Shown here piece after piece: positions 1-64,000 of a DNA stretch of 64,000 bases. Position 1 is the stretch's first letter, and the number at the start of each line of letters is the position of its first letter. The position numbers were made by a program, and so were the translations under genes. This stretch comes from Vibrio pelagius (GTDB lineage Bacteria > Pseudomonadota > Gammaproteobacteria > Enterobacterales > Vibrionaceae): assembly GCF_024347575.1 (NCBI RefSeq), contig NZ_AP025504.1, positions 806,001 to 870,000 of the forward strand. The letters run 5' to 3'. The notes beneath the pieces were generated by a model. That model saw nothing but the letters and a program-made list of their open reading frames with translations, was not told the origin of the DNA and did no database searches.

Positions 1-1
1 A

Positions 2-637
2 TACAAAGCAGGTGAAGTTAGCTTTAAAAACGTTGTTACTTTCAACATGGATGAGTACGTAGGCATCGCTCCTAACCACCCTGAGTCTTACCGTACTTTC
101 ATGTACACAAACTTCTTCAACCACGTTGATATTCAAGAAGAGAACATCAACCTACTAGACGGCCAAGCAGAAGACATCGATGCTCACTGTGCTGCATACG
201 AAGAAAAAATCCGTTCATACGGCAAAATCAACCTGTTCATGGGCGGTATCGGCATCGACGGTCACATCGCATTCAACGAACCTGGTTCTTCTCTAGCTTC
301 TCGTACTCGTATCAAGACGCTAACTGAAGAGACGCGCATCGCGAACTCTCGCTTCTTCGACAACGACATCAACCAAGTGCCAAAATACGCACTAACTATC
401 GGTGTTGCGACTCTACTAGACGCTGAAGAAGTCATGATCCTGACTATGGGTCACAACAAGGCACAAGCTCTACAGGTTGCTATCGAAGGTTCTGTAAACC
501 ACATGTGGACGGTTACAGCGCTACAAATGCACCGTAAAGCTATCATCGTTGCTGATGAGCCAGCTCAACAAGAGCTAAAAGTGAAGACTCTACGTTACTT
601 CCAAGAACTAGAAGCCGAGAACATCCAAGACCTATAA
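2..637 (+). CDS. nagB: Glucosamine-6-phosphate deaminase (3' part)
   Basis: The reading frame is open from the window edge, so 211 residues of a protein of about 266 are visible and the true start lies outside. The enzyme converts glucosamine-6-phosphate to fructose-6-phosphate and ammonia in the cytoplasm, the last step of amino-sugar use. Visible family motifs are NMDEYVGI close to the left edge and [14 protein letters not shown] in the middle, which belong to the active site of the NagB isomerase fold. The gene stands alone at this end and is followed at once by a strong terminator. Nothing unusual is seen in the visible part. Confidence 0.96.
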
Positions 638-656
638 CCTAAGGTTTTGTTGAAAC

Positions 657-681
657 AAAAAGCCACTTCGGTGGCTTTTTC
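657..681 (+). terminator. Rho-independent terminator after nagB
   Basis: A six-pair stem AGCCAC/GTGGCT closes a UUCG tetraloop. It is flanked by A and T runs that lengthen the stem, and a T tract follows. It sits 20 bases after the nagB stop. From here to 932 no gene is seen. A weak AT-rich hairpin at 908-923 may end the mtl transcript from the other strand. Confidence 0.9.
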
Positions 682-932
682 TGTGCCGGTCATTTTAACA
701 GCGAGGCGCAAATTTGAGCGCATGGAAAGTGCTAGCCAAAGCGACAAGAGACTTTGAAAGCAGGGAGGTCATGAAGAAAGCGAGCTTTCCCTAACTCAAG
801 TTGGCAACCCATAGGGGAAGGTTGGACTAAGCCGAGCTGACTACACTCAAAGGCTAATACTTAAAGAAAGGGAAAGCGGTGCAATTAGGTAGTTGAAACT
901 AAAGAAACTGTTAATTAAAACAGAGAAAATAA

Positions 933-1523
933 CTAAACAATCAATGCGTTATCACGACAAAGAGTGTTGATAAGATCCGTAATCGCCAAAACGATGGTCG
1001 ACTGAACTTTTTGATTATGGCGCCCCATAAACATATCGAGCATTGGACCTGACATCGACTCGACCAATTCAGCATCGTACTCAATCGGCATTATCTTTTG
1101 AATAGCGTGTGTTTTGTTCAGTTCAAATAGAACATTCGGGTCAGTGAAAGAAACCTCTTCACCTTGAATTTTCGCCCACTCTTTCAAAGTGACAAAAATC
1201 TCTAGGTCATCATAGACATCTTTACTGATCACGCCCAACCCAAGCAGTAATTTAGCACGAACCATGATCTCGCCTAGCGGACCTCCGCTATTGAGGAGAG
1301 GCTCGACGACAAATTTTACTGCTGTGTCATCTTTCTGGAAAATGCCTTTTAGAACCGCATCTACCGTATCATCCAGTGCATCATAAGCCGCCATAAAACA
1401 AGCATTAGCAGTTGTCGCCTCAGCTAGTGCTTCTAGGAGTTCTGTTTCATGGCTAGGATGTATCGGCATAACGGCTCTGTAATAAGAAAGTGCCACAGGA
1501 GTGGCACTTTGATGATTTATCAT
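933..1523 (-). CDS. mtlR: Mannitol operon repressor MtlR
   Basis: This 196-residue helical protein matches the MtlR family, which represses the mannitol operon without a classical helix-turn-helix domain. Family signatures are the central [14 protein letters not shown] and the following [19 protein letters not shown]. The ATG at 1523 shares an ATGA overlap with the mtlD stop, which suggests translational coupling. A perfect hairpin covers codons 5 to 12, however. A second ATG at 1469 (MPIHPSH, 178 residues) begins just after it, so the real start is uncertain. The gene is last in the mtlA-mtlD-mtlR order, as in enteric bacteria and vibrios. Confidence 0.93.
1487..1510 (-). promoter_or_regulatory. 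Perfect 10-bp hairpin at the mtlD-mtlR junction
   Basis: AAAGTGCCAC (1487-1496) and GTGGCACTTT (1501-1510) are exact inverse complements around a four-base loop. On the mtl transcript the structure lies just after the mtlD stop and within the first codons of the longer mtlR frame. It is followed by a T-rich stretch and then by the alternative mtlR ATG at 1469. It may act as a partial terminator or a translation brake that keeps repressor output below that of mtlD. The function is inference; the inverted repeat is plain in the sequence. Confidence 0.6.
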
Positions 1524-2668
1524 TTCAATGCTTGGTAAGCTTGTTCCGCTAGTTTAACAACTTCTGAGTCGATATTCAGCTCAGAATAATGCGCTAATGT
1601 CTCAGCAAAACCTTTTTCTGCGAACATTGCTTGAAGTTCAACCGCTTGAGGGTCATCTTCGTTCTTGTAGTGGAATGCCGCAGCAATCGCTTTAATCAGG
1701 TTCTCATTGGGTAAGCCGTATTCTAGCGTACCGTTCAATGGTTTGACTAGACGATCTTGTGGGCTAAGTTTGCGAATTGGTTGACGACCAACACGGTCCA
1801 CTTCATCACGAAGGTATGGGTTTGCAAAACGCCCTAGAATTTTCTGGATGTAAGCTGCGTGAGCTTCTGGGTCGAAACCGTAGCGCTTGATCAGAACCGC
1901 ACCACTCTCTTCCATCGTCGCGGTTACTTGCGCGCGGATTTCGTCGTTTTCGATAGAGTCTTTGATTGTCTCAAGACCAGCAAGCACACCAAGGTAAGCG
2001 GTAACAAGGTGACCGGTGTTCAGCGTGAATAGCTTACGCTCAACAAACGCCATTAGGTTATCCGTGCACTCCATACCAGGGATACTTGGAATTTCACCTT
2101 TAAACTGAGTTTCGTCTACTATCCATTCGCTAAAGGTTTCAACCGTTACTGCGAGAGGATCTGTCTCACCCGCTTCTGCTGGCGGTACGATACGGTCTAC
2201 CGCTGAATCAACGAAACCGATGTTCTCTTCAGTGAACGCCTTCATCTCATCAGACAGGTGCTCAAGAACCGCAGCCTTCAGTTGGCTAGTACCACGAACC
2301 ATGTTCTCAGCTGCGATGATGTTCATTGGTGCCGTGTTGCCTGCTGCTGCGCGCTTCTCAATGCCCTGTGCAATCGACTTAGAGATGATCTTTAATACTG
2401 TAGGGCCAACGGCAGTCGTGATTAGGTCTGATTCGGCGATGCAGTCAACCACTGCGTCTGTCGCCGAGTTTACTGCTGTCACGTTCTTAACTACTTCAAC
2501 AACACACTCTTCGCCAACAATCTTGACTGGGTACTCTTTACGCTCGATTAGCGCATTAACCACAGTCTCATTAACGTCTGCAAACGTGACTTCAAGACCT
2601 GCGTCAGCAAGCAATTTACCAATGAAACCACGACCGATATTACCAGCACCGAAATGTAACGCTTTCAT
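1520..2668 (-). CDS. mtlD: Mannitol-1-phosphate 5-dehydrogenase
   Basis: The enzyme oxidises mannitol-1-phosphate, made by the MtlA transporter, to fructose-6-phosphate using NAD+. At 382 residues it has the usual family length. The N-terminal Rossmann motif is [13 protein letters not shown], and the catalytic lysine region KLFTLNTGH lies in the second half. The gene follows mtlA after a gap of about 150 bases that contains a G-rich hairpin. It overlaps mtlR by an ATGA junction. Expression should follow the mtlA promoter. Confidence 0.97.
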
Positions 2669-2756
2669 AATTTTTAGACCTTTTAACTATGTAATCTATA
2701 TAGGTGACGGTTCAACAACATACTTCTAAACCGTGAGCTATCTAGACTGGGAAAAT

Positions 2757-2782
2757 GAGGCCAGGGGGGGGGGACTGGCCTC
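2757..2782 (-). promoter_or_regulatory. mtlA-mtlD intercistronic hairpin with ten-G loop
   Basis: GAGGCCAG (2757-2764) pairs perfectly with CTGGCCTC (2775-2782). The interval between them is almost wholly a run of ten G residues (2764-2773), read as ten C on the mtl transcript. No T tract follows, so it does not look like a terminator. An intercistronic stem of this kind can protect an upstream mRNA from 3' decay and so favour mtlA over mtlD. The homopolymer is prone to length changes by slippage, but here these would not alter a reading frame. Confidence 0.6.
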
Positions 2783-2815
2783 GGTTCACTCAGGAGCTTG
2801 ACTTAAAGCTTCTTA

Positions 2816-4705
2816 CTATCCATTTAGAATCTTCAGAACATCCTCTGGGTTGGTGGTGTTCTGCAAGCGTTCCACTGCTTCTTCGTCATCAAGTGAATTC
2901 GTGATAGCCATCAATACCATGTTGTGCTCGTCACCTTGAGCAGCGATACCGATTACCATCTTCGCGATGTCGTCTTCGTCTTCACCCCACTGAATACCTT
3001 CAGGGTATTGACAGAATACGATGCCGGTCTTTTGTACGTACTGTTTCGCTTCAATCGTGCCGTGTGGTACTGCAATAGACTCACCTAGGTAGGTCGATAC
3101 CAGTTCCTCACGAGCGAACATGCCATCTACATATTCAGGTGCTACGTTGCCAAGTTTCACAAGTTGCTCACCAGCAAACTTAATCGCTTGGTTTTTGTCT
3201 GTCGCTTTAAGACCAAGGAATACCGCATCGCTTGTTAGCGCTAGGCCTTGTTCTTTTGACGTCTCTTGCGCTGGCGCTGCTGCAGGTGCTGCTTTTGCTC
3301 CACCGCTTTGTGCTTCAACAAGCTCTGCTACTAGGTTGTCGTATACCGCACCGTCTAGGAAGTTGCTTAGAGACATGTGCATTGCACCTGGAATGGTGTT
3401 GCGAGCACGGTCAGTTAAGTCTTTATGTGTAATAACAATCTGTGAATCTGCTGGCAGGTTGTTAATCGCATAGTTGGTTACAGTGATGTCTAGACCTGCT
3501 GCATCCACTTTCTTACGAAGTAGACCTGCACCCATTGCACTTGAACCCATGCCTGCATCACATGCGACGTATACTGCTTTCACGTCTGCTAGGTTGATGT
3601 CTGCACCTGTTGTTGCACCTTTAGAAGACGCTTTCATGTCTTTCATCTGTGCTGATGCTTTCTCTAGTGAGTCTTCGTCGTCACCTTGCGCTGATGTTTT
3701 TAGAAGAATTGACGCGACAAGGAACGATACCGCTGTTGCTGCGATAACCGATAGAATCACACCGATGTAAGAACCTTTTGGTGTCATCAGTAGGATTGCG
3801 AAAATAGAACCAGGAGACGCAGGAGAGATTAGGCCCGAGCTGAACATTACGTTAGTGAATACGCCCGCCATACCACCAGCAATAACCGCTAGGATTAGAC
3901 GTGGGTTCATTAGTACGTAAGGGAAGTAAATCTCGTGGATACCACCTAGGAAGTGGATGATAGATGCACCCGCCGCAGACTGCTTCGCGCTACCTTTACC
4001 AAAGACCATGTAAGCAAGCAGTAGACCTAGACCTGGACCCGGGTTTGCTTCGATTAGGAAGAAGATTGAACGACCAACCTCTTCAGACTGCTGAATACCT
4101 AGAGGAGAGAAAATACCGTGGTTGATTGCGTTGTTTAGGAATAGGATTTTCGCAGGCTCAACGAAGATAGATGCTAGCGGAAGTGCGCCGGCTTCAACCA
4201 TTGCGTTAACACCAGCAGCTAGGCCGCCAGAAAGCACTTTTACTGCTGGACCAATTGCTAGGAAAGCAATGATTGCACAGATCATACCGATGATACCGGC
4301 AGAGAAGTTGTTCACTAGCATTTCGAAGCCGCTCTTCACTTTACCGTGAACAGCTTCATCGAATTTCTTAATTGCGATACCACCTAGAGGGCCAACAATC
4401 ATCGCTCCCATGAACATTGGAATGTCCGTACCTACGATAACACCCATAGTTGTGATAGCACCTACAACCGCACCACGGTCGCCGCCCACCATTTTACCAC
4501 CGGTATAACCGATAAGTAGTGGGAGCAAGTAAGTGATCATAGGACCAACCATAGACGCTAACGTTTCGTTAGGAAGCCAGCCAGTTGGAATAAATAGTGC
4601 GGTAATGAAACCCCACGCAATGAATGCGCCGATGTTTGGCATTACCATATTGGATAAGAATCGACCAAAGTTTTGGACCTTGATCTTCGCTTCTGGTGAT
4701 AACAT
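2816..4705 (-). CDS. mtlA: PTS mannitol transporter, fused IICBA components
   Basis: MtlA imports mannitol and phosphorylates it on entry. The protein has a membrane IIC domain of many hydrophobic segments (about residues 10-345), a IIB domain with the phosphocysteine loop ACDAGMGSSAMG near residue 380, and a C-terminal IIA domain with the active histidine in AVPHGTI. The frame is open to 4798, but the start was set at the ATG at 4705 (MLSPEAKIKVQNFGRF). That matches the family N-terminus and is preceded by a GGGG ribosome site; it gives 629 residues. The extra upstream codons are leader. The long leader carries several CRP-like sites. Confidence 0.97.
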   Translation of the reverse strand: MLSPEAKIKVQNFGRFLSNMVMPNIGAFIAWGFITALFIPTGWLPNETLASMVGPMITYLLPLLIGYTGGKMVGGDRGAVVGAITTMGVIVGTDIPMFMGAMIVGPLGGIAIKKFDEAVHGKVKSGFEMLVNNFSAGIIGMICAIIAFLAIGPAVKVLSGGLAAGVNAMVEAGALPLASIFVEPAKILFLNNAINHGIFSPLGIQQSEEVGRSIFFLIEANPGPGLGLLLAYMVFGKGSAKQSAAGASIIHFLGGIHEIYFPYVLMNPRLILAVIAGGMAGVFTNVMFSSGLISPASPGSIFAILLMTPKGSYIGVILSVIAATAVSFLVASILLKTSAQGDDEDSLEKASAQMKDMKASSKGATTGADINLADVKAVYVACDAGMGSSAMGAGLLRKKVDAAGLDITVTNYAINNLPADSQIVITHKDLTDRARNTIPGAMHMSLSNFLDGAVYDNLVAELVEAQSGGAKAAPAAAPAQETSKEQGLALTSDAVFLGLKATDKNQAIKFAGEQLVKLGNVAPEYVDGMFAREELVSTYLGESIAVPHGTIEAKQYVQKTGIVFCQYPEGIQWGEDEDDIAKMVIGIAAQGDEHNMVLMAITNSLDDEEAVERLQNTTNPEDVLKILNG

Positions 4706-4812
4706 AGGTAGAACCCCGTAATGTATTGGTTGGTCAAATGACCGAAAGTGTGTGCTCAAAAGTTGAGTAAAATCTAACACAAGATTATAAAAACGCACGT
4801 TGATGAGACTTT

Positions 4813-4988
4813 AGTGATGCAGATCACGCACAAAATACAACAAGGAGTTAGTAGTAATGATTCAGATCACAAAAATAGGCTGAATCTAAATTACACCGCC
4901 AAATTAATGAGAATAAATATCAATTACACACGACAAAGATCACACTTTTTAAATTGATAACCAAAAATAAATAGTGATGCAAATCACA
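4813..4988 (-). promoter_or_regulatory. Cluster of CRP-like sites in the mtlA leader/promoter
   Basis: Four copies fit the CRP pattern of a GTGA half, six bases and a TCACA half: 4813-4828 (AGTGA/TCACG), 4856-4871 (AATGA/TCACA), 4929-4944 (CACGA/TCACA, weak left half) and 4973-4988 (AGTGA/TCACA). Multiple CRP sites are known upstream of mtlA in Escherichia coli. The gap between mtlA and the divergent gene is about 540 bases. In Vibrio cholerae the mtlA leader also carries an antisense small RNA, MtlS. That RNA could lie here on the plus strand, but no convincing promoter for it was found by eye. Confidence 0.7.
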
Positions 4989-5246
4989 ATTTAAATAACA
5001 AGTCTCAATTAACCACATCTCACAGGCTAAAAATCAATCATATTGAGTTCACTTTATATGCACCTCAGTTAATCAAAGTGCCACTTATGTAATTTAATTA
5101 CACAATTGGTATATTGGTAACTTTGAATACTAATTGAAGTTGAGTTCCTCCGTTCACTAGAACTCCTACTCTCCTTCTTTACAATTAATGATATAAAGAG
5201 AATTGCTAAACACTTCAGATACCGACGGTTCAAAAGAGTGCCCTTT

Positions 5247-6116
5247 ATGACATCAGATAAACTATCAACATCAGCGCTTGCTAAGCTGAAAGACCTAGAA
5301 CCTAAAACTCTTTTTAGTCAATTAAAGAGCGCCGGCTATATTGTGCGTGGTAGAGATAAATGGGTATTAACCGAACGTGGTGAAGCGTTTGGAGGGGAAT
5401 ATGTCGATCACACAAAGTTTGGACAATTTATCGTTTGGCCAGAAAACCTATTGATCGATACCGCTTCTACTGCAGGAACCACTCTAACAGCGACGCAGCT
5501 GGGCCAATCCCTCCAGTTAAGTGCCAAAAAGATCAATCTACTCCTTAATGAGTTGGGCTGGATTCGCCGTGAAGAAGATGGATGGCACATTACCAATACC
5601 GGGCTGAAGGTCGGCGGAGAACAGAGAGAAGACAAAGCCACTAATAACGTCTTTGTAGTTTGGCACGATACTGTGGCGAAAAACAAACGCTTGAAACAGT
5701 CTGTGGTTGAGTTTCTCGGTAAAGATGCCGAAAGCCATTCAACCGATGTTTCTTTCTCTAACTTTAGACAAAAATTCGAAGCCAAACATCGCACCTTAGA
5801 TGGGCACTATGTTCGTTCAAAAGGTGAACTTATCATTGATAACTGGCTTTATATGGCGGGTGTCGTCCATGCTTATGAGCGACCTCTTCCGATTACCACT
5901 GAAGTGGTCAGCGACTTCTATTTACCCTCAGGTAAGGTGTATATCCAGTTTTGGGGCAGTGACAAGGGTGCCATCGACACCAAGCAAAAAGAAACAAAAC
6001 AGAGAGTATATAAAGAGCACGGCTTCGCTCTGATAGAAATCTACCCAGAAGATATTCCTAACCTCGACAGTGTGCTTCCTCCTCTTTTGAGACAATTTGG
6101 CATTAAGGCGTATTAA
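5247..6116 (+). CDS. Tandem winged-helix protein with PD-(D/E)XK-like C-terminus
   Basis: This 289-residue protein has no function I recognise by name. The first half looks like two successive small winged-helix units, each ending in a W-x-(L/I)-T...G pattern (WVLTERGEAFGG near residue 40, WHITNTGLKVGG near 113). They resemble phage antirepressor KilAC-type modules. The C-terminal third resembles a PD-(D/E)XK nuclease fold, with RSKGE (E194), SDFYLP (D223) and YIQFWG, where related domains usually have YIEYWG. The acidic residue is therefore replaced by Q234 and activity is doubtful. The ATG at 5247 was chosen over a GTG at 5238. It diverges from mtlA. Confidence 0.6.
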   Translation: MTSDKLSTSALAKLKDLEPKTLFSQLKSAGYIVRGRDKWVLTERGEAFGGEYVDHTKFGQFIVWPENLLIDTASTAGTTLTATQLGQSLQLSAKKINLLLNELGWIRREEDGWHITNTGLKVGGEQREDKATNNVFVVWHDTVAKNKRLKQSVVEFLGKDAESHSTDVSFSNFRQKFEAKHRTLDGHYVRSKGELIIDNWLYMAGVVHAYERPLPITTEVVSDFYLPSGKVYIQFWGSDKGAIDTKQKETKQRVYKEHGFALIEIYPEDIPNLDSVLPPLLRQFGIKAY

Positions 6117-6314
6117 AAACGCTTTCAGCCCTTTTTACTGCGAATAACCCAACATACCTCACATGATTATGGACATTTAAGTCCATAGTCATTTGAGATC
6201 TTCGCTATTTTTCTCCCTCGCGAGTTCCTTTATCTTACACCCATCGATTTGAGCTACCGCAGATTCTCGATCATTGGGGCATGTTCGATGACCAGTTAGG
6301 TTGTCCGTTTATTG

Positions 6315-6344
6315 TTGACGTTACTGAACATTAAACCCTAAAAC
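6315..6344 (+). promoter_or_regulatory. Candidate sigma-70 promoter of the nitroreductase gene
   Basis: TTGACG (6315-6320) and TAAAAC (6339-6344) are 18 bases apart and lie about 30 bases before the start codon. An AGGAG ribosome site precedes the ATG. The -10 hexamer is weak, so this is a candidate only. The rest of the gap from 6117 holds a small hairpin, TATGGAC/GTCCATA near 6174-6193, that may end the preceding transcript. Confidence 0.4.
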
Positions 6345-6373
6345 ATTTATTCATATAGATACTAGGAGCCAAC

Positions 6374-7030
6374 ATGACTCATCCAATCATCAAAGATTTG
6401 AACACACGCTACACCGCTAAAAAATACGATGCTGACAAACGCATCTCTGCGGAAGATATGGAAATCATCAAAGAAGCGCTGCGTCTATCTGCGTCTTCTA
6501 TCAACTCTCAGCCTTGGAAATTCATCATCATTGAGAGTGACGAAGCAAAACAACGCTTCCACGATACATTCGAGAACATGCACCAGTTCAACCAACCGCA
6601 TGCGAAAGAAGCGTCTCACACCATTCTTTTTGCTCACGATCCTAAGTTTACAAAAGAGAAGTTTGCTAAGCGTGTTGACGCTGAAGTCAGCTCTGGTCAC
6701 CTTCCGGCAGACATGTACGACACGTTCATGGGTGCTTACGCATTCGCAGACATGAATACAGACGAACAAGGCTTCAACGGCAACTGGACTAAAGCTCAGG
6801 TTTACATTGCTCTGGGTAACATTCTGCACACACTAGCGCGTCTAGGCATCGCTTCAACTCCAATGGAAGGTGTGGATTCAGCACTTATCGGTGAGAAGTT
6901 CGCTGAAGAGCTAGAAGGTCACGTGGTAGACGTTGCATTGGCTATCGGCTACCACAAAGATGGCGAAGACTATAACCATGGCCTACCAAAAGCACGCCTA
7001 GCACTAGAACAAGTGGTAGAGACGCTATAA
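6374..7030 (+). CDS. nfsB: Oxygen-insensitive NAD(P)H nitroreductase, NfsB type
   Basis: This FMN flavoprotein of 218 residues matches the NfsB / flavin reductase group, which reduces nitroaromatics, quinones and free flavins in the cytoplasm. Typical features are the N-terminal RYTAKKYDADK segment, the cofactor-binding SSINSQPWKFI near residue 45, and the C-terminal HGLPKARL motif. Length equals that of the E. coli enzyme. It stands as a single gene with its own candidate promoter and terminator. Exact substrate cannot be read from sequence; dihydropteridine or flavin reduction is possible. Confidence 0.9.
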   Translation: MTHPIIKDLNTRYTAKKYDADKRISAEDMEIIKEALRLSASSINSQPWKFIIIESDEAKQRFHDTFENMHQFNQPHAKEASHTILFAHDPKFTKEKFAKRVDAEVSSGHLPADMYDTFMGAYAFADMNTDEQGFNGNWTKAQVYIALGNILHTLARLGIASTPMEGVDSALIGEKFAEELEGHVVDVALAIGYHKDGEDYNHGLPKARLALEQVVETL

Positions 7031-7081
7031 TCCCTCTTTAAGACTCGCGATTAAAAATAGCACACTACACTGCTTTTTTTG

Positions 7082-7105
7082 GCCAGACATACGTCTGGCT
7101 TTTTT
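7082..7105 (+). terminator. Rho-independent terminator after the nitroreductase gene
   Basis: GCCAGAC (7082-7088) pairs with GTCTGGC (7093-7099) around ATAC, followed directly by six T residues. Confidence 0.9.
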
Positions 7106-7217
7106 ACGTTTGCAGCGAAAGAAAATCGAAAGAGAACACCTCAGGTACTGAGACGTTAAGTTAAAATGAAGCCAACAGACCTCATTAAACGAGCCGTTAA
7201 CGACAGAAACTTGAGAG

Positions 7218-7400
7218 CAAAAAAATAGGCTGTTCAAACACACTGAACAGCCTGATGATTAACTCAAGAAGAGCGATGCTGAGTTACAAATTTAATAAAG
7301 ATAAAAGGTAGCACGGGTTGCGAGGCAGTGGTGTAAGTGACTGTAAGCCGCTTCGCTCAACATTTCCTTACTTTGTTAAAACATTGAACTTTGCCTATAA
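7218..7400 (-). ncRNA. Candidate small RNA behind gltS
   Basis: This gene-free stretch of about 180 bases lies between the gltS terminator and a second strong terminator on the same strand. Read on the minus strand, it ends in the stem AGGCTGTTCA/TGAACAGCCT (7227-7253 on the plus strand) followed by ATTTTTTT, a full intrinsic terminator. Upstream of that is a second small stem, AACTCA/TGAGTT, and an imperfect GCGAAGC/GCCTCGC stem. There is no open frame of note. This layout is usual for an independent or 3'UTR-derived small RNA. No clear promoter was found, so it may be processed from gltS read-through. Confidence 0.4.
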
Positions 7401-7401
7401 A

Positions 7402-7434
7402 AAAAGCTCTACAATTCACGTAGAGCTTTTCTTT
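7402..7434. terminator. Bidirectional terminator after gltS
   Basis: AAAAGCTCTAC (7402-7412) pairs with GTAGAGCTTTT (7420-7430) around a seven-base loop. T runs lie on both sides, so it can stop the gltS transcript and any transcript from the left. Confidence 0.85.
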
Positions 7435-7472
7435 TAAACGACCAATTTAAGGCGGTTGATACATTTACTGCA

Positions 7473-8699
7473 TTAACCAATAAACGAGATGTAGCCTTGT
7501 AGGATGATCAGGTTAACAATATCGATGAAGAATGCACCGACAATCGGCACCACCATGAACGCTTGTGGCGATGGACCAAATCGGTTCACCAGCGAGCCCA
7601 TATTCATCACAGCGGTTGGGGTTGCACCTAAGCCGAAACCACAGTGACCACCTGACATTACCGCAGCATCGTAGTTTGACCCCATCACTTTAAATGTCAC
7701 GAAATACGAGAACAAACCCAGAACGACCGCTTGAACACTCAAAATCACCAAGAACGGAATCGCTAGGTCAAAGATGTTCCACAGTTTTAGGCTCATCAAC
7801 GCCATCGCTAAGAACAGAGAAAGAGACACGGTACCTAGAATATCAACCGTTTCACTGTCTGTTTTGTGCAGCTTTGTCACTTCAAATACGTTGGTGATGA
7901 ACACACCGATAAACAGAGCGTAAACAAAATCAGGAATCATCAACCAAGCAATCTCAAAAGTCGCCACCCACTGTTCTAGGTATTTCGCACCTGTGATACA
8001 GATAAGGAGAATGAACAATACTTCAATCACCTTCTTGGCTGTTACTTTATCTTCTTCATATTCGTTGTACGTCACCAGCTCTGGGAAACGCTCGTGCGTT
8101 TGTGTACCCGTGCCGTACTCAGATTCAAGGTTGTTTTTGTCGATCAACTTTTGTGCCACCGGGCTACCAATGATACCGCCAATGATCAAACCAAAGGTTG
8201 CCGAAGCCATCGCAATTTCTAGCGTATTAGCAATACCATAAGTATCAGCGAAAGTTTGAGACCAAGCAGCACCTGTACCGTGTCCACCAGACAGAGTAAT
8301 TGAGCCCGCGATAAGCCCCATGAGTGGGTCTAACCCCAACCCCGTTGCCAAGGTGACGCCAACTCCATTCTGAATAATGATGTACACCGATGCCACAGCT
8401 AGGAATAGGAACACCTTTGCGCCCCCTTTCATCAACTGGGTATAGTTCGCCGCTAGACCAACGGTTGCAAAGAACATCAACATGAATGTGTTTTGCAACG
8501 GTAGAGAAAACTCAAGATCAATACCGTTGAAATGAAGACCTGTAATTGCAAGCGCAACGATTAAGCCGCCGACAATAGGTTCTGGGATATTGTACTTTTT
8601 GAGAACCGGAAGCTTTGCGTTTACAAAATGGCCTAGAAACAAAACGCTAATTGCGATTAGGAAAGATTCTAGTGGGCCTATTGAAATTAAATGATTCAT
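7473..8699 (-). CDS. gltS: Sodium/glutamate symporter GltS
   Basis: GltS is an inner-membrane carrier that imports glutamate with sodium. The 408-residue protein is almost wholly hydrophobic, with the two inverted halves usual for the family and two glycine-rich reentrant motifs: SGGHGTGAAW (about residue 137) and SGGHCGFGLGATPTA (about residue 350). An AGGTGA ribosome site precedes the ATG. It is a single-gene unit ending in a strong terminator. Sodium dependence fits a marine or estuarine bacterium. Confidence 0.96.
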   Translation of the reverse strand: MNHLISIGPLESFLIAISVLFLGHFVNAKLPVLKKYNIPEPIVGGLIVALAITGLHFNGIDLEFSLPLQNTFMLMFFATVGLAANYTQLMKGGAKVFLFLAVASVYIIIQNGVGVTLATGLGLDPLMGLIAGSITLSGGHGTGAAWSQTFADTYGIANTLEIAMASATFGLIIGGIIGSPVAQKLIDKNNLESEYGTGTQTHERFPELVTYNEYEEDKVTAKKVIEVLFILLICITGAKYLEQWVATFEIAWLMIPDFVYALFIGVFITNVFEVTKLHKTDSETVDILGTVSLSLFLAMALMSLKLWNIFDLAIPFLVILSVQAVVLGLFSYFVTFKVMGSNYDAAVMSGGHCGFGLGATPTAVMNMGSLVNRFGPSPQAFMVVPIVGAFFIDIVNLIILQGYISFIG

Positions 8700-8965
8700 A
8701 TCACCTCTATATTTTTACGTTCCTCATCTTCCCTAATGAGTCTAGTCTTGTCTGTAGCTTTTAGTGCTGCTCTACCTGTGTTTATGAAAATGATGAATTA
8801 GTGAGTTTAGAAAACGCTCCACAATAGTGTGAAAGACGACCAAGATGTTAGTCCTAGGTCAATTTTAGCGAGGATCAGGGTGTTTTTTGACCTTAATCAC
8901 CTCTAAAATTCACCCCGACATCTGAAAAATTTTTACATTAACTATCATTCTGGAAACCTAAAAAA

Positions 8966-8995
8966 GCAAAAAGGAGCTATTGATAGCTCCTTTTG
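8966..8995. terminator. Terminator after yibL
   Basis: AAAGGAGCTA and TAGCTCCTTT pair around TTGA, with a long T run on the minus strand side. It ends the yibL transcript. The stretch from 8700 to 8965, upstream of gltS, holds no gene that I can see and presumably carries the gltS promoter. Confidence 0.85.
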
Positions 8996-9013
8996 CATTA
9001 CCAGCGTGGGTAA

Positions 9014-9370
9014 TTAGAATTTTTTCGGTGCGTAACCAGTCATAACCTCTAAACGAAGCTCTTTACCGATCTTCGTCATTGGATGAACAACGACAAGTCC
9101 CTTTACAGACTTTTTCAGTTTACCCATGTCCGCTTGCTCAGCCTTGGTAATTTCACGGCTAAAAGGCATATCTAGCAGTGCTTTACGCTCTTTGTTTACA
9201 TCGTAGCTTTGCTTGTGTTTCAGCTGTGCGATTTTCTTGGTTAGCTTTTTGATTTCGTCTTCAAATTGACGAACAACAGGACGATCATTACGAACCTTAG
9301 CAGCCGCTAACTTGTGGCGACACTTGTCTAGACGGTTGTTAATTTGTTGAAGTTCGTTTTTAGCACTCAT
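9014..9370 (-). CDS. yibL: YibL family ribosome-associated protein
   Basis: This small basic protein of 118 residues has a charged, coiled-coil-like N-terminal half (about residues 1-60). Its conserved C-terminal half contains MPFSREITKAEQADMGKLKK and VKGLVVVHPMT. The latter closely matches the E. coli YibL protein, which is encoded beside mtlR there and co-purifies with ribosomes. Its precise role is unknown. It is a single-gene unit with an AGGA ribosome site and its own terminator. That it lies a few genes from mtlR here is a trace of the enteric gene order. Confidence 0.9.
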   Translation of the reverse strand: MSAKNELQQINNRLDKCRHKLAAAKVRNDRPVVRQFEDEIKKLTKKIAQLKHKQSYDVNKERKALLDMPFSREITKAEQADMGKLKKSVKGLVVVHPMTKIGKELRLEVMTGYAPKKF

Positions 9371-9553
9371 AATAATTTCCTAAATTAAGCAAGCCAATGC
9401 GGATTGGGGCGCGGAGTATAGCACAAGGGTTGACGCGAACCGAAATTTATCTGCTAAATACACACCAAGCTAAATATAGCCTACACTCACAAACGATCGT
9501 TAGACTCTAAATTTCGACACTAGTGGTCAAAAACAGAACAATAGGAAGGGAAT

Positions 9554-10351
9554 ATGCAGGCCATCAGGAAGACTATGACACTCGGTATTGTAACATGTAC
9601 GCTACTTGTCACTGCTTATGCGTCATCAGAAACACGGCTCCCTGATAACATTACTATCGAATATCTGAAGCCTACTAATCAACAAGATTCGACTATTAAA
9701 AAAGCTATTCAAGAGAGTGAAATTAACGACACACTTATCACGTTGTCAGAGCAACTGTTTCCATTCAAAACACCATTGGTCATTCGGTATGGTGGGAGCG
9801 AAGGTCCGATGTACGACCCCAGTACGCATATCGTACACATGCCATACACCTTCTATGCGGAGTCAGTGAACTACTACCGTAAAAACCAGTACCAAGAGAA
9901 GTATGATAAATCACCGCAAGCAGGGGCCGTTGATACTTTACTGCACACACTTCTACACGAAGCTGCTCATGCTTACATCTACGATCACAAAATACCGGTT
10001 CTCGGGAAAGAGGAAGATGCTGCCGACAACTTTGCGACTCTAATGCTGATTGATTACATTGAACATGGAGCTGACGCAGCAATAAGTGCGGCAGACTTAT
10101 TCGCTTATGAGTCAGATGATCGACCTGAGTACTACGACATGGGTGATTACATCGATGAGCACAGTTTCGATCTACAACGCTACTTTTCGACACTCTGTCT
10201 CGTTTATGGCAGCGATCCGGATACTCACCGCAATCTATTGGATGAAGTTGAAAACGACTACTTAAAAGATCGCAAAGAGTTTTGTATCGAAAACTACGAT
10301 ACCCTGAGAACCAATTGGCACCACTATTTAACAGCCCCAAAAGACAATTAA
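9554..10351 (+). CDS. Secreted DUF4344-type putative metallopeptidase
   Basis: The 265-residue protein begins with a signal peptide (basic start, hydrophobic stretch to about residue 22, then AYASS), so it should act in the periplasm or outside. It carries the zinc-protease motif HEAAH at residues 135-139. Near the C-terminus it has the segment DEHSFDLQRYFSTLCLVYGS, typical of the DUF4344 family of putative metallopeptidases. The likely third zinc ligand falls in the acidic EEDAADNFA segment some 18 residues on. Substrate is unknown. It stands alone, with a strong AGGAAGGGAA ribosome site. Confidence 0.75.
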   Translation: MQAIRKTMTLGIVTCTLLVTAYASSETRLPDNITIEYLKPTNQQDSTIKKAIQESEINDTLITLSEQLFPFKTPLVIRYGGSEGPMYDPSTHIVHMPYTFYAESVNYYRKNQYQEKYDKSPQAGAVDTLLHTLLHEAAHAYIYDHKIPVLGKEEDAADNFATLMLIDYIEHGADAAISAADLFAYESDDRPEYYDMGDYIDEHSFDLQRYFSTLCLVYGSDPDTHRNLLDEVENDYLKDRKEFCIENYDTLRTNWHHYLTAPKDN

Positions 10352-10412
10352 GTTCACTAATAATGAGAGCACGTTTGCCTCCACGCTTCATGAACGCAGT
10401 TTCGTGGCCGTT

Positions 10413-10440
10413 TGATCGAAAGTAAATGACGTAGCGTATA
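10413..10440 (+). promoter_or_regulatory. Predicted ECF (RpoE/ChrR-type) promoter of the Lon-N-domain gene
   Basis: TGATCG (10413-10418) is followed after exactly 17 bases by GTATA (10436-10440). The same arrangement, TGATCT-N17-GTAGAT, precedes the ECF sigma gene itself at 11109. The known promoters of the related Rhodobacter sphaeroides singlet-oxygen sigma factor also begin with TGATC. This would bring the gene at 10517 into the regulon. Confidence 0.6.
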
Positions 10441-10516
10441 GCTATCACAACCAATCTTCACAAATCACAGCAAGTTTGGTGTTTGATACTCTTTTACTTT
10501 TTGGGGCAAACTCTCT

Positions 10517-11086
10517 ATGGAAACAAAAATCGACTACGCAATCTTCCCATTGCCGCTCTTTATTCTCCCCGGCGGCCGACAACGCCTGAGAATTTTTGAG
10601 CCAAAATATCTGACTATGGTGGCGCACGCCGCTCAAGGAGACGGTTTTGTTATAGCTAGCCACGATAACCGCAATAACAGCCCACTTAAAGATTGGGGTA
10701 CTAAAGTAAAAATCGTCGACTTCAACCTCTCAGACGACAAGTTACTCGAAATTGATGTGGAAGGTGAGTCATTGGTTAGACTCTTCAATACTCGAAGAGA
10801 TGATACTGGCCTTTTGAAAGCAGACTTTGAGACACTTCCTCATTGGCCAAACCTGGATTGTCAACTTCCACCTGTATTCAGTAACTTTCTCGTTCAACTG
10901 TTTAGAGAACATGATGCAATAAGGGAGCTTTACCCTCACACTAATTTCGACGATCCACAATGGATTTGCGCGCGCTTATTAGAGGTGATGCCATTACCAA
11001 TCGAGAAGAAAGTCCGCTTCACTTCACCATCCAGTTTCCCTGCAGTGGTTCCTTTTTTAAATCAGATAATTACTGGTAACGACTAA
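10517..11086 (+). CDS. Stand-alone Lon N-terminal (substrate-binding) domain protein
   Basis: The 189-residue protein matches the LON substrate-binding domain as a single module without the ATPase and protease parts. The signatures are the early FPLPLFILPGG and LRIFEPKYLTMV segments. Such proteins occur beside the ECF11 sigma/ChrR pair in several proteobacteria, and their biochemical role is not known. The gene ends about 80 bases before the sigma factor gene. It has its own ECF-type promoter sequence, which suggests induction by the same photo-oxidative stress. Confidence 0.85.
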   Translation: METKIDYAIFPLPLFILPGGRQRLRIFEPKYLTMVAHAAQGDGFVIASHDNRNNSPLKDWGTKVKIVDFNLSDDKLLEIDVEGESLVRLFNTRRDDTGLLKADFETLPHWPNLDCQLPPVFSNFLVQLFREHDAIRELYPHTNFDDPQWICARLLEVMPLPIEKKVRFTSPSSFPAVVPFLNQIITGND

Positions 11087-11108
11087 CTCAAACTTTTTTC
11101 TTTTTGTT

Positions 11109-11137
11109 TGATCTAATCATCACTTTCCTCCGTAGAT
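11109..11137 (+). promoter_or_regulatory. Predicted autoregulated ECF promoter of the sigma-chrR operon
   Basis: TGATCT (11109-11114), 17 bases, then GTAGAT (11132-11137), about 30 bases before the sigma factor start. The -35 and spacing match the site at 10413. Autoregulation is usual for this sigma group. Confidence 0.65.
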
Positions 11138-11168
11138 ATTGCAAAACCCGGATGAAGGTTAGTCTATT

Positions 11169-11798
11169 ATGCAATTAGGTAAAATAAAAAACGAAAAAGC
11201 CAAGGAGTCTGTCATCGCGTCCGACAGTAAAGTGCCGCCAGAGTTATCCAGCTGGCTAGTTTTAGTTGCATCTCATAGAGACAAGCAAGCTTTCACACGC
11301 CTGTTTGAATTCTTCGCACCCAAAATTAAACGTTTCGGTATCAACAAGTTAGGTAGCGAAGCGTCTGCCAATGAGCTAGTGCAAGACACCATGACTAACG
11401 TGTGGAAAAAGGCGCATCTCTACAATAGCGAGAAAGGCGCCGCAACCACGTGGGTGTACACCGTAATGCGTAACGCAGCTTTTGATATGTTACGCAAGGT
11501 GAAAGCGAAAGCGGAACAAAATGTCGCTGATGACATTTGGCCTATCGATGCAGCACTATCTGAAGCAAGCGACGATGAGAGCGAATACAGCGACCACTTG
11601 ATGAGTCGTCATGTACGCAATCAAATAGACAAGCTGCCTCCAGCGCAGCGAACCATTGTTGAAGGGGTTTATTATCAAGAGCTGTCTCAAGAACAATTGG
11701 CGCAGCAACTCGGAGTGCCACTCGGCACAGTGAAATCAAGACTGAGACTCGCACTCGCCAAGTTGAAGCTTCATATGGGAGAACAGAACCATGATTAA
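11169..11798 (+). CDS. rpoE: ECF sigma factor of the RpoE/ChrR (ECF11) type
   Basis: This 209-residue protein has a sigma region 2 (FEFFAPKIKRFGI to ATTWVYTVMRNAAFDMLR, about residues 45-115) and a region 4 helix-turn-helix (LSQEQLAQQLGVPLGTVKSRLRLA, about residues 175-200). It directs RNA polymerase to stress promoters. The next gene encodes a ChrR-type zinc anti-sigma factor and overlaps by eight bases, which identifies the pair as the singlet-oxygen response system known from Rhodobacter and vibrios. The symbol follows Rhodobacter usage; it is not the envelope-stress RpoE of enterics. The downstream photolyase and cyclopropane synthase genes are typical targets. Confidence 0.92.
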   Translation: MQLGKIKNEKAKESVIASDSKVPPELSSWLVLVASHRDKQAFTRLFEFFAPKIKRFGINKLGSEASANELVQDTMTNVWKKAHLYNSEKGAATTWVYTVMRNAAFDMLRKVKAKAEQNVADDIWPIDAALSEASDDESEYSDHLMSRHVRNQIDKLPPAQRTIVEGVYYQELSQEQLAQQLGVPLGTVKSRLRLALAKLKLHMGEQNHD

Positions 11799-12507
11799 AC
11801 ATCACCCAACAGTACAAATACTCAAAGACTTCGCGACTGGTGAACTTCCTGACTCTCTCTCTTTGGTCGTATCCAGCCACGTCGAGATGTGTGAACAGTG
11901 CCAAGCAGAAGTGTTACGCCTAACTGAAATCGCTGCAATCGACAGCTTCGGTTCTGATGAAAGCATTGCCGAAGAGCTGATCGAAAATCAAGTTAACGCG
12001 GTACTACACAGTGCTACAGACGACCATAACTCAGGTCTAGACATGAGTTTAATCAACTCGATTACTGCTAATGAACAATTGGAAGACGTCGAGGCTGCTC
12101 AAAACCACTCACCGCAGAAGATTACGGTCGCTGATACGGAGTTTGAGCTGCCACGAGCACTCAACCAAGTCGCGAGGAAAGATTGGCTCCACTTGGGCAA
12201 GATTTCGCGTGCTCGCCTCGATTTTGAGGATGGTGAACATCACACCAGCCTTTTGCATATCGATAAGGAAGGAACCGTTCCTTGTCACACACACAAAGGG
12301 TTTGAAATTACCTTACTTTTGGAAGGCAGTTTTGAAGACGAGATGGGTGAGTACCACAAAGGCGATTTCATCTGGCTTAATGGTGAGCATACCCATCAAC
12401 CTTTCACCAAGGAAGGGTGTGTGTGCCTAACCGTTTCAAGTGATGCTCTATACTTCACAAAAGGTGTGAGTCAGTTGTTCAACCCAATTGGCAAATTCAT
12501 TTATTAA
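11791..12507 (+). CDS. chrR: ChrR-type zinc-binding cupin anti-sigma factor
   Basis: ChrR holds the ECF sigma factor inactive until singlet oxygen or organic hydroperoxide triggers its loss. The N-terminal anti-sigma domain (about residues 1-85) has the zinc motif HVEMCEQC at residues 30-37. The C-terminal cupin domain (about residues 130-230) has its ligand pattern in CHTHKGFE and the later GEHTHQPF. Length of 238 residues is close to the Rhodobacter protein. The ATG overlaps the sigma stop codon, so the two are coupled. The zinc ligands of both domains appear present. Confidence 0.93.
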   Translation: MIKHHPTVQILKDFATGELPDSLSLVVSSHVEMCEQCQAEVLRLTEIAAIDSFGSDESIAEELIENQVNAVLHSATDDHNSGLDMSLINSITANEQLEDVEAAQNHSPQKITVADTEFELPRALNQVARKDWLHLGKISRARLDFEDGEHHTSLLHIDKEGTVPCHTHKGFEITLLLEGSFEDEMGEYHKGDFIWLNGEHTHQPFTKEGCVCLTVSSDALYFTKGVSQLFNPIGKFIY

Positions 12508-12580
12508 CAATTGAAAAATATCAATAGAAATACCAATCTTATATACAACGTTTTGAGTAATGTTTAAAAGGATTTGACCT

Positions 12581-13528
12581 ATGGACAAAAAAATAAAAAT
12601 CGGTATCAGCGCTTGTGTTGCAGGACACAAGGTTAGATTCGATACAGGTCATAAACGCTCTCGTTTCTGTACGGAAGATCTGGCTGACTATGTTGACTTA
12701 GAGCCAGTGTGTCCGGAGATGGGAGTGGGGCTTCCCACGCCTCGCCCAACAATTCGTCAAACCAGAATGTTAGATGACGTTATTCACGTCTCTCGTCCAG
12801 ATGGCACTGGTGACGTCACTAACGAGTTGATCGAATACGGGCAGAACTACGCAAAAAACAACGAACACATTGCGGGCTTCATTGTGTGCCAAAAAAGCCC
12901 AACTTGCGGCATGGAGCGAGTAAAGGTTTATCACCATCACGGTCGCGGTTCTGAATCAACAGGCATAGGCATGTTTACCAAGCAGCTAATGGATCACAAT
13001 CCACTGCTGCCTATAGAAGAAAATGGTCGCTTGAACGACCCGATTCTTCGCGAAAACTTCATGACACGAGTGTTTACGTATCAGAAATGGCTCGACTTGG
13101 TCGATGAAGGTATCACCAAGCACAAGCTCATTCAGTTCCACAGTGCCCATAAGTATCTAGTTATGTGTCATCACGTCGAAGGCTACAAAGAGCTCGGCAA
13201 GTTGTTGGGCGAAAGTGACCTAGAAATCAACGAGTTGGCGGATCGTTACATAGAAGGCTTGATGACTTCACTGCAGCACCATGCTAACCGAGGCACGCAC
13301 GCCAACACGCTTCAACACTTGCAAGGCTACTTTAAGAAGCAGCTCAGTAGCACCCACAAACAAGAGCTTTCGCGACAAATCAACGATTTCCGTGAAGGTA
13401 CGATTCCATTGCTGGTGCCACTTACGCTGATTAATCACTATTTGATGGAGTACCCAAACGAATACTTACAATCACAGGTTTACCTAAACCCACATCCACA
13501 AGAACTTAAGTTGAGATACGGATATTGA
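12581..13528 (+). CDS. DUF523-DUF1722 fusion protein (YbgA-like)
   Basis: The 315-residue protein joins two domains of unknown function. DUF523 (about residues 4-150) has conserved cysteines in SACVAG, EPVCPEMGVGLPTPRP and CQKSPTCGM. DUF1722 (about residues 195-312) has KYLVMCHH and a conserved helical C-terminus. Such proteins are often encoded beside photolyases, as here, and may act in a cofactor or repair step not yet defined. The gene follows chrR after 73 bases with an AAGGA site. It runs into the photolyase with a TTGA overlap, so it belongs to the stress operon. No ECF-type promoter was found in the 73-base gap. Confidence 0.85.
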   Translation: MDKKIKIGISACVAGHKVRFDTGHKRSRFCTEDLADYVDLEPVCPEMGVGLPTPRPTIRQTRMLDDVIHVSRPDGTGDVTNELIEYGQNYAKNNEHIAGFIVCQKSPTCGMERVKVYHHHGRGSESTGIGMFTKQLMDHNPLLPIEENGRLNDPILRENFMTRVFTYQKWLDLVDEGITKHKLIQFHSAHKYLVMCHHVEGYKELGKLLGESDLEINELADRYIEGLMTSLQHHANRGTHANTLQHLQGYFKKQLSSTHKQELSRQINDFREGTIPLLVPLTLINHYLMEYPNEYLQSQVYLNPHPQELKLRYGY

Positions 13529-14922
13529 GCACTCTACTCTGGATACGACGCGATCTTCGCGTTCATGACAATCCGGCTTTGATCTCTGCAATTGAAAACG
13601 GCGCTACTCACGCCGTTTTTATTTCTACACCTAAACAGTGGCAACAGCACCATTTAGCACCGATTAAAGCCGACTTTATATACCGCCACTTAACCCTGCT
13701 GTCAGAACAGCTCACCACACTTGGCATTGAGCTTGTTCATCTAAAAGCATCCGACTTTGCCGACCAAGCAACTACGCTTGTTAACTACTGCCACGAGCAT
13801 AACATCACCCAAGTGGTCGCCAACTCTGAACCAGAAGTGGACGAACTACAGAGAGATGAAGCGGTACGTGCCCTAGACATCACATTGACCACCTTTGATT
13901 GCGACGTGATTGTTCCCGTAGGACGAGTCCTTAATCAGCAAGGAGAGATGTTTAAGGTATTTACCCCTTTTAAAAAAGCTTGGCTCAAGTATGTTCAAGC
14001 CTCTGGCATCGATTGCGCTCCCTATCCGCACGTTAACTCGGAAAGCGCACGATCGAATCGAGAAACCTTTTCAAGGGAGTACGACTTTGATTTCCCAAGA
14101 GAAGAATCTTCTCGCTGGCCATTAGCTGACGATGTGTTGGGGCAAGTGGTGCCTCAATTTCTTGCAGAAAAGCTCTATCAGTACGCGGAAAATCGAGATT
14201 TTCCATCAATAAAGGGCACCTCTGGCCTATCGCCTTACCTTGCCATTGGTGCGATTAGTCCTCGTTGGTTGGCGATTCAACTGATTCAAGAACACCCAGA
14301 ACTGCTGGTCGACACCCAGTGCGCTGAGTTCTCTTGGCTCAATGAGCTTATCTGGCGTGATTTCTATAAACATCTGATCTTCCACCACCCGAGATTGGTT
14401 AAAGGTGAGAACTTCCAAGAAAAGTACGATGGGCTGACCTGGCACAACAACCCGGAAGATTTCCAGCGCTGGTGTGAAGGTAAAACCGGCTACCCTCTGG
14501 TTGATGCTGCCATGCGCCAACTGCTCGAAACAGGGTGGATGCACAACCGTCTCAGAATGGTCGTAGCTAGCTTTTTAACTAAGCACTTATTGGTAGATTG
14601 GCGGTGGGGCGAGCGCTTCTTTATGGAACACCTGATTGACGGTGATTTCAGTGCCAACAATGGTGGATGGCAGTGGGCTGCGAGCACTGGCTGTGATGCA
14701 CAACCGTACTTTAGGATTTTCAACCCGATAACTCAGAGTGAAAAGTTTGATCCTAAAGGAATTTTTATCCGTAAATATCTACCAGAACTGCAAAACATTC
14801 CTGATCGAGACGTGCACTTCCCGCACACGTTTATCGCGAAGAGTGGACGAGGCAGTCGTTACTGGGGACCTATTGTTGAACACAAACAAGCACGGCTAAG
14901 GGCCTTAGAATTTTACAAATAG
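13525..14922 (+). CDS. phrA: Deoxyribodipyrimidine photo-lyase
   Basis: The enzyme repairs UV-induced cyclobutane pyrimidine dimers using blue light, FAD and an antenna pigment. The 465-residue protein starts with the antenna-domain motif LLWIRRDLRVHDNPAL. It has the FAD-binding segments LNELIWRDFYKHL (near residue 275), WMHNRLRMVVASFLTKHLL (near 335) and NNGGWQWAASTGCD (near 375). The start is a TTG that overlaps the TGA stop of the preceding gene, indicating strict coupling. CPD photolyase rather than cryptochrome is favoured by these motifs and by the photo-stress operon. The symbol is by analogy with Rhodobacter phrA. Confidence 0.93.
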   Translation: MSTLLWIRRDLRVHDNPALISAIENGATHAVFISTPKQWQQHHLAPIKADFIYRHLTLLSEQLTTLGIELVHLKASDFADQATTLVNYCHEHNITQVVANSEPEVDELQRDEAVRALDITLTTFDCDVIVPVGRVLNQQGEMFKVFTPFKKAWLKYVQASGIDCAPYPHVNSESARSNRETFSREYDFDFPREESSRWPLADDVLGQVVPQFLAEKLYQYAENRDFPSIKGTSGLSPYLAIGAISPRWLAIQLIQEHPELLVDTQCAEFSWLNELIWRDFYKHLIFHHPRLVKGENFQEKYDGLTWHNNPEDFQRWCEGKTGYPLVDAAMRQLLETGWMHNRLRMVVASFLTKHLLVDWRWGERFFMEHLIDGDFSANNGGWQWAASTGCDAQPYFRIFNPITQSEKFDPKGIFIRKYLPELQNIPDRDVHFPHTFIAKSGRGSRYWGPIVEHKQARLRALEFYK

Positions 14923-14950
14923 CACGACAGACGAAAGTGAGAGTGAACTC

Positions 14951-15382
14951 ATGGAAAATTCACGATGGCTAGATAATTTTCTTGATATGTATAGACAGCT
15001 AGGCACTGACGATTTTGGTGCATTACAGGATGTATACCACCAGCAGATTGAATTCACAGATCCACTTCATCAAGTGAACGGGTTAGACGCGCTAACCCGT
15101 TATTTCGAGAACATCTACACCAATGTTGCCACCTGTAAATTTACGATCATCAGCGCGTTCGAGTCTGGCGAACAAGCAGCCGTTTACTGGTCCATGGAAT
15201 TTACCCACAAACAGCTTAATGGACGCAAGCCGATAATCGTAGAAGGACACTCTCACCTAAAAACGAAAGATGGTCTTGTGATATCTCATCGCGATTATCT
15301 CGATGTGGGTGCGATGCTGTACGAGCACGTTCCCATTCTTGGTTGTGCAATCAAATCCATTAAGCGAAGAGCGAGCCAATAA
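14951..15382 (+). CDS. SnoaL-like / NTF2-fold protein
   Basis: This 143-residue protein has the cone-shaped NTF2 fold pattern: an N-terminal helix, then FTDPLHQVNGLDALTRYFENIY and a set of strands. It resembles the SnoaL-like (nuclear transport factor 2) family. Such small proteins bind hydrophobic ligands or act as isomerases. Its exact job is unknown. It lies between the photolyase and an SDR gene in the sigma/ChrR operon, with one base separating it from the SDR start. That suggests a role in lipid modification with the neighbours. Confidence 0.8.
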   Translation: MENSRWLDNFLDMYRQLGTDDFGALQDVYHQQIEFTDPLHQVNGLDALTRYFENIYTNVATCKFTIISAFESGEQAAVYWSMEFTHKQLNGRKPIIVEGHSHLKTKDGLVISHRDYLDVGAMLYEHVPILGCAIKSIKRRASQ

Positions 15383-15383
15383 C

Positions 15384-16097
15384 ATGAGAATCCTTATTAC
15401 AGGCGCTACTTCAGGCATCGGTCGAGAGCTAGCAATCAAGTACGCTCAACTCGGTCATTCCGTTGTCGCTTGCGGTCGTAGTCAAGACAAGCTCGATTCA
15501 TTGACCAGCGAACAAATCAACATTGAACCACTCTGCTTTGACCTTCTCGATTACGACAACTACCCAGACCTCACCTCAGGTGAAGCTTTGGATATGGTTA
15601 TCTTAAACGCCGGAGATTGCGAGTACATTGACGATCCCGTCAACTTTGATGCCAAACTCTTCGAGCGCGTCATCAACATCAACCTGATCTCTATTGGCTA
15701 CGCCTTAGAAGCTTGGCTTAAATGCATAAAGCCAGCAGGCAGAGTTGTACTCGTCAGCTCCAGTGCAGGCTTTTTGCCATTGCCACGAGCTGAAGCTTAT
15801 GGAGCTTCAAAGGCTGCCTTGACCTATTTAGGTCGTACGCTGGCTGTCGACCTAGCAGCACACAATATTCACGTTTCTATCGTTCATCCTGGTTTTGTAG
15901 ATACCCCACTGACCGAGCGAAACACGTTCGCTATGCCTATGATTATAAGTAGCGAACAAGCCGTTCAAAGAATCATCAGTGGACTCGAACAAGGAAAGAG
16001 CGAAGTAGATTTTCCTCGCAGGTTTGTCTTCATCATGAAGTGCCTGCGATTTTTACCCAAGTCGGTTTGGCATAAGCTTGCCTCAAGGATGGTATAA
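15384..16097 (+). CDS. Short-chain dehydrogenase/reductase
   Basis: The 237-residue enzyme has the SDR cofactor motif TGATSGIG near residue 6, the NAG motif in VILNAGD, the catalytic serine in SSSAGF and the YxxxK pair in YGASKAAL. It therefore uses NAD(P)H. The frame is open from 15303, but the ATG at 15384 was chosen because the Rossmann motif begins just after it and the preceding gene stops at 15382. It is part of the photo-oxidative stress operon; its substrate is unknown but may be a lipid or terpenoid-like carbonyl. Confidence 0.88.
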   Translation: MRILITGATSGIGRELAIKYAQLGHSVVACGRSQDKLDSLTSEQINIEPLCFDLLDYDNYPDLTSGEALDMVILNAGDCEYIDDPVNFDAKLFERVININLISIGYALEAWLKCIKPAGRVVLVSSSAGFLPLPRAEAYGASKAALTYLGRTLAVDLAAHNIHVSIVHPGFVDTPLTERNTFAMPMIISSEQAVQRIISGLEQGKSEVDFPRRFVFIMKCLRFLPKSVWHKLASRMV

Positions 16098-16099
16098 CA

Positions 16100-17353
16100 A
16101 TGAAAAAGATTGCCATTATTGGCTCCGGTATATCCGGACTCACTTGCGCACACGTATTAGATAAACACCACGACGTCACGGTTTTTGAGAAAAATGACTA
16201 TGTAGGCGGGCACACAGCCACGGTCGATATTGAACACCAAGGCAAGGCATTTTCTATCGATACAGGTTTCATTGTTTTCAATGATCGCACCTACCCTAAC
16301 TTCAACAAGTTACTCAAACAGCTTGGCGTCGATCGTCAAGAAACAGAAATGAGTTTCAGTGTTCACAACACGGGGACTCAGTTTGAGTACAACGGTCACA
16401 GCATCAATTCCCTGTTCGCTCAGCGCAGTAATATCTTCAAGCCACAATTTTGGACCCTGATTCTCGAGATCATTAAGTTCAACAAACTGTGCAAGGAGCG
16501 CTTTCAAAACCATCAATTCGTCGAAGAAGAAACGCTAGGCGACTTTCTAAACCACTACCGTTTTTCAGACTTTTTCAGCCAACACTACATACTGCCTATG
16601 GGTGCGGCTATCTGGTCCACAAGCCTAGAAGAGATGGAACAGTTCGAACTTAAGTTCTTTATCCAGTTCTTCTTCAATCACGGGTTACTCGATATCACCA
16701 ATAGACCGCAGTGGTACGTGATTCCTAAAGGTTCACGCTCCTACGTCGATGTTATTCTATCTCGCCTATCTAAACCCGTTCAGCTCAACAGCCACATCAA
16801 GCAGGTGACCCGCTATGAAAGTGAAGTCGCCATCGAATTTGAATCTGGCGAAACACAAATTTTTGATGAAGTGATCTTCGCTTGTCACTCTGACCAAGCA
16901 CTGGCGCTGCTCGGCGACGCGACTGAACAAGAGAAGGCGGTGTTGGGTGAAATTCCATACAGCCGCAATGAAGTGGTGCTTCACACCGACACTAAGCTGC
17001 TACCTGATCGCAAGCTAGCGTGGGCGAGTTGGAACTACATGCTAGATGGCAACAGTAAACGACCAGCCTGTGTCACCTACAACATGAACATTTTGCAAGG
17101 GATTGAAGACGATACCACCTTCTGTGTCACCCTCAACCAGAGCGAGGCCATTAACCCAGATAAGATCATTCGTCAGTTTGTCTACCATCATCCGGTACTC
17201 AACTCCAACACTGTTCAAGCGCAACAGCAGCGTGAAACCATGTGTGGGCACAATCGCACTCATTTTGCGGGCGCTTACTGGTACAACGGCTTCCATGAAG
17301 ATGGTGTGCGCAGTGCGCTCGATGTGACTAAGCGTTTTGGATTAGAGCTATGA
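16100..17353 (+). CDS. FAD-dependent amine-oxidase-like oxidoreductase
   Basis: The 417-residue flavoprotein has the dinucleotide motif IIGSGISGLTCAHVL at residues 5-19, followed by FEKNDYVGGHTATV and DTGFIVFNDRTYPNF. The C-terminal FAD motif AGAYWYNGFHEDGVRSA closes the fold. This NAD(P)-binding/amine oxidase subgroup is commonly encoded beside DUF1365 and a cyclopropane synthase-like gene, as here. The set has been linked to fatty-acid modification, for example furan fatty acid synthesis in alphaproteobacteria. The stop overlaps the next start by ATGA. The exact reaction is not shown by sequence. Confidence 0.88.
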   Translation: MKKIAIIGSGISGLTCAHVLDKHHDVTVFEKNDYVGGHTATVDIEHQGKAFSIDTGFIVFNDRTYPNFNKLLKQLGVDRQETEMSFSVHNTGTQFEYNGHSINSLFAQRSNIFKPQFWTLILEIIKFNKLCKERFQNHQFVEEETLGDFLNHYRFSDFFSQHYILPMGAAIWSTSLEEMEQFELKFFIQFFFNHGLLDITNRPQWYVIPKGSRSYVDVILSRLSKPVQLNSHIKQVTRYESEVAIEFESGETQIFDEVIFACHSDQALALLGDATEQEKAVLGEIPYSRNEVVLHTDTKLLPDRKLAWASWNYMLDGNSKRPACVTYNMNILQGIEDDTTFCVTLNQSEAINPDKIIRQFVYHHPVLNSNTVQAQQQRETMCGHNRTHFAGAYWYNGFHEDGVRSALDVTKRFGLEL

Positions 17354-18231
17354 GCACGCTAACTCGCCACTTCGACGACAACACTGAGCGCAGTGGCATC
17401 TACTGGGGCAGCGTAAGGCACCGCCGTTTCGGCGCCATTACCCACGAGTTTAGCTATCAGTTGTACATGATGGGGCTCGATCTGGATGAGATCGAGCAGA
17501 CAACAGCGCGTAGCTGGATATTCGGTACCCGTTGGTTCAACCCTATCCGCTTTGTTGAGACAGATTATGTCCCGGAGAAGACCTTCGACGGAGACGAGTC
17601 GCTAGACAATCATGAATCTAAAATTAATGATAAAGCGTCAAATCGCTATAAAACGCAAAACAGTAATGAACTAAAAACTCTAAAGCAGCGTATAGCACTC
17701 AAAGTGAAAGCACTGGGTGGACAGTGGAGCGATTCCAACCGAGTCACCATGCTCGCACAGTGCCGTTGTTTTGGGATTTATTTTAGCCCGATCAATTGCT
17801 TCTTTTGCTATGACGAAAACTTGAAGTGCCGTTACATGCTGGCAGAGGTAAGCAACACTCCTTGGCGCGAACGACACTATTACTTGATAGACATGCAGCA
17901 AGAAATGAAGGCGAAGAAAGACTTCCATGTGTCACCATTTATGGATTTAGACATGACTTACCACTGGAAGATTAAGCCTCCATCACGCCGCACTTTAGTC
18001 CATATTGAAAATCATAGGGACGAGCAATATCCCGGAGACAAAAAGGTATTTGACGCTACATTGGCACTCGAAAAACAACCGATGACTGCCGGTGATATAC
18101 GACAAACACTGATTCGAACTCCGGCCATGACCACTAAGGTTGTGCTAGGCATTTATTATCAGGCTTTGAAACTGTTTCTTAAAAAGGTGCCCTTTATCCC
18201 GCACCCAGACTCAGTATCTAAGCCGTCATAA
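17350..18231 (+). CDS. DUF1365 family protein
   Basis: The 293-residue protein matches DUF1365. The start IYWGSVRHRRF, the central CFGIYFSPINCFFCYD and HVSPFMDLDMTYHW are characteristic. It has no catalytic motif that I can name. It sits between the FAD oxidase (ATGA overlap) and the cyclopropane synthase, the standard arrangement of this gene trio. An insert of charged residues around positions 78-112 (KINDKASNRYKTQNSN region) looks loop-like. The likely role is in modification of membrane fatty acids. Confidence 0.87.
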   Translation: MSTLTRHFDDNTERSGIYWGSVRHRRFGAITHEFSYQLYMMGLDLDEIEQTTARSWIFGTRWFNPIRFVETDYVPEKTFDGDESLDNHESKINDKASNRYKTQNSNELKTLKQRIALKVKALGGQWSDSNRVTMLAQCRCFGIYFSPINCFFCYDENLKCRYMLAEVSNTPWRERHYYLIDMQQEMKAKKDFHVSPFMDLDMTYHWKIKPPSRRTLVHIENHRDEQYPGDKKVFDATLALEKQPMTAGDIRQTLIRTPAMTTKVVLGIYYQALKLFLKKVPFIPHPDSVSKPS

Positions 18232-18274
18232 TACAAGAATTAACTAACACGAGAATTTTCTCAGCGAGGTCTAC

Positions 18275-19555
18275 ATGGAACAGCTTGCCAAACAAAATCA
18301 CAACATCAAGCAGCAGCCTCAAACCGCAGTGCTGAATAAAAACTGTAAGTACCGAAGCCTTGTTTTCACTATTCTGGAACGCTTACAGGGAGCTCAACTC
18401 GAAGTCATCGAAGGTGATGAACATTCAATATTTGGTGACCGAGAAGCCAGCCTTCACGCCGAGATTGTCATTCACGATTCTAGTTTCTTTAAAGATGTCG
18501 TCCTTAACGGCAGTATTGGCGCTTCAGAGGCGTACATTGACGGCAAATGGACAAGTCCACACCTAACTCGTGTCATTCAAATCATGGCTCGCAACCAGCA
18601 GCAACTCGACGAGCTAGATGACAAGACACAGTGGCTGTCCAAGATTAAAAATCTGTTTTTGAGAAAGCAGAACGCCAATACAGAGCAAGGCTCGAAACGT
18701 AACATTCTGGCTCACTACGATATTGGCAATGAGCTTTACGAGCGCTTCTTAGACCCATCAATGCAATACTCTTCAGCTATCTATAGTGAACAAGCTACCC
18801 AGCTCGCAGACGCTCAGCAAAATAAGATGCGTACCATTTGTGAACGCTTAGAGTTAACACCAGAAGACAGTGTGGTTGAGATAGGCACTGGGTGGGGCGG
18901 ACTTGCGATATTTATGGCGCAAAACTACGGCTGCCACGTTACAACCACAACTATCTCTGATGCTCAGCACGAACTTGCCAAGCAGCGCATTGAAGCACTC
19001 GGACTAAGCGACAAGATCACTCTGCTTAAAGAGGACTATCGCAATCTATCAGGTCAATACGACAAGCTTGTCTCTATCGAGATGATTGAAGCGGTTGGTC
19101 ATGAATATCTACAAACCTTCTTTACTACCTGCTCTCAGCTTCTCAAGCCAACAGGCAAGATGTTGATACAGGCAATCACTATCGCAGATGGACGTTATGA
19201 GAAATACCGTAAAGGGGTCGATTTCATTCAGAAATATATCTTCCCAGGTGGCTGCCTACCCTCTGTTGCTGTCATGACAGGTCACCTTGCACAGAGCACC
19301 GATCTTGTCGTCCAAGAAATTGACGACATCGGCTTACACTACGCGCGCACGCTAAACGATTGGAATGTCGCGTTTGAGCAGAGCTGGGATGAACTGCACA
19401 GCCTAGGGTATTCAGAAGAGTTCAAGCGATTGTGGACCTTCTATTTCTGCTACTGCGAAGGCGCCTTCCTTGAACGCGTGATCAGCACTCATCACATTGT
19501 GGCGCGTAAGCCTCGCTACTATGGAGCAAAAGATGAAACGGTTCTGGATTATTAA
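18275..19555 (+). CDS. cfa: Cyclopropane-fatty-acyl-phospholipid synthase family methyltransferase
   Basis: The 426-residue SAM-dependent enzyme adds a methylene or related group to unsaturated acyl chains of membrane phospholipids. It has the SAM motif VVEIGTGWGGLAIF near residue 203. Other family signatures are HYDIGNELYERFLDPSMQYSSA upstream, SIEMIEAVGHEYL, and the C-terminal FYFCYCEGAF. Cyclopropane synthase-like genes are core targets of the Rhodobacter singlet-oxygen sigma factor. The next gene starts within its 3' end. A cyclopropane product is not proven; family members of this operon may take part in furan or other branched acyl synthesis. Confidence 0.9.
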   Translation: MEQLAKQNHNIKQQPQTAVLNKNCKYRSLVFTILERLQGAQLEVIEGDEHSIFGDREASLHAEIVIHDSSFFKDVVLNGSIGASEAYIDGKWTSPHLTRVIQIMARNQQQLDELDDKTQWLSKIKNLFLRKQNANTEQGSKRNILAHYDIGNELYERFLDPSMQYSSAIYSEQATQLADAQQNKMRTICERLELTPEDSVVEIGTGWGGLAIFMAQNYGCHVTTTTISDAQHELAKQRIEALGLSDKITLLKEDYRNLSGQYDKLVSIEMIEAVGHEYLQTFFTTCSQLLKPTGKMLIQAITIADGRYEKYRKGVDFIQKYIFPGGCLPSVAVMTGHLAQSTDLVVQEIDDIGLHYARTLNDWNVAFEQSWDELHSLGYSEEFKRLWTFYFCYCEGAFLERVISTHHIVARKPRYYGAKDETVLDY

Positions 19556-20057
19556 CCTTGTTCTGTTTCAAGCCACTTGGGTAAGCAGTGCTTTCTTTAC
19601 CGAGCAAGCGGTCTTTATAGCGCCACTATTGGTGGCGCTGCATTTTCTTCTTTCACCCACTCGTCGTGACGACCTCAGAGTCTTACTCTTGCTACCAATC
19701 GGTCTGATTCTCGATAGCTTAATGATTGGCCTTGGCGCCTTTTCTGCACACCCAAGTATCGCTAACCAAACTTGGTTCCCGGTGTGGCTCGCCTGCTTGT
19801 GGGTGATGTTCTTAATCAGCTTTAACCATAGCCTCAATTGGCTAATGAAATGTCCGAAAGTGATCCTCATTCTCCTCGGTTTCGTAGGAGGTACTAGTAG
19901 CTACTGGGGCGGCATCAAGGCAGGTGCCCTTCAGTCCACATGGCCAGATGTGTGGGTGTTATCCACGCTTGCGGTCAGTTGGGGATTAGTGATTCCCTTG
20001 TTAGTGGTCGGCTACTCGTATCTAAACAAGCCTAATATGGCGGAGACAACGAGGTGA
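19533..20057 (+). CDS. DUF2878 integral membrane protein
   Basis: This small 174-residue protein has about five hydrophobic segments and matches DUF2878, a family of inner-membrane proteins found in such operons. The start was placed at the ATG at 19533 because a GGAG site stands six bases before it and the protein then begins MKRFWIINLVLFQ like the family. The gene overlaps the end of the synthase gene by 23 bases, so it is translationally coupled. Function unknown; membrane location fits a role beside lipid-modifying enzymes. Confidence 0.82.
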   Translation: MKRFWIINLVLFQATWVSSAFFTEQAVFIAPLLVALHFLLSPTRRDDLRVLLLLPIGLILDSLMIGLGAFSAHPSIANQTWFPVWLACLWVMFLISFNHSLNWLMKCPKVILILLGFVGGTSSYWGGIKAGALQSTWPDVWVLSTLAVSWGLVIPLLVVGYSYLNKPNMAETTR

Positions 20058-20060
20058 CTT

Positions 20061-20621
20061 ATGGCTTATTCATCACAGGGTCGTGCTAAAGTTCAGCGCC
20101 ACCCTTATTCGCAATGGAAGCGTTACTTACTGTCAGCGCTTGCAACCCTGTTTGCGTGCAGTGCACTTATCTTCCACAACGCCGCTAACGCCTCTCCCGT
20201 CGGTGATTTGAATAAGCAGGGCGAGGGAGAGATGACTTATCTCTTTTGGACCCTCTACAACGCCGAGCTGTACACCACACCCACTCGCTCTGAGCAAGCA
20301 CTGAAAATCGAATACTACCGCGACATTGATAGCAAAGATCTAGTCGATGCAACGCAAGATCAGTGGGAAAAACTCGGCTACTCAGACAGCAAAATCAAGA
20401 GCTGGATCGCTCCACTCTACGAAATGTGGCCGAACGTAAAACAGGGCAGCACACTGACTATTCGCGTTTCAGAAAACCAGCACAGCCAATTCTATTTCGA
20501 CGAACAACCAATCGGCACCATTACAGACACCCAATTTGGACACGCCTTTCTCTCTATTTGGCTGTCAGAAAACACGTCGGAACCAAAACTCCGCCAACAG
20601 TTGTTAGGGCTCAATAAATAA
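20061..20621 (+). CDS. Chalcone isomerase-like periplasmic protein
   Basis: The 186-residue protein has a signal peptide (KRYLLSALATLFACSALIF, cleaved near NAANA) and a mature part resembling the bacterial chalcone isomerase-like fold. Signatures are FWTLYNAELYT near residue 65 and the late FGHAFLSIWLSENTSEPKLRQQL. These bacterial members are thought to bind fatty acids and need not be enzymes. It follows the DUF2878 gene by three bases with a GAGGTGA site and is followed by a DUF3833 lipoprotein gene. The last two genes probably give the operon a periplasmic branch. Confidence 0.82.
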   Translation: MAYSSQGRAKVQRHPYSQWKRYLLSALATLFACSALIFHNAANASPVGDLNKQGEGEMTYLFWTLYNAELYTTPTRSEQALKIEYYRDIDSKDLVDATQDQWEKLGYSDSKIKSWIAPLYEMWPNVKQGSTLTIRVSENQHSQFYFDEQPIGTITDTQFGHAFLSIWLSENTSEPKLRQQLLGLNK

Positions 20622-20636
20622 AATAGGACATAATGA

Positions 20637-21158
20637 ATGAAAACAGGATGGCTACTTTTACTTTGCTCTCTTCTAATAGGGTGTGGCTCTGCCAACTTAT
20701 CCGAACATACGGGCACCACACCTGAACTCAAGCTCGAACAGTTCTTTGACGGCGACCTAATCGCTTATGGCATCGTGCTCGATCGCTCTGGTAATCTACT
20801 ACGACGTTTTGAAGCGGATTTAGTAGCAGAGTGGCAAGGCGACCAAGGGGAAATCAAAGAGTGGTTTCGCTTCGCTGATGGTGAACGGTCCACTCGAATC
20901 TGGAAGCTGGTTAAAACTGGCGACAACACCTACACAGGCACAGCGGGTGACGTAATCGGCGAAGCTTATGGTGAAACCCAGGGCTCTGCCCTTTACTGGA
21001 AGTACACACTAGAAATCGAAGTCGACGGTTCACTGTATGAAGTGACGCTGGACGACTGGATGTTTTTAATGGACGACAAGCGCCTGTTCAACAAAACCGA
21101 AATGTCCAAGTTCGGTTTCAAGGTCGGTGAAGTCATACTGTTTATCGAAAAACGCTAG
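20637..21158 (+). CDS. DUF3833 lipoprotein
   Basis: The 173-residue protein begins with a lipoprotein signal and lipobox LLIGC (cysteine at residue 16). The mature part matches DUF3833, with QFFDGDLIAYGIVLDRSGNLLRRF and the later WKYTLEIEVDG and DDWMFLMDD segments, a lipocalin-like beta pattern. It is the last gene of the photo-oxidative operon and is followed by a strong terminator. Its position suggests an envelope partner of the lipid-modifying enzymes upstream. Its activity is unknown. Confidence 0.85.
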   Translation: MKTGWLLLLCSLLIGCGSANLSEHTGTTPELKLEQFFDGDLIAYGIVLDRSGNLLRRFEADLVAEWQGDQGEIKEWFRFADGERSTRIWKLVKTGDNTYTGTAGDVIGEAYGETQGSALYWKYTLEIEVDGSLYEVTLDDWMFLMDDKRLFNKTEMSKFGFKVGEVILFIEKR

Positions 21159-21181
21159 TCGTCCATAGCACAGATTACACA

Positions 21182-21216
21182 AGCCTCGACTCACTCTTTG
21201 AGTCGAGGCTTTCTGT
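21182..21216 (+). terminator. Terminator of the photo-oxidative stress operon
   Basis: AGCCTCGACTCA (21182-21193) and TGAGTCGAGGCT (21199-21210) form a perfect 12-pair stem with a five-base loop, followed by TTCTGTTT. Confidence 0.9.
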
Positions 21217-21305
21217 TTCCATCATCTCAAATCAACCTTCACAGCGCTGGTTGAACCTACCTATCACTAGATTGACCTTTCAATAGCTTTTGCCTTTCAT
21301 ACTTG

Positions 21306-21371
21306 ATAGCTATCTCCTATTAGAACAATAGAAACGTCCGAATTTACCCTCTGAGCCTGTCGAGGCAATAT
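21306..21371 (+). promoter_or_regulatory. OxyR-type site and promoter of ahpC
   Basis: The OxyR pattern of four tetramers spaced by seven bases is visible: ATAG (21306), CTAT (21317), ATAG (21328) and a divergent fourth block, CGAA (21339). It overlaps the upstream edge of a promoter, TTTACC (21343-21348), 17 bases, CAATAT (21366-21371). The same module precedes ahpF. Activation by peroxide through OxyR is the natural reading. Confidence 0.75.
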
Positions 21372-21424
21372 ATCTCCATCGACGCAAGGCAGCGTCAAAA
21401 CAACAAATTAAAGAGAGTAAAATC

Positions 21425-21982
21425 ATGATCAACACAGAAATCAAACCATTCAACGCAACGGCATTCAAAAACGGCGAATTCGTAGAAATCTCAGAGCAAG
21501 ACGTGAAAGGTAAGTGGGCAGTATTCTTCTTCTACCCAGCAGATTTTACTTTCGTATGTCCTACTGAACTTGTAGACCTACAAGAGAAATACGCAGAGCT
21601 TCAGTCTCGTGGCGTGGAAGTTTACTCAGTATCAACTGACACACACTTCTCTCACAAAGCATGGCACGACACTTCTGACAAAATCGGTACTATCGAGTAC
21701 TTCATGGTAGGCGACCAAACTGGCACTATCACAAACAACTTCAACGTAATGCGTGAAGGTCAAGGCCTAGCAGACCGCGCTACGTTCCTAATCGACCCAG
21801 AAGGTGTTATCCAAGCAATGGAAATCACTGCTGAAGGCATCGGTCGTGACGCTGAAGACCTACTACGCAAAGTGAAAGCGGCTCAGTACGTTGCAAACAA
21901 CCCAGGTGAAGTTTGCCCAGCGAAATGGAAAGAAGGCGAAGAGACACTAGCGCCATCTCTAGACCTAGTAGGTAAGATCTAA
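21425..21982 (+). CDS. ahpC: Alkyl hydroperoxide reductase peroxiredoxin subunit
   Basis: AhpC reduces hydrogen peroxide, organic hydroperoxides and peroxynitrite. The 185-residue typical 2-Cys peroxiredoxin has the peroxidatic cysteine in FTFVCPTEL (Cys45) and the resolving cysteine in GEVCPAKW near residue 164. It is recycled by AhpF, encoded next. Each gene has its own promoter, and a terminator lies between them. The strong codon preference for CTA, GTA and AAC-type codons suits a highly expressed protein. OxyR-type control is supported by the upstream site. Confidence 0.97.
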
Positions 21983-22056
21983 GCATCTGCTAACCCGTTC
22001 TACAGGCGTGCCTTAGCCTGCCTCCTAAAGGGCTTTGGCGCGCCGCTTTAATTCTC

Positions 22057-22087
22057 AAAACCACATCCATGCGATGTGGTTTTTTTG
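22057..22087 (+). terminator. Terminator after ahpC
   Basis: AAACCACAT and ATGTGGTTT pair around CCATGCG, followed by a T tract. It separates ahpC from the ahpF promoter. The segment from 21983 to 22056 holds no gene. Confidence 0.85.
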
Positions 22088-22144
22088 TTTTTATTCAATA
22101 CTTTGGGTCGCCTTGATGGCTTTAATAAGTTTTTCCAATTATCG

Positions 22145-22210
22145 ATAGGTTTTACCTACCAAACTAATAGAAACGTCCGAATTTACCAATTGTGATGGTC
22201 AAGGCAATAT
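22145..22210 (+). promoter_or_regulatory. OxyR-type site and promoter of ahpF
   Basis: ATAG (22145), CTAC (22156), ATAG (22167) and CGAA (22178) repeat the spacing seen before ahpC. TTTACC (22182-22187), 17 bases and CAATAT (22205-22210) follow. The core from the third tetramer to TTTACC is identical to that of ahpC. Confidence 0.75.
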
Positions 22211-22264
22211 AGCTCCATCAGCGCAAAAGAGCGCCCCCGAACAGAAAAGAAAAGTAGGCATATC

Positions 22265-23863
22265 ATGTTAGACCAAGCAATGAAGCAGCAACTGCAAACA
22301 TACTTAGAATTCCTAAAAAATGACGTTAAGCTCGTTCTTAGCCTGGATGAAAGCGAAACAGCAAGCAAACTAGAGAAGCTGGCAAACGACATATCAGAAC
22401 TCTCTGACAAAGTTGTGGTTATCCGTGACGATAGCGCGAGTGACCGCAAACCAATCATGCAAGTGCTGAACACCGAGAAAGGCACAAGCATCGGTTTTGC
22501 TGGCCTACCTATGGGTCATGAGTTCACTTCATTAGTATTGGCATTGCTACACAGTGGCGGTCACCCTATCAAGCTTGAAGACGATGTTATCGAACAGATT
22601 AGAAACCTTGGTCAGCCATTGAATGTTGAAATCTTCATTTCGCTTTCTTGCCAAAACTGTCCTGAGGTTGTGCAAGCGTTCAACATGATGTCTGCAATCA
22701 ACCCGCTGATCAAAACAACCATGATTGATGGCGCAGCCTTCCAAGACGAAGTGAAGTCACGCGACATCATGGCGGTACCAAGTGTCTTCATCAACGGTGA
22801 ACTGTTCGGGCAAGGCCGTATGTCTCTGGCTGAGATCCTAAACAAAGTCGACTCTGGCGCAGCGCAGAAAAAAGCGGCGAGCCTAAGCAAGCAAGCACCG
22901 TTTGACGTTCTTGTTGTTGGTGGTGGTCCAGCAGGTTCTTCTGCAGCAATCTACGCAGCACGTAAAGGCATTCGCACGGGTGTAGTTGCAGACCGTTTCG
23001 GTGGTCAAGTAATGGACACAATGGCGATTGAAAACTTCATCTCAGTGAAAGCGACCACAGGTCCTAAGCTGGTAGCAAGCCTTGAAGAACACGTAAAAGA
23101 GTACGGCGTAGAGGTGATGACCGAGCAGCGCGCGGCTAACATCATCGACGCTGAAGACACAGAAGACGGTTACATCCATGTTGAGCTAGAGAGCGGTGCA
23201 ACACTGCGAGCTCGCTCAGTAATCACAAGTACCGGTGCACGCTGGCGTGAAATGAACGTTCCGGGTGAGCAAGAGTACCGCAACAAAGGCGTAGCGTACT
23301 GCCCACACTGTGACGGTCCACTGTTCAAAGGCAAGAAAACAGCCGTTATCGGTGGTGGTAACTCAGGTATCGAGGCTGCAATTGACCTAGCAGGTATCGT
23401 TGAGCATGTAACAGTTCTTGAATTTGCAGACACACTGCGTGCTGACCAAGTACTTATCGACAAGGCGAATTCAACGCCTAACATCGAAATCATCAAGATG
23501 GCACAAACAACACAAGTGCTTGGCGATGGTAACCGAGTAACGGGTCTTGAGTACAAAGACCGTAACACTGATGAGCTTAAGCGCATCGACCTAGCGGGTA
23601 TCTTTGTTCAAATCGGCCTAATGCCAAACAGCGAATGGTTGAAAGGCACTAAGGTTGAACTATCACCACGTGGTGAAATCGAGATTGACGCACACGGTGC
23701 AACATCAATGAAAGGTGTATTTGCAGCAGGTGACGTAACAACCGTACCTTACAAGCAGATCATCATCGCGATGGGTGAAGGTGCAAAAGCGAGCCTAGGT
23801 GCATTTGACCACCTAATTCGCAACCCAGCGCCAGTCGCTAAAAAAGTGACAGAAGTAGCGTAA
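22265..23863 (+). CDS. ahpF: Alkyl hydroperoxide reductase flavoprotein subunit
   Basis: AhpF passes electrons from NADH through FAD and two disulfides to AhpC. The 532-residue protein has the N-terminal thioredoxin-like tandem with the CQNC pair (Cys129 and Cys132). The FAD motif [12 protein letters not shown] is near residue 218, the redox pair CPHC is at residues 346-349, and the NAD motif [12 protein letters not shown] follows. It is slightly longer than the E. coli protein owing to its C-terminal tail. The gene has its own OxyR-type promoter and ends in a bidirectional terminator. Confidence 0.97.
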
Positions 23864-23890
23864 TCAAATAACGCTGCAAGCCTAAAAAAG

Positions 23891-23924
23891 AAAAAGCCAC
23901 CACTGAACTCAGTGGTGGCTTTTT
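23891..23924. terminator. Bidirectional terminator between ahpF and the converging gene
   Basis: AGCCACCACT (23895-23904) and AGTGGTGGCT (23911-23920) pair perfectly around a six-base loop, with A and T runs on either side. It serves both converging genes. Confidence 0.9.
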
Positions 23925-23928
23925 GTTG

Positions 23929-24273
23929 TTACAGCCCTTCAAACTCATCAATTGCAATGCGCGCTTCTGCCAGTGAACAGCCAGATTCACTGACCAATTG
24001 AGCGACGGTCATCGAAGGCGTTTTTTGAAGCAACTGTTGTAAACAAACGGTTGGTTTAGGTAATACTTTATCAATCGCAGTCACCATCCAAAGTAAGGGA
24101 GCATCGCTAAGTTGCTCCCTTAATTTATGTAGCTGCGCCTCTTCACCTACTAACATCCAATTCCGAGAGCGTCGAATGCGTTTTAACTGACAACCATTCG
24201 CGGCTGCTAGGGCAATCACCTGTGCCTTATCTGACACTCGGTGGACAAAGCTATTGAGTACAACTGAAAACAT
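23929..24273 (-). CDS. Small conserved protein of uncertain function
   Basis: The 114-residue protein begins VLNSFVHRVSDKAQVIALAAANGCQLKRIRRSRNW and ends in a segment resembling a small helix-turn-helix (TVAQLVSESGCSLAEARIAIDEF). I recall similar vibrio and Shewanella proteins being labelled 'ribosome recycling factor family', but I see no true RRF fold and give no function. The basic RIRRSRNW stretch could bind nucleic acid. It lies downstream of an OsmC gene on the same strand, eight bases after its stop, and ends at a terminator shared with ahpF. Confidence 0.55.
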   Translation of the reverse strand: MFSVVLNSFVHRVSDKAQVIALAAANGCQLKRIRRSRNWMLVGEEAQLHKLREQLSDAPLLWMVTAIDKVLPKPTVCLQQLLQKTPSMTVAQLVSESGCSLAEARIAIDEFEGL

Positions 24274-24281
24274 AGTGTGGG

Positions 24282-24749
24282 TTACGAGTCTATCTCTACC
24301 GTGATCTCGGTTTTTACAGAATTGGCAATGAAGCAGTTACTGTGTGCCAGATGATGCAACTTTTCGAGCTGTTTATCCGTCGGGCGCTTATCACCAACAA
24401 ATTGAATTTGGGGTCTAAGCGTAACATGACTCACCCAAGCACGCCCCGCTTTATCCTCTTCAAGAACACCAATCGCGTCATCAATGTAAGACTCGATCAC
24501 GTATTTACGCTTAGCTGCAATGCCCAGAAACGTCAGCATATGACAACTGGCAATCGCCGCAATAAAGGCTTCTTCGGGATCAACATTCTCTTCAACAGAG
24601 AGCGGTAATGGCACAACATGAGGCGATGACGACGCAGGTACAATAACACCACCATCAAATTCCCACGTATGCCCGCGACTGTATTGATTATCGCTAAATA
24701 CCTCATCGTCGCCTTTCTGCCAGCGAATCAGGGCACCATAATCAGACAT
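24282..24749 (-). CDS. OsmC family peroxiredoxin-like protein
   Basis: The 155-residue protein matches the OsmC/Ohr fold, which reduces organic hydroperoxides through two cysteines. The pair is visible in ASCHMLTF (near residue 89) and SNCFIANSV (near residue 142), the expected spacing. The motif PEEAFIAAIASCHM is typical of the OsmC-like subgroup rather than Ohr. The gene follows a GFA-type gene by nine bases on the same strand, and the ahpCF genes lie close by. A role in detoxifying reactive lipid or sulfur species is likely. Confidence 0.88.
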   Translation of the reverse strand: MSDYGALIRWQKGDDEVFSDNQYSRGHTWEFDGGVIVPASSSPHVVPLPLSVEENVDPEEAFIAAIASCHMLTFLGIAAKRKYVIESYIDDAIGVLEEDKAGRAWVSHVTLRPQIQFVGDKRPTDKQLEKLHHLAHSNCFIANSVKTEITVEIDS

Positions 24750-24758
24750 GTTTTCTCC

Positions 24759-25151
24759 TTAGCGATCCGCAGGGTGGTTCACACCATCGTTTGTCACCAC
24801 ATCACCGATATCAAAAGGGTTCACTCCTTCCAAACAACCAATATTGAACCCGTATTCATTTGGGCTAGAGCGACGTTGATGATGGGTATAGATACCGCAG
24901 TTCGAACAGAAGTAGTGCTTCGCGGTGTTAGTATTGAATTGATATAACTTGAGATGCTCTGCACCTTTGAGGATCTTGATACCATCCAGCGCAACAGAGC
25001 CAACAATCGCCCCTTTACGACGACAAATAGAGCAATCGCAGCGACGCGGCTTTTCGATGCCGTTAGGTAGGCTGAGCTCTAACTCCACCGCACCGCAATG
25101 GCAGGTCGCTTTATGAAATGGTTTGATCACCGTGTTGCCAACTTTTTTCAT
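24759..25151 (-). CDS. GFA family zinc protein
   Basis: The 130-residue protein belongs to the GFA family (glutathione-dependent formaldehyde-activating enzyme-like). It has the zinc cysteine pairs in CHCGAVE, CDCSICRRKGA and FCSNCGIYTHH. The frame is open to 25172, but the ATG at 25151 has a GGAGAG site at the right distance. Most GFA proteins have no proven formaldehyde activity; binding of glutathione adducts is a guess. It forms a unit with the OsmC gene and the small gene after it. Confidence 0.85.
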   Translation of the reverse strand: MKKVGNTVIKPFHKATCHCGAVELELSLPNGIEKPRRCDCSICRRKGAIVGSVALDGIKILKGAEHLKLYQFNTNTAKHYFCSNCGIYTHHQRRSSPNEYGFNIGCLEGVNPFDIGDVVTNDGVNHPADR

Positions 25152-25250
25152 TGTTCTCTCCAGTACATCCATGTATTGCTCACATCATAACCAGTCTAGT
25201 CAGTTCTGTCCGCAGTCCCGTTTTCAGTTCGAGAGTTTTGTCATATCTCG

Positions 25251-26198
25251 TTAATTAATTGATTTATCGGTCAAACGGCCAAAATTATCGATTAGGAAAT
25301 CCAAAAATAGTCGAATTCGCTTAGGTTGATACTTCTTGCTGATGTACACCACATTCAAGTCTGCGCTTGATACAGAGGTCGAGGTATTGAAGTTTTTCAT
25401 ATAGCCGTTGAGCAGCGTGACAAGGCGTTGGTTATTGATGTCATCTTGCACATCCAACACTGATTTGAGCGCAATACCCTCACCTTTTAATGCCCAGTAG
25501 CGAATCACTTCGCCATCGTCTGAGAATCGCTTTGGTACAACGGTAATCGACTTCTTCATGTCGTGATCTTGGAAATGCCATGTTTTCAGCTCTTCATTAC
25601 TGCGTAGCATTGCTAAGCAATCATGGTCTGCTAAATCTTGAGGCGTTAATGGCGTTCCATGCTTGGCAAGATATTCAGGAGAAGCACACAGCACACGTCG
25701 GCTCGGGGATAAACGTCTTGATATCAAACTGCTGTCGACTAACTCTCCGTAGCGAATTACCACATCCATGCCCGACTCTGCAATATTTGACAGGTTATCG
25801 TTCAAATATAGGTAAGGGATCACGTCGGGATATTGCTGACAGAACTCAGAGAGAATAGGAAGAATATACTGCTTGCCGATGTCTTTGGGAGCGGCGATTT
25901 TTAAGGGGCCTTTAACCTCTTTAACACCGTTTTGAATCAGATTTTCTGCTTCGCTAACGTTATCCAATATCTCCAAGCACGCCTTGTGATACAGCTCGCC
26001 AGAGTCAGTCAAAGACACATGTCGAGTACTTCGATTCAACAGCTTCACGCCATATCGCTCTTCCAGTGCCTGCAGCCTTGCGGTCATGGTCGCAGGAGAT
26101 AAGCCTAGCTCTCGCCCTGCTGCCGCTAAACCTTGATGCTTCACGATACTGACGAACATCGCCATGTCTGAAAACTTATCCACTCTTACGCCTACCAT
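25251..26198 (-). CDS. LysR family transcriptional regulator
   Basis: The 315-residue protein has the N-terminal winged-helix segment of the LysR family (AAAGRELGLSPATMTARLQALEERYGVKLLNRSTRHVSLTDSG, about residues 22-64 in parts). A periplasmic-binding-like effector domain follows, typical of the CrgA/DmlR-like subgroup. It diverges from the nemA-type gene at 26297 with a gap of about 100 bases. It most likely controls that gene in response to an electrophile or similar effector. The AT-rich gap (26199-26296) should hold the shared operator. Confidence 0.9.
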   Translation of the reverse strand: MVGVRVDKFSDMAMFVSIVKHQGLAAAGRELGLSPATMTARLQALEERYGVKLLNRSTRHVSLTDSGELYHKACLEILDNVSEAENLIQNGVKEVKGPLKIAAPKDIGKQYILPILSEFCQQYPDVIPYLYLNDNLSNIAESGMDVVIRYGELVDSSLISRRLSPSRRVLCASPEYLAKHGTPLTPQDLADHDCLAMLRSNEELKTWHFQDHDMKKSITVVPKRFSDDGEVIRYWALKGEGIALKSVLDVQDDINNQRLVTLLNGYMKNFNTSTSVSSADLNVVYISKKYQPKRIRLFLDFLIDNFGRLTDKSIN

Positions 26199-26296
26199 TC
26201 ATTAAAACCGAACAATGAATTCATATTTTAGTCAATTATCAAATCCAGTCGAATAAATAAAATAGTCCCTATCAGCAGAAGATAGGAATCCTGAGC

Positions 26297-27403
26297 ATGA
26301 CAAAATTATTCCATAAGACACAATTAAAAGGTCTAACGCTACAAAATAGTGTCGTGATGGCACCCATGACCCGAGCTCGAAGCAGTCAGCCGGGCAATGT
26401 ACCCAACGATATGATGGCAACCTATTACCAACAACGTGCTAGCGCAGGGCTTATCATCACTGAAGCGACGCAGATCTCTGATGACTCTCAAGGTTACTCA
26501 TTCACTCCCGGCATTTACACCGATGCACAAATTGAAGGTTGGAAATCAGTAACCACAGCAGCAAAAGCACAAGGTGCAGCGATATTCTGTCAGCTATGGC
26601 ATGTCGGTCGAGTATCTCACCCAATCTTTCAAAAGGGTGAACTGCCGATTGCACCGTCGGCTTTGGCTCCAACAGAGACGCAAGTTTGGATTGCTGATGA
26701 GAATGGCAACGGCAGCATGGTCGATTGCATTCAGCCAAGAGAGATGACCCAAGCAGACATCGATCGTGTGGTGCAAGATTTTGCGAACGCAGCAAAGAAA
26801 GCCATCGAAGCAGGGTTTAATGGCGTTGAGATCCACGGTGGTAATGGTTATCTTATCGATCAATTTCTAAGAACCAATTCAAACAAGCGCACCGATAACT
26901 ACGGTGGCAGCCGCGAGAACAGACTTCGCTTTTTGATTGAAGTGGTTGATGCTGTTATTGCAGAGATAGGTGCCGATAAAGTCGGTGTGCGCTTGGCGCC
27001 TTTCATTACTTTCAAAGACATGAACTGCCCAGACATAGTGCCAACAATTTTGGAGGCTTCAAAAGCGCTGCAAGCTCGTGATATTGCTTATCTACACTTG
27101 TCAGAAGCCGACTGGGATGATGCACCGGTTATCCCTGAAAGCTTCCGTGTCGAACTAAGAGAGCTGTTCTCAAACACCATCATCGTCGCAGGCAGCTACA
27201 CGCCAGAGCGAGCCGAAGAAGTGTTAAGTAAAGGCTACGCGGATCTCGTCGCATTTGGTCGCCCATTTGTGGCTAACCCAGACCTCGTATCACGCCTACA
27301 AAACGGCAGTGAGTTGGCACAACTCGACGGAACCACTCTTTTCGGTGGCAATGAAAAAGGATATATCGATTATCCTGCGTTAAAAGAGTCTCAACCTGTG
27401 TAG
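26297..27403 (+). CDS. nemA: Old yellow enzyme family alkene reductase (NemA-like)
   Basis: The 368-residue FMN enzyme reduces activated C=C bonds of enones, maleimides and nitro compounds with NADPH. Family signs are the N-terminal NSVVMAPMTRARS and the central EIHGGNGYLIDQFLRTNSNKRTDNYGGS, which holds the FMN and active-site His/Asn region. The late AFGRPFVANPDL binds phosphate. Length and motifs fit NemA. It is expressed divergently from a LysR regulator. The sequence does not show whether N-ethylmaleimide is a true substrate. Confidence 0.92.
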   Translation: MTKLFHKTQLKGLTLQNSVVMAPMTRARSSQPGNVPNDMMATYYQQRASAGLIITEATQISDDSQGYSFTPGIYTDAQIEGWKSVTTAAKAQGAAIFCQLWHVGRVSHPIFQKGELPIAPSALAPTETQVWIADENGNGSMVDCIQPREMTQADIDRVVQDFANAAKKAIEAGFNGVEIHGGNGYLIDQFLRTNSNKRTDNYGGSRENRLRFLIEVVDAVIAEIGADKVGVRLAPFITFKDMNCPDIVPTILEASKALQARDIAYLHLSEADWDDAPVIPESFRVELRELFSNTIIVAGSYTPERAEEVLSKGYADLVAFGRPFVANPDLVSRLQNGSELAQLDGTTLFGGNEKGYIDYPALKESQPV

Positions 27404-27426
27404 ACGCTGAATGACAGGCAAAAGAA

Positions 27427-27451
27427 AGGCTCGCGTGACTAGTGCGAGCCT
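27427..27451. terminator. Hairpin between nemA and the RlmJ-like gene
   Basis: AGGCTCGC (27427-27434) pairs with GCGAGCCT (27444-27451). The T-rich tail TTTCTTTT lies on the minus strand side, so it ends a leftward transcript best. The rest of the converging gap up to 27649 is AT-rich, and I see no gene in it. Confidence 0.6.
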
Positions 27452-27649
27452 AATGCTGTTTAGGGGGTAAACTGCATAGATTAAAATGGAGATTATTTGT
27501 TTAAGTGTGTCGCAGTTCAAACCTAAATTTGGGCGACTCTCCGCTTGTAAGTCTCAGTTTTAAATGATTAACGAGAATTAATCAACTTTTATAAGTTAGG
27601 TTTAGGTAAATTTAAAAACCTTATTTTTTACAATGACTTATTAAGTTAA

Positions 27650-28519
27650 CTAAGCTAAGCCTCTCATTTGCCAATACCCTTCACCATGGGTTGCCAGATC
27701 ACGATGCAAAAACTCTAGGATATCGGCAACCTTACCTGCAAGTCCTTGTGGCGGATTAAACAGCAGCAGTCCGCTACCAATGAGTCGATCATCCCCTTTC
27801 GGGTCTCGCAATCTCAGTTCAGCCTTAATGGGGTTTGGTAACTCTTCCGCTTGCATGGCATCAAAGCAGTGACTGAGGATCAACGAGCTCTTATCTTCAG
27901 TGTACAGTGGGTACCAAATTAATGCCGACACCTTATCTGACTTCTGATACGCCTTAGCCAGCGCATCGATAACCGCAAGGTACTCATCGTCACTCTCATA
28001 AGGCGGATCAATCACTACCAACTGATGCCTGTCACTCTTGGCGACGATATCAGGAAGTGCTTTCAACCCATCTCCAGCACTGACATGCAACGCACTTGAG
28101 ACGCCACGTTGCTGCTGAATCTCTTCGATATTTGAACGCAACAAATCGGCTTCAGATTGCTGAATATCGGAGAAGTAGAAGTTATCTTGGCTGCGCCCAT
28201 GTTGATAAGCAATCGCTGCCGAACCGGGGTAATCAGTAATCAGTTGATTAGGGTTGTAGTACTCCAAGATCGAGATAAATGATGAGAAGGCATTTGGTAG
28301 ATATCCCTTGTTGCGCCATAGATACCCGACGCCTTCGGCAAACTCGCCCGCATGATTACTCGGCGCTGTGGTTAGGTCGTATCGCGCAGTCCCTGAGTGC
28401 GTATCAATCACGATTAAACTTGAGTGCTGCAGCATGAGCATTTTAACGAACTCGCTCAATACTGGGTGCTTAAGCGCATCACCGTGATCACCTACATGAC
28501 ATTGATGTCGATATTCCAT
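27650..28519 (-). CDS. RlmJ-family 23S rRNA adenine-N6 methyltransferase, divergent
   Basis: The 289-residue protein has the RlmJ start pattern YRHQCHVGDHGDALKHPVLSEF, with the histidines of the family N-terminus. The SAM-dependent methyltransferase motif VIDPPYE (near residue 175) has the catalytic DPPY. RlmJ methylates A2030 of 23S rRNA. Similarity to the E. coli enzyme is only moderate. Its C-terminus differs, so it may be a paralogue with another target. A GAGGCGAAG ribosome site precedes the ATG. It is a single gene. Confidence 0.75.
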   Translation of the reverse strand: MEYRHQCHVGDHGDALKHPVLSEFVKMLMLQHSSLIVIDTHSGTARYDLTTAPSNHAGEFAEGVGYLWRNKGYLPNAFSSFISILEYYNPNQLITDYPGSAAIAYQHGRSQDNFYFSDIQQSEADLLRSNIEEIQQQRGVSSALHVSAGDGLKALPDIVAKSDRHQLVVIDPPYESDDEYLAVIDALAKAYQKSDKVSALIWYPLYTEDKSSLILSHCFDAMQAEELPNPIKAELRLRDPKGDDRLIGSGLLLFNPPQGLAGKVADILEFLHRDLATHGEGYWQMRGLA

Positions 28520-28636
28520 TGCTTCGCCTCATTTCCAACTAACATCTTATAAACATAAGTCATATTGGATAGAGGTGCTGCGCCAATTTGCGAATTTTTG
28601 AAATAGAGTCGCTTTATCTAAACTATTGACCGCACT

Positions 28637-28674
28637 AAAAATAAGGCCCCAAAACTGAAACCAGTCTTGAGGCC
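28637..28674 (-). terminator. Terminator of the vemP-secD-secF transcript
   Basis: On the minus strand GGCCTCAAGACTG pairs fully (two G-U pairs) with CAGTTTTGGGGCC across GTTT, followed by TTATTTTT. It lies about 60 bases after the secF stop. Confidence 0.9.
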
Positions 28675-28730
28675 ATGTATTACGTTGAACTCTCAATGCG
28701 ATGCGCTAGCTTAGCTCGTATCATATTGGA

Positions 28731-29669
28731 TTAAGGGCGGCTATCTTCCAACTCATCAACCGGCTGCACTTGGTAATGGCAGGGCTGTAAGCCAAGCAAT
28801 TTAGGTAGGGTGATACCCACTGAGATTGAAGACCAAGTACCACTCGCGATACCCACAACCAGTGCAATCGCAAAGCCTTGTAGCGCCGCGCCACCAAGCA
28901 ACCAAAGGGCTGACACCGTCAGTAGTGTCGTACCGGAAGTCACCATAGTACGAGAGAACGTTGCTTTGACTGACTCGTTAAGCAAGTTGTCGGTATCGCC
29001 GTTAGGGTTTCCACGCAGCATCTCACGGACACGGTCAGCAATGATGATTGAGTCATTCAGTGAGTAACCCAGAATCGCTAATACCGCCGCCAGCACCGTT
29101 AGGTTGAACTCAAACTGAGTCAAGGCGAATAAGCCGAAGATAATCGTCACGTCGTAAATGATCGCAGCCAAAGCACCTAGAGCTAAACGCCATTCAAATC
29201 GTACACTTAGGTAAAGCATGATCATTAAGAAACACACCAATACCGCTAAACCACCTTGGTCAACCATGTCTTGACCCACTTGAGGGCCAACCACACTGCT
29301 GTTAAGCACTTTCACTTGGTCACTCACCGATGCCAAAGCGTCAACTAAGTTGATCTGCGGTGCGTCTGTCAGTTGGCTGTAGCGAATGGTCCAGCGGTCT
29401 TGTTCTGCCATACCGACCACTTGAACGTCTTGTTGGAACGCGGCATCAAGCTGCGTTTTCAATGCGTCTTTGGTCACTTGATCAGAAAGTTGAACTTCAG
29501 CAACCACGCCACCAGTGAAGTCCAAGCCCCAGTTAAACCCTTTCACTGCTACCAACATTACTGAGCTCATGAACAGCACAATAGAGATTACCGACATCAC
29601 TTTACGAAGAAGAGTCATATTACTGTCTGAAAAATAGCGGTTTGACATAGTCATTTTTGAAGTACTCAT
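28731..29669 (-). CDS. secF2: Protein translocase subunit SecF (second, VemP-controlled set)
   Basis: SecF works with SecD in the inner membrane to pull secreted proteins out of the SecYEG channel using an ion gradient. The 312-residue protein has the family start GFNWGLDFTGGVVAEVQ, a periplasmic loop and a C-terminal bundle of membrane segments with YSLNDSIIIADRVRE. It follows secD by two bases with an AAGGA site. The usual yajC and tgt neighbours are absent, which marks this as the extra SecDF pair of vibrios, not the housekeeping one. Confidence 0.92.
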   Translation of the reverse strand: MSTSKMTMSNRYFSDSNMTLLRKVMSVISIVLFMSSVMLVAVKGFNWGLDFTGGVVAEVQLSDQVTKDALKTQLDAAFQQDVQVVGMAEQDRWTIRYSQLTDAPQINLVDALASVSDQVKVLNSSVVGPQVGQDMVDQGGLAVLVCFLMIMLYLSVRFEWRLALGALAAIIYDVTIIFGLFALTQFEFNLTVLAAVLAILGYSLNDSIIIADRVREMLRGNPNGDTDNLLNESVKATFSRTMVTSGTTLLTVSALWLLGGAALQGFAIALVVGIASGTWSSISVGITLPKLLGLQPCHYQVQPVDELEDSRP

Positions 29670-29671
29670 AC

Positions 29672-31465
29672 TTAAATCCTTACATCGTGGCGTTGGTCAC
29701 GACCCCAAACCAAATTGATGATCGCTCGTGAAGCAAAAATGCCCGTAAACATACTGGTTAGAAGACCTAAGCCCAGTGTCAAAGCAAAGCCTTGAATGGG
29801 TCCGTTACCAATAGTGTAAAGAGCGACAGCGACAATCATGGTGGTGAAGTTAGCATCGAAGATAGACGAGAACGCGCTATCGAAACCGCGATCAATGGAA
29901 CTCGCAAAGCTGCGCCCTTCTTGCATTTTGTCTCGAATACGTTCGAAGATAAGTACGTTAGTATCCACCGCCATACCAACGGTTAACACCAAACCAGCGA
30001 TACCCGGCAACGTTAATACCGCACCCGGTAGCAGCGCAATCAAACCAAATAGCGTTACCATGTTCAGGATTAGCGCGCCATTCGCGACCCAACCAAGGCG
30101 GCGATACCATAGCGCCATAAATGTGAGAGTAAGACCAAGACCAAGAGCCAGAGCAGCGAAGCCATTAGTCACGTTTTCCGCCCCTAAAGATGGACCTATA
30201 GTGCGCTCTTCAATAATAGTAACTGGCGCAGTTAATGAACCCGCGCGAAGCAGTAGAGCCAGCTCTCGCGCTTCTGCCATAGTGCCTGCACCTGTGATTC
30301 TAAAGCGGCTACCCAATTGAGATTGGATGTTTGCAACACTGATCACTTCACTGGTTTTCTCGCTATTACCGGCTCTATCGCGGCTGTACTCACTGTACAC
30401 AGTCGCCATAGGTTTACCGATGTTGTGACGAGAGAACTCAGACATTTTCTTACCACCCGCAGAATCTAGGGTGATGTTGACTTCTGCGCTGCCCATTTCA
30501 CCAATGCCGCTACGTGCATCAATGATGTGCTCGCCACTCAATACCGCTTTGCGAGCGACAACGACACGGTTACCATCGGTATCTGTTAGCGTCTGAGTAT
30601 TGCGCGTCGGGTTATCGTGAACCGAGTAGAACGCCAGTGAAGCCGTCGCGCCAATCACGTCTTTCGCTGCGGCTGGATCTTGTACACCTGGCAATTCAAT
30701 ACGGATGCGACTCTCACCTTGGCGCTGAATTGAAGCTTCGGTGATCCCCAACTCTTCAATACGGCTGCGCATGATTTGCAGGTTTTGTTGCACCGTAAGG
30801 TTACGCAGCGTGCGTTGTTCATCTTCAGATTGCGTCAGGGTCAGCTTTTTGTCTGAACTGTCACGTAGCCATTGTGGGAACTCTTCACGAATCAGCTTTT
30901 GCGCCTTTTCGAAGTCCGCCTCGGTACGGAAGTTGAATTCCACTTGGTTGTTGACCACTTCGCCACGGGCATAACGCACTTGGCTAGTAATCTCATCGAC
31001 CATAGCCTGAGCTTGCGCGTGATAAACAGGTGCCATATCCACTTCCAATAAGAACTGCACACCACCACGCAAATCAAGGCCTAGCTGGATCGGAGCAAAG
31101 CCCATATCAGTCAACCATTGTGGTGCTGCAGGCTCCATAGCTAGCGCGACGGTTGCGTTGTCTAGCAGACGCTCATTCAGCACTTCTTTGGCTTTCGCTT
31201 GCTGCTCGGCATCTTCTAAGATCACCACTAAACGGCTATCTTTCTGATAAACAGACTTAGCTTGAATGCCCTCAGTCGCGAGGTATTGAGTCACCTGTGT
31301 TGCATCAATTGTCTGCTCAGAGCGGTTGTTAATTTGAACCGAAGCGTCTTCACCATACCAAGACGGTAGCGCGCTCAGAATCATGATGATGATGGTGGTG
31401 ATAAGCACCATATATTTCCACTTCGAGTAGTGGTTGATTTGTTTTCTTGGAATGCGTTTTTTCAC
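29672..31465 (-). CDS. secD2: Protein translocase subunit SecD (second, VemP-controlled set)
   Basis: SecD has one N-terminal membrane segment, a large periplasmic P1 domain (LGLDLRGGVQFLLEVD near residue 110 is the hallmark) and five C-terminal segments with VGMAVDTNVLIFERIRD, which contains the ion-path aspartate. The frame is open to a TTG at 31471. The GTG at 31465 was chosen because an AAGAG site stands nine bases before it, giving 597 residues. Non-ATG initiation and a poor site agree with a gene whose translation must be released by an upstream stalled ribosome. In Vibrio alginolyticus the second SecDF is induced when the sodium-driven one is limiting. Confidence 0.92.
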   Translation of the reverse strand: MKKRIPRKQINHYSKWKYMVLITTIIIMILSALPSWYGEDASVQINNRSEQTIDATQVTQYLATEGIQAKSVYQKDSRLVVILEDAEQQAKAKEVLNERLLDNATVALAMEPAAPQWLTDMGFAPIQLGLDLRGGVQFLLEVDMAPVYHAQAQAMVDEITSQVRYARGEVVNNQVEFNFRTEADFEKAQKLIREEFPQWLRDSSDKKLTLTQSEDEQRTLRNLTVQQNLQIMRSRIEELGITEASIQRQGESRIRIELPGVQDPAAAKDVIGATASLAFYSVHDNPTRNTQTLTDTDGNRVVVARKAVLSGEHIIDARSGIGEMGSAEVNITLDSAGGKKMSEFSRHNIGKPMATVYSEYSRDRAGNSEKTSEVISVANIQSQLGSRFRITGAGTMAEARELALLLRAGSLTAPVTIIEERTIGPSLGAENVTNGFAALALGLGLTLTFMALWYRRLGWVANGALILNMVTLFGLIALLPGAVLTLPGIAGLVLTVGMAVDTNVLIFERIRDKMQEGRSFASSIDRGFDSAFSSIFDANFTTMIVAVALYTIGNGPIQGFALTLGLGLLTSMFTGIFASRAIINLVWGRDQRHDVRI

Positions 31466-31495
31466 AGTCAAGATCTCTTATTTTAACTAAGTTTT

Positions 31496-31561
31496 GCGAA
31501 CGCGAACGATGGCTAACCGCAACCAGACCAAACTGATTGAACGGCAGCAGAGTGCATTCGC
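31496..31561 (-). promoter_or_regulatory. Possible mRNA stem in the vemP-secD gap
   Basis: GCATTCGC (31554-31561) and GCGAACGC (31496-31503) can pair over eight bases with one G-U on the transcript, closing the intercistronic region just before the secD ribosome site. In the known system a stem in this gap hides the secD ribosome site until VemP stalls. This stem lies beside, not over, the site, so its role is uncertain. Confidence 0.3.
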
Positions 31562-31632
31562 GAATTGTTTTGAGGATTGGATAGAACAACGGACACAAGG
31601 GATCGTCGATGCGACCAATCAGGGGCAAACGA

Positions 31633-32121
31633 TTAGCTAAGAAGTTCTCGGAAATGTGAATATTGGATGTTGCCCTCTTTCCACCCCGACAAACGGGAAG
31701 GCGGAGAGCCGACCATACTGGTCCAGTGTTGTTTGAGATCCAACATCGGGGTTGTCTCTAACAACGAAGCCAGTAGAGAAGGGGGAGAGAAATCAATCAG
31801 CAGGTGATAGACAGGCTCGATATCACTCGAACCATCTTGTTCATTGCTGAGTATTCGACGAAACGTGCTCGCTTGTAGACTCGACTCAGAGTCATGATAG
31901 TGCGAGCTGTCCTCTATCGGAGGCGTGAACTTGGTCTGCTCACAGGCGTGTCGTACTTTAAAGACGTCTTTTTGAGAAGTTTGTGTCGGTTGCTGACACA
32001 AGTGACCACTTGAAGTCGTGATTTGAAAAGGTTTTGCTGGAAACGAATAGCCGTGACTGTTCACTAAGCCAAAACTCAGTACTAACAGCATCAACAGTAA
32101 ACGCGTGCCCAACTTCAGCAA
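31633..32121 (-). CDS. vemP: VemP-like export-monitoring arrest peptide
   Basis: The 162-residue protein has an N-terminal signal peptide (RLLLMLLVLSFGLV, then NSHGYS). Near its C-terminus is the segment SRLSGWKEGNIQY, which keeps the R-(I/L)-S-G-W-K-E-x-N-x-x-Y core I know from the VemP arrest sequence. VemP stalls its own ribosome until its nascent chain is pulled by the Sec machinery, and the stall opens translation of the downstream secD2-secF2. It lies in the expected place, 160 bases before secD. The tail after the core is only SHFRELLS, unlike and shorter than the V. alginolyticus tail as I remember it. The start appears to be TTG with AGGA upstream. Confidence 0.75.
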   Translation of the reverse strand: MLKLGTRLLLMLLVLSFGLVNSHGYSFPAKPFQITTSSGHLCQQPTQTSQKDVFKVRHACEQTKFTPPIEDSSHYHDSESSLQASTFRRILSNEQDGSSDIEPVYHLLIDFSPPSLLASLLETTPMLDLKQHWTSMVGSPPSRLSGWKEGNIQYSHFRELLS

Positions 32122-32236
32122 TTCAAAACAATCCTAAATGGTAGAAACGACGACAATATATAACAGCAATGAAAGATACAATTGATTTAAAAGCCGCGTT
32201 AATCATATTTGACACAAAGTTGACAATCTTGAACCC

Positions 32237-32277
32237 ATAAAAACCCCCAATAATTGGTGTTCAACTATTGGGGGGTT
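32237..32277 (-). terminator. Terminator after the M16 protease gene
   Basis: AACCCCCAATA (32242-32252) and TATTGGGGGGTT (32266-32277) pair strongly. On the minus strand a TTTTT run follows. The interval between this and vemP holds no other gene. Confidence 0.88.
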
Positions 32278-32333
32278 AGTTCATACGCTTGGCCTTTACT
32301 CTGCAATTTTCACGCTACGTAGTCAGTGCTCGG

Positions 32334-35123
32334 CTATTTTTTAGGACGCAGAATATTCTTGTAGTGGCGGCTATTCTCACCAAACAATCGTTCAGCGAGC
32401 GCATCCATATCTTGACGAGAGATAGAATCTACCGTGCTTTCGATATCAAACAACGCCTCAACACCGAAGTCATAAATAACATAGCGGGATACAAACCAGG
32501 CTTGGTCCACAGGAGCCGCTTCTAATGGTGCGAAGTCATTCACCAGTTGTTTGCCCGCCGCCTTTAGTTCATCATCAGAAATGCCTTTCAGCAAATCGGC
32601 CATGACTTTATCAATCGCAGTCTCAATTTTATCCGCACTGTCCGGAGCAATTAACGCACCAATAAACCAGTCGTAACTGCGCTCACCATCTTGTGAGATC
32701 GAGTAGTTATAAGGAGAATAATCCAAACTCAACTCTTCACGGACATACGCATCTAGACGTGTGGTTAAAATACGTTGCATCAAATCCGTCATAAACACCT
32801 CTTTAGCGGTTACCCCAACCTGCGCCTGAGAGTTTGAAGTCTCTGCAGCAGGAATATCGGAGATCACTCTCAGAATGTATTCAGAGCTAGTTTCGGTGTT
32901 GACTGATAAGTCGATACGCTCTCTATTCGGTAGTTTATAAGGCACTGAAAAATCAGGAATCGACGCCTCTTGCAAAGGGATAGAAGCGACATATTGGCTG
33001 ACGAGTGGCTTCAAGATACTTGGATCAATATCACCGACAACCACTAACTGATTGCGGCGGTCTTTGCTAAACAAGGTGCTATGAAGTTGGCGAACTTGTT
33101 CAACCGAGACATTATCTACCGCGCTGCCATCAATCAAATAGTGGCTGCTATTGAGTTGGTAGGTATTGTGGTTCATCGCCTGTTCAAACTGCCCTATTGG
33201 GCTCTCTAAATAAGCTGTTCGACCCTGTATAAACTCTTGTTTTACCGCATCCAACTGTTTTGGTGAGATATTCGGTGAGGTGGCGATCGAATAAAGCGCG
33301 GCAAAAGCTTGCTCCAAACCATCTTGGTAGAGTTTAAATTCAATGCCATGACGGGTTGCATCGATAAAGGAGTACAGATCGATCGTTTCTCGATCAAGAT
33401 GCGCTTCAAGCTCGGAACCCGTAAAGCTACCTAAACCACTTCGAGCAATGGTGGCAATTGCAAGCTCTGTCGCTGGGTATAGGCTCGGATCGAGCGCCAT
33501 TTTTCCGCCAAGACTGGTGTAATACATCCCAACCTCGTCATTGGCATAAGTGTCACGCAGATACCACATATCCACACCATTACTGAGGGTCCACTTTTGG
33601 ATGTTGGGATCAGCGTATTCCTGCTCGACAAGCACCACTTCTCCGGAGATGCTTGGAACAGCAAAGCCGTGATCATTCGTAGCTTGCGTCACTTTAGCTC
33701 CAGATGCAGCATAAGCGGCTTTAAGGCTTGCTGTCGTTTGCGTGATAGCATCCTTATCTTCACTACTATCGACCCCAATAACTAAGAAGTAGTTGCTCGA
33801 CAGTAGACTGCGGATATTGGCATTGATGGTGTTTACATTAAGATTCTCGACAAAAGCTCCTAAGCTGGCCTTTTCATCTTTCGCCGATTGCAGTGGCCCT
33901 TCAACCACTAAACTACCCACCTTGTAGTTAGCGAAATCCAGCCCATTCATGGCATCCCATTCACGTTCTACATTTTTTAGCCAATCTTTGTAGTACTGTT
34001 TCTCACTAACGATGTCATCTTCTGAGACACCATGGTCTCGTAGTGAGGCCAGCGCAGAGATAAATTGTTGCTGAGAAGCCTCACGAGATCCGACAGGGAA
34101 AGCAACACTGGCCAATGAGTAACGTTGATACTCCATTGAGTAGCGTTCTGATAAGAGCCACTGAGTAGGCAGAGCTGCATCATTAAACACCGCCCCCAAG
34201 CGCTGCTGAATAAGACGCTGCGAGAGATCATCTAACCAGCGTTGATGCTGCTGCTCATGAGTGTAGACCACTTCTGAGCCTCGATTGAACATTAGACTGA
34301 GGCTTGGCGATTCCCCACTTTTCACATACTCGACAAAGTCATGTTCATTAAACGAGGTGATTTTCTGCTTCTCTGGCCGAGGTGTTCGCCCACGCTGCCA
34401 GTCAGAAAACTTCTCTTTAATCAGTGCAACTGCGTCTTCTTTGTTGATGTCACCAGCAACCACAACTTCAACGAGCTGAGGCTGATACCAGGTTTGATAG
34501 AAGCTTCTTAACTCTTGCTGATCTGCCGCCAACACTGAGGCTTTAGTACCCAGGGCATCCTTAGATTGGTATTGACCACCTTCAACGAAGTAGTCGTAGA
34601 ATTTATCGGCTAGTTGCTTGTCTTCAAGTCGTGCGTAGCGAAACTCGCCCAGGATCACACCCTTCTCTTTTTCCACTTCAACGTCAGCAATATCCAGACC
34701 ATCACCTATGTCGCGCATCCAAGTCAACGCTTGAGTTAATTGAGTGTTATCTGGCAGATCGAGCTGGTAGACAGTCTCTTGGTAAGAGGTGTAAGCGTTT
34801 AAATCGGCACCAAAGCTAACGCCTGCATCTTCGAATAGGCTGATGACATCGTTTTGCGAGAAGTTTTCACTACCATTAAACGCCATATGTTCAATAAAGT
34901 GGGCATAACCCTTCTGTTGTTCAGTTTCTTGGAACGAACCCGCGTGTACCACAAGTCGAACCGATACAGGCTGTTCGTGATCGCGGTAAACGTGATAAGT
35001 CAGTCCATTTTCCAGCTGACCAGAAGCCCATGCAGGATCGGATTGGATTGGGTGCTCTGTAGAGATAGAGCTACAACCGATCAAGGTCACGCTCAATCCG
35101 GCTAATAAACAATAATTTTTCAT
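32334..35123 (-). CDS. M16 family zinc protease lipoprotein (PqqL-like)
   Basis: The 929-residue protein starts with a lipoprotein signal (lipobox LIGC, Cys17), so it is anchored in the envelope. It has the inverted zinc motif HFIEH at residues 75-79 and the following glycine-rich strand SFGADLNAYTSYQETVYQLDLP. A second inactive M16 repeat is in the C-terminal half. This is the plan of PqqL/pitrilysin-like periplasmic proteases, which degrade imported or misfolded peptides. An AGAGG site precedes the ATG. It is a single gene near vemP-secDF2 but on a separate transcript. Confidence 0.9.
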   Translation of the reverse strand: MKNYCLLAGLSVTLIGCSSISTEHPIQSDPAWASGQLENGLTYHVYRDHEQPVSVRLVVHAGSFQETEQQKGYAHFIEHMAFNGSENFSQNDVISLFEDAGVSFGADLNAYTSYQETVYQLDLPDNTQLTQALTWMRDIGDGLDIADVEVEKEKGVILGEFRYARLEDKQLADKFYDYFVEGGQYQSKDALGTKASVLAADQQELRSFYQTWYQPQLVEVVVAGDINKEDAVALIKEKFSDWQRGRTPRPEKQKITSFNEHDFVEYVKSGESPSLSLMFNRGSEVVYTHEQQHQRWLDDLSQRLIQQRLGAVFNDAALPTQWLLSERYSMEYQRYSLASVAFPVGSREASQQQFISALASLRDHGVSEDDIVSEKQYYKDWLKNVEREWDAMNGLDFANYKVGSLVVEGPLQSAKDEKASLGAFVENLNVNTINANIRSLLSSNYFLVIGVDSSEDKDAITQTTASLKAAYAASGAKVTQATNDHGFAVPSISGEVVLVEQEYADPNIQKWTLSNGVDMWYLRDTYANDEVGMYYTSLGGKMALDPSLYPATELAIATIARSGLGSFTGSELEAHLDRETIDLYSFIDATRHGIEFKLYQDGLEQAFAALYSIATSPNISPKQLDAVKQEFIQGRTAYLESPIGQFEQAMNHNTYQLNSSHYLIDGSAVDNVSVEQVRQLHSTLFSKDRRNQLVVVGDIDPSILKPLVSQYVASIPLQEASIPDFSVPYKLPNRERIDLSVNTETSSEYILRVISDIPAAETSNSQAQVGVTAKEVFMTDLMQRILTTRLDAYVREELSLDYSPYNYSISQDGERSYDWFIGALIAPDSADKIETAIDKVMADLLKGISDDELKAAGKQLVNDFAPLEAAPVDQAWFVSRYVIYDFGVEALFDIESTVDSISRQDMDALAERLFGENSRHYKNILRPKK

Positions 35124-35266
35124 AACAACCTCTTACATGCCATTGCGTGACAATATACAGGTCGGATAAATAATTATCGTTTAATACTAAATTACATGAA
35201 TACCTTTGTGATCAAGATCGTCGTTCTACAAAGCTCGACGTCCTATCTGTTATACCAGTCGCCTAG

Positions 35267-36076
35267 TTACATCCCTTTAAAAAGCGCTTGTGATGAACGG
35301 CTTACCGGTAATTTAATCCCTGATACATAAGCAGACATCTGCCCTGACAAACTCTTGCTGACCTTATCAATAGCGGCAACTCGCACCACTACCGATCGAT
35401 GTATCTGCCAAAAAACATCCGGCTCTAACTGACCAAGCAACTCTTTGAGCGACGTGCGCAGAATGAACTCCTCAGCAGCGCCAGCTTTTCCAATCTTAAA
35501 TACTGACACATATTTATCTTCAGCCTTGAAATAGAGCACGTCTTCCACTGAGATAAGATGGATATCATCACCCGAATGGGCTTTGAGCCAGGTGAGATAT
35601 TGCGGTGTGGCGACCGTTTGAGAAAGCTGTTGGATATGCTCCATTAACGATCCCATATCAACGGAAGAGGAGTTAGATTTGCGCACCTCCAAGCGCTGTT
35701 TGAGTTTTTGACAGCATGAAAATAGTCTTTCCTCGTTGATCGGCTTGAGTAGGTAATCTGCGGCATTACGCTCAAACGCTTGCAACGCATATTCGTCATA
35801 CGCAGTAATGAAGACTACCAGAGGTGGGTTCGCCAGTTTTTGCAGCTGCTTTGCGAGAGCCATACCGTCAAGCTCTGGCATTCGAATATCCAGAAACACC
35901 ACATCCGGTTGGTGTGCTTCAATCATCTGTTTCGCCTCGGTCCCATTTTGTGCCCGACCAAGGATGTCGAGCTCTGGCCAAACATCAGCTAAGCTCTTAT
36001 CTAGGTGATGGCGAAGCAAGGGCTCATCGTCTGCAATGATGGCAGTAAAGCCGGTGTTGTTTGCCATATTCGCCAT
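35267..36076 (-). CDS. LytTR-type response regulator
   Basis: The 269-residue protein has an N-terminal receiver domain with acidic residues in IIADDEP and the phosphoacceptor Asp63 in [11 protein letters not shown]. Its C-terminal LytTR DNA-binding domain (about residues 160-269) carries [13 protein letters not shown] and IHRSVVVRV. It is the partner of the LytS-like kinase encoded 37 bases upstream. It is the last gene of the seven-gene envelope operon and probably controls that operon's own promoter. Confidence 0.92.
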
Positions 36077-36113
36077 TATTCTTCCTTAAAATTCACACTG
36101 TAAATCGCCATTT

Positions 36114-37142
36114 CTATTGGCCTAAGAGCGGCAGTCTTAACTGAGCCACCACACCACCAGCAGCTTGCTCTTTGATTGATAAGCTTGCCTGTTCATCAAA
36201 TAACATCGCGATACGTTGGCGGATATTACTCAACCCTACACCATGACCGCCGCTATTGGACGATCTCGAAAACCCTAAGCCATTATCAACCACATCGATC
36301 ATTAGACACTCTTGATCAGTACTGAATCGAATCGAAATCTCACCGCCTTCAGCCTTGGGCTCTATCCCATGAGTGAGGGCATTCTCAACCAAGGGCTGAA
36401 TCAAAAATGGCGGGATCACTTGTGTTGAATCGACTTGGCTCTTGTCAATATTGAAGGTCAAGCGCTCACCCAAACGAATTTTCTGAATATTCAGATACGC
36501 ATCCAGCAGGTCACTCTCTTGAGCAATGGTTGATTGTTCACTTCGACTATTACGCAGTGTGACTCGCAAAAGCTCTGTGAGCTTATCCAACATCAGCTTT
36601 GCCTTATCACTGTCAGTCTCAATCAAAGCGCTGACTGTTGCCAGAGTATTGAACAAGAAATGCGGTTCAATTTGGCTTTGTAGCTGCTTTAACTGGCTGA
36701 GTACAACCACTTTCTCTTGGTCGGCTTGGCGACGTTTAGCCACTTCTAATTCATTGTCTGCACGGAGCTTTTGTTCTCTGGTGTAGAAATAGTAGTAGCT
36801 GACCGAGCAGAAAATGACACCGAGGAAGATCACCGACTTAAGCTCTGATATGCCTTCCCCAAAAAAGCTATTCAACCAGTAGTGCGCGTTGAGTGTTCCG
36901 ACCGTTAGAGCAAACACCATTGAGATGGCGATCTCCAATAAGCGTGACGTATCAGGAAACAACTTAATCAGAACAAAAGAAGAGAACACCGCGCTATAAC
37001 CAAAGCCAAAACTTATCATGGCACTGGTGAACAGCGATCCTCCCCAGATACTTTGAGTTGTGACGCTAATCGCAATACAAAACAGGGTGGTTACTAACCA
37101 ACTCTTAAACCAAGAGTACTGTTTACATCCAGATTCACTCAT
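36114..37142 (-). CDS. LytS/YehU-type sensor histidine kinase
   Basis: The 342-residue membrane kinase has about four membrane segments in residues 15-120, then the His-kinase motif QIEPHFLFNTLATVSA with His161. The ATP-binding boxes are LVENALTHGI and VVDNGLGFSRSSNSGGHGVGL. There is no large periplasmic sensor, so it likely senses the membrane or a transporter partner. It overlaps the stop of the barrel gene by a TAATG junction, so it is made together with the envelope genes. The LytTR regulator follows. Confidence 0.9.
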   Translation of the reverse strand: MSESGCKQYSWFKSWLVTTLFCIAISVTTQSIWGGSLFTSAMISFGFGYSAVFSSFVLIKLFPDTSRLLEIAISMVFALTVGTLNAHYWLNSFFGEGISELKSVIFLGVIFCSVSYYYFYTREQKLRADNELEVAKRRQADQEKVVVLSQLKQLQSQIEPHFLFNTLATVSALIETDSDKAKLMLDKLTELLRVTLRNSRSEQSTIAQESDLLDAYLNIQKIRLGERLTFNIDKSQVDSTQVIPPFLIQPLVENALTHGIEPKAEGGEISIRFSTDQECLMIDVVDNGLGFSRSSNSGGHGVGLSNIRQRIAMLFDEQASLSIKEQAAGGVVAQLRLPLLGQ

Positions 37143-38509
37143 TAAAATCGTCCTTTTATATTTAACAAAATCATATGGCTATCGGGCAAATTAGCGTAAG
37201 CAGAATCCTTGTTTCCACCTAAAAAGCGTGCGGCAAGTTCCAGTTCAACCGACGCACTGCCATTGTCTATTGCTTGATAGTTAATCCATTGTGTTGCAAT
37301 GATGCCGCCATCTTGAGGTGCGAACATCAGGTCTAGAGTTGGGGTAACATCATCTAGCCACGCCCATACAGAAGCATCATCAGCAAACCAGTGTCGCCAG
37401 CCACTTGGTTCTAATGACCAGTGCGCCATCAGATTGTGCTCAACAATATTGGCGTGCTGATATCCCTGTGCGTAAGCACTTGCCAAAGGCTGGGTGGAAG
37501 GCAACTGCGATAAACCTTGTGCTCTATGGATTGCGGCTTGCCACTCGGAATCACTCCATGCGCGACTGTCATACCAATATTCGAGTACGATGTTGTGCCC
37601 GGTATCGTTAGCCCATGTCAGCCCGACAAGAACTTGAAAGGCGTCACCCTGCTCCTCCAGTTGAACTGGCTGATATTGTTCATCAGGCAAACTGTACCCT
37701 AGGCTGTGGCGTTGGTAGACCATCGACCCATGAAACTCCCACGCTAGGTTAAGTACCGACACTAAGCTCGCCCCAAGCAACCCATGTCTGACATCGTCAT
37801 AATAGGCGAGCCATTGATACTCATGGTCACCAATTAAGTTGTAGCGCTTAACCCCCACACCTTGTTGTTCACTGGCTCTTTCAAGTTGATTAACCTCTTG
37901 AGAGCCCCAAGAAGAGTCACTGTAGAGCAGAGTCCACTCACCGCTATCGTCAAACACAGAGAGTAATGCGACGCCCGCGCCCTCCTCCGCAACAATACCT
38001 ACCGGATTTTGTCGGTAGGGCTTTATCACATCCAATGGGCGGTAGCCGTAACCGACGCCCCAGTCGAGACGCATTTTGCCTAGCGTGACGTCGATATACT
38101 GGTCTCCGAACAGCCAATTAGACAAGCTAACACTGTGCTGCCAAAACAGCTCTCGCACAATCAGCTGTGTATCACTGTGACTATCGGGGATCTCTTGTCG
38201 GCTCTGTTCGTGGTAAAGGTCGTCGCCTTTAATCGAGAACAGGCCAAGCCATTGAGCATAATTCACTTCAAGATCGAGTAACGCATTCACAGACTGGCGA
38301 TGATATTCAGGCTCATTCAACCATGGCGTGTCCCGTGATTGCACCGCTTCAGCGCTGACCTGCCAGTCCCAAGCTAGGCTGAGTTGGTCATCACCTGCCA
38401 ATACGCTCGCGCTCAATAGAGAAGTTGCAGCGGTACTTATTGCGACAGCTCGCGCACACCCGCGTTTGGCACTCCCATCTCTCGTTTTCAAACAAGCCAA
38501 AGTGTTCAT
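37142..38509 (-). CDS. Predicted outer-membrane beta-barrel protein
   Basis: The protein has a signal peptide (ARAVAISTAATSLLSASVLAG). Its mature part is rich in alternating aromatic strands, such as LVGLTWANDTGHNIVLEYWYDSR in parts, and ends in GRF, the terminal aromatic usual for outer-membrane barrels. The frame is open to 38608, but the ATG at 38509 gives the proper signal peptide and follows the preceding stop by ten bases. I do not recognise a named family. Encoded after a LolA-like protein and an ABC exporter, it could be the outer-membrane end of a transport route. Confidence 0.7.
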   Translation of the reverse strand: MNTLACLKTRDGSAKRGCARAVAISTAATSLLSASVLAGDDQLSLAWDWQVSAEAVQSRDTPWLNEPEYHRQSVNALLDLEVNYAQWLGLFSIKGDDLYHEQSRQEIPDSHSDTQLIVRELFWQHSVSLSNWLFGDQYIDVTLGKMRLDWGVGYGYRPLDVIKPYRQNPVGIVAEEGAGVALLSVFDDSGEWTLLYSDSSWGSQEVNQLERASEQQGVGVKRYNLIGDHEYQWLAYYDDVRHGLLGASLVSVLNLAWEFHGSMVYQRHSLGYSLPDEQYQPVQLEEQGDAFQVLVGLTWANDTGHNIVLEYWYDSRAWSDSEWQAAIHRAQGLSQLPSTQPLASAYAQGYQHANIVEHNLMAHWSLEPSGWRHWFADDASVWAWLDDVTPTLDLMFAPQDGGIIATQWINYQAIDNGSASVELELAARFLGGNKDSAYANLPDSHMILLNIKGRF

Positions 38510-38519
38510 CGCCACCAAC

Positions 38520-39341
38520 CTACAGTCCAGACACGCTATTACGAGACAGATATGCAGGGTTGTAGTACTTATCCGCCAGTGACTGTTCGCTGATCTCTTG
38601 ATACTCAATCAAGGTGCGCTTATTCGGCTGAATCTTATCAAGCAGACTCATCGCCACGACACTGGGTAGACCATTGCGCTCTCCTTCATCAAACCATGCC
38701 TGTTTGGCTAGCTTTCCTGATCTCAAGTACAGATCAGCCTTGATTGGGAACGCGCGATCAGTGGTTAACCACAAGTCGATCGACTGATAACTCGCACCTT
38801 TGGTTTTGGCGGTCAATTTCAATTTATGTGTCATGACTTGCTCACCACTATCTAACTCAATGCTCTCTTGCTGCACCCACTCACCTTGATAATCTTCACT
38901 CCAAGTCAGTGTTGAGATGTCACCCACCGAGGCTTCACCCAAAAGTTTCTGCATTGGTGTGATGCGAATAGGTCGACGCGACTTCGGCATGAGCAACCAG
39001 TAGTTGTCTTCAATCATCAGCATCTTTTGACCGGCTTCCACTGCCGATTTGAATATCACCAATGATTCTCGGTTTGGACGCGTGTAGACGTTGTACTGGC
39101 GGGTCTTATCCAACTTATCATTGTCAAAGAGATGCACCACAGACACCACCTTCGAGGCTTGCTCACTGTTGAGTCGGTAGCGATCGGCTTTCGCAATCAT
39201 CTCTGTTACTTGGTCGGCATCAACCGCCCAACTCGATCCACTAAACACAAACGACAACATCAATAAACACGTCATTACTGTGTGATGCCAAACTGTTTGG
39301 CTTGCGCGTCTATTCGAAATGGCATTTAGGTCATTAAACAT
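38520..39341 (-). CDS. LolA-like outer membrane lipoprotein-sorting protein
   Basis: The 273-residue protein has a signal peptide (TCLLMLSFVFSGSSWA) and a periplasmic domain with the LolA-like half-barrel pattern: MLMIEDNYWLLMPKSRRPIRI and TLIEYQEISEQSLADKYYNP. Proteins of this group are annotated as lipoprotein-sorting or lipid carriers and often pair with MacB/FtsX-type exporters, as here. It overlaps the permease stop by eight bases. It would carry a lipid or lipoprotein from the ABC permease towards the barrel protein; this is inferred from position. Confidence 0.8.
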   Translation of the reverse strand: MFNDLNAISNRRASQTVWHHTVMTCLLMLSFVFSGSSWAVDADQVTEMIAKADRYRLNSEQASKVVSVVHLFDNDKLDKTRQYNVYTRPNRESLVIFKSAVEAGQKMLMIEDNYWLLMPKSRRPIRITPMQKLLGEASVGDISTLTWSEDYQGEWVQQESIELDSGEQVMTHKLKLTAKTKGASYQSIDLWLTTDRAFPIKADLYLRSGKLAKQAWFDEGERNGLPSVVAMSLLDKIQPNKRTLIEYQEISEQSLADKYYNPAYLSRNSVSGL

Positions 39342-40614
39342 AAGTCAGCGCCTCCGTGATAGGTTTGTTTACACCTTTGCGAGCAGCGAAATAAGCTGCA
39401 ATAAGACAGATCGCAGTCACACCAGCCATGGCGTAGGCCACTAATTCAAATGAGAAGTAGATATTTAACGGATAACCATCAGTTCGACCTGGAGGCGGTG
39501 GCATTTGCACATCCACAACCAGTAATAGAACCGTCACAGCTGCGCTGGCGAAGGCGCCGAGCAAACCACCAAGCAGTGCCAACAAACCCGCCTCTTTCAA
39601 GAATCCGGCAATGATTTCAGATGGATAACTACCCAATGCCGATAAGGTCCCCATCTCTCGGGTGCGCTCTGTGACCGACATAGTCATGGTGTTAAACAGA
39701 GAAACGAAAACCACCAACGCCATCACCGCCCCCATGATGCCGAAGATCCGATCGTAGAGATCTTTCACTTTGACGTAGAAGAACGCGCGATCTTGCCACG
39801 GAGTGATCTCGATCTGCGAGCTGTCTGTATCGCCGTTACGCTGTGCCAGCTTTTGTTGCAAGCGTTGATCAACCTGACTTGTCAATTGAGTCTCAAACAA
39901 GAATACCGACAGCGTGCTCACTCGATCTGTAGCCAGTAGCTCTTGTGCTTGGCTGATATAAACGTACAACTGGCGTTTATCTAGCTCAGGAACGCCAGTC
40001 GAGTAGATTCCTTGCACCTTAAAATCGAAGGCGTTGAGGGCTCCATCACTGGTGGTCGCGAGCAGCGTAACCCAATCGCCAATGCTCACCTTCAAGTTGC
40101 GCGCTAAGTCTTTCCCTAGCATCACTTGCGGCTCGGAATCGTCGTATCTTGGAGAATCAATACTGGTTAGAGTTTGCCCTTGTCGAACATCTAAAAACGG
40201 GCCCTTCATGTCGAATTCACGTTCGTTAACGCCCGTTCCCATAAAGATGGTTGACTTCGAGCCGTTAGAGACAAGGCCACTGAAGTAGACACGTGGCTGA
40301 ACACCGCGCACATCGCTGTCGCCAATGATCATCTTTGTCAGTTCATCTGCGTTGTCTAAACCATTGCTCAACGGCGTATCTTCGTCCTGCTCAAAATAAC
40401 CCGGTGTGCTGAGTGTTAAGTGCCCAGTATCGCGCGCGGTCGACTCTCGCAAAGATTCATAGGTATAAAGTCCATACCCACCTGCGGAAGTGAGTGCAAA
40501 CACGGCAATCGCGACTATCAAAACCGACAACAAACTACGACGTCCATTACGCAGGAGATTGAGCCACGCGAGGCGCAGCGAATGTAGAAGCCCAAACTGC
40601 ATTAACTTGCCCAT
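39334..40614 (-). CDS. ABC transporter permease, FtsX/LolCE type
   Basis: The 426-residue inner-membrane protein has one N-terminal membrane segment, a large periplasmic domain (about residues 50-270) and three C-terminal segments. The order matches MacB/LolC/FtsX permeases, and the conserved VTERTREMGTLSALGSYPSEI precedes the second membrane helix. Such permeases push lipoproteins or other substrates out of the outer leaflet instead of crossing a channel. Its start overlaps the ATPase gene. Partner genes are the ATPase upstream and the LolA-like protein downstream. Confidence 0.9.
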   Translation of the reverse strand: MGKLMQFGLLHSLRLAWLNLLRNGRRSLLSVLIVAIAVFALTSAGGYGLYTYESLRESTARDTGHLTLSTPGYFEQDEDTPLSNGLDNADELTKMIIGDSDVRGVQPRVYFSGLVSNGSKSTIFMGTGVNEREFDMKGPFLDVRQGQTLTSIDSPRYDDSEPQVMLGKDLARNLKVSIGDWVTLLATTSDGALNAFDFKVQGIYSTGVPELDKRQLYVYISQAQELLATDRVSTLSVFLFETQLTSQVDQRLQQKLAQRNGDTDSSQIEITPWQDRAFFYVKVKDLYDRIFGIMGAVMALVVFVSLFNTMTMSVTERTREMGTLSALGSYPSEIIAGFLKEAGLLALLGGLLGAFASAAVTVLLLVVDVQMPPPPGRTDGYPLNIYFSFELVAYAMAGVTAICLIAAYFAARKGVNKPITEALTYV

Positions 40615-41300
40615 GAGACGGCCTCCTGCTTCATTGTTGAGGTCACGATCTTGCCGTCCACCAGCTCAATCACTCGATCGCAACGGCTGGCCATTCTTGG
40701 ATCATGGGTCGCGACAATAAATGTGGTGCCAAACTCGTGGCCAAGCTCACGCATAATGTCGATCACTTTATTGGCGGTGTGGCTATCCAAGCTTGCTGTC
40801 GGTTCATCGGCGATCACTAACTTAGGCTTGTGAACCAAAGCACGAGCGATCGCGACGCGCTGTTGCTGACCACCAGAGAGATTATCTGGCCGATGGTGAA
40901 CGTACTGCTCTAAGCCAACACGCATCAGCATCTGCTTTGCTTGTTTATGCTGTTCTTCAAGGCTTAAACCATTGAGCATCAGAGGGTAAGCAACGTTTTC
41001 TAGCGCCGTCATGACAGGCACCAGATTGAACTTTTGAAATACAAAACCTAAAGCGTGGCGACGAAAACGCGCAGCGGGAATAGCTTGTTCAGGGTAGGGC
41101 TGCCCTTCTATCGAAATCATCCCTTGGTAATCTCGGTCCAACATTCCTAAGATATTGAGCAAGGTACTTTTACCTGAACCTGACGGGCCGCATAACGCCA
41201 CCATCTCGCCTTGCTCAATCGCTCCTGATACTCCATTAAGGGCATGCACGACCTGTTCACCCGTTCTGTATCGCTTTTTAATCGCTTCGAACACTACCAT
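40602..41300 (-). CDS. ABC transporter ATP-binding protein, LolD/MacB type
   Basis: The 232-residue ATPase has Walker A GPSGSGKST (residues 38-46), Q-loop FVFQKFNLVPVMTALENV, signature LSGGQQQRVAIARAL and Walker B LVIADEPTASLD. It resembles LolD and MacB nucleotide-binding domains and powers the FtsX-type permease encoded next, with a 13-base overlap. It is second in the envelope operon. Confidence 0.93.
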   Translation of the reverse strand: MVVFEAIKKRYRTGEQVVHALNGVSGAIEQGEMVALCGPSGSGKSTLLNILGMLDRDYQGMISIEGQPYPEQAIPAARFRRHALGFVFQKFNLVPVMTALENVAYPLMLNGLSLEEQHKQAKQMLMRVGLEQYVHHRPDNLSGGQQQRVAIARALVHKPKLVIADEPTASLDSHTANKVIDIMRELGHEFGTTFIVATHDPRMASRCDRVIELVDGKIVTSTMKQEAVSWAS

Positions 41301-41328
41301 CTTGTTATCTCCCTTGTTCGAACGGATA

Positions 41329-42012
41329 TTATTGAGCCTGACTGACGAGTGCTTTCGCCGTCATGGTTTCAATATTGCTGCTATCTTTCTCTTCCATTAC
41401 AGCCAACCAAGTCTGTGCTTGTGCGAAGTCTTGTGCTCGAATCGAAGCGGTAATCGCATAGCGGTAAATCCAAGCGGTAGCAGCAAAGTTTTGGTGTGAG
41501 AACTCCTCTTCAGACAGCAGGTCTAAATAGAGGTCATAGCCACGGTCAAAATGGTTAAACATATCTGGAAGTGAGGTATAGGTGGTCGCCGCCATCGCGC
41601 GGGTGAGATAGGCTTCTGGCAAGCCTTGAACTCTCGCCTGTTCAGTCACAGGCTGTTCGATGCTATTTAAGAGAGTCAAAGACTTATCGATGGTCGCGAG
41701 CCCTTTTTCGACATACTTCATCTTATTCCAAGGCAGAAAAGCATCGCGCCCTTGCAGGGTTTCTGTACTACCCAAGTAGACCAAGGTCAGCGGTGTTGCC
41801 CCCTCTTTGTCGAGGATCGATTTCAGCGCATCATGCGCTGCTTCAACCATCTCTTCATCACCTTGAGCAGCTTGATTATACATAGAGAGTGCTTCTGGCG
41901 TTGGGTTTGCCCATGCCGGTGCATTTACTGCTAGCCCAAAGGCAAGTGTTGATACAAAGAGAGACGTTTTAATCGATTGCAGTGAATTGACTGGGGTGTG
42001 ACTTGCTTTCAT
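41329..42012 (-). CDS. Exported helical (TPR-like) protein, first gene of the envelope operon
   Basis: The 227-residue protein has a signal peptide (SLFVSTLAFGLAVNAPAWA) and a mature part of paired helices resembling tetratricopeptide repeats, for example EAYLTRAMAATTYTSLPDMFNHFDRGYDLY. The ATG at 42012 was preferred over an open frame to 42093 because GGAAAGGGAA stands before it and the signal then begins properly. No named family is recognised. As the first gene of the operon with the ABC exporter, it could be a periplasmic cofactor. Confidence 0.65.
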   Translation of the reverse strand: MKASHTPVNSLQSIKTSLFVSTLAFGLAVNAPAWANPTPEALSMYNQAAQGDEEMVEAAHDALKSILDKEGATPLTLVYLGSTETLQGRDAFLPWNKMKYVEKGLATIDKSLTLLNSIEQPVTEQARVQGLPEAYLTRAMAATTYTSLPDMFNHFDRGYDLYLDLLSEEEFSHQNFAATAWIYRYAITASIRAQDFAQAQTWLAVMEEKDSSNIETMTAKALVSQAQ

Positions 42013-42501
42013 CTTGGTATTCCCTTTCCTGTTTTGATGATGAAAGGTTAACCACAAACTGTCACGCCGTTTTATCAATGCGACGAATGGCAATTATGAG
42101 GAGTGAATGGTTGAGTTGGGAAATGAATGGAAAATTCGAAAAGAAGGAATACAACAGATAGGTCAATACATAATCTGATATTGCCCAATTTAGGCCTAAA
42201 TCAGAGCTGACTCATTTCTGCCCCAAAGTGCGTTAGCACTAAAAATCCAGCCTATTTCACACGCTGATAACTGGCTTAAAAATTCTAATAGATTGGGTTG
42301 CCATCTTTTGTAACTTGTGATCATTTGAGCTAAAAAATTAATTTTAAGCACACTTCACCATTCTATGGTTAGATTGCTTGTATCGGGTAAGTGATTGTAT
42401 TCATATCATCCTACCGTATTTTGCTATAAAATTTGAAAATTAGTGAGACTTGTGCACAGAAAGACTCATGAATTTCATTGTGCGCCTTATGGAGATGAGA
42501 A
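42013..42501. other. Gene-free junction before the STAND gene
   Basis: This stretch of about 490 bases is AT-rich to the right and has no gene that I can support. It must contain the leftward promoter of the envelope operon and the rightward promoter of the large gene. A candidate extended -10, TTGCTATAAA (42421-42430), lies about 70 bases before the start. GGAGATGAG serves as ribosome site. No flanking repeats or attachment-like sequence were seen. Confidence 0.5.
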
Positions 42502-45500
42502 ATGAGTAACGATGTCAAACAACAGAGCAATCCATTTTCTACTGGAGGTGGTGGCGTAAACTTTGAAACTAGAGTTCAAGCAGCTTTTGTACTGTCATTG
42601 CTAACAAAATCTTGTGTTCCTTGTTTATCACAGTCTATGAGGGCAAAAGAGTTAAAATTTCAGAATAAATATGATGGTGTAAATACGGATGACTTTGTTT
42701 TAGTTGCGACTGATAAAGCAAATAACAAAAGTCAACTTTTTGCTCAGATTAAGCACGAAATAACTATAACTGCGTCTGCTGATTCAATGTTCGCTGAAGT
42801 TATTAACAGTGCATGGAAAGATTTTAAAAGTACTAGGTTTAACTTTGAAAATGATTCAATTGCATTAATAACTGGACCAATGCCAAAGCTTGATGTTAAT
42901 AATACTCTCCCTATATTGGAATGGGCTAAATACTCGTCAAACTCAGAAGACTTTATTAAAAAATCAAAAACTAAAGGTTTTACCAGTAAGGCAAAGCTCA
43001 ACAAGCTAAACATATTCAGATCACAATTAACCAATGCTAATGACGGAGATGAAATTACTGATGACGAATTATGGCTATTCTTGAGATCTTTTCAGTTAAT
43101 TTCCTTCGATTTAGATGCCAAATATTCAACCGTTGCAAATTTGTTATGCTCATTAATTGAATATTACACTGATGAATCACCATCTCTTGTTTTTTCTAAA
43201 TTAGTTACTTGTGCACAAGAATTTAACCAAAATGCTGGAACATTAACTCAAAACAATGTGCCTGAAGAAGTTAAATCATTATTTAATATGGCAAGTAAAG
43301 TTAATTTTGAAAGTGATTTCATAAAGTTTAAGGAGCGTAGTGATCATATTTTTGAAGGAATATCAAATACTATTAATGGTTTTCATATAGATCGAGAGGA
43401 GCAACTGGCAAAAATATCTGAACTATACGGTGTAAATGACTTTATTTTTGTTACCGGCACTAGAGGTGTTGGAAAGTCAGGTGTTGTAAAAGATTTTATC
43501 TCAACGAAAGGTAAAGATGTACCAGTTTTCTATTTAAGAGCTGAAGATTTAGATAAAAGCCACCTTAATGATGTATTTACATCTATCGGAATGAATTCCA
43601 CATTAGGGCAAATTGAAGGGTACTTCTCGTTACTTAACGAAAAAATACTTGTTATTGAATCTCTAGAAAAAATTTTAGAGCTAAATCACCAAGATGCTTT
43701 TTTAGACCTGCTTCAATACATAAAAAATCAATCGGGTTGGACTATTATTGCTACTGGGCGTGATTATGCATATCAACAACTTACTTTTAATTATCTTCAG
43801 CCTAGTGCTATCCAGTTTGACAGTGTAAATGTAGAGGGGCTTACCACTGTTCAAGTTACCCATGTCTGTGAAAATATTCCTGAACTAACAGGGATAATAT
43901 CTAATGATTCATTAGTTGAATTACTTAAAGTACCATTTTTTATCGAGATTGCAGTAAGAGCCATTGGTAATGGCGCACAATTTAAATCTGGTGACACTGA
44001 AGTAAACTTTAGAAATACTGTTTGGGCAACAGTCATTTCAAAAGAAGCAGATAGAAAATCAGGAATGCCGTATAAACGAAGAACAACGTTTATTAATATT
44101 GCAAAACAACGTGCAAAGAAAATGCTGTTTGGTATTAGAGCTAATGAGTTTGATCCAGAAGTAGTTGCAAAATTGGAAGAAGATCATTTAATTCACCGTG
44201 ACCAGAAGTCTGCCACTATCAGTCCTATGCATGATGTCTTAGAAGATTGGGCATTAGAAGAATACATTGATGGCGAGTATGTTGAAAATTCACATGACTT
44301 AGTTAACTTTTTATTAACTATTGGTAATGAGCCGGCAATAAGTAGGGCTTTTCGATTATGGCTTTATAGCAGATTAAAGTCTGATAATGCAACCGATGAA
44401 TTTGTTGAAGAAATATTAACGACGGATTGTATAGAAAGTTATTGGAAGGACGAGGCTATTGCAGCGATCATGCAACATGAGTCGCCAGAAGTTTTTCTGC
44501 ATTCACTGAAGTCTCAGCTTTTAAAAGATGATTGTGCACTCTTGATCCGGTTTTGTTTTATTCTCAGAATAACCTGTCAAAGACCAAGCTCACTATATAA
44601 TGATTTATTGGCTAAAGATGAAAAATCAGGGATTTTAAAATCTTTGTTTTTACAACCGTATGGTAATGGTTGGGAAGCACTGTTTGATTTTATCTATGAG
44701 GTTAAACACGATTTAAGCGACTCTATGCTTACTCAAGTTGTTGAAGTCATCAATGAATGGTGTGGAATCATTAATATATATGATGATCTACCAAAAGCCT
44801 CTCACAAGGTTGGTTTGTTGAGTTTATGGTTGCTTGAACAAGTTAAAGATTCTTATCGTGATAAAGGGCGAAGAAAAAAAATACTTAATGCTTTGTTAAA
44901 AGTTTCAACAGCAGTTAAAGACAAATTTGATGAATTAATGGAACAGGATGTTTTCATATCCAAGGTAAAACCAAGAAGATTAGCCTATGTTGACGAGCTG
45001 ACGAGTTTGGCCCTTGTAGGCATTAACGTGCCTATGTTGTGTAAACGTTACCCCGACTTTGTTGTTAAGCTTTCACTGCATGAGTGGTTATTGCAAAAAC
45101 CAGAAGATGATGAATTCGGTTACGGTTCTTATGGCCGAGTTGATGTTGAAGAATCTTTTGGTTTAGATAGAGAACGAGATTTTTTTCCTGCAAGTGGTTC
45201 TAAAGGGCCTTTTAAGTATCTTCTTCAATCAAAACCTAGACTAGCGTTAGATTTCATTATCAAGCTATGCAATATAACGGCACGAAAATATTCAGAATCT
45301 GAATTTTCTAAACCTCATGATAATGAGGAAGAGACTATTTATGCCTATGAAACAGTCGTAAAGCAAGTAGATATAACACTCAATGATGGCACAGTAGTTA
45401 AGCAGTATTCATCACCTTATCTGTGGAAGGGCTATCGAGGACAGTCTACGTTGCCTTACCTGCTACAGTGCGGGCTTATGGCACTAGAGAATTGGTTAGT

Positions 45501-47616
45501 TGAATATATTGACAAATGTGGCGAGGACAATGAAATACAATGGATTTATGATTACTTGCTGAGAAAGAGTAACTCTGTCATGCCTACATCTGTATTATCT
45601 TCTGTAGCCACAGGCTTCCCTAATAAAGTAGGAAAAGCAGCATTTCCTTTACTGAAAACCGCTAATTTATACCATTTAGATTTGATTCGAAAGACTCAGG
45701 AAAGGGGCGGAAATGAATTTCATTTCTTTGGCTTTGACAGAGATCCAATGTCGGAAATCTACATAGAAGAGAGGAGACAAGCTGCACTTAGACCATGGAG
45801 ATGCGAGTCATTAGAAAACCTATTAATAAGGTTTCAATTCGTAAATGAGCTTAGGGATGACGCCTTAAAAATTGTCGATGAATTGAAAGCTGAAGCGGTT
45901 GACCGCAATAAAAATATTCTTCGGTATATGTTACACCGAGTTGATACAAGGACTTGGGAGGCTGTTGAGGATAAGGATAATAATCGAATATTGCTTCAAA
46001 GCTCGTCTGAACTTCCGGCTGATTTAAAGCAAGATCAACAAGAATTTAATGAAAAAAATGCAATTGATAGCATTGTAATTAGTTTAAATTTATGGGGACG
46101 AAAGCTATTCGAAGATAAATTACTAGAAGAAAAATATTTCTCTTCATATCAAGATGCATTAATAGCAGCAAAAGAATTACTCAATTCCCTCCAAAAAGGT
46201 GAAATACACAACTTTGCCGATATGGCTGTAGGTACAATAACAACCGTTGCTGCCGTTTGTGTCCGTGATGTTCTTTTAAACTTGAGCGATGAAGATAAAG
46301 AGTGGTGCCTAGGAGTTATCCTAGAGTCAATATTTATGCACGCAGATAATATGAATGGAACAACAGCACATGATAAAACTGATCATTATGGCTCTGGAGC
46401 GTGTGCATTTGTCTTACCTAAGTTATTTGATTTAGAGCTAGATTCAGAACAAGAAAAGTATTTGAAGTTTGCTTTGGCTACAGCGTTAACACATGAGAAC
46501 ATTAATGTTAGTGCTTATGCAGCTAAGGGCGTAAGGGAATTTCTTTGGTCAAGGGATGCTCAATTAGCATCCCGTTGTATAGGTGGAATAGTTGAGTACG
46601 CAAGATTCAGAAAAGAAGATAGTGTGGTACGTAGGTTCTATCATTTACAAGGTGCTGAGTTGCAAGCCGCTCACGAAAACTGGAATACTCTTATAACAAT
46701 ATTTCGCAATGAATTAATTGATGGGAAGTTTAAGCTTTCGGTTAACGATATTTCTTTGGAAAGCCACTGTTCATGGTTTTTTCATTTACCAATGTTAATG
46801 GTTCCATATTGTCCTACGGATGATGATCAGATCCAGTTGGTTAACAAGTTAGTGAATTTTGTATTTGATACTGAAAATCAAAATCATCGTTTAAGTGGTG
46901 ATGAAAAAATAAATCATGACATAATAAAACAGATCCAGGATTGTCTTTCTGAACATATTATTTTTTCAAGAAATAATAATTACATGCCCTTTAAGGAACT
47001 ATTGGTATTGGGCTGTTCAAAAGCCCCTAGTTTTATTTATTCGTTAACACTCTCATATAATGTAGTAGTAGAAAAAGAAGATGATTATGACGCTGTCTGG
47101 TCACTTTGGAGTTTGTTAGCACCAGAGGCACATAAGATAGCCATGAATGATGTCAATGATCGTTATGTAGGGTTACAGAATGATTTAAATCAGCTATTAC
47201 GTGGACTAATGCATGCGGATACTCCTTGGCAAGGTCATCCTAATGAAGAACGTGACATGAAAACTGGGGCACACTATTTATTGGGATTTGCCAACCAATC
47301 TGCGGGTAATAGCCACGTTTTTGAAGCTTTAGCATCTTTAATATATCATTTTCATGGCGTGTTCTTTGATAAAGGCATTCATTTGTTAGCTTCAAAATTC
47401 TCTGTGAATTCAGATCTTATAGGTAAGCAAATTAATACTGCTTATTATTTAGAAATGTCGATAGGACGATATCTTCAGATAGAAAATAGAGGTCCATTAA
47501 ATAGAAAAATGTATAACTCATGCCTTGAGCTACTAAATGGAATTGTAGAAACTGGTTCTGCAAGGGCTTATTATCTACGAGAGCACATGATTAGATCGAG
47601 AAAAATACGTGTTTAG
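42502..47616 (+). CDS. Giant STAND NTPase with Cap4/DUF4297-like nuclease domain (Avs-like)
   Basis: The 1704-residue protein is built like anti-phage STAND (Avs) proteins. The N-terminal part (about 10-230) looks like a Cap4/DUF4297 PD-(D/E)XK nuclease: GGGGVNFETRVQA with E22, then D63-D64, a strand, and Q82-I-K84. The central NTPase (about 290-560) has Walker A GTRGVGKS (319-326), Walker B-like ILVIES (382-387) and ATGRD (417-421). The remaining 1100 residues are helical, HEAT/TPR-like, as in target-recognition regions. Walker B has glutamate where aspartate is usual. Base composition is clearly richer in A+T than both flanks, a sign of transfer. It stands alone, with no partner gene. Confidence 0.7.
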   Translation: MSNDVKQQSNPFSTGGGGVNFETRVQAAFVLSLLTKSCVPCLSQSMRAKELKFQNKYDGVNTDDFVLVATDKANNKSQLFAQIKHEITITASADSMFAEVINSAWKDFKSTRFNFENDSIALITGPMPKLDVNNTLPILEWAKYSSNSEDFIKKSKTKGFTSKAKLNKLNIFRSQLTNANDGDEITDDELWLFLRSFQLISFDLDAKYSTVANLLCSLIEYYTDESPSLVFSKLVTCAQEFNQNAGTLTQNNVPEEVKSLFNMASKVNFESDFIKFKERSDHIFEGISNTINGFHIDREEQLAKISELYGVNDFIFVTGTRGVGKSGVVKDFISTKGKDVPVFYLRAEDLDKSHLNDVFTSIGMNSTLGQIEGYFSLLNEKILVIESLEKILELNHQDAFLDLLQYIKNQSGWTIIATGRDYAYQQLTFNYLQPSAIQFDSVNVEGLTTVQVTHVCENIPELTGIISNDSLVELLKVPFFIEIAVRAIGNGAQFKSGDTEVNFRNTVWATVISKEADRKSGMPYKRRTTFINIAKQRAKKMLFGIRANEFDPEVVAKLEEDHLIHRDQKSATISPMHDVLEDWALEEYIDGEYVENSHDLVNFLLTIGNEPAISRAFRLWLYSRLKSDNATDEFVEEILTTDCIESYWKDEAIAAIMQHESPEVFLHSLKSQLLKDDCALLIRFCFILRITCQRPSSLYNDLLAKDEKSGILKSLFLQPYGNGWEALFDFIYEVKHDLSDSMLTQVVEVINEWCGIINIYDDLPKASHKVGLLSLWLLEQVKDSYRDKGRRKKILNALLKVSTAVKDKFDELMEQDVFISKVKPRRLAYVDELTSLALVGINVPMLCKRYPDFVVKLSLHEWLLQKPEDDEFGYGSYGRVDVEESFGLDRERDFFPASGSKGPFKYLLQSKPRLALDFIIKLCNITARKYSESEFSKPHDNEEETIYAYETVVKQVDITLNDGTVVKQYSSPYLWKGYRGQSTLPYLLQCGLMALENWLVEYIDKCGEDNEIQWIYDYLLRKSNSVMPTSVLSSVATGFPNKVGKAAFPLLKTANLYHLDLIRKTQERGGNEFHFFGFDRDPMSEIYIEERRQAALRPWRCESLENLLIRFQFVNELRDDALKIVDELKAEAVDRNKNILRYMLHRVDTRTWEAVEDKDNNRILLQSSSELPADLKQDQQEFNEKNAIDSIVISLNLWGRKLFEDKLLEEKYFSSYQDALIAAKELLNSLQKGEIHNFADMAVGTITTVAAVCVRDVLLNLSDEDKEWCLGVILESIFMHADNMNGTTAHDKTDHYGSGACAFVLPKLFDLELDSEQEKYLKFALATALTHENINVSAYAAKGVREFLWSRDAQLASRCIGGIVEYARFRKEDSVVRRFYHLQGAELQAAHENWNTLITIFRNELIDGKFKLSVNDISLESHCSWFFHLPMLMVPYCPTDDDQIQLVNKLVNFVFDTENQNHRLSGDEKINHDIIKQIQDCLSEHIIFSRNNNYMPFKELLVLGCSKAPSFIYSLTLSYNVVVEKEDDYDAVWSLWSLLAPEAHKIAMNDVNDRYVGLQNDLNQLLRGLMHADTPWQGHPNEERDMKTGAHYLLGFANQSAGNSHVFEALASLIYHFHGVFFDKGIHLLASKFSVNSDLIGKQINTAYYLEMSIGRYLQIENRGPLNRKMYNSCLELLNGIVETGSARAYYLREHMIRSRKIRV

Positions 47617-47826
47617 TTATACTAATTTTCGCTTGCTCAGACTTGATCTTACAGTCATCAAGTGCGTCTTGGTGGCTGTAGGCTGTATCTGAGCCAGAAT
47701 ATTTACAATGTAGGTCTTCGATATTTTTCTCGTCTAACTTAGTAGACATAGGGCAAAGTCCTAACTCATTTTTGTCCAATAGTGAGTTTCAGTTCCAACT
47801 CTTTCACTGCATCCCTAAGTTCACAC
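47617..47826. other. Junction after the STAND gene with a possible gene remnant
   Basis: On the minus strand an open frame from a TTG at 47779 runs to 47591, into the end of the STAND gene. It contains GLCPMSTKLDEKNIEDLHCKY and a second cysteine region, DALDDCKIKSEQ. The spacing of cysteines and the charged text look protein-like, but there is no ribosome site or proper start. It may be the remainder of a small gene cut by the arrival of the STAND gene. Confidence 0.3.
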
Positions 47827-47857
47827 AAACAAAAATAGCCGCTGATTCGCGGCTATT
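47827..47857 (-). terminator. Terminator after the hydroxyacid dehydrogenase gene
   Basis: AATAGCCGC (47834-47842) pairs with GCGGCTATT (47849-47857). The minus strand continues with TTTGTTTG. Confidence 0.8.
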
Positions 47858-47888
47858 ATTAGTTATCTAAACCAAGCTTTTGTGAGTT

Positions 47889-48764
47889 TTACTTCTTAGT
47901 CTCTTCAACCACTGCTTTCATCAATACCGAAGTATCCATGCGACCTTCGCCTTGAGCAGATAGAGCTTTGTAAGCATTATTGGTTTTTTCCGTCAATGGA
48001 AGTTGAATACCTTGGCGCTCAGCTTCATCTAAACAGAAACCTAAATCTTTGATCATCCAATCAATCGCAAAGCCAAAGTCGAATTTGTTTTCCGACATCG
48101 TCACCGCGCGGTTCTCCATCTGCCATGAACCAGCAGCGCCGTTTTTAAGGCAATCAACTAGAGTTTGAATATCCAAGCCTGACTTTTCAGCAAGCACCAA
48201 GCCTTCAGATAGGCCGTTCAATACACCTGCGATACAGATCTGATTAACCATTTTCGCGCGTTGGCCTTGACCTACTTTACCCATCAGAACCGACGATTTC
48301 CCGTAAGCGTCAAATACAGGCTGAAGGTCATTGAATAGCGATTGATCACCACCACACATGATAGTCAACACACCGTTTTCTGCGCCCGCTTGACCGCCTG
48401 AAACTGGTGCATCCATGAAACGAACACCGGCTTTGCTAGCCGCAACTTCAAGCTCTTCCGATAACAGTGCAGACGTCGTAGTGTGGTCAACAAGGATTGC
48501 GTTTGGCTTCATTGCGGCCAATGCGCCCGTTTCGCTGGTTGTCATACTGCGAACGTCATCATCGTTGCCTACACAAACCAACACTACGTCAGCTTCTGCT
48601 ACACACTCCGCCACGCTCTCAGCGGCTTTACCTTGGTATTTATCAGCCCAATCGAGTGCTTTGCTGTGAGTACGGTTAAATACCGTTACTTCGAAACCGG
48701 CTTTAACTAGGTGACCTGCCATTGGGAAACCCATGACACCCAGTCCGATAAAACTTACTTTCAT
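47889..48764 (-). CDS. Beta-hydroxyacid dehydrogenase (3-hydroxyisobutyrate/tartronate semialdehyde reductase family)
   Basis: The 291-residue enzyme has the N-terminal NAD(P) motif FIGLGVMGFPMAGHL and the family motif DAPVSGGQAGAENG. It has the catalytic-lysine region GQGQRAKMVNQICIAG and the C-terminal DWMIKDLGFCLDEAERQG. It reduces or oxidises short hydroxyacids such as tartronate semialdehyde or 3-hydroxyisobutyrate. The ATG at 48764 was chosen because AGGAG stands six bases before it, although the frame is open to 48797. It lies 13 bases after a LysR gene on the same strand. Substrate cannot be fixed by sequence. Confidence 0.9.
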   Translation of the reverse strand: MKVSFIGLGVMGFPMAGHLVKAGFEVTVFNRTHSKALDWADKYQGKAAESVAECVAEADVVLVCVGNDDDVRSMTTSETGALAAMKPNAILVDHTTTSALLSEELEVAASKAGVRFMDAPVSGGQAGAENGVLTIMCGGDQSLFNDLQPVFDAYGKSSVLMGKVGQGQRAKMVNQICIAGVLNGLSEGLVLAEKSGLDIQTLVDCLKNGAAGSWQMENRAVTMSENKFDFGFAIDWMIKDLGFCLDEAERQGIQLPLTEKTNNAYKALSAQGEGRMDTSVLMKAVVEETKK

Positions 48765-48777
48765 TTGTTGCTCCTTT

Positions 48778-49680
48778 TTATGAGGCGGGCGCTTCATGGT
48801 GAAAAGATCGAATGCTCTCGATCAGTGCATCAATCAGTAGCGTCAACGCCTTAGGCTGATATTTTCTCTCTTTGTACACTAAATACGCCTGTCGGTCACC
48901 TCGATGGTATTCAGGTAGGAGTTGAATAAGGTTCATATTAGGTGAGATATGACGAAACGGCAGTGAAGCGACGCCTAAGCCATTCTCAACGGCTTCTGCG
49001 ACTCGATGGATATCATTGACCACAAACTTGGGTTGAATGCTGATATTGCGCTCAAGGGTATCTCCTTTATAAAGCGGAATGTCCGTCACATGGTCAACAC
49101 TGACCCAATCTTGCTCCGCCAACTGTTCTGGTGTGGTAACGGCACCTGTGCGCTCTAGGTATTTCTCGCTAGTAAAAAAGCCGTGCTTAGCTTTAAACAG
49201 GGGACGCGCAACCATCCCTTCTAGGTTGGAGACATTAAAGGTCACGAGCAGATCACGATCCGTTTCCGGGACTAAATGTTGCTGACTCAGGACTAAATCC
49301 AATTGAACCTTTGGATACTGGATCAGAAAATTCTCAATGGTGTTGCTCAGAGAACTGCCATAGAAATTGTGTGGGACGGTCAGCTTGATCTTGCCTTGAA
49401 TCACATCCTTGCCTTTGAGCAGATCCAAAAAGCCGGCTTGCAGCGACTCCATACCACTACTAAGGGATTGAAACGCCGCTTCTCCGTCTTCAGTCGCAAC
49501 CAACTCTCGCCCTTTCTTCTCTAGTAGACGAACCCCAAGTCGCTCCTCTAAAGCAGATAAACGGCGGGACATAGTTGAGACTGGAAGCTGTAGTGAACGC
49601 GAGGCAGACAGCAAAGAGCCTTTCTCTACCACGGCACAAAATAAAAACAGATCATCAATATTTCCATATATGGAATTCAT
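48778..49680 (-). CDS. LysR family transcriptional regulator
   Basis: The protein has the LysR DNA-binding helix-turn-helix (SLLSASRSLQLPVSTMSRRLSALEERLGVRLLEKKGR in parts, about residues 20-56) and a typical effector domain. The start was placed at the ATG at 49680 (300 residues); another ATG in frame is at 49707. It is transcribed with the hydroxyacid dehydrogenase after it and diverges from the small membrane protein gene at 49763. Either may be its target. Confidence 0.88.
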   Translation of the reverse strand: MNSIYGNIDDLFLFCAVVEKGSLLSASRSLQLPVSTMSRRLSALEERLGVRLLEKKGRELVATEDGEAAFQSLSSGMESLQAGFLDLLKGKDVIQGKIKLTVPHNFYGSSLSNTIENFLIQYPKVQLDLVLSQQHLVPETDRDLLVTFNVSNLEGMVARPLFKAKHGFFTSEKYLERTGAVTTPEQLAEQDWVSVDHVTDIPLYKGDTLERNISIQPKFVVNDIHRVAEAVENGLGVASLPFRHISPNMNLIQLLPEYHRGDRQAYLVYKERKYQPKALTLLIDALIESIRSFHHEAPAS

Positions 49681-49762
49681 AGTTCTTTTTATGCCTATTT
49701 TTCTCATTTGTGGATAGGAGTAACCTTAACTCAACGAACAAGAAAAATCATCAGGATCAGAG

Positions 49763-50020
49763 ATGAACAAAAAACTTCACTATGTCACTGCAACACTCTC
49801 TTCATTGGTCATGGCAATACTGATGTCAGGCATTATTTCAGGCGCCAAGATGGGCTTCAGCCACGATTGGCCTCCAGTATGGTTAAACAGCTTTTTGTTG
49901 GCGTGGCCATGTGCACTGGTACTTAGCCTTACGCTACTGCCAAAAGTGAAAAAGCTTGCAGAATGGATATGCAAACCAAGAAAGTCACAATCGTCTCAGG
50001 TAGAGCTATGTGATGAATAG
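49763..50020 (+). CDS. DUF2798 small membrane protein
   Basis: The 85-residue protein has two hydrophobic segments (YVTATLSSLVMAILMSGII and SFLLAWPCALVLSLTLL) and the sequence NSFLLAWPCAL, typical of DUF2798. Function unknown; such proteins sit in the inner membrane and are often regulated by the neighbouring LysR gene. A GGATCAGAG site precedes the ATG. The divergent layout with the LysR regulator suggests control by it. Confidence 0.85.
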   Translation: MNKKLHYVTATLSSLVMAILMSGIISGAKMGFSHDWPPVWLNSFLLAWPCALVLSLTLLPKVKKLAEWICKPRKSQSSQVELCDE

Positions 50021-50116
50021 GGAGGCGATGAATGGTTTTTGAAATGATTAAAGCCAAAAAGCACCGATTTTTTCATCGTTCCGGCGGAACAATGATCAAG
50101 GTAAAATCGCAGACAT

Positions 50117-50145
50117 AAAAAAACCGAGCACATGGCTCGGTTTTT
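50117..50145. terminator. Bidirectional terminator between DUF2798 and YebC genes
   Basis: AAACCGAGC (50121-50129) and GCTCGGTTT (50135-50143) pair around a five-base loop, with A and T runs on either side. Confidence 0.88.
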
Positions 50146-50189
50146 AGTAGAGAAATGACAGCTCAGTGAACGGTCACGACAACGCAGAA

Positions 50190-50906
50190 TTACAGCTCAG
50201 CGTTGTGGTAAACCTGTTGTACGTCATCACAGTCATCTAGAAGGTCTAGGAACTTCTGGAATTTCACTGCATCGTCACCCACTACTGGCGTGTGAGTTTG
50301 AGGTACGAACGTGATCTCTTCAACGTCTAGTGTTAGATCTGGGAAAGCAGCTGTTAGTGCAGTCTTAGTCTTGAAGAACTCTGTTGTTGGAGCGAATACA
50401 GTGATTACGCCATCTTCTAGCTCAACGTCAGTTACGTCTACGTCTTCCATCATCAGCGTTTCTAGGATGATTTCGTCATCTTCGCCTTTGAATTGGAATA
50501 CCGCTTGGTGAGCGAACATGTGAGAAACAGAACCTTCAACACCGATTTTCGCACCAGTCTTAACGAAACATTGGCGAACGTCTTGGAAAGTACGGTTACC
50601 GTTATCTGTTAGACAGTCAACGATTACGCTTGTGCCGCCAGGGCCGAAACCTTCGTAACGAGCTGGTACGTAGTCTTCACCACCACCGCCGTTTGCTTTA
50701 TCGATCGCTTTGTCGATAACGTGTGCAGGTACTTGGTCTTTTTTCGCTTTAGCAATCAGGTGCTTAAGCGATAGGTTCATATCTGGATCTGAACCGCCAT
50801 TCTTCGCACACATGTAAATTTCTTTACCGTACTTGGAATAAACTTTAATTTTTGCGCCTGCTGTTTTCGCCATAGAGGCTTTACGCACTTCAAAACTTCT
50901 TCCCAT
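50190..50906 (-). CDS. YebC/PmpR family protein (YeeN-like)
   Basis: The 238-residue protein matches the YebC family, whose members relieve ribosome stalling or regulate transcription. Conserved segments are [50 protein letters not shown] and the final DDVQQVYHN. The N-terminus [19 protein letters not shown] places it nearer YeeN than YebC. It is a single gene with a terminator shared with the converging DUF2798 gene. Recent work gives YebC-type proteins a role in translating proline stretches; this member's role is not shown. Confidence 0.92.
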
Positions 50907-51003
50907 CGGGATCTTCTCTCTGATTCAATTAACGGGGCAAATTCTAGCAAAATACCGCATCATTTCAATTCTGCGGCATTGCTGGGGTAAGCGTGGTCTG
51001 CAA

Positions 51004-51213
51004 TTATGCGACACCCATTACCTGTTTGTATTTCTCTACAGACTGCTCAAACCAAGCTTTCTCTTGTGGGTCGGTGAGCTTCATTGCTTCTTCAACAATG
51101 GCTTCAGGGCCACATTTTGCCTGCTTCAATTGCCATACGAGGAATGAAGCTTGCTTATCCAGCTCGATCTTGTTTTTCTCATCGGGTGGAAGAAGGGAAA
51201 GGTTGATAGACAT
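51004..51213 (-). CDS. Small conserved protein (DUF3283-like)
   Basis: The 69-residue acidic protein begins MSINLSLLPPDEKNKIELDKQ and is otherwise helical. I recall this start from the vibrio family DUF3283, but the function is unknown. A TGAGGCTGAAA ribosome site precedes the ATG. It is a single-gene unit between the YebC-family gene and the phenylalanine hydroxylase pair. Confidence 0.65.
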   Translation of the reverse strand: MSINLSLLPPDEKNKIELDKQASFLVWQLKQAKCGPEAIVEEAMKLTDPQEKAWFEQSVEKYKQVMGVA

Positions 51214-51415
51214 TTTCAGCCTCAGTCTGTAGTAAACTTGGCCGAGAAATATAGCATATAGGGGTCGAGTAAAACCAATATTATAAGAATAATTCAGTAA
51301 GAAAGAGGCTCACACAGAGCCCCTAGCTTGCCTATTTAAGCGATGATGGCACTCTCATCACAAATAAATCACAAATCCCCTAAATGCTTGACGTAACTCG
51401 TCAACAATATCGTTG

Positions 51416-51754
51416 TTAGACATCCGGTCTGAACTCATCGCATTTGGCCGCGCAGATAAAATCGTTGTTATGGAGCCCCTTAATCGAGTGACTCCACCAT
51501 GTCACGGTCACTTTGCCCCATTCCAATAATATTGAAGGGTGATGAAACTCTTCTTCAGCCAATTCTGCGACTTGATTGCTGAATGCCCACGCCAGCTTAA
51601 AATTCTTAAAGCGATAGGTTTTCTCCAACTGAGGAATGCCCGCTCTCACGACAATCTCCCAGTCATGCAGCTCTTTTAGTAGAGTCTGTTGCTCTGATTC
51701 ATTCAACGCTTTGGCATCACTGGTACAGGCTTCGCATTTTAATTCATTCAGCAT
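51416..51754 (-). CDS. phhB: Pterin-4a-carbinolamine dehydratase
   Basis: The enzyme regenerates the pterin cofactor of phenylalanine hydroxylase. The 112-residue protein has the family motif [27 protein letters not shown], including the catalytic histidine pair. The ATG at 51754 follows a GGAAG site and overlaps the end of phhA by 11 bases, so the two are coupled. The open frame upstream of it is not needed. Confidence 0.95.
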
Positions 51755-52538
51755 GTGTCGCTTCCTTTGGTTCAAAAAGTGGTGGTAACAGCCCAGACTG
51801 ACGAGCTAAATCAGTTTGGGCAATGAGGTCTTGTTGGCTTAACTGAAACAAGTGCGCTAAACCATCAATAACAAAATATTTAGGCTGCATGATGTCTATT
51901 CGATAAGGCGTTCTGAGTACAGTCTGAAGATCGAACGTTTCTCGAATGACGTTTGGCTCTTCCAATGCATACAGTGTTTCTGCTGGCGATGACAGGATCC
52001 CACCACCATAGATTTTAGTTTGTCCTTGCTCTTTCACTAAACCGAACTCAACGGTAAACCAGTATAAGCGAGCAAGATAAGCACGCTGCTTTGGCGTCGC
52101 AGCTTGACCCAAGCGGCCATAGTGTTCGGTGAACGACGCAAAACTGGCATTGGTCAGCATCGCACAGTGACCGAATATTTCATGGAAAAAGTCTGGCTCT
52201 TGCAGATAGTCGAATTCGTCACGGGTTCTTAAAAAGGTCGCGACAGGGAAACGCTTACTGCCAAGCAGTGCAAAGAAGCGGTCGAAATCAATCAAAGCGG
52301 GCACAGGTTCTACCTGCCAACCTGTGGTGGAGGCTAATACTCGATTGATTTCAGGTAGTTGTGGTACTCGGTCTAAAGGCAAATCCAATAAGCGTAACCC
52401 CTGCAAATAGGCGTCACAGGCTCGATTTTGGATCACATTTAGCTGCCTGCTTACCAAGTCATGCCAAATCGCATCTTCTTGGCTGTTCCAATCTACCCAC
52501 CCATCTTGGCTGACAGGTTTAGAATGATAATGAGTCAC
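51744..52538 (-). CDS. phhA: Phenylalanine 4-monooxygenase
   Basis: The enzyme converts phenylalanine to tyrosine using tetrahydrobiopterin-type cofactor, iron and oxygen. The 264-residue bacterial form has the iron ligands His119 and His124 in HEIFGHC and Glu164 in FTVEFGL. The start is a GTG with GGAGG six bases before it. It is coupled to phhB. Upstream, about 90 bases away, is a TyrR/PhhR-type box that it probably shares with the divergent ligase gene. Confidence 0.96.
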
Positions 52539-52626
52539 TGCTTCCCTCCAATTGCTTCCCTACTTTAAGCGTATCTGCCCTCCCCTTAACCGCCAGTTTG
52601 CACAGATGGATTGGCAACACGAAAGC

Positions 52627-52644
52627 TGTAACAAATATTTTACA
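52627..52644. promoter_or_regulatory. TyrR/PhhR-type box between phhA and the acetoacetyl-CoA ligase gene
   Basis: TGTAACAAATATTTTACA fits the TyrR pattern TGTAAA-N6-TTTACA with one change. It lies in the 280-base divergent region between phhA and the ligase gene. A second box precedes hpd at 58895. Control by a TyrR homologue in response to aromatic amino acids is likely. Confidence 0.7.
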
Positions 52645-52820
52645 TTAGTTTTAGTTATATGATTTTATTGAACTTTTAAACGAATAACAGTGGGACTAAC
52701 ACCACCTTGGTAACTTAAGGGCTATACAAGTGAGGTGCTAGCGTGTTGATAGCCATTGTTTGACTTTGGAGATCGTCGGTACAAGACTGAATCTATTAAT
52801 TTTTTATCGAAGAGGCGCTC

Positions 52821-54797
52821 ATGGATAAGAGTGAACCAATCTGGCAACCAAGCTCAGAACGCATTGCTCAAGCGAACATCACAAGGTACATGGATCAGCT
52901 AAACCAACAGGGGTTAAGTTTTGATGGTTACTCCGCACTGCATCAATGGTCTGTTGAGCAACCAGAGCGTTTCTGGGAGCAAACCTGGGAGTTTTGTGGT
53001 GTGGTAGGTTCACAAGGAAAACATACCGCCATTTTAGGTGAACCACGTTGGCAGCAGTCACAGCCCAATCGAGATACCTTGTGGTTCCCCGAGGCCAAAC
53101 TCAACTACGCCGAAAACCTGCTTAAGCATGCCCACCAGCAACAAGACACTCTTGCGATATGGTTCGAAAATGAGTTGGGTGAACAGACTCAATACACTTG
53201 GCAGGCACTGTATGACGATGTCTCTCGTGTTCAACAGTGGCTGATGGAGTGTGGTGTCACCAGAGGCGATACCGTCGCTGCGTATACTCCGTATTTACCA
53301 GAGGTGGTGGTCGCGATGCTCGCCGCGACCAGTTTAGGAGCAACTTGGACATCAACTTCACCCGATTTTGGTGTTGAGAGCGTTTTGGAGCGCTTTGGGC
53401 AAGTTCAACCTAAGGTGATGTTTACTTGCGATGGTTACTCTTTTAATGGCAAGCACTTCGATATGTCTGAGAAAAACCGTGCGCTTTCTCAGCAAATATC
53501 CGGGTTAGAGCAAGTCTGCCAGATAAGCTACACCAACAAAGCCAGTGCACCAGCGTCCCCCTCTCACCAAAACTGGCAAGCGATTATCTCTTCTTACCAA
53601 GCTAGAACCATTGAGTTTACTCAAGTGGATTTTAATGAGCCGCTGTTTGTTCTCTACTCCTCTGGGACCACAGGCAAACCAAAATGCATTGTGCACGGCG
53701 TCGGCGGCACACTGCTCAACCACCAGAAAGAGCATCAACTGCACTGCGACATCAAGCCACACGATCGCGTATTCTATTACACCACCTGTGGCTGGATGAT
53801 GTGGAACTGGCATGTCTCTGCACTGGCGAGTGGGGCTTGCTTGGTGATATTCGATGGCAGCCCAATGTGCCCAAATCCAAGCGTATTATGGGATCTGGCT
53901 GCGCGAGCCGACGTAACCCTATTTGGTACCTCAGCGAAGTATTTAGAAGCGCTCGAAAAGGTTCCATTTCACCCTGAAGAGCACACCGCTTTGCCTGCGC
54001 TGAAGACGCTCTGCTCTACCGGTTCAGTGCTCTACCCTGAGCAGTTCGATTTTGTCTACCAATCGATAAAGTCAGACTTACATCTCGCTTCGATTTCTGG
54101 TGGCACAGATATTTGTGGCTGCTTTGTGTTGGGCAACCCTATCTCAGATGTGTATCGTGGTGAGTGCCAACAGGCAGGGCTTGGAGTCGACATTAAGGTG
54201 TTCAATGCTTCCGGTCATGAGGTCAATAACGAGCGTGGCGAGCTGGTGTGCTGCAACTCACTCCCCAACTTCCCACTTGGCTTCTGGAGTAATAGCGGAG
54301 AGCGCTATCACAACACTTATTGGGATAGGTTCGAGAATGTGTGGCATCACGGAGACGAAGTAGCACGCAGCGCTCACGCAGGCTACCAGTTTTATGGGAG
54401 AGGCGACACCACACTCAACCCCGGTGGTGTGAGAATTGGCACTGCCGAGATCTACCAGCAAGTGAATACTATGGATGGTATCATCGATTCTATCGCCGTC
54501 GGTAAAGATGTCGACCGCAATGAACAGATATGGCTGTTCGTTCAACTAGAGTCGCAAGCAAAGCTAACCGAGTCTTTAAAGACCGACATTAAGAGTCGTC
54601 TGAAATCGGCATGCTCACCAAGACATGTCCCAAGCCAGATATTTGCGATTAGTGACATACCTAAAACCCGCTCCGGCAAACTGGTAGAACTGGCGGTCAA
54701 ACAGGTCGTTAACGGGCGTGAAGTTGAGAATATAGGCGCGATCGCCAATGCAGAAGTACTAGAAGAGATAAAGCAAATAATTATGAAAAAGGGATAG
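52821..54797 (+). CDS. aacS: Acetoacetyl-CoA synthetase (acetoacetate-CoA ligase)
   Basis: The 658-residue adenylate-forming enzyme activates acetoacetate, an end product of tyrosine degradation, to acetoacetyl-CoA. It has the AMP-binding motif YSSGTTGKPKCIVHG near residue 278. Further family motifs are TTCGWMMWNWHVSALASGA, ISGGTDICGCF (the family-specific variant) and the late SGKLVELAVKQVV. Its place between phhA-phhB and maiA-fahA-hmgA-hpd supports acetoacetate over other acids. Divergent expression from phhA with a TyrR-type box in the gap fits joint control. It ends at a hairpin shared with the maiA operon. Confidence 0.92.
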   Translation: MDKSEPIWQPSSERIAQANITRYMDQLNQQGLSFDGYSALHQWSVEQPERFWEQTWEFCGVVGSQGKHTAILGEPRWQQSQPNRDTLWFPEAKLNYAENLLKHAHQQQDTLAIWFENELGEQTQYTWQALYDDVSRVQQWLMECGVTRGDTVAAYTPYLPEVVVAMLAATSLGATWTSTSPDFGVESVLERFGQVQPKVMFTCDGYSFNGKHFDMSEKNRALSQQISGLEQVCQISYTNKASAPASPSHQNWQAIISSYQARTIEFTQVDFNEPLFVLYSSGTTGKPKCIVHGVGGTLLNHQKEHQLHCDIKPHDRVFYYTTCGWMMWNWHVSALASGACLVIFDGSPMCPNPSVLWDLAARADVTLFGTSAKYLEALEKVPFHPEEHTALPALKTLCSTGSVLYPEQFDFVYQSIKSDLHLASISGGTDICGCFVLGNPISDVYRGECQQAGLGVDIKVFNASGHEVNNERGELVCCNSLPNFPLGFWSNSGERYHNTYWDRFENVWHHGDEVARSAHAGYQFYGRGDTTLNPGGVRIGTAEIYQQVNTMDGIIDSIAVGKDVDRNEQIWLFVQLESQAKLTESLKTDIKSRLKSACSPRHVPSQIFAISDIPKTRSGKLVELAVKQVVNGREVENIGAIANAEVLEEIKQIIMKKG

Positions 54798-54820
54798 CCG
54801 CTCATACGGCTACCCCTTTT
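54787..54820. terminator. Bidirectional hairpin between the ligase and maiA genes
   Basis: AAAAGGGATAGCCG and CGGCTACCCCTTTT pair over 14 positions with one mismatch around CTCATA. The left arm overlaps the last codons of the ligase gene. Confidence 0.7.
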
Positions 54821-54848
54821 ACAATCTCGTTGCTAATTATCCCTCAGA

Positions 54849-55517
54849 TTAACTGCCCGCGTCTTCTTGGTTCTCGGGCAGAGCATCAACAAAGGCCTGC
54901 TGTTGGTTACACGCTGCAACGATCGCGTTAATCAGCGGATAAGGCGACATATCTACCCCAAACCTTTGTGCGTTATACACTTGTGGCACCAGACAGATAT
55001 CAGCAATCGAAGGTGTATCAGTCACACTGAAGCGACACGAACCGTGCCTCTCTCTATGCTGTGCAAGTTTCTCTTCAAGCGCCGAGAACCCTTGCCCAAT
55101 CCAGTGGTGCATCCATTTCACCTTCGCTGATTGCTCACAATCTAGCTCTCGCTCCAAGTACTGCAGAACGCGCAGATTGTTAAGCGGATGAACATCAATC
55201 GCGATGTCTTGAGCTAACGCCAATGCGTGATAGCGCAGCGGCGTTTGCGTCGGAATCACCAAATTAGCGGGGTACTCGTCATCCAGATATTGAATGATAG
55301 CTAAAGATTGATTGAGGCAAATTTCGCCGTCCACCAGCACAGGCACTAACTCGGCGGCATTCAAGCGGTGATATTTAGCACTGTGCTGCTCACCGCCTTC
55401 ACGCAACAGATGAATCGATTGTGACTGGTAGCTAAGCTGTTTTAGGTTGAGACAGATCCTGACTCGATAAGCCGCCGATGATCGCCAATATCCGAAAAGC
55501 TTGATCCTTTCACTCAT
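54849..55517 (-). CDS. maiA: Maleylacetoacetate isomerase
   Basis: This glutathione-S-transferase-fold enzyme of 222 residues converts maleylacetoacetate to fumarylacetoacetate with glutathione. It has the GST N-terminal pattern LFGYWRSSAAYRVRICLNLK and the LVPVLVDGEICLNQSLAIIQYLD motif. The SSxAxR loop is typical of zeta-class GSTs. It is the last gene of the hpd-hmgA-fahA-maiA operon. Confidence 0.95.
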   Translation of the reverse strand: MSERIKLFGYWRSSAAYRVRICLNLKQLSYQSQSIHLLREGGEQHSAKYHRLNAAELVPVLVDGEICLNQSLAIIQYLDDEYPANLVIPTQTPLRYHALALAQDIAIDVHPLNNLRVLQYLERELDCEQSAKVKWMHHWIGQGFSALEEKLAQHRERHGSCRFSVTDTPSIADICLVPQVYNAQRFGVDMSPYPLINAIVAACNQQQAFVDALPENQEDAGS

Positions 55518-55531
55518 CGCTTACCCTCTAC

Positions 55532-56569
55532 TTACGAGCCTTGATACTTAATCACTTGCTGATCAATAGCACCGAAGACCGACTGCCCTTCCCTATTCAA
55601 CATCTCTAGTTTGATCGAGTCACCAAAGGTCATAAAGCGCGTCTTGGGTTGACCATCGCGGATGGTTTCAATCATGCGCACCTCTGCGATACATGAATAA
55701 CCAACCCCGCCCTCTTGAATGGACGTGCCGTGATCAGTGCCTTGTTTATTCGACACCGTGCCAGAGCCTATGATGGTGCCTGCCGACAATGGACGCGTTT
55801 TTGAAGCGTGCATAATCAGCTGCGCAAAATCAAACGTCATATCAACCCCCGCATTGGGGCAACCAAACGGCTCATTGTTATAGGTCGAAATCAGAGGGAG
55901 ATGCACCTTGCTCTGATGCCAATCTTGACCTAACTCGTCAGGGGTAACGGCTACAGGTGAGAACGCAGATGAAGGTTTTGATTGGAAAAAACCAAAACCC
56001 TTGGCTAGTTCGGCTGGGATTAATCCTCGCAAGGAGACATCGTTCACCAGCATTAACAAGCGAATCGACGCTTCTGCCTGCGCGCGATTTGCTCCCATTG
56101 GCACATCACCAGTGATCACGGCGACTTCCCCTTCAAAGTCTATCCCCCATTTATCACTGGCAAATTCAATATCATCGCGAGGGCCAATGAAAGAGTCGGA
56201 ACCACCCTGATACATCAACGGATCGCTCCAAAAGCTCTCTGGCATCTCCGCACCACGCGCCTTTCTGACCAATTCAACATGGTTGACATAAGCGCTCCCA
56301 TCCGCCCATTGGTAGGCTCGCGGCAGTGGTGATTCACAATCCATTGCCTCAAAAGGTTCGCTCTGTTCGACGCCCTGATCGTTGAGTGCTTCATAAAGCT
56401 CAGACAGTGGTAATTCTACCTGTTGCCAATGATCCATGGCTGTCTGCATCGTCGGCGCGAGATGCAAAGCGTGGAAAATCTCCGTTGCAGGGACACATCG
56501 AGAGAGATCTCGGCTCACGACCATCAATAGTCCGTCGCGAGTCCCATTTTTCTTTGTTGCTAGTTTCAT
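55532..56569 (-). CDS. fahA: Fumarylacetoacetate hydrolase family protein
   Basis: The 345-residue enzyme splits fumarylacetoacetate to fumarate and acetoacetate. It has the metal-binding motif FEGEVAVITGD and the downstream DLGQDWHQSKV and GSGTVSNKQGTDHG segments. It is transcribed between hmgA and maiA. A GGAGCAAGG ribosome site precedes the ATG. Its position in the pathway makes the assignment firm, although the FAH family has many substrates. Confidence 0.94.
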   Translation of the reverse strand: MKLATKKNGTRDGLLMVVSRDLSRCVPATEIFHALHLAPTMQTAMDHWQQVELPLSELYEALNDQGVEQSEPFEAMDCESPLPRAYQWADGSAYVNHVELVRKARGAEMPESFWSDPLMYQGGSDSFIGPRDDIEFASDKWGIDFEGEVAVITGDVPMGANRAQAEASIRLLMLVNDVSLRGLIPAELAKGFGFFQSKPSSAFSPVAVTPDELGQDWHQSKVHLPLISTYNNEPFGCPNAGVDMTFDFAQLIMHASKTRPLSAGTIIGSGTVSNKQGTDHGTSIQEGGVGYSCIAEVRMIETIRDGQPKTRFMTFGDSIKLEMLNREGQSVFGAIDQQVIKYQGS

Positions 56570-56578
56570 CCTTGCTCC

Positions 56579-57709
56579 CTACTTCTCTTGCCAACTGTAG
56601 ACATACTGTTTGTTCTCTACCGCATCAAGCTCATCAGCGAACGACAAAGCATGACGCGTATCAATCATGACGGCCACTTCATCGGTAAAGGTTTTCTTAT
56701 GCTCTAATCCCGCTTTGAAGGCTTTAGGATGTGGGCCATGCGAAAAGCCTGCAGGATGGAACGTCACCATCCCAGCCTCGATGTTGTCGCGACTGAAAAA
56801 GTCCCCCGCATGATAGAAAAGCACTTCGTCATAATCGTCATTGTTATGGTAAAACGGCACTTTCAGTGCACCGGGGTCACTCTCTATCGGACGTGGTACA
56901 AAGGTACAGACCACAAATCCAGCTCCCACAAAAGTCGTGTGGGCAGATGGAGGTAAGTGATAACGGTGTGACATTAAAGGTCGGATATCGCGCCAATTGA
57001 CCTTCACAACCGCCAGATCACCATGCCAACCAATCGCATCTAACGGATTAAATGGATAGGTGATCACACTAGTCTGGTCATGGCGCTTCACATGAACTTG
57101 TGTCTCGTTTTCTGAGTATTGAGCTTGAAACGCCTCATCGATAGAAGGCACCTCAAGCACGGCAGGATCGAACACCGCATGATTGCCAACCATGCCTTTC
57201 TCCGGCAAGGTATACGCAGCATCGGTGTTTTCAATCATCAGGATAAACATCGGCTCATTTGGCTCTAAACGCCAGCTGGTGGAGCGCGGGATCATGACGT
57301 AGTCACCATCCCTCACTTCTAAGTGTCCGTAGTCACAATAGAGATGCGCGCTACCTTGATGAATGAATAACAGCTCATCACCATCGGCATTACGGACTAG
57401 GTGCTCCATACTCTTTTCAACTTTCCAAACCCGAATCTTGCAGTCCACATTGTGCAACAAATGTGGCACCTGCCAAGGCGACGCCTGAATAGCGGATTCA
57501 ACGCGAGTAAAGTCAAACGCGCGAGGACGTAGATCCCCCTCCCATTGCGACCAACCCGTGGGAGCGTGTTGATGATGGAAATGTGCAGCGGGGCCAAAGA
57601 AGCCGCTTCGACCAGCTTCGCGCTCATAAATCGCCTCCTTAGGAAAGTCGGCGTGCGCTTGCTTAGAGCAAGTGCCCTCACGATGAGGAAAAGGGATCCA
57701 TTTACTCAT
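56579..57709 (-). CDS. hmgA: Homogentisate 1,2-dioxygenase
   Basis: The 376-residue iron enzyme opens the homogentisate ring with oxygen to give maleylacetoacetate. Cupin-like segments include DELLFIHQGSAHLYCDYGHLEVRDGDYVMIPRSTSWRL in parts and the late FHPAGFSHGPHPKAFKAG, which holds the metal ligands. The length is shorter than the about 430-residue Pseudomonas type, as in other bacterial forms. It overlaps the hpd stop by eight bases. Loss of this gene in vibrios leads to pyomelanin. Confidence 0.94.
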   Translation of the reverse strand: MSKWIPFPHREGTCSKQAHADFPKEAIYEREAGRSGFFGPAAHFHHQHAPTGWSQWEGDLRPRAFDFTRVESAIQASPWQVPHLLHNVDCKIRVWKVEKSMEHLVRNADGDELLFIHQGSAHLYCDYGHLEVRDGDYVMIPRSTSWRLEPNEPMFILMIENTDAAYTLPEKGMVGNHAVFDPAVLEVPSIDEAFQAQYSENETQVHVKRHDQTSVITYPFNPLDAIGWHGDLAVVKVNWRDIRPLMSHRYHLPPSAHTTFVGAGFVVCTFVPRPIESDPGALKVPFYHNNDDYDEVLFYHAGDFFSRDNIEAGMVTFHPAGFSHGPHPKAFKAGLEHKKTFTDEVAVMIDTRHALSFADELDAVENKQYVYSWQEK

Positions 57710-58775
57710 CGGTCAATACTCCGCGTCGGATCTGATCCTCTTCAATCGATTCAAACAGCGCTTTAAAGTTACCTTCACCAAAGCCCTCGTTACCTTTGCG
57801 TTGAATGATCTCGAAGAACACCGGCCCAATTACGGTTTGCGTGAAGATCTGAAGCAAAATGCCATCTTTGGTGGGTGCGCCATCGATCAGGATACGCAAA
57901 TCACGTAGGCGATTGGTATCTTCACCATGGCCTTTAACGCGCTGGTCGACTTTCTCATAATAGGTGTCAGGCGTTGGCATAAAATCCATGCCTCGGTCAC
58001 GCAGGGTCGAAACCGTTTGATAGATGTCGTCAGTAGTCAGTGCAATGTGTTGAATCCCTTCGCCGTTGTATTCGCGAATGAACTCCTCAATCTGAGACTT
58101 ATCATCAGAAGATTCATTGATTGGGATGCGGATTTTGCCACACGGTGCGGTCATAGCTCGGCTAACAAGGCCAGTGAGTTTGCCCTCGATGTCGAAGTAG
58201 CGAATCTCTCTGAAGTTACCAATGCGCTCATAAAAACCTGACCATAAATCCATGTTGCCCTGCTTCACGTTGTGGGTCAGATGGTCTATCTCGTACAAAC
58301 CGACATCGGCATCTGCTAGCCTTTGGTCCGCATCATCATAGAAACGGAAATCGACGTCGTAGATACTCTGCTTTCCATAGCGGTCAACAAAATACAGCAG
58401 GCTCTCGCCGATGCCATATATCGCAGGGATACTGAGCTCCATCGGGCCAATATTAGTGATGTACTCCTCTCCACCTTTGACCAGTGCTTGTTTCAGCGCC
58501 ACATTAGCATCATGAACACGAAAAGCCATGCCACAGACCGATGGACCATGCACTCTCGCAAACTCCTCCGCTTGGCTGTGAGGCTGCGCATTGACGATAA
58601 AACTGATGTCCCCTTGTCGATATAGCCACGCCTCTTTTGAGCGGTGCTTGGCAATCTCAGCAAAACCCAGTGACACAAACAGCGCCTTAAGTTGCTCTAT
58701 CCCTTCATCATTTGCGGCTGTGTACTCAACGAATTCAAAACCATCCGTACCTAACGGGTTGTAGCTATCGACCAT
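57702..58775 (-). CDS. hpd: 4-Hydroxyphenylpyruvate dioxygenase
   Basis: The 357-residue iron enzyme turns 4-hydroxyphenylpyruvate to homogentisate. It has the C-terminal vicinal-oxygen-chelate pattern IDHLTHNVKQGNM, EGIQHIALTTDDI and ILLQIFTQTVIGPVFFEIIQRKGNEGFGEGNF in parts, which carry the two histidines and the glutamate that bind iron. It is the first gene of the operon. An AAGGAGAG site and an upstream TyrR-type box suggest induction by tyrosine. Confidence 0.96.
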   Translation of the reverse strand: MVDSYNPLGTDGFEFVEYTAANDEGIEQLKALFVSLGFAEIAKHRSKEAWLYRQGDISFIVNAQPHSQAEEFARVHGPSVCGMAFRVHDANVALKQALVKGGEEYITNIGPMELSIPAIYGIGESLLYFVDRYGKQSIYDVDFRFYDDADQRLADADVGLYEIDHLTHNVKQGNMDLWSGFYERIGNFREIRYFDIEGKLTGLVSRAMTAPCGKIRIPINESSDDKSQIEEFIREYNGEGIQHIALTTDDIYQTVSTLRDRGMDFMPTPDTYYEKVDQRVKGHGEDTNRLRDLRILIDGAPTKDGILLQIFTQTVIGPVFFEIIQRKGNEGFGEGNFKALFESIEEDQIRRGVLTDE

Positions 58776-58894
58776 GTCTCTCTCCTTGTTAGAATTGAAG
58801 CACGTAGAACGCGCTTAACTTAAACTTGGAACAGAACTCGTGAGATTGAAAATCCTCAACAAAATCAGCAAAAACGCCCTCTAGCACGAAAAAA

Positions 58895-58912
58895 TGTAAA
58901 GAGAATGTTACA
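58895..58912. promoter_or_regulatory. TyrR/PhhR-type box upstream of hpd
   Basis: TGTAAAGAGAATGTTACA fits TGTAAA-N6-TTTACA with one change. It lies about 120 bases before hpd. The rest of the gap from 58776 to 59065 has no gene that I can see. Confidence 0.7.
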
Positions 58913-59057
58913 CACAAAAAAGAGAAGGCTGAAAGCTAGCTCGAACAAGTGCTTGAAGAGCAAAGGTCGGGTTTACACGGCAATCTAAGTGTGAATGAAT
59001 TGTTACATGAGACGTATCTGCAAAATCCAGTATCGTGCTGACAATAAAATAAAGCGA

Positions 59058-59095
59058 AAATAAAACGGGCCATACAACTTGTCTTATATGGCCCG
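59058..59095 (-). terminator. Terminator after the hybrid kinase gene
   Basis: On the minus strand CGGGCCATA pairs perfectly with TATGGCCCG across a 12-base loop and is followed by TTTTATTTT. Confidence 0.88.
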
Positions 59096-59113
59096 CTTAC
59101 AATGAATAAACAG

Positions 59114-61507
59114 TTAGATGATTTGCTGCTCGACACCATCCTTGTCTGGCGATTTCTTCGATACTGTCAAAAACTTCTCGGCTGCAGTCTGTAGCTTATG
59201 CTGATTAACAGGCTTAGCGATAAACTCATCCATACCCGCTTCGAAACAGAGGTGTTTATCTCTTTGAACCACGTTGGCAGTTAAAGCCACAATCGGCACA
59301 TGCCGTTCAGACCCTTCCTCTATGGCGCGAATCATTTTGGTTGCTTCAAACCCATCCAGTACAGGCATCTGACAGTCCATAAACACGATTTCGTAATCAG
59401 TTTTTTGATACATCTCCACGCCGATCTTGCCATTCTCTGCGATGTCTACTTCAAGACCCAGTTTTTTGATCATCATTTTGGCAACTTGCTGATTCACCCG
59501 TGAATCTTCAACCACCAGCGCTTTACCTTCAAACTGAGGTAGCGGCGCTTGCTCTACTTGAGGCGCAGCTGCGGGTTTCGATGACTCAGTTGCAACAGCT
59601 TTATCAGCTACAACAGTGTTAAAGGCGGCTTCACCGCGGTTAAAGTAGGTAAAACCTTGTTCAGAGTCTCGATTGGAGAGAACACGGTTCACTGTCCACT
59701 TAAGTTGGTTGTCTTGATATGGGCGTGCGATGTATGCGACATACCCCACCAGCTTCGCTCTCTGTTCGTCTTCAAGATGCGGGTCAGCGGATATCATCAC
59801 GAGTAGTGGGCACTGGTCTTTAAATCGTTGAGTTAAAGTCTCGGCCAATTGGAAACCATCGACTGATGGCATCACTTTGTCGATCAATATCAAATCATAC
59901 GGGATATTTTTCTCTAGCGAGTTAGCAACAAGCTCCACGGCCTTATCAGCACCATCACAGCTCTGTGACTGACAACCAAGTGCCTTCAATTGTGCTGAGG
60001 TAATACGCATATTAAGTTGACTATCGTCCACCAGAAGCACCGAGACCTTGTTCATGTCCACCTGTGTTTGCGTCACTTCGCTGCACACATCAAAGTCAGC
60101 CGAGAAGTAGAAAGAGCTCCCCTTGCCTTCGATACTGTATAGCTCAAGCTTAGAGTCCATCAGGGTGACTATTTTCTCACAAATAGCGAGACCGAGACCG
60201 GTGCCCCCGTAGTTACGAGTGGTGCTGCCATCGGCTTGTTGGAACTTCTCAAAGATGCTGCGCTGCTTGTCTTCCGCGATACCTATGCCGCTATCCTTCA
60301 CTTCAAACTTGATTCGCGCTTTGTCTCTGTTTGGTGCGCCATTCAACGATGGCTCTAGAGACAGAGAAAGAGTGACATGCCCCTGCTCTGTAAACTTAAT
60401 AGCATTACCCACTAAGTTGTTCAGAACCTGACGAAGTTGGGTACCATCACCTTTGATCACAGCTGGAATACGCGGGTCGGTAACCAATTGGAACTTCAAG
60501 CCTTTCTGTTCAGCTTTGATGCGGAAAGTCGATTCTACATCATCGATAATATTTGCAATCCGGAAGGGTTCAGCTTGCAGGTCGAGATGCCCCGCCTCAA
60601 TTTTTGAGTAGTCTAGAATATCGTTGATTAAATCCAACAGTGTTAATGACGATGTGTTGAGCATACGCACATACTCTTTCTGCTCTTTGGGCATATCCAT
60701 ATCAACCAACAAGGATGACAAGCCTATGATCCCATTCATCGGTGTACGTATCTCGTGACTCATATTCGCCAAGAATTCACTTTTGTTTTGGTTGGCCACT
60801 TCAGCGGCTTCTTTAGCTTGCTTTAACTCTTCATACTGTTGGCGAATACGTTCTACTGATTGGTTATAACTGTACTCGAGAGTAGTGATCTCATCAGAGC
60901 AAGCATGGTCTACCGGTGCTAGCTTTTTCGGTCCAACTTTCTGGTCCTGTTCATCTATCTGGGCCGAAATTGTCATCAAGCGTCGAACAACTAGGCGATA
61001 AACGACCGTCAGGCAGACGAGTGAAAGTAGGAACACCTTGATTGCCTCAAACACAGCCAAAACTAAGACGCGATCAACAAAGTCATTCAAAATCAAATTG
61101 AGATCGGACTGCACCGTCAGTTTTGCGAGAAGATAATCTTTTCCCCCCATCTGATAAACCATATCCCAAGTTTTCGAATACGCTCTTCCGATAATCGGCT
61201 GGCCTAACTCGATCACGGCTTGGTTGCTATCTTCGATAAGCAGGTAACTGACGGTAGGTAGCCGAAAGACACTCTCCGCCTGGACTTGCAGTTGGTCACG
61301 ATCTTCCACCCACAGGCTTGAGGTTAATCCAGGGAGGTGACCCGTTTTTACGTGGTCAATTTGGGTACTGATGTAAGAAACGCGATCTTGGTACTCAACA
61401 TATAGGCTGAGCCCTGTCACAATAACAGTGAACAAAGTGCTGATAGCGATGATTATCCCGATCAATTGACGAGATAGTCCTATATAGCGCTTTCCTTGTT
61501 TCACCAT
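59114..61507 (-). CDS. Hybrid sensor histidine kinase/response regulator
   Basis: The 797-residue protein has two membrane segments (about 13-35 and 145-170) flanking a small periplasmic sensor, then a HAMP-like stretch and a kinase core. The core has [14 protein letters not shown] (His251) and the ATP-binding DSGIGI and GTGLGLAI boxes. Two receiver domains follow: [11 protein letters not shown]...ILIDKVMP (about 482-600) and [11 protein letters not shown]...[16 protein letters not shown] (about 670-790). There is no histidine phosphotransfer domain, so a separate one is needed. It diverges from a periplasmic solute-binding protein gene, which may feed it a ligand signal. The ribosome site is weak. 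Confidence 0.92.
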
Positions 61508-61593
61508 AAATAAATTCCGTTTTTTAAGTTTAGTAAATTACTATTACTCAACTAGTATAATAGTAGTCGTCCTACAAATAACCAGGGAAGGTT

Positions 61594-62352
61594 ATGAAAA
61601 AATATCTTCTTTCAACTGCAATAGCAGCTTTATTTTCAAGTGGTTACGCTATTTCATCAGAACCACTTCATTACTACATCATTGCGAGCCAAGCTCAACC
61701 TTTTCAGATAGAAAAGGAAGGGGGTGCTCACGAAGGCATAGTCACCGATATTGTTGAAGCCGTATTCCAAAACAGTAATTACGACATCAACTATCACACC
61801 TACCCGTTTAATCGCATGATCTCTAAGCTCGAAGCTCGCGAGAACAATAACTGGGTAACCTATGGCAGCCCAAGCTGGGGAAATATCCAAGCGGAGAACC
61901 TGTCAGACATTCCGATTTACAATGTAAAGCACTCACTCCTGAGTAGCGGGAAAAAGCCATTTGAGTTCAAGACCATCGACGATTTAGAAGGCAAGGCTAT
62001 GGTACTCTTACTCGGCTTTGAATACCCAAACCTAGACCCTTATATTGCTCAAGGCAAACTGAATGAGATTCGAGTAAAAGACTATACCGCTGCCTTCCGT
62101 GTTCTTAATCGCACTCCGGGCGATACTGTATTTGTCGAGATGGAGTCACGCATCAAATACAACCTTAACAAGCAAAACCTCGATATCAATGACTATCAAC
62201 TACAAAGGTTTGGCTCGGTGATCAGTGATTACCCAATTCACCTCGCCTTCGACCCTCTAATGAAGCCTGAACTGCAATCATTTATCAATCAGCGCTTGGT
62301 AGAAATGAGAGACAATGGGCAACTTGATGATATCGTTAGTAAATACCTTTAA
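61594..62352 (+). CDS. Periplasmic solute-binding protein, amino-acid type (SBP family 3)
   Basis: The 252-residue protein has a signal peptide (KKYLLSTAIAALFSSGYA) and a type-II binding fold: PFQIEKEGGAHEGIVTDIVEAVF and the later LEGKAMVLLLGFEYP. No ABC transporter genes lie beside it, so it probably serves in sensing for the divergent hybrid kinase at 59114-61507. The gap of 86 bases contains TATAAT (61556-61561), a fair -10. An AGGGAAGG site precedes the ATG. Confidence 0.85.
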   Translation: MKKYLLSTAIAALFSSGYAISSEPLHYYIIASQAQPFQIEKEGGAHEGIVTDIVEAVFQNSNYDINYHTYPFNRMISKLEARENNNWVTYGSPSWGNIQAENLSDIPIYNVKHSLLSSGKKPFEFKTIDDLEGKAMVLLLGFEYPNLDPYIAQGKLNEIRVKDYTAAFRVLNRTPGDTVFVEMESRIKYNLNKQNLDINDYQLQRFGSVISDYPIHLAFDPLMKPELQSFINQRLVEMRDNGQLDDIVSKYL

Positions 62353-62407
62353 TTAGCTAAATACATCAACCAAAGCAAAGCCAGCCTCAAGTCTATCTTG
62401 GGGCTTT

Positions 62408-62956
62408 TTAATGATGCACTTTAAAACTCTCTCTAGGGCGTGAAAACAGGAGTGGTACTGAAAGGAAGTCACGCTGTCCGTGGGTGTCTAAAGGCTTTAA
62501 GCAGACAGGCTGATCGTTTAGCTGACTGCGAACACTCATCAAGATCTTACCGAGATGATTTTGGCCTGTACCGTCTCCCCCATCGCCCCAGAAGCTGTCT
62601 TTGTGCGAGTGCTCCTTGATGACAGAGTCTCCGGTGTTTATAAGAAATAGAGCAAAACAGGGATTCTGTTTGAATTTCTCCGTCACAATAAAGCGCATTA
62701 CATCGACGCGAATCTCATACCAATCTTCACGCACGTGCTCATCAAAATCGCGACTCAATGCAAAAGCTTCAGCGGGAGAGTTGGCCATGTAAATCTGCTG
62801 TCTGAGCTTCTCGCAGTTAAACTTCATTGCTTGGTAATAATGCTCGCTGGTCGCCCATACATCATCGCCGACACGAATCGGACAGGCCGCGAAATTTGAA
62901 AGGTAACCGTTTGGATCTTCAGGCTCGTAAAACAGAACCTCTTTGCAGTTCGCCAT
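62408..62956 (-). CDS. NADAR family N-glycosidase-like protein
   Basis: The 182-residue protein matches the NADAR fold (YbiA/RibX group): the start FYEPEDPNGYLSNFAACPIRVGDDVWATSEHYYQAMKF, in parts, and the late DSFWGDGGDGTGQNHLGKILM are characteristic. Members cleave the N-glycosidic bond of reactive riboflavin-pathway intermediates or remove ADP-ribose from guanine. Some accompany phage-defence or toxin systems, but this one stands alone. An AAGGAATAG site precedes the ATG. Confidence 0.88.
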   Translation of the reverse strand: MANCKEVLFYEPEDPNGYLSNFAACPIRVGDDVWATSEHYYQAMKFNCEKLRQQIYMANSPAEAFALSRDFDEHVREDWYEIRVDVMRFIVTEKFKQNPCFALFLINTGDSVIKEHSHKDSFWGDGGDGTGQNHLGKILMSVRSQLNDQPVCLKPLDTHGQRDFLSVPLLFSRPRESFKVHH

Positions 62957-63120
62957 CGTCTATTCCTTACCAACAGTGCATCTCAGCGCTTATCTTTTTC
63001 TTTAAAACTAGTGCCGCGTACGAGTGGTGTCAAATAGAGGGTATAAGTGAAGTGTAAGTCTGTGAATGGAGTTTGATTAGCCGAAAGGACAACGCTCTGT
63101 AAATAGAGTGGGAATACAGA

Positions 63121-63143
63121 TAGAGCGACGCTTAGTCGCTCTA
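63121..63143 (-). terminator. Possible terminator after the small PA3496-like gene
   Basis: TAGAGCGAC and GTCGCTCTA pair perfectly around five bases. The downstream T run on the minus strand is weak. The gap from here to 62957 has no gene. Confidence 0.55.
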
Positions 63144-63160
63144 AAAGGAACAATCAAAGA

Positions 63161-63358
63161 TTAATGAATCAAACCTAGTTCTCTCGCTTCTTCGAGGCTC
63201 AGACCGCTTTCTCTGATTTCTCTAAGAGCCTCTATACGACGGCGAGCTTCAGCCGATTTCATCTGTTTCTCTGGTTTTAGTGATGATACTTCTTCATCAT
63301 CATCCCACTTGTTGGCAATGTTCGTCATTTCATCATGGTTAATTGAATTAATGGACAT
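63161..63358 (-). CDS. Small PA3496-like protein
   Basis: The 65-residue charged protein has the segment SAEARRRIEALREIRESGLSLEEARELG, resembling the short PA3496 family, which is linked to envelope integrity in Pseudomonas. The match rests on a short stretch. A CGGAGGAAA ribosome site precedes the ATG. Function is not shown. Confidence 0.6.
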   Translation of the reverse strand: MSINSINHDEMTNIANKWDDDEEVSSLKPEKQMKSAEARRRIEALREIRESGLSLEEARELGLIH

Positions 63359-63679
63359 GTTTTCCTCCGAAAAGCACCATGTAATGGACAGCTAATCTGT
63401 AGCAAATGCCATTTACGTTGTTAAGATTTTCTGTACCGAAATGTGATGGTTACAACGCTTCAAAAAGCTAATTAATAAATACCTCATTTAAACTTTGCCA
63501 AGACAAATTTATGCCATTACATTTAAAAGATTACCCATGAAAAGTGTGGGTTGATCTAACTCTCATTTTTCGCCCTCTAGCCTCTAATTTTCCTCACCTG
63601 AAACTTCCTGAAACAGCGACAGATTAATTTCGAGTCACTTCAATGTTTCTGTGATCTAAACTGTTCCTAAACGCACAAC

Positions 63680-63708
63680 ATGATATTGATAATTATTATC
63701 AATATCAT
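63680..63708. promoter_or_regulatory. Fur-type operator before the ABC ATPase gene
   Basis: A perfect 13-base inverted repeat (ATGATATTGATAA against TTATCAATATCAT) is centred on TTA. Its core GATAAT-TATTATC fits the Fur box. It lies 15 bases before the ATG at 63723, so iron repression is likely. The rest of the gap from 63359 holds no other gene. Confidence 0.85.
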
Positions 63709-63722
63709 AACGAGCGATACCT

Positions 63723-64000
63723 ATGTCCAAGGAAATAAAATCTGCGCCACTACTAGAGGTAAAAAACCTCTGCGTGGACTACATCACCGATGACGGTGAC
63801 TTCAATGCGGTGAAATCCGTCAGTTTTCATATTAGCAAAGGGGAAATTTTTGGCCTCGCCGGTGAGTCTGGTTGCGGCAAAAGCACCATCGCCTTTGCCA
63901 TTAACCGTCTGCACAAGCCGCCCGCGTTTATTTCCGGTGGAGAAATCTTGTTTGATGGGCAAGATCTTCTAAAACTCTCAGACTCGCAGCTTAATACTCT
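63723..64000 (+). CDS. ABC transporter ATP-binding protein, peptide/opine type (5' part)
   Basis: The frame is open to the window edge (92 codons). The text LLEVKNLCVDYITDDGDF, the following FGLAGESGCGKSTIAFAI (Walker A) and SGGEILFDGQDLLKLS match the OppD/DppD group of ATPases. A strong Fur operator immediately upstream suggests that this transporter takes up an iron complex or siderophore, or works in iron starvation. The partner permease and binding-protein genes would lie to the right. The gene symbol is withheld because the substrate is unknown. Confidence 0.9.
   Translation, partial: MSKEIKSAPLLEVKNLCVDYITDDGDFNAVKSVSFHISKGEIFGLAGESGCGKSTIAFAINRLHKPPAFISGGEILFDGQDLLKLSDSQLNT

Follow-up and report, generated by a model that had tools for sequence, protein, structure and literature searches.

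The 1704-residue STAND protein encoded by a lone gene in the window (the whole stretch of 64,000 nucleotides of Vibrio pelagius DNA that was analysed) is, as judged from sequence comparisons, probably an Avs4-related antiphage sensor whose nuclease differs from that of EcAvs4. Its STAND NTPase and sensor show full-length homology to Avs4, whereas its N-terminal domain is of another kind. By analogy the protein most likely works like Avs4, and the comparison as a whole suggests one detector that has been fitted with different effector weapons. The features on which this reading rests are collected in Table 1.

Table 1. Features of the gene, its product and the surrounding insertion (positions in the window)
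Feature	Position	Strand	Evidence
Acquired segment with this gene alone; longest stretch lacking blastn homology to relatives of the genus at this site	42231..47769	.	flanks compared with L063-L071
Probable ribosome-binding site GGAG	42491..42494	+	sequence reading; 7 nt 5' of the ATG; plausible
Avs4-related STAND protein, 1704 aa: effector, NTPase and sensor in a single chain	42502..47616	+	intact ORF (ATG at 42502, stop codon ending at 47616, no internal stops); Avs4 matches
N-terminal effector, residues 1-274, PD-(D/E)XK-like nuclease by motif	42502..43323	+	lies outside the Avs4 models; motif conservation
E22, first acidic residue of the nuclease motif	42565..42567	+	at least 97% of 114; 17/19 N-termini
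D63-D64, acidic pair of the nuclease motif	42688..42693	+	at least 97% of 114; invariant in a 58-row alignment; both 19/19 N-termini
Q82-x-K84, QxK nuclease motif	42745..42753	+	at least 97% of 114; both invariant in the 58-row alignment; Q82 18/19, K84 19/19 N-termini
STAND NTPase region, residues 292-520	43375..44061	+	ATPase_2 partial match; 24% identity to EcAvs4, E 1e-17
Walker A GTRGVGKS, residues 319-326	43456..43479	+	G319, G322, G324, K325 and S326 114/114
Walker B-like ILVIES, residues 382-387, Glu386 in the Asp position	43645..43662	+	E386 114/114
ATGRD, residues 417-421, conserved STAND motif	43750..43764	+	A417 112/114, T418 113/114, G419 and R420 114/114, D421 111/114
C-terminal sensor, residues 520-1696, collinear with the EcAvs4 sensor	44059..47589	+	three sub-regions match EcAvs4

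An intact gene with conserved motifs

The gene is AT-rich relative to its surroundings, as the original prediction had stated, with a GC content of 35.2% compared to 46.3% across the window outside 42001-48000. The residues named in that prediction (E22, D63-D64, Q82-x-K84, GTRGVGKS, ILVIES and ATGRD) all lie at the places assigned to them. To judge their conservation we used 114 proteins of more than 1650 aa (the query counted) among the matches listed, which were the best 120 of 622. In this set the five nuclease-motif residues are each kept in at least 97% of the sequences and the Walker A residues and E386 in all of them, so the named motifs are conserved beyond chance.

Homology to Avs4 in the NTPase and the sensor

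The protein had been predicted to follow the Avs plan of an N-terminal effector, a STAND NTPase and a long C-terminal sensor, and a search against the known Avs families, which had been proposed as a check, led to Avs4 by three routes. The PADLOC Avs4 model (PDLC02169) matched residues 275-1696 with positions 168-1569 of its 1570 (E 1e-173), the NCBIfam Avs4 equivalog NF041815 gave 655.3 bits over the same residues, which is under its cut-off of 1500 bits, and a PDB search returned EcAvs4 (8dgf, an entry with four chains) over residues 292-1696 (E 2.7e-81) as the sole solved relative whose E-value was meaningful. At E up to 1, PADLOC yielded nothing besides Avs4 and a marginal match to PDC-S01 (E 0.004), and the other Avs types were thus unmatched. 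The Pfam ATPase_2 model covered residues 296-358 (E 3e-6, under the Pfam cut-off).

The reference for the region-wise BLASTP comparisons, here and in Table 1, was an Avs4 of E. coli taken from a plasmid record (L072). In addition to the STAND region, the first part of the sensor (28% identity, E 5e-51), its middle (24%, E 9e-14) and its end (23%, E 2e-14) all aligned with this reference. The sensor scored 218 bits against EcAvs4, while 30 shuffled sensors reached at most 25 bits. Moreover, 63 positions, spanning R298 to E1694, were invariant in eight cores, three of them from the window clade and five diverged.

With regard to the Walker B-like motif, the usual aspartate is indeed lacking, as had been noticed at the outset: Glu386 stands where both EcAvs4 and a second canonical Avs4 (L004) carry Asp. 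Since glutamate occupies this position in every one of the 114 full-length sequences listed, it is a property of the branch and not a defect of the window copy, and it gives a specific, testable prediction about ATP handling. Together with the full support for the clade in the core tree (see below) and a score of 655 against the 1500 bits of the equivalog, the glutamate bears out the earlier suggestion of a distinct branch. We do not file the protein as Avs4 proper, because it lies under the equivalog score and does not carry the EcAvs4-type N-terminal domain.

The same features raise the alternative of a separate Avs type, that is, a protein with the plan and ancestry of Avs4 whose sensor recognises a different conserved protein of the phage, be it terminase, a further packaging protein or something unrelated. 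Its own fully supported clade, the regional identities of 23-28% to EcAvs4 and the invariant Walker B glutamate are consistent with this, and so is the difference in triggers among Avs types that is described in passages of PMC12931631 and PMC10286901. However, the homology is collinear from the STAND domain to the last residues, with the 63 invariant columns distributed along it, and Avs4 alone matches among the Avs models; we therefore consider a change of type rather unlikely. The joint form of this reading, in which a Gammaproteobacterial clade would combine a nuclease of its own, a Walker B glutamate that is obligatory and alters the ATP-held off state, and a shifted sensor, appears doubtful.

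The N-terminal effector domain

Residues 1-274 did not align to the Avs4 models of PADLOC or NCBIfam, and a direct comparison with the N-terminus of EcAvs4, which we take to be a nuclease of the Mrr type, gave a BLASTP E-value of 0.81 and a single aligned column in hhalign. A Pfam scan of residues 1-280 at E up to 10 returned no nuclease domain, Cap4_nuclease (PF14130) included, and a search of the window's genome with PF14130 found zero matches. A PDB profile search with the N-terminus gave chance antibody matches only, and the Pfam and NCBIfam scans of the 1704-aa protein showed no SAVED domain.

The motifs were more informative. Besides the 114 proteins, we compared 19 N-termini, 14 from outside the window clade and five from within it, and the E22-D63D64-QxK pattern was retained in both sets (Table 1). 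The PD-(D/E)XK-like N-terminus that had been proposed is thus upheld at the level of motifs, and the domain is most likely a PD-(D/E)XK-like predicted nuclease, as this conservation indicates. The epithet "Cap4-like" fared less well. The order of motifs (G..[FY][EQ], DD, QxK) is compatible with it, and hhalign against a small alignment of Pfam Cap4_nuclease matches aligned the corresponding motifs (G-rich F(E/Q), DD and QxK) in register, with a score of 16.9 that exceeded all of 20 column-shuffled templates (8.0-13.0); the probability was, however, below 1%, and in a comparison in which the Cap4 template scored 17.0 a trypsin-like control reached 15.6. Since the Pfam scan was blank, the profile comparison non-significant and the control nearly as high, "Cap4-like" is used here for the layout of the motifs and not for membership of the family. 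A comparison of deep-branching N-termini with Cap4 (score 25.1) was set aside, as one of 20 shuffles also gave 25.1.

The lack of a weighty Pfam or PDB match for residues 1-274, and a Cap4 score so close to that of the control (17.0 vs 15.6), would also suit a STAND protein whose effector has a task other than cutting DNA, such as cleaving RNA or recruiting a partner. We regard this as improbable, given that E, DD and QxK are invariant or nearly so in the 114 close sequences as well as in the 19 N-termini, most of them from outside the clade, and that the score surpassed every column shuffle in motif register.

Effectors combined with Avs4-type cores

In a 32-row core tree the window clade adjoined a group (support 94/93) made up of the EcAvs4-type rows, L110, L111 and L112; the deeper branches again carried a Cap4-like N-terminus. 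The N-terminal domain matched nine of these deep-branching proteins in a profile comparison (99.9%, E 1e-32). An EcAvs4-type N-terminus accompanies the Avs4-type core in L072, L004 and L133, and a Cap4-like one accompanies it in the window clade and L110. Constraining all Cap4-like rows to group together was borderline rejected (AU p 0.047; long branches), and because this value is borderline we do not claim effector exchange from the placement in the tree alone. The related nuclease on the deep cores hints that the Cap4-like effector was the older partner of the chassis and the Mrr-type one of Avs4 a later replacement, and we hypothesise that the Cap4-like N-terminus is ancestral on it. Related chassis with nuclease, protease-like or short N-termini amount to a natural swap experiment, in which the separability of sensing and killing can be tested.

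Several further N-termini and cores were observed in this context. In L112 (1706-9173), on a Haliscomenobacter plasmid, an Avs4-type core follows a trypsin-like N-terminus (Trypsin_2 E 8e-6, just under the Pfam cut-off), a stretch that also matches the N-terminal part of the PADLOC Avs2 model (E 9e-24). The gene lies directly 3' of genes annotated as nucleotidyltransferase, SLATT-domain and hypothetical protein, and the region is possibly a composite defence operon. L111 (4068-9203), from Calothrix, has an Avs4 core with a very short glycine-rich N-terminus and a 232-aa ORF without a Pfam match just upstream, so the effector may be supplied in trans. The nuclease-like N-terminus of the window protein was also seen on two shorter proteins: one of 1177 aa (L106:5202-8735, minus strand), whose gene lies between genes that by eye resemble P2-type prophage tail genes, matched no Pfam STAND model and no PADLOC model and is a possible STAND-less defence protein; the other, of 1187 aa (L114:5001-8564, plus strand), is encoded on a conjugative Shewanella baltica plasmid next to an annotated Abi family protein and superinfection exclusion protein B, and likewise had no PADLOC match.

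Genomic context of the gene

Nine of the nearest relatives were examined at the site, and none of the eight that have both flanking genes carries the avs gene there; a search of 60 other genomes of the genus found it in none. Broad presence at this site in relatives, which the original prediction had named as a point against itself, was thus not found. The homology to the relatives ends between 42051 and 42230 and restarts between 47770 and 47826. Within these limits (at most 42231-47769) the gene stands alone, the only other ORF of at least 80 aa being one of 96 aa that runs antisense within it. The description of the gene as alone between conserved loci therefore holds for its isolation and for the flanking genes, which are conserved in near relatives, but not for the space between them, which is variable there.

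As judged by eye, the relatives' intervening genes encode LysR regulators, sugar enzymes and other products. For the interval corresponding to 42094-47888 of the window, eight near relatives (L063-L070) had 2 to 15 kb between the flanks, filled by eye with differing, mostly metabolic- or regulatory-looking genes. The site is variable and not obviously a defence hotspot. No convincing flanking repeats or att site were seen at the insertion, no integrase or accessory gene lies within it, and Rfam gave no match across the window. When ten neighbouring ORFs of the window were scanned with PADLOC at E up to 1e-5, eight were unmatched and the other two, an ABC transporter pair, gave generic matches. 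One of 48 window ORFs scanned as a set, not among the ten singly scanned neighbours, matched the PADLOC candidate model PDC-S69 (E 4.5e-132); candidate models of this sort can match housekeeping genes.

Taxonomic distribution

The search returned 622 proteins at E up to 1e-3, of which the best 120 were considered and 17 loci examined. Among these 120, relatives with 52-88% identity over residues 1-500 came from Vibrio, Aliivibrio, Photobacterium, Acinetobacter, Proteus, Providencia, Pseudomonas and other genera. Where the listed members of the branch are named in their source annotations, they are called "hypothetical protein", "ATP-binding protein" or similar, in Vibrio, Acinetobacter, Pseudomonas, Proteus and other genera, and the NCBI Avs4 cut-off is set so that the branch lies below it. 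One Vibrio cholerae cluster of the family (P0044) comprises 539 member sequences, so the protein may be frequent among some of the V. cholerae sequenced.

In a set of 100 related genomes the query matched five, the window's own among them; of the other four, two belong to other families of the order and have full-length copies that are 86-87% identical, one has a canonical Avs4 core and the last has the N-terminal domain by itself. A same-genus genome from a later sample (G765) carries an Avs4 with an EcAvs4-type N-terminus. The core profile at E up to 1e-10 matched six of 295 genomes of the order, again counting the window's own, five near the full length of the profile and one (G1006) in part, and the N-terminal profile matched three of 369 genomes of the class, own included. 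In the same 369 genomes NF041815 gave 32 matches, all of them weak except the window's own and mostly confined to short P-loop stretches, and it also matched one of 14 control genomes; this count is therefore unusable as a measure of prevalence. Phage records contained one weak match (21.8% identity) and viral contigs zero confirmed relatives, 68 plasmid records matched but none covered 80% of the query, and a near-mode search of complete E. coli genomes with the Raoultella gene as query found zero matches.

Mobility and defence genes at related loci

At the 17 relative loci, 144 neighbouring ORFs were read and 81 of them scanned jointly, which yielded matches to 149 defence families (25 of the 149 listed). 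Since the joint tally carries no member names, ten ORFs were rescanned singly. The defence-model matches could thus be tied to only part of the 17 loci: L016 lies beside a I-F Cas3, L011 beside an LmuB-like gene and L006 beside TnsB, and the neighbours in L019 are a retron-type PRTase_III-A and the Gabija proteins GajB and GajA. Phage-integrase domains occurred in nine of the 81 ORFs, and relaxase (TrwC) and coupling-protein (TrwB) domains in single ORFs.

A similar-looking recombinase module was observed in four loci (L013:4749-9999, and also L008, L017 and L018). It consists of three large ORFs, the first two of which match tyrosine recombinases/integrases in L013, and a small ORF of 159 aa, and by eye it adjoins ssb in three of the four. 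Since the small ORF runs up to the avs ATG or overlaps it, the defence gene resembles cargo that a recombinase element carries in an operon. An assignment of the module to the gamma-mobile-trio was dropped, since one ORF gave a weak GmtY match, the second matched another integrase model and the other two were blank.

That the protein is a housekeeping or regulatory STAND ATPase and not antiphage, as the failure to find a defence partner beside it in the window might suggest, is very improbable, because the gene is missing from all 60 other same-genus genomes, is an AT-rich insertion that stands by itself at a variable site, has an 86-87% identical counterpart in other families of the order, is lower in GC than its flanks in 16 of the 17 relative loci (in L016 by 0.001; the exception is L006) and has mobile and defence neighbours at part of these loci.

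Putative mode of action

If the protein is an Avs4-related sensor, as we think probable, it would act alone as an antiphage system. The long helical C-terminus (approximately residues 520-1696) would recognise a conserved protein of the phage, with the portal as the likeliest candidate, upon which the ATP-loaded STAND domain (292-520) would assemble, probably into a tetramer. Assembly would join the PD-(D/E)XK-type nuclease domains at the N-termini (1-274) and activate them, phage and host DNA would be cut, and the infected cell would die or stall ahead of phage release. The nuclease fold and activity, the portal trigger, the oligomer and cell death are parts of this scheme that we infer by analogy.

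As to which Avs type senses which phage protein, the portal is the trigger of Avs4. According to Gao et al. 2022, EcAvs4 is reportedly a portal-binding tetramer with an Mrr nuclease. The relation of the core to Avs4 makes the portal a better guess than terminase; since the identity to EcAvs4 is only 23-28% by region, the trigger may nevertheless have changed, and a portal assignment taken from sensor homology at this level could be wrong. Passages of PMC12931631 describe Avs1-Avs4 as suicidal sensors whose nuclease effectors cut phage and host genomes upon encountering terminase, portal or another phage protein, recognition by type is treated in general form there and in passages of PMC10286901, and a passage of PMC10586772 mentions TPRs in Avs4.

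Comparison with known systems

In the literature searched we recognised no publication as describing this branch; the list of Avs N-terminal domains of Gao et al. 2022 may already include this one. Cap4-type domains (PF14130) appear to share with the window protein the order of a G-rich [FY][EQ], DD and QxK, and differ from it in that no Pfam match and no significant profile match connects the two. Such domains serve as nuclease effectors in CBASS and in other Avs types.

Deep-branching proteins of about 1700-1840 aa (L113, L115, L116, L134 and L136-L141, with Rhizobium, Polaromonas and Azospirillum among the sources) have a related N-terminal domain and a weakly similar STAND core. Their best BLASTP segments are, however, only approximately 20-23% identical. 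In the core tree nine of these ten proteins branch separately, and the tenth, L140, sits on a very long branch with unsure placement. The P4-satellite STAND-repeat proteins resemble the family in another way: according to passages of PMC9122126 they exchange TIR, SIR2 or nuclease N-termini on a chassis of STAND domain and repeats. Effector exchange on STAND-repeat proteins is thus already in print in general form, while the passages in question do not describe the family of the window protein (PMC9122126). Finally, compared with Avs4 itself (EcAvs4, 8dgf), the window protein has another N-terminal domain, a Walker B Glu instead of Asp, a score below the cut-off and a clade of its own, but it shares with Avs4 a homologous, collinear STAND NTPase, the whole of the sensor and the layout of a single-gene system.
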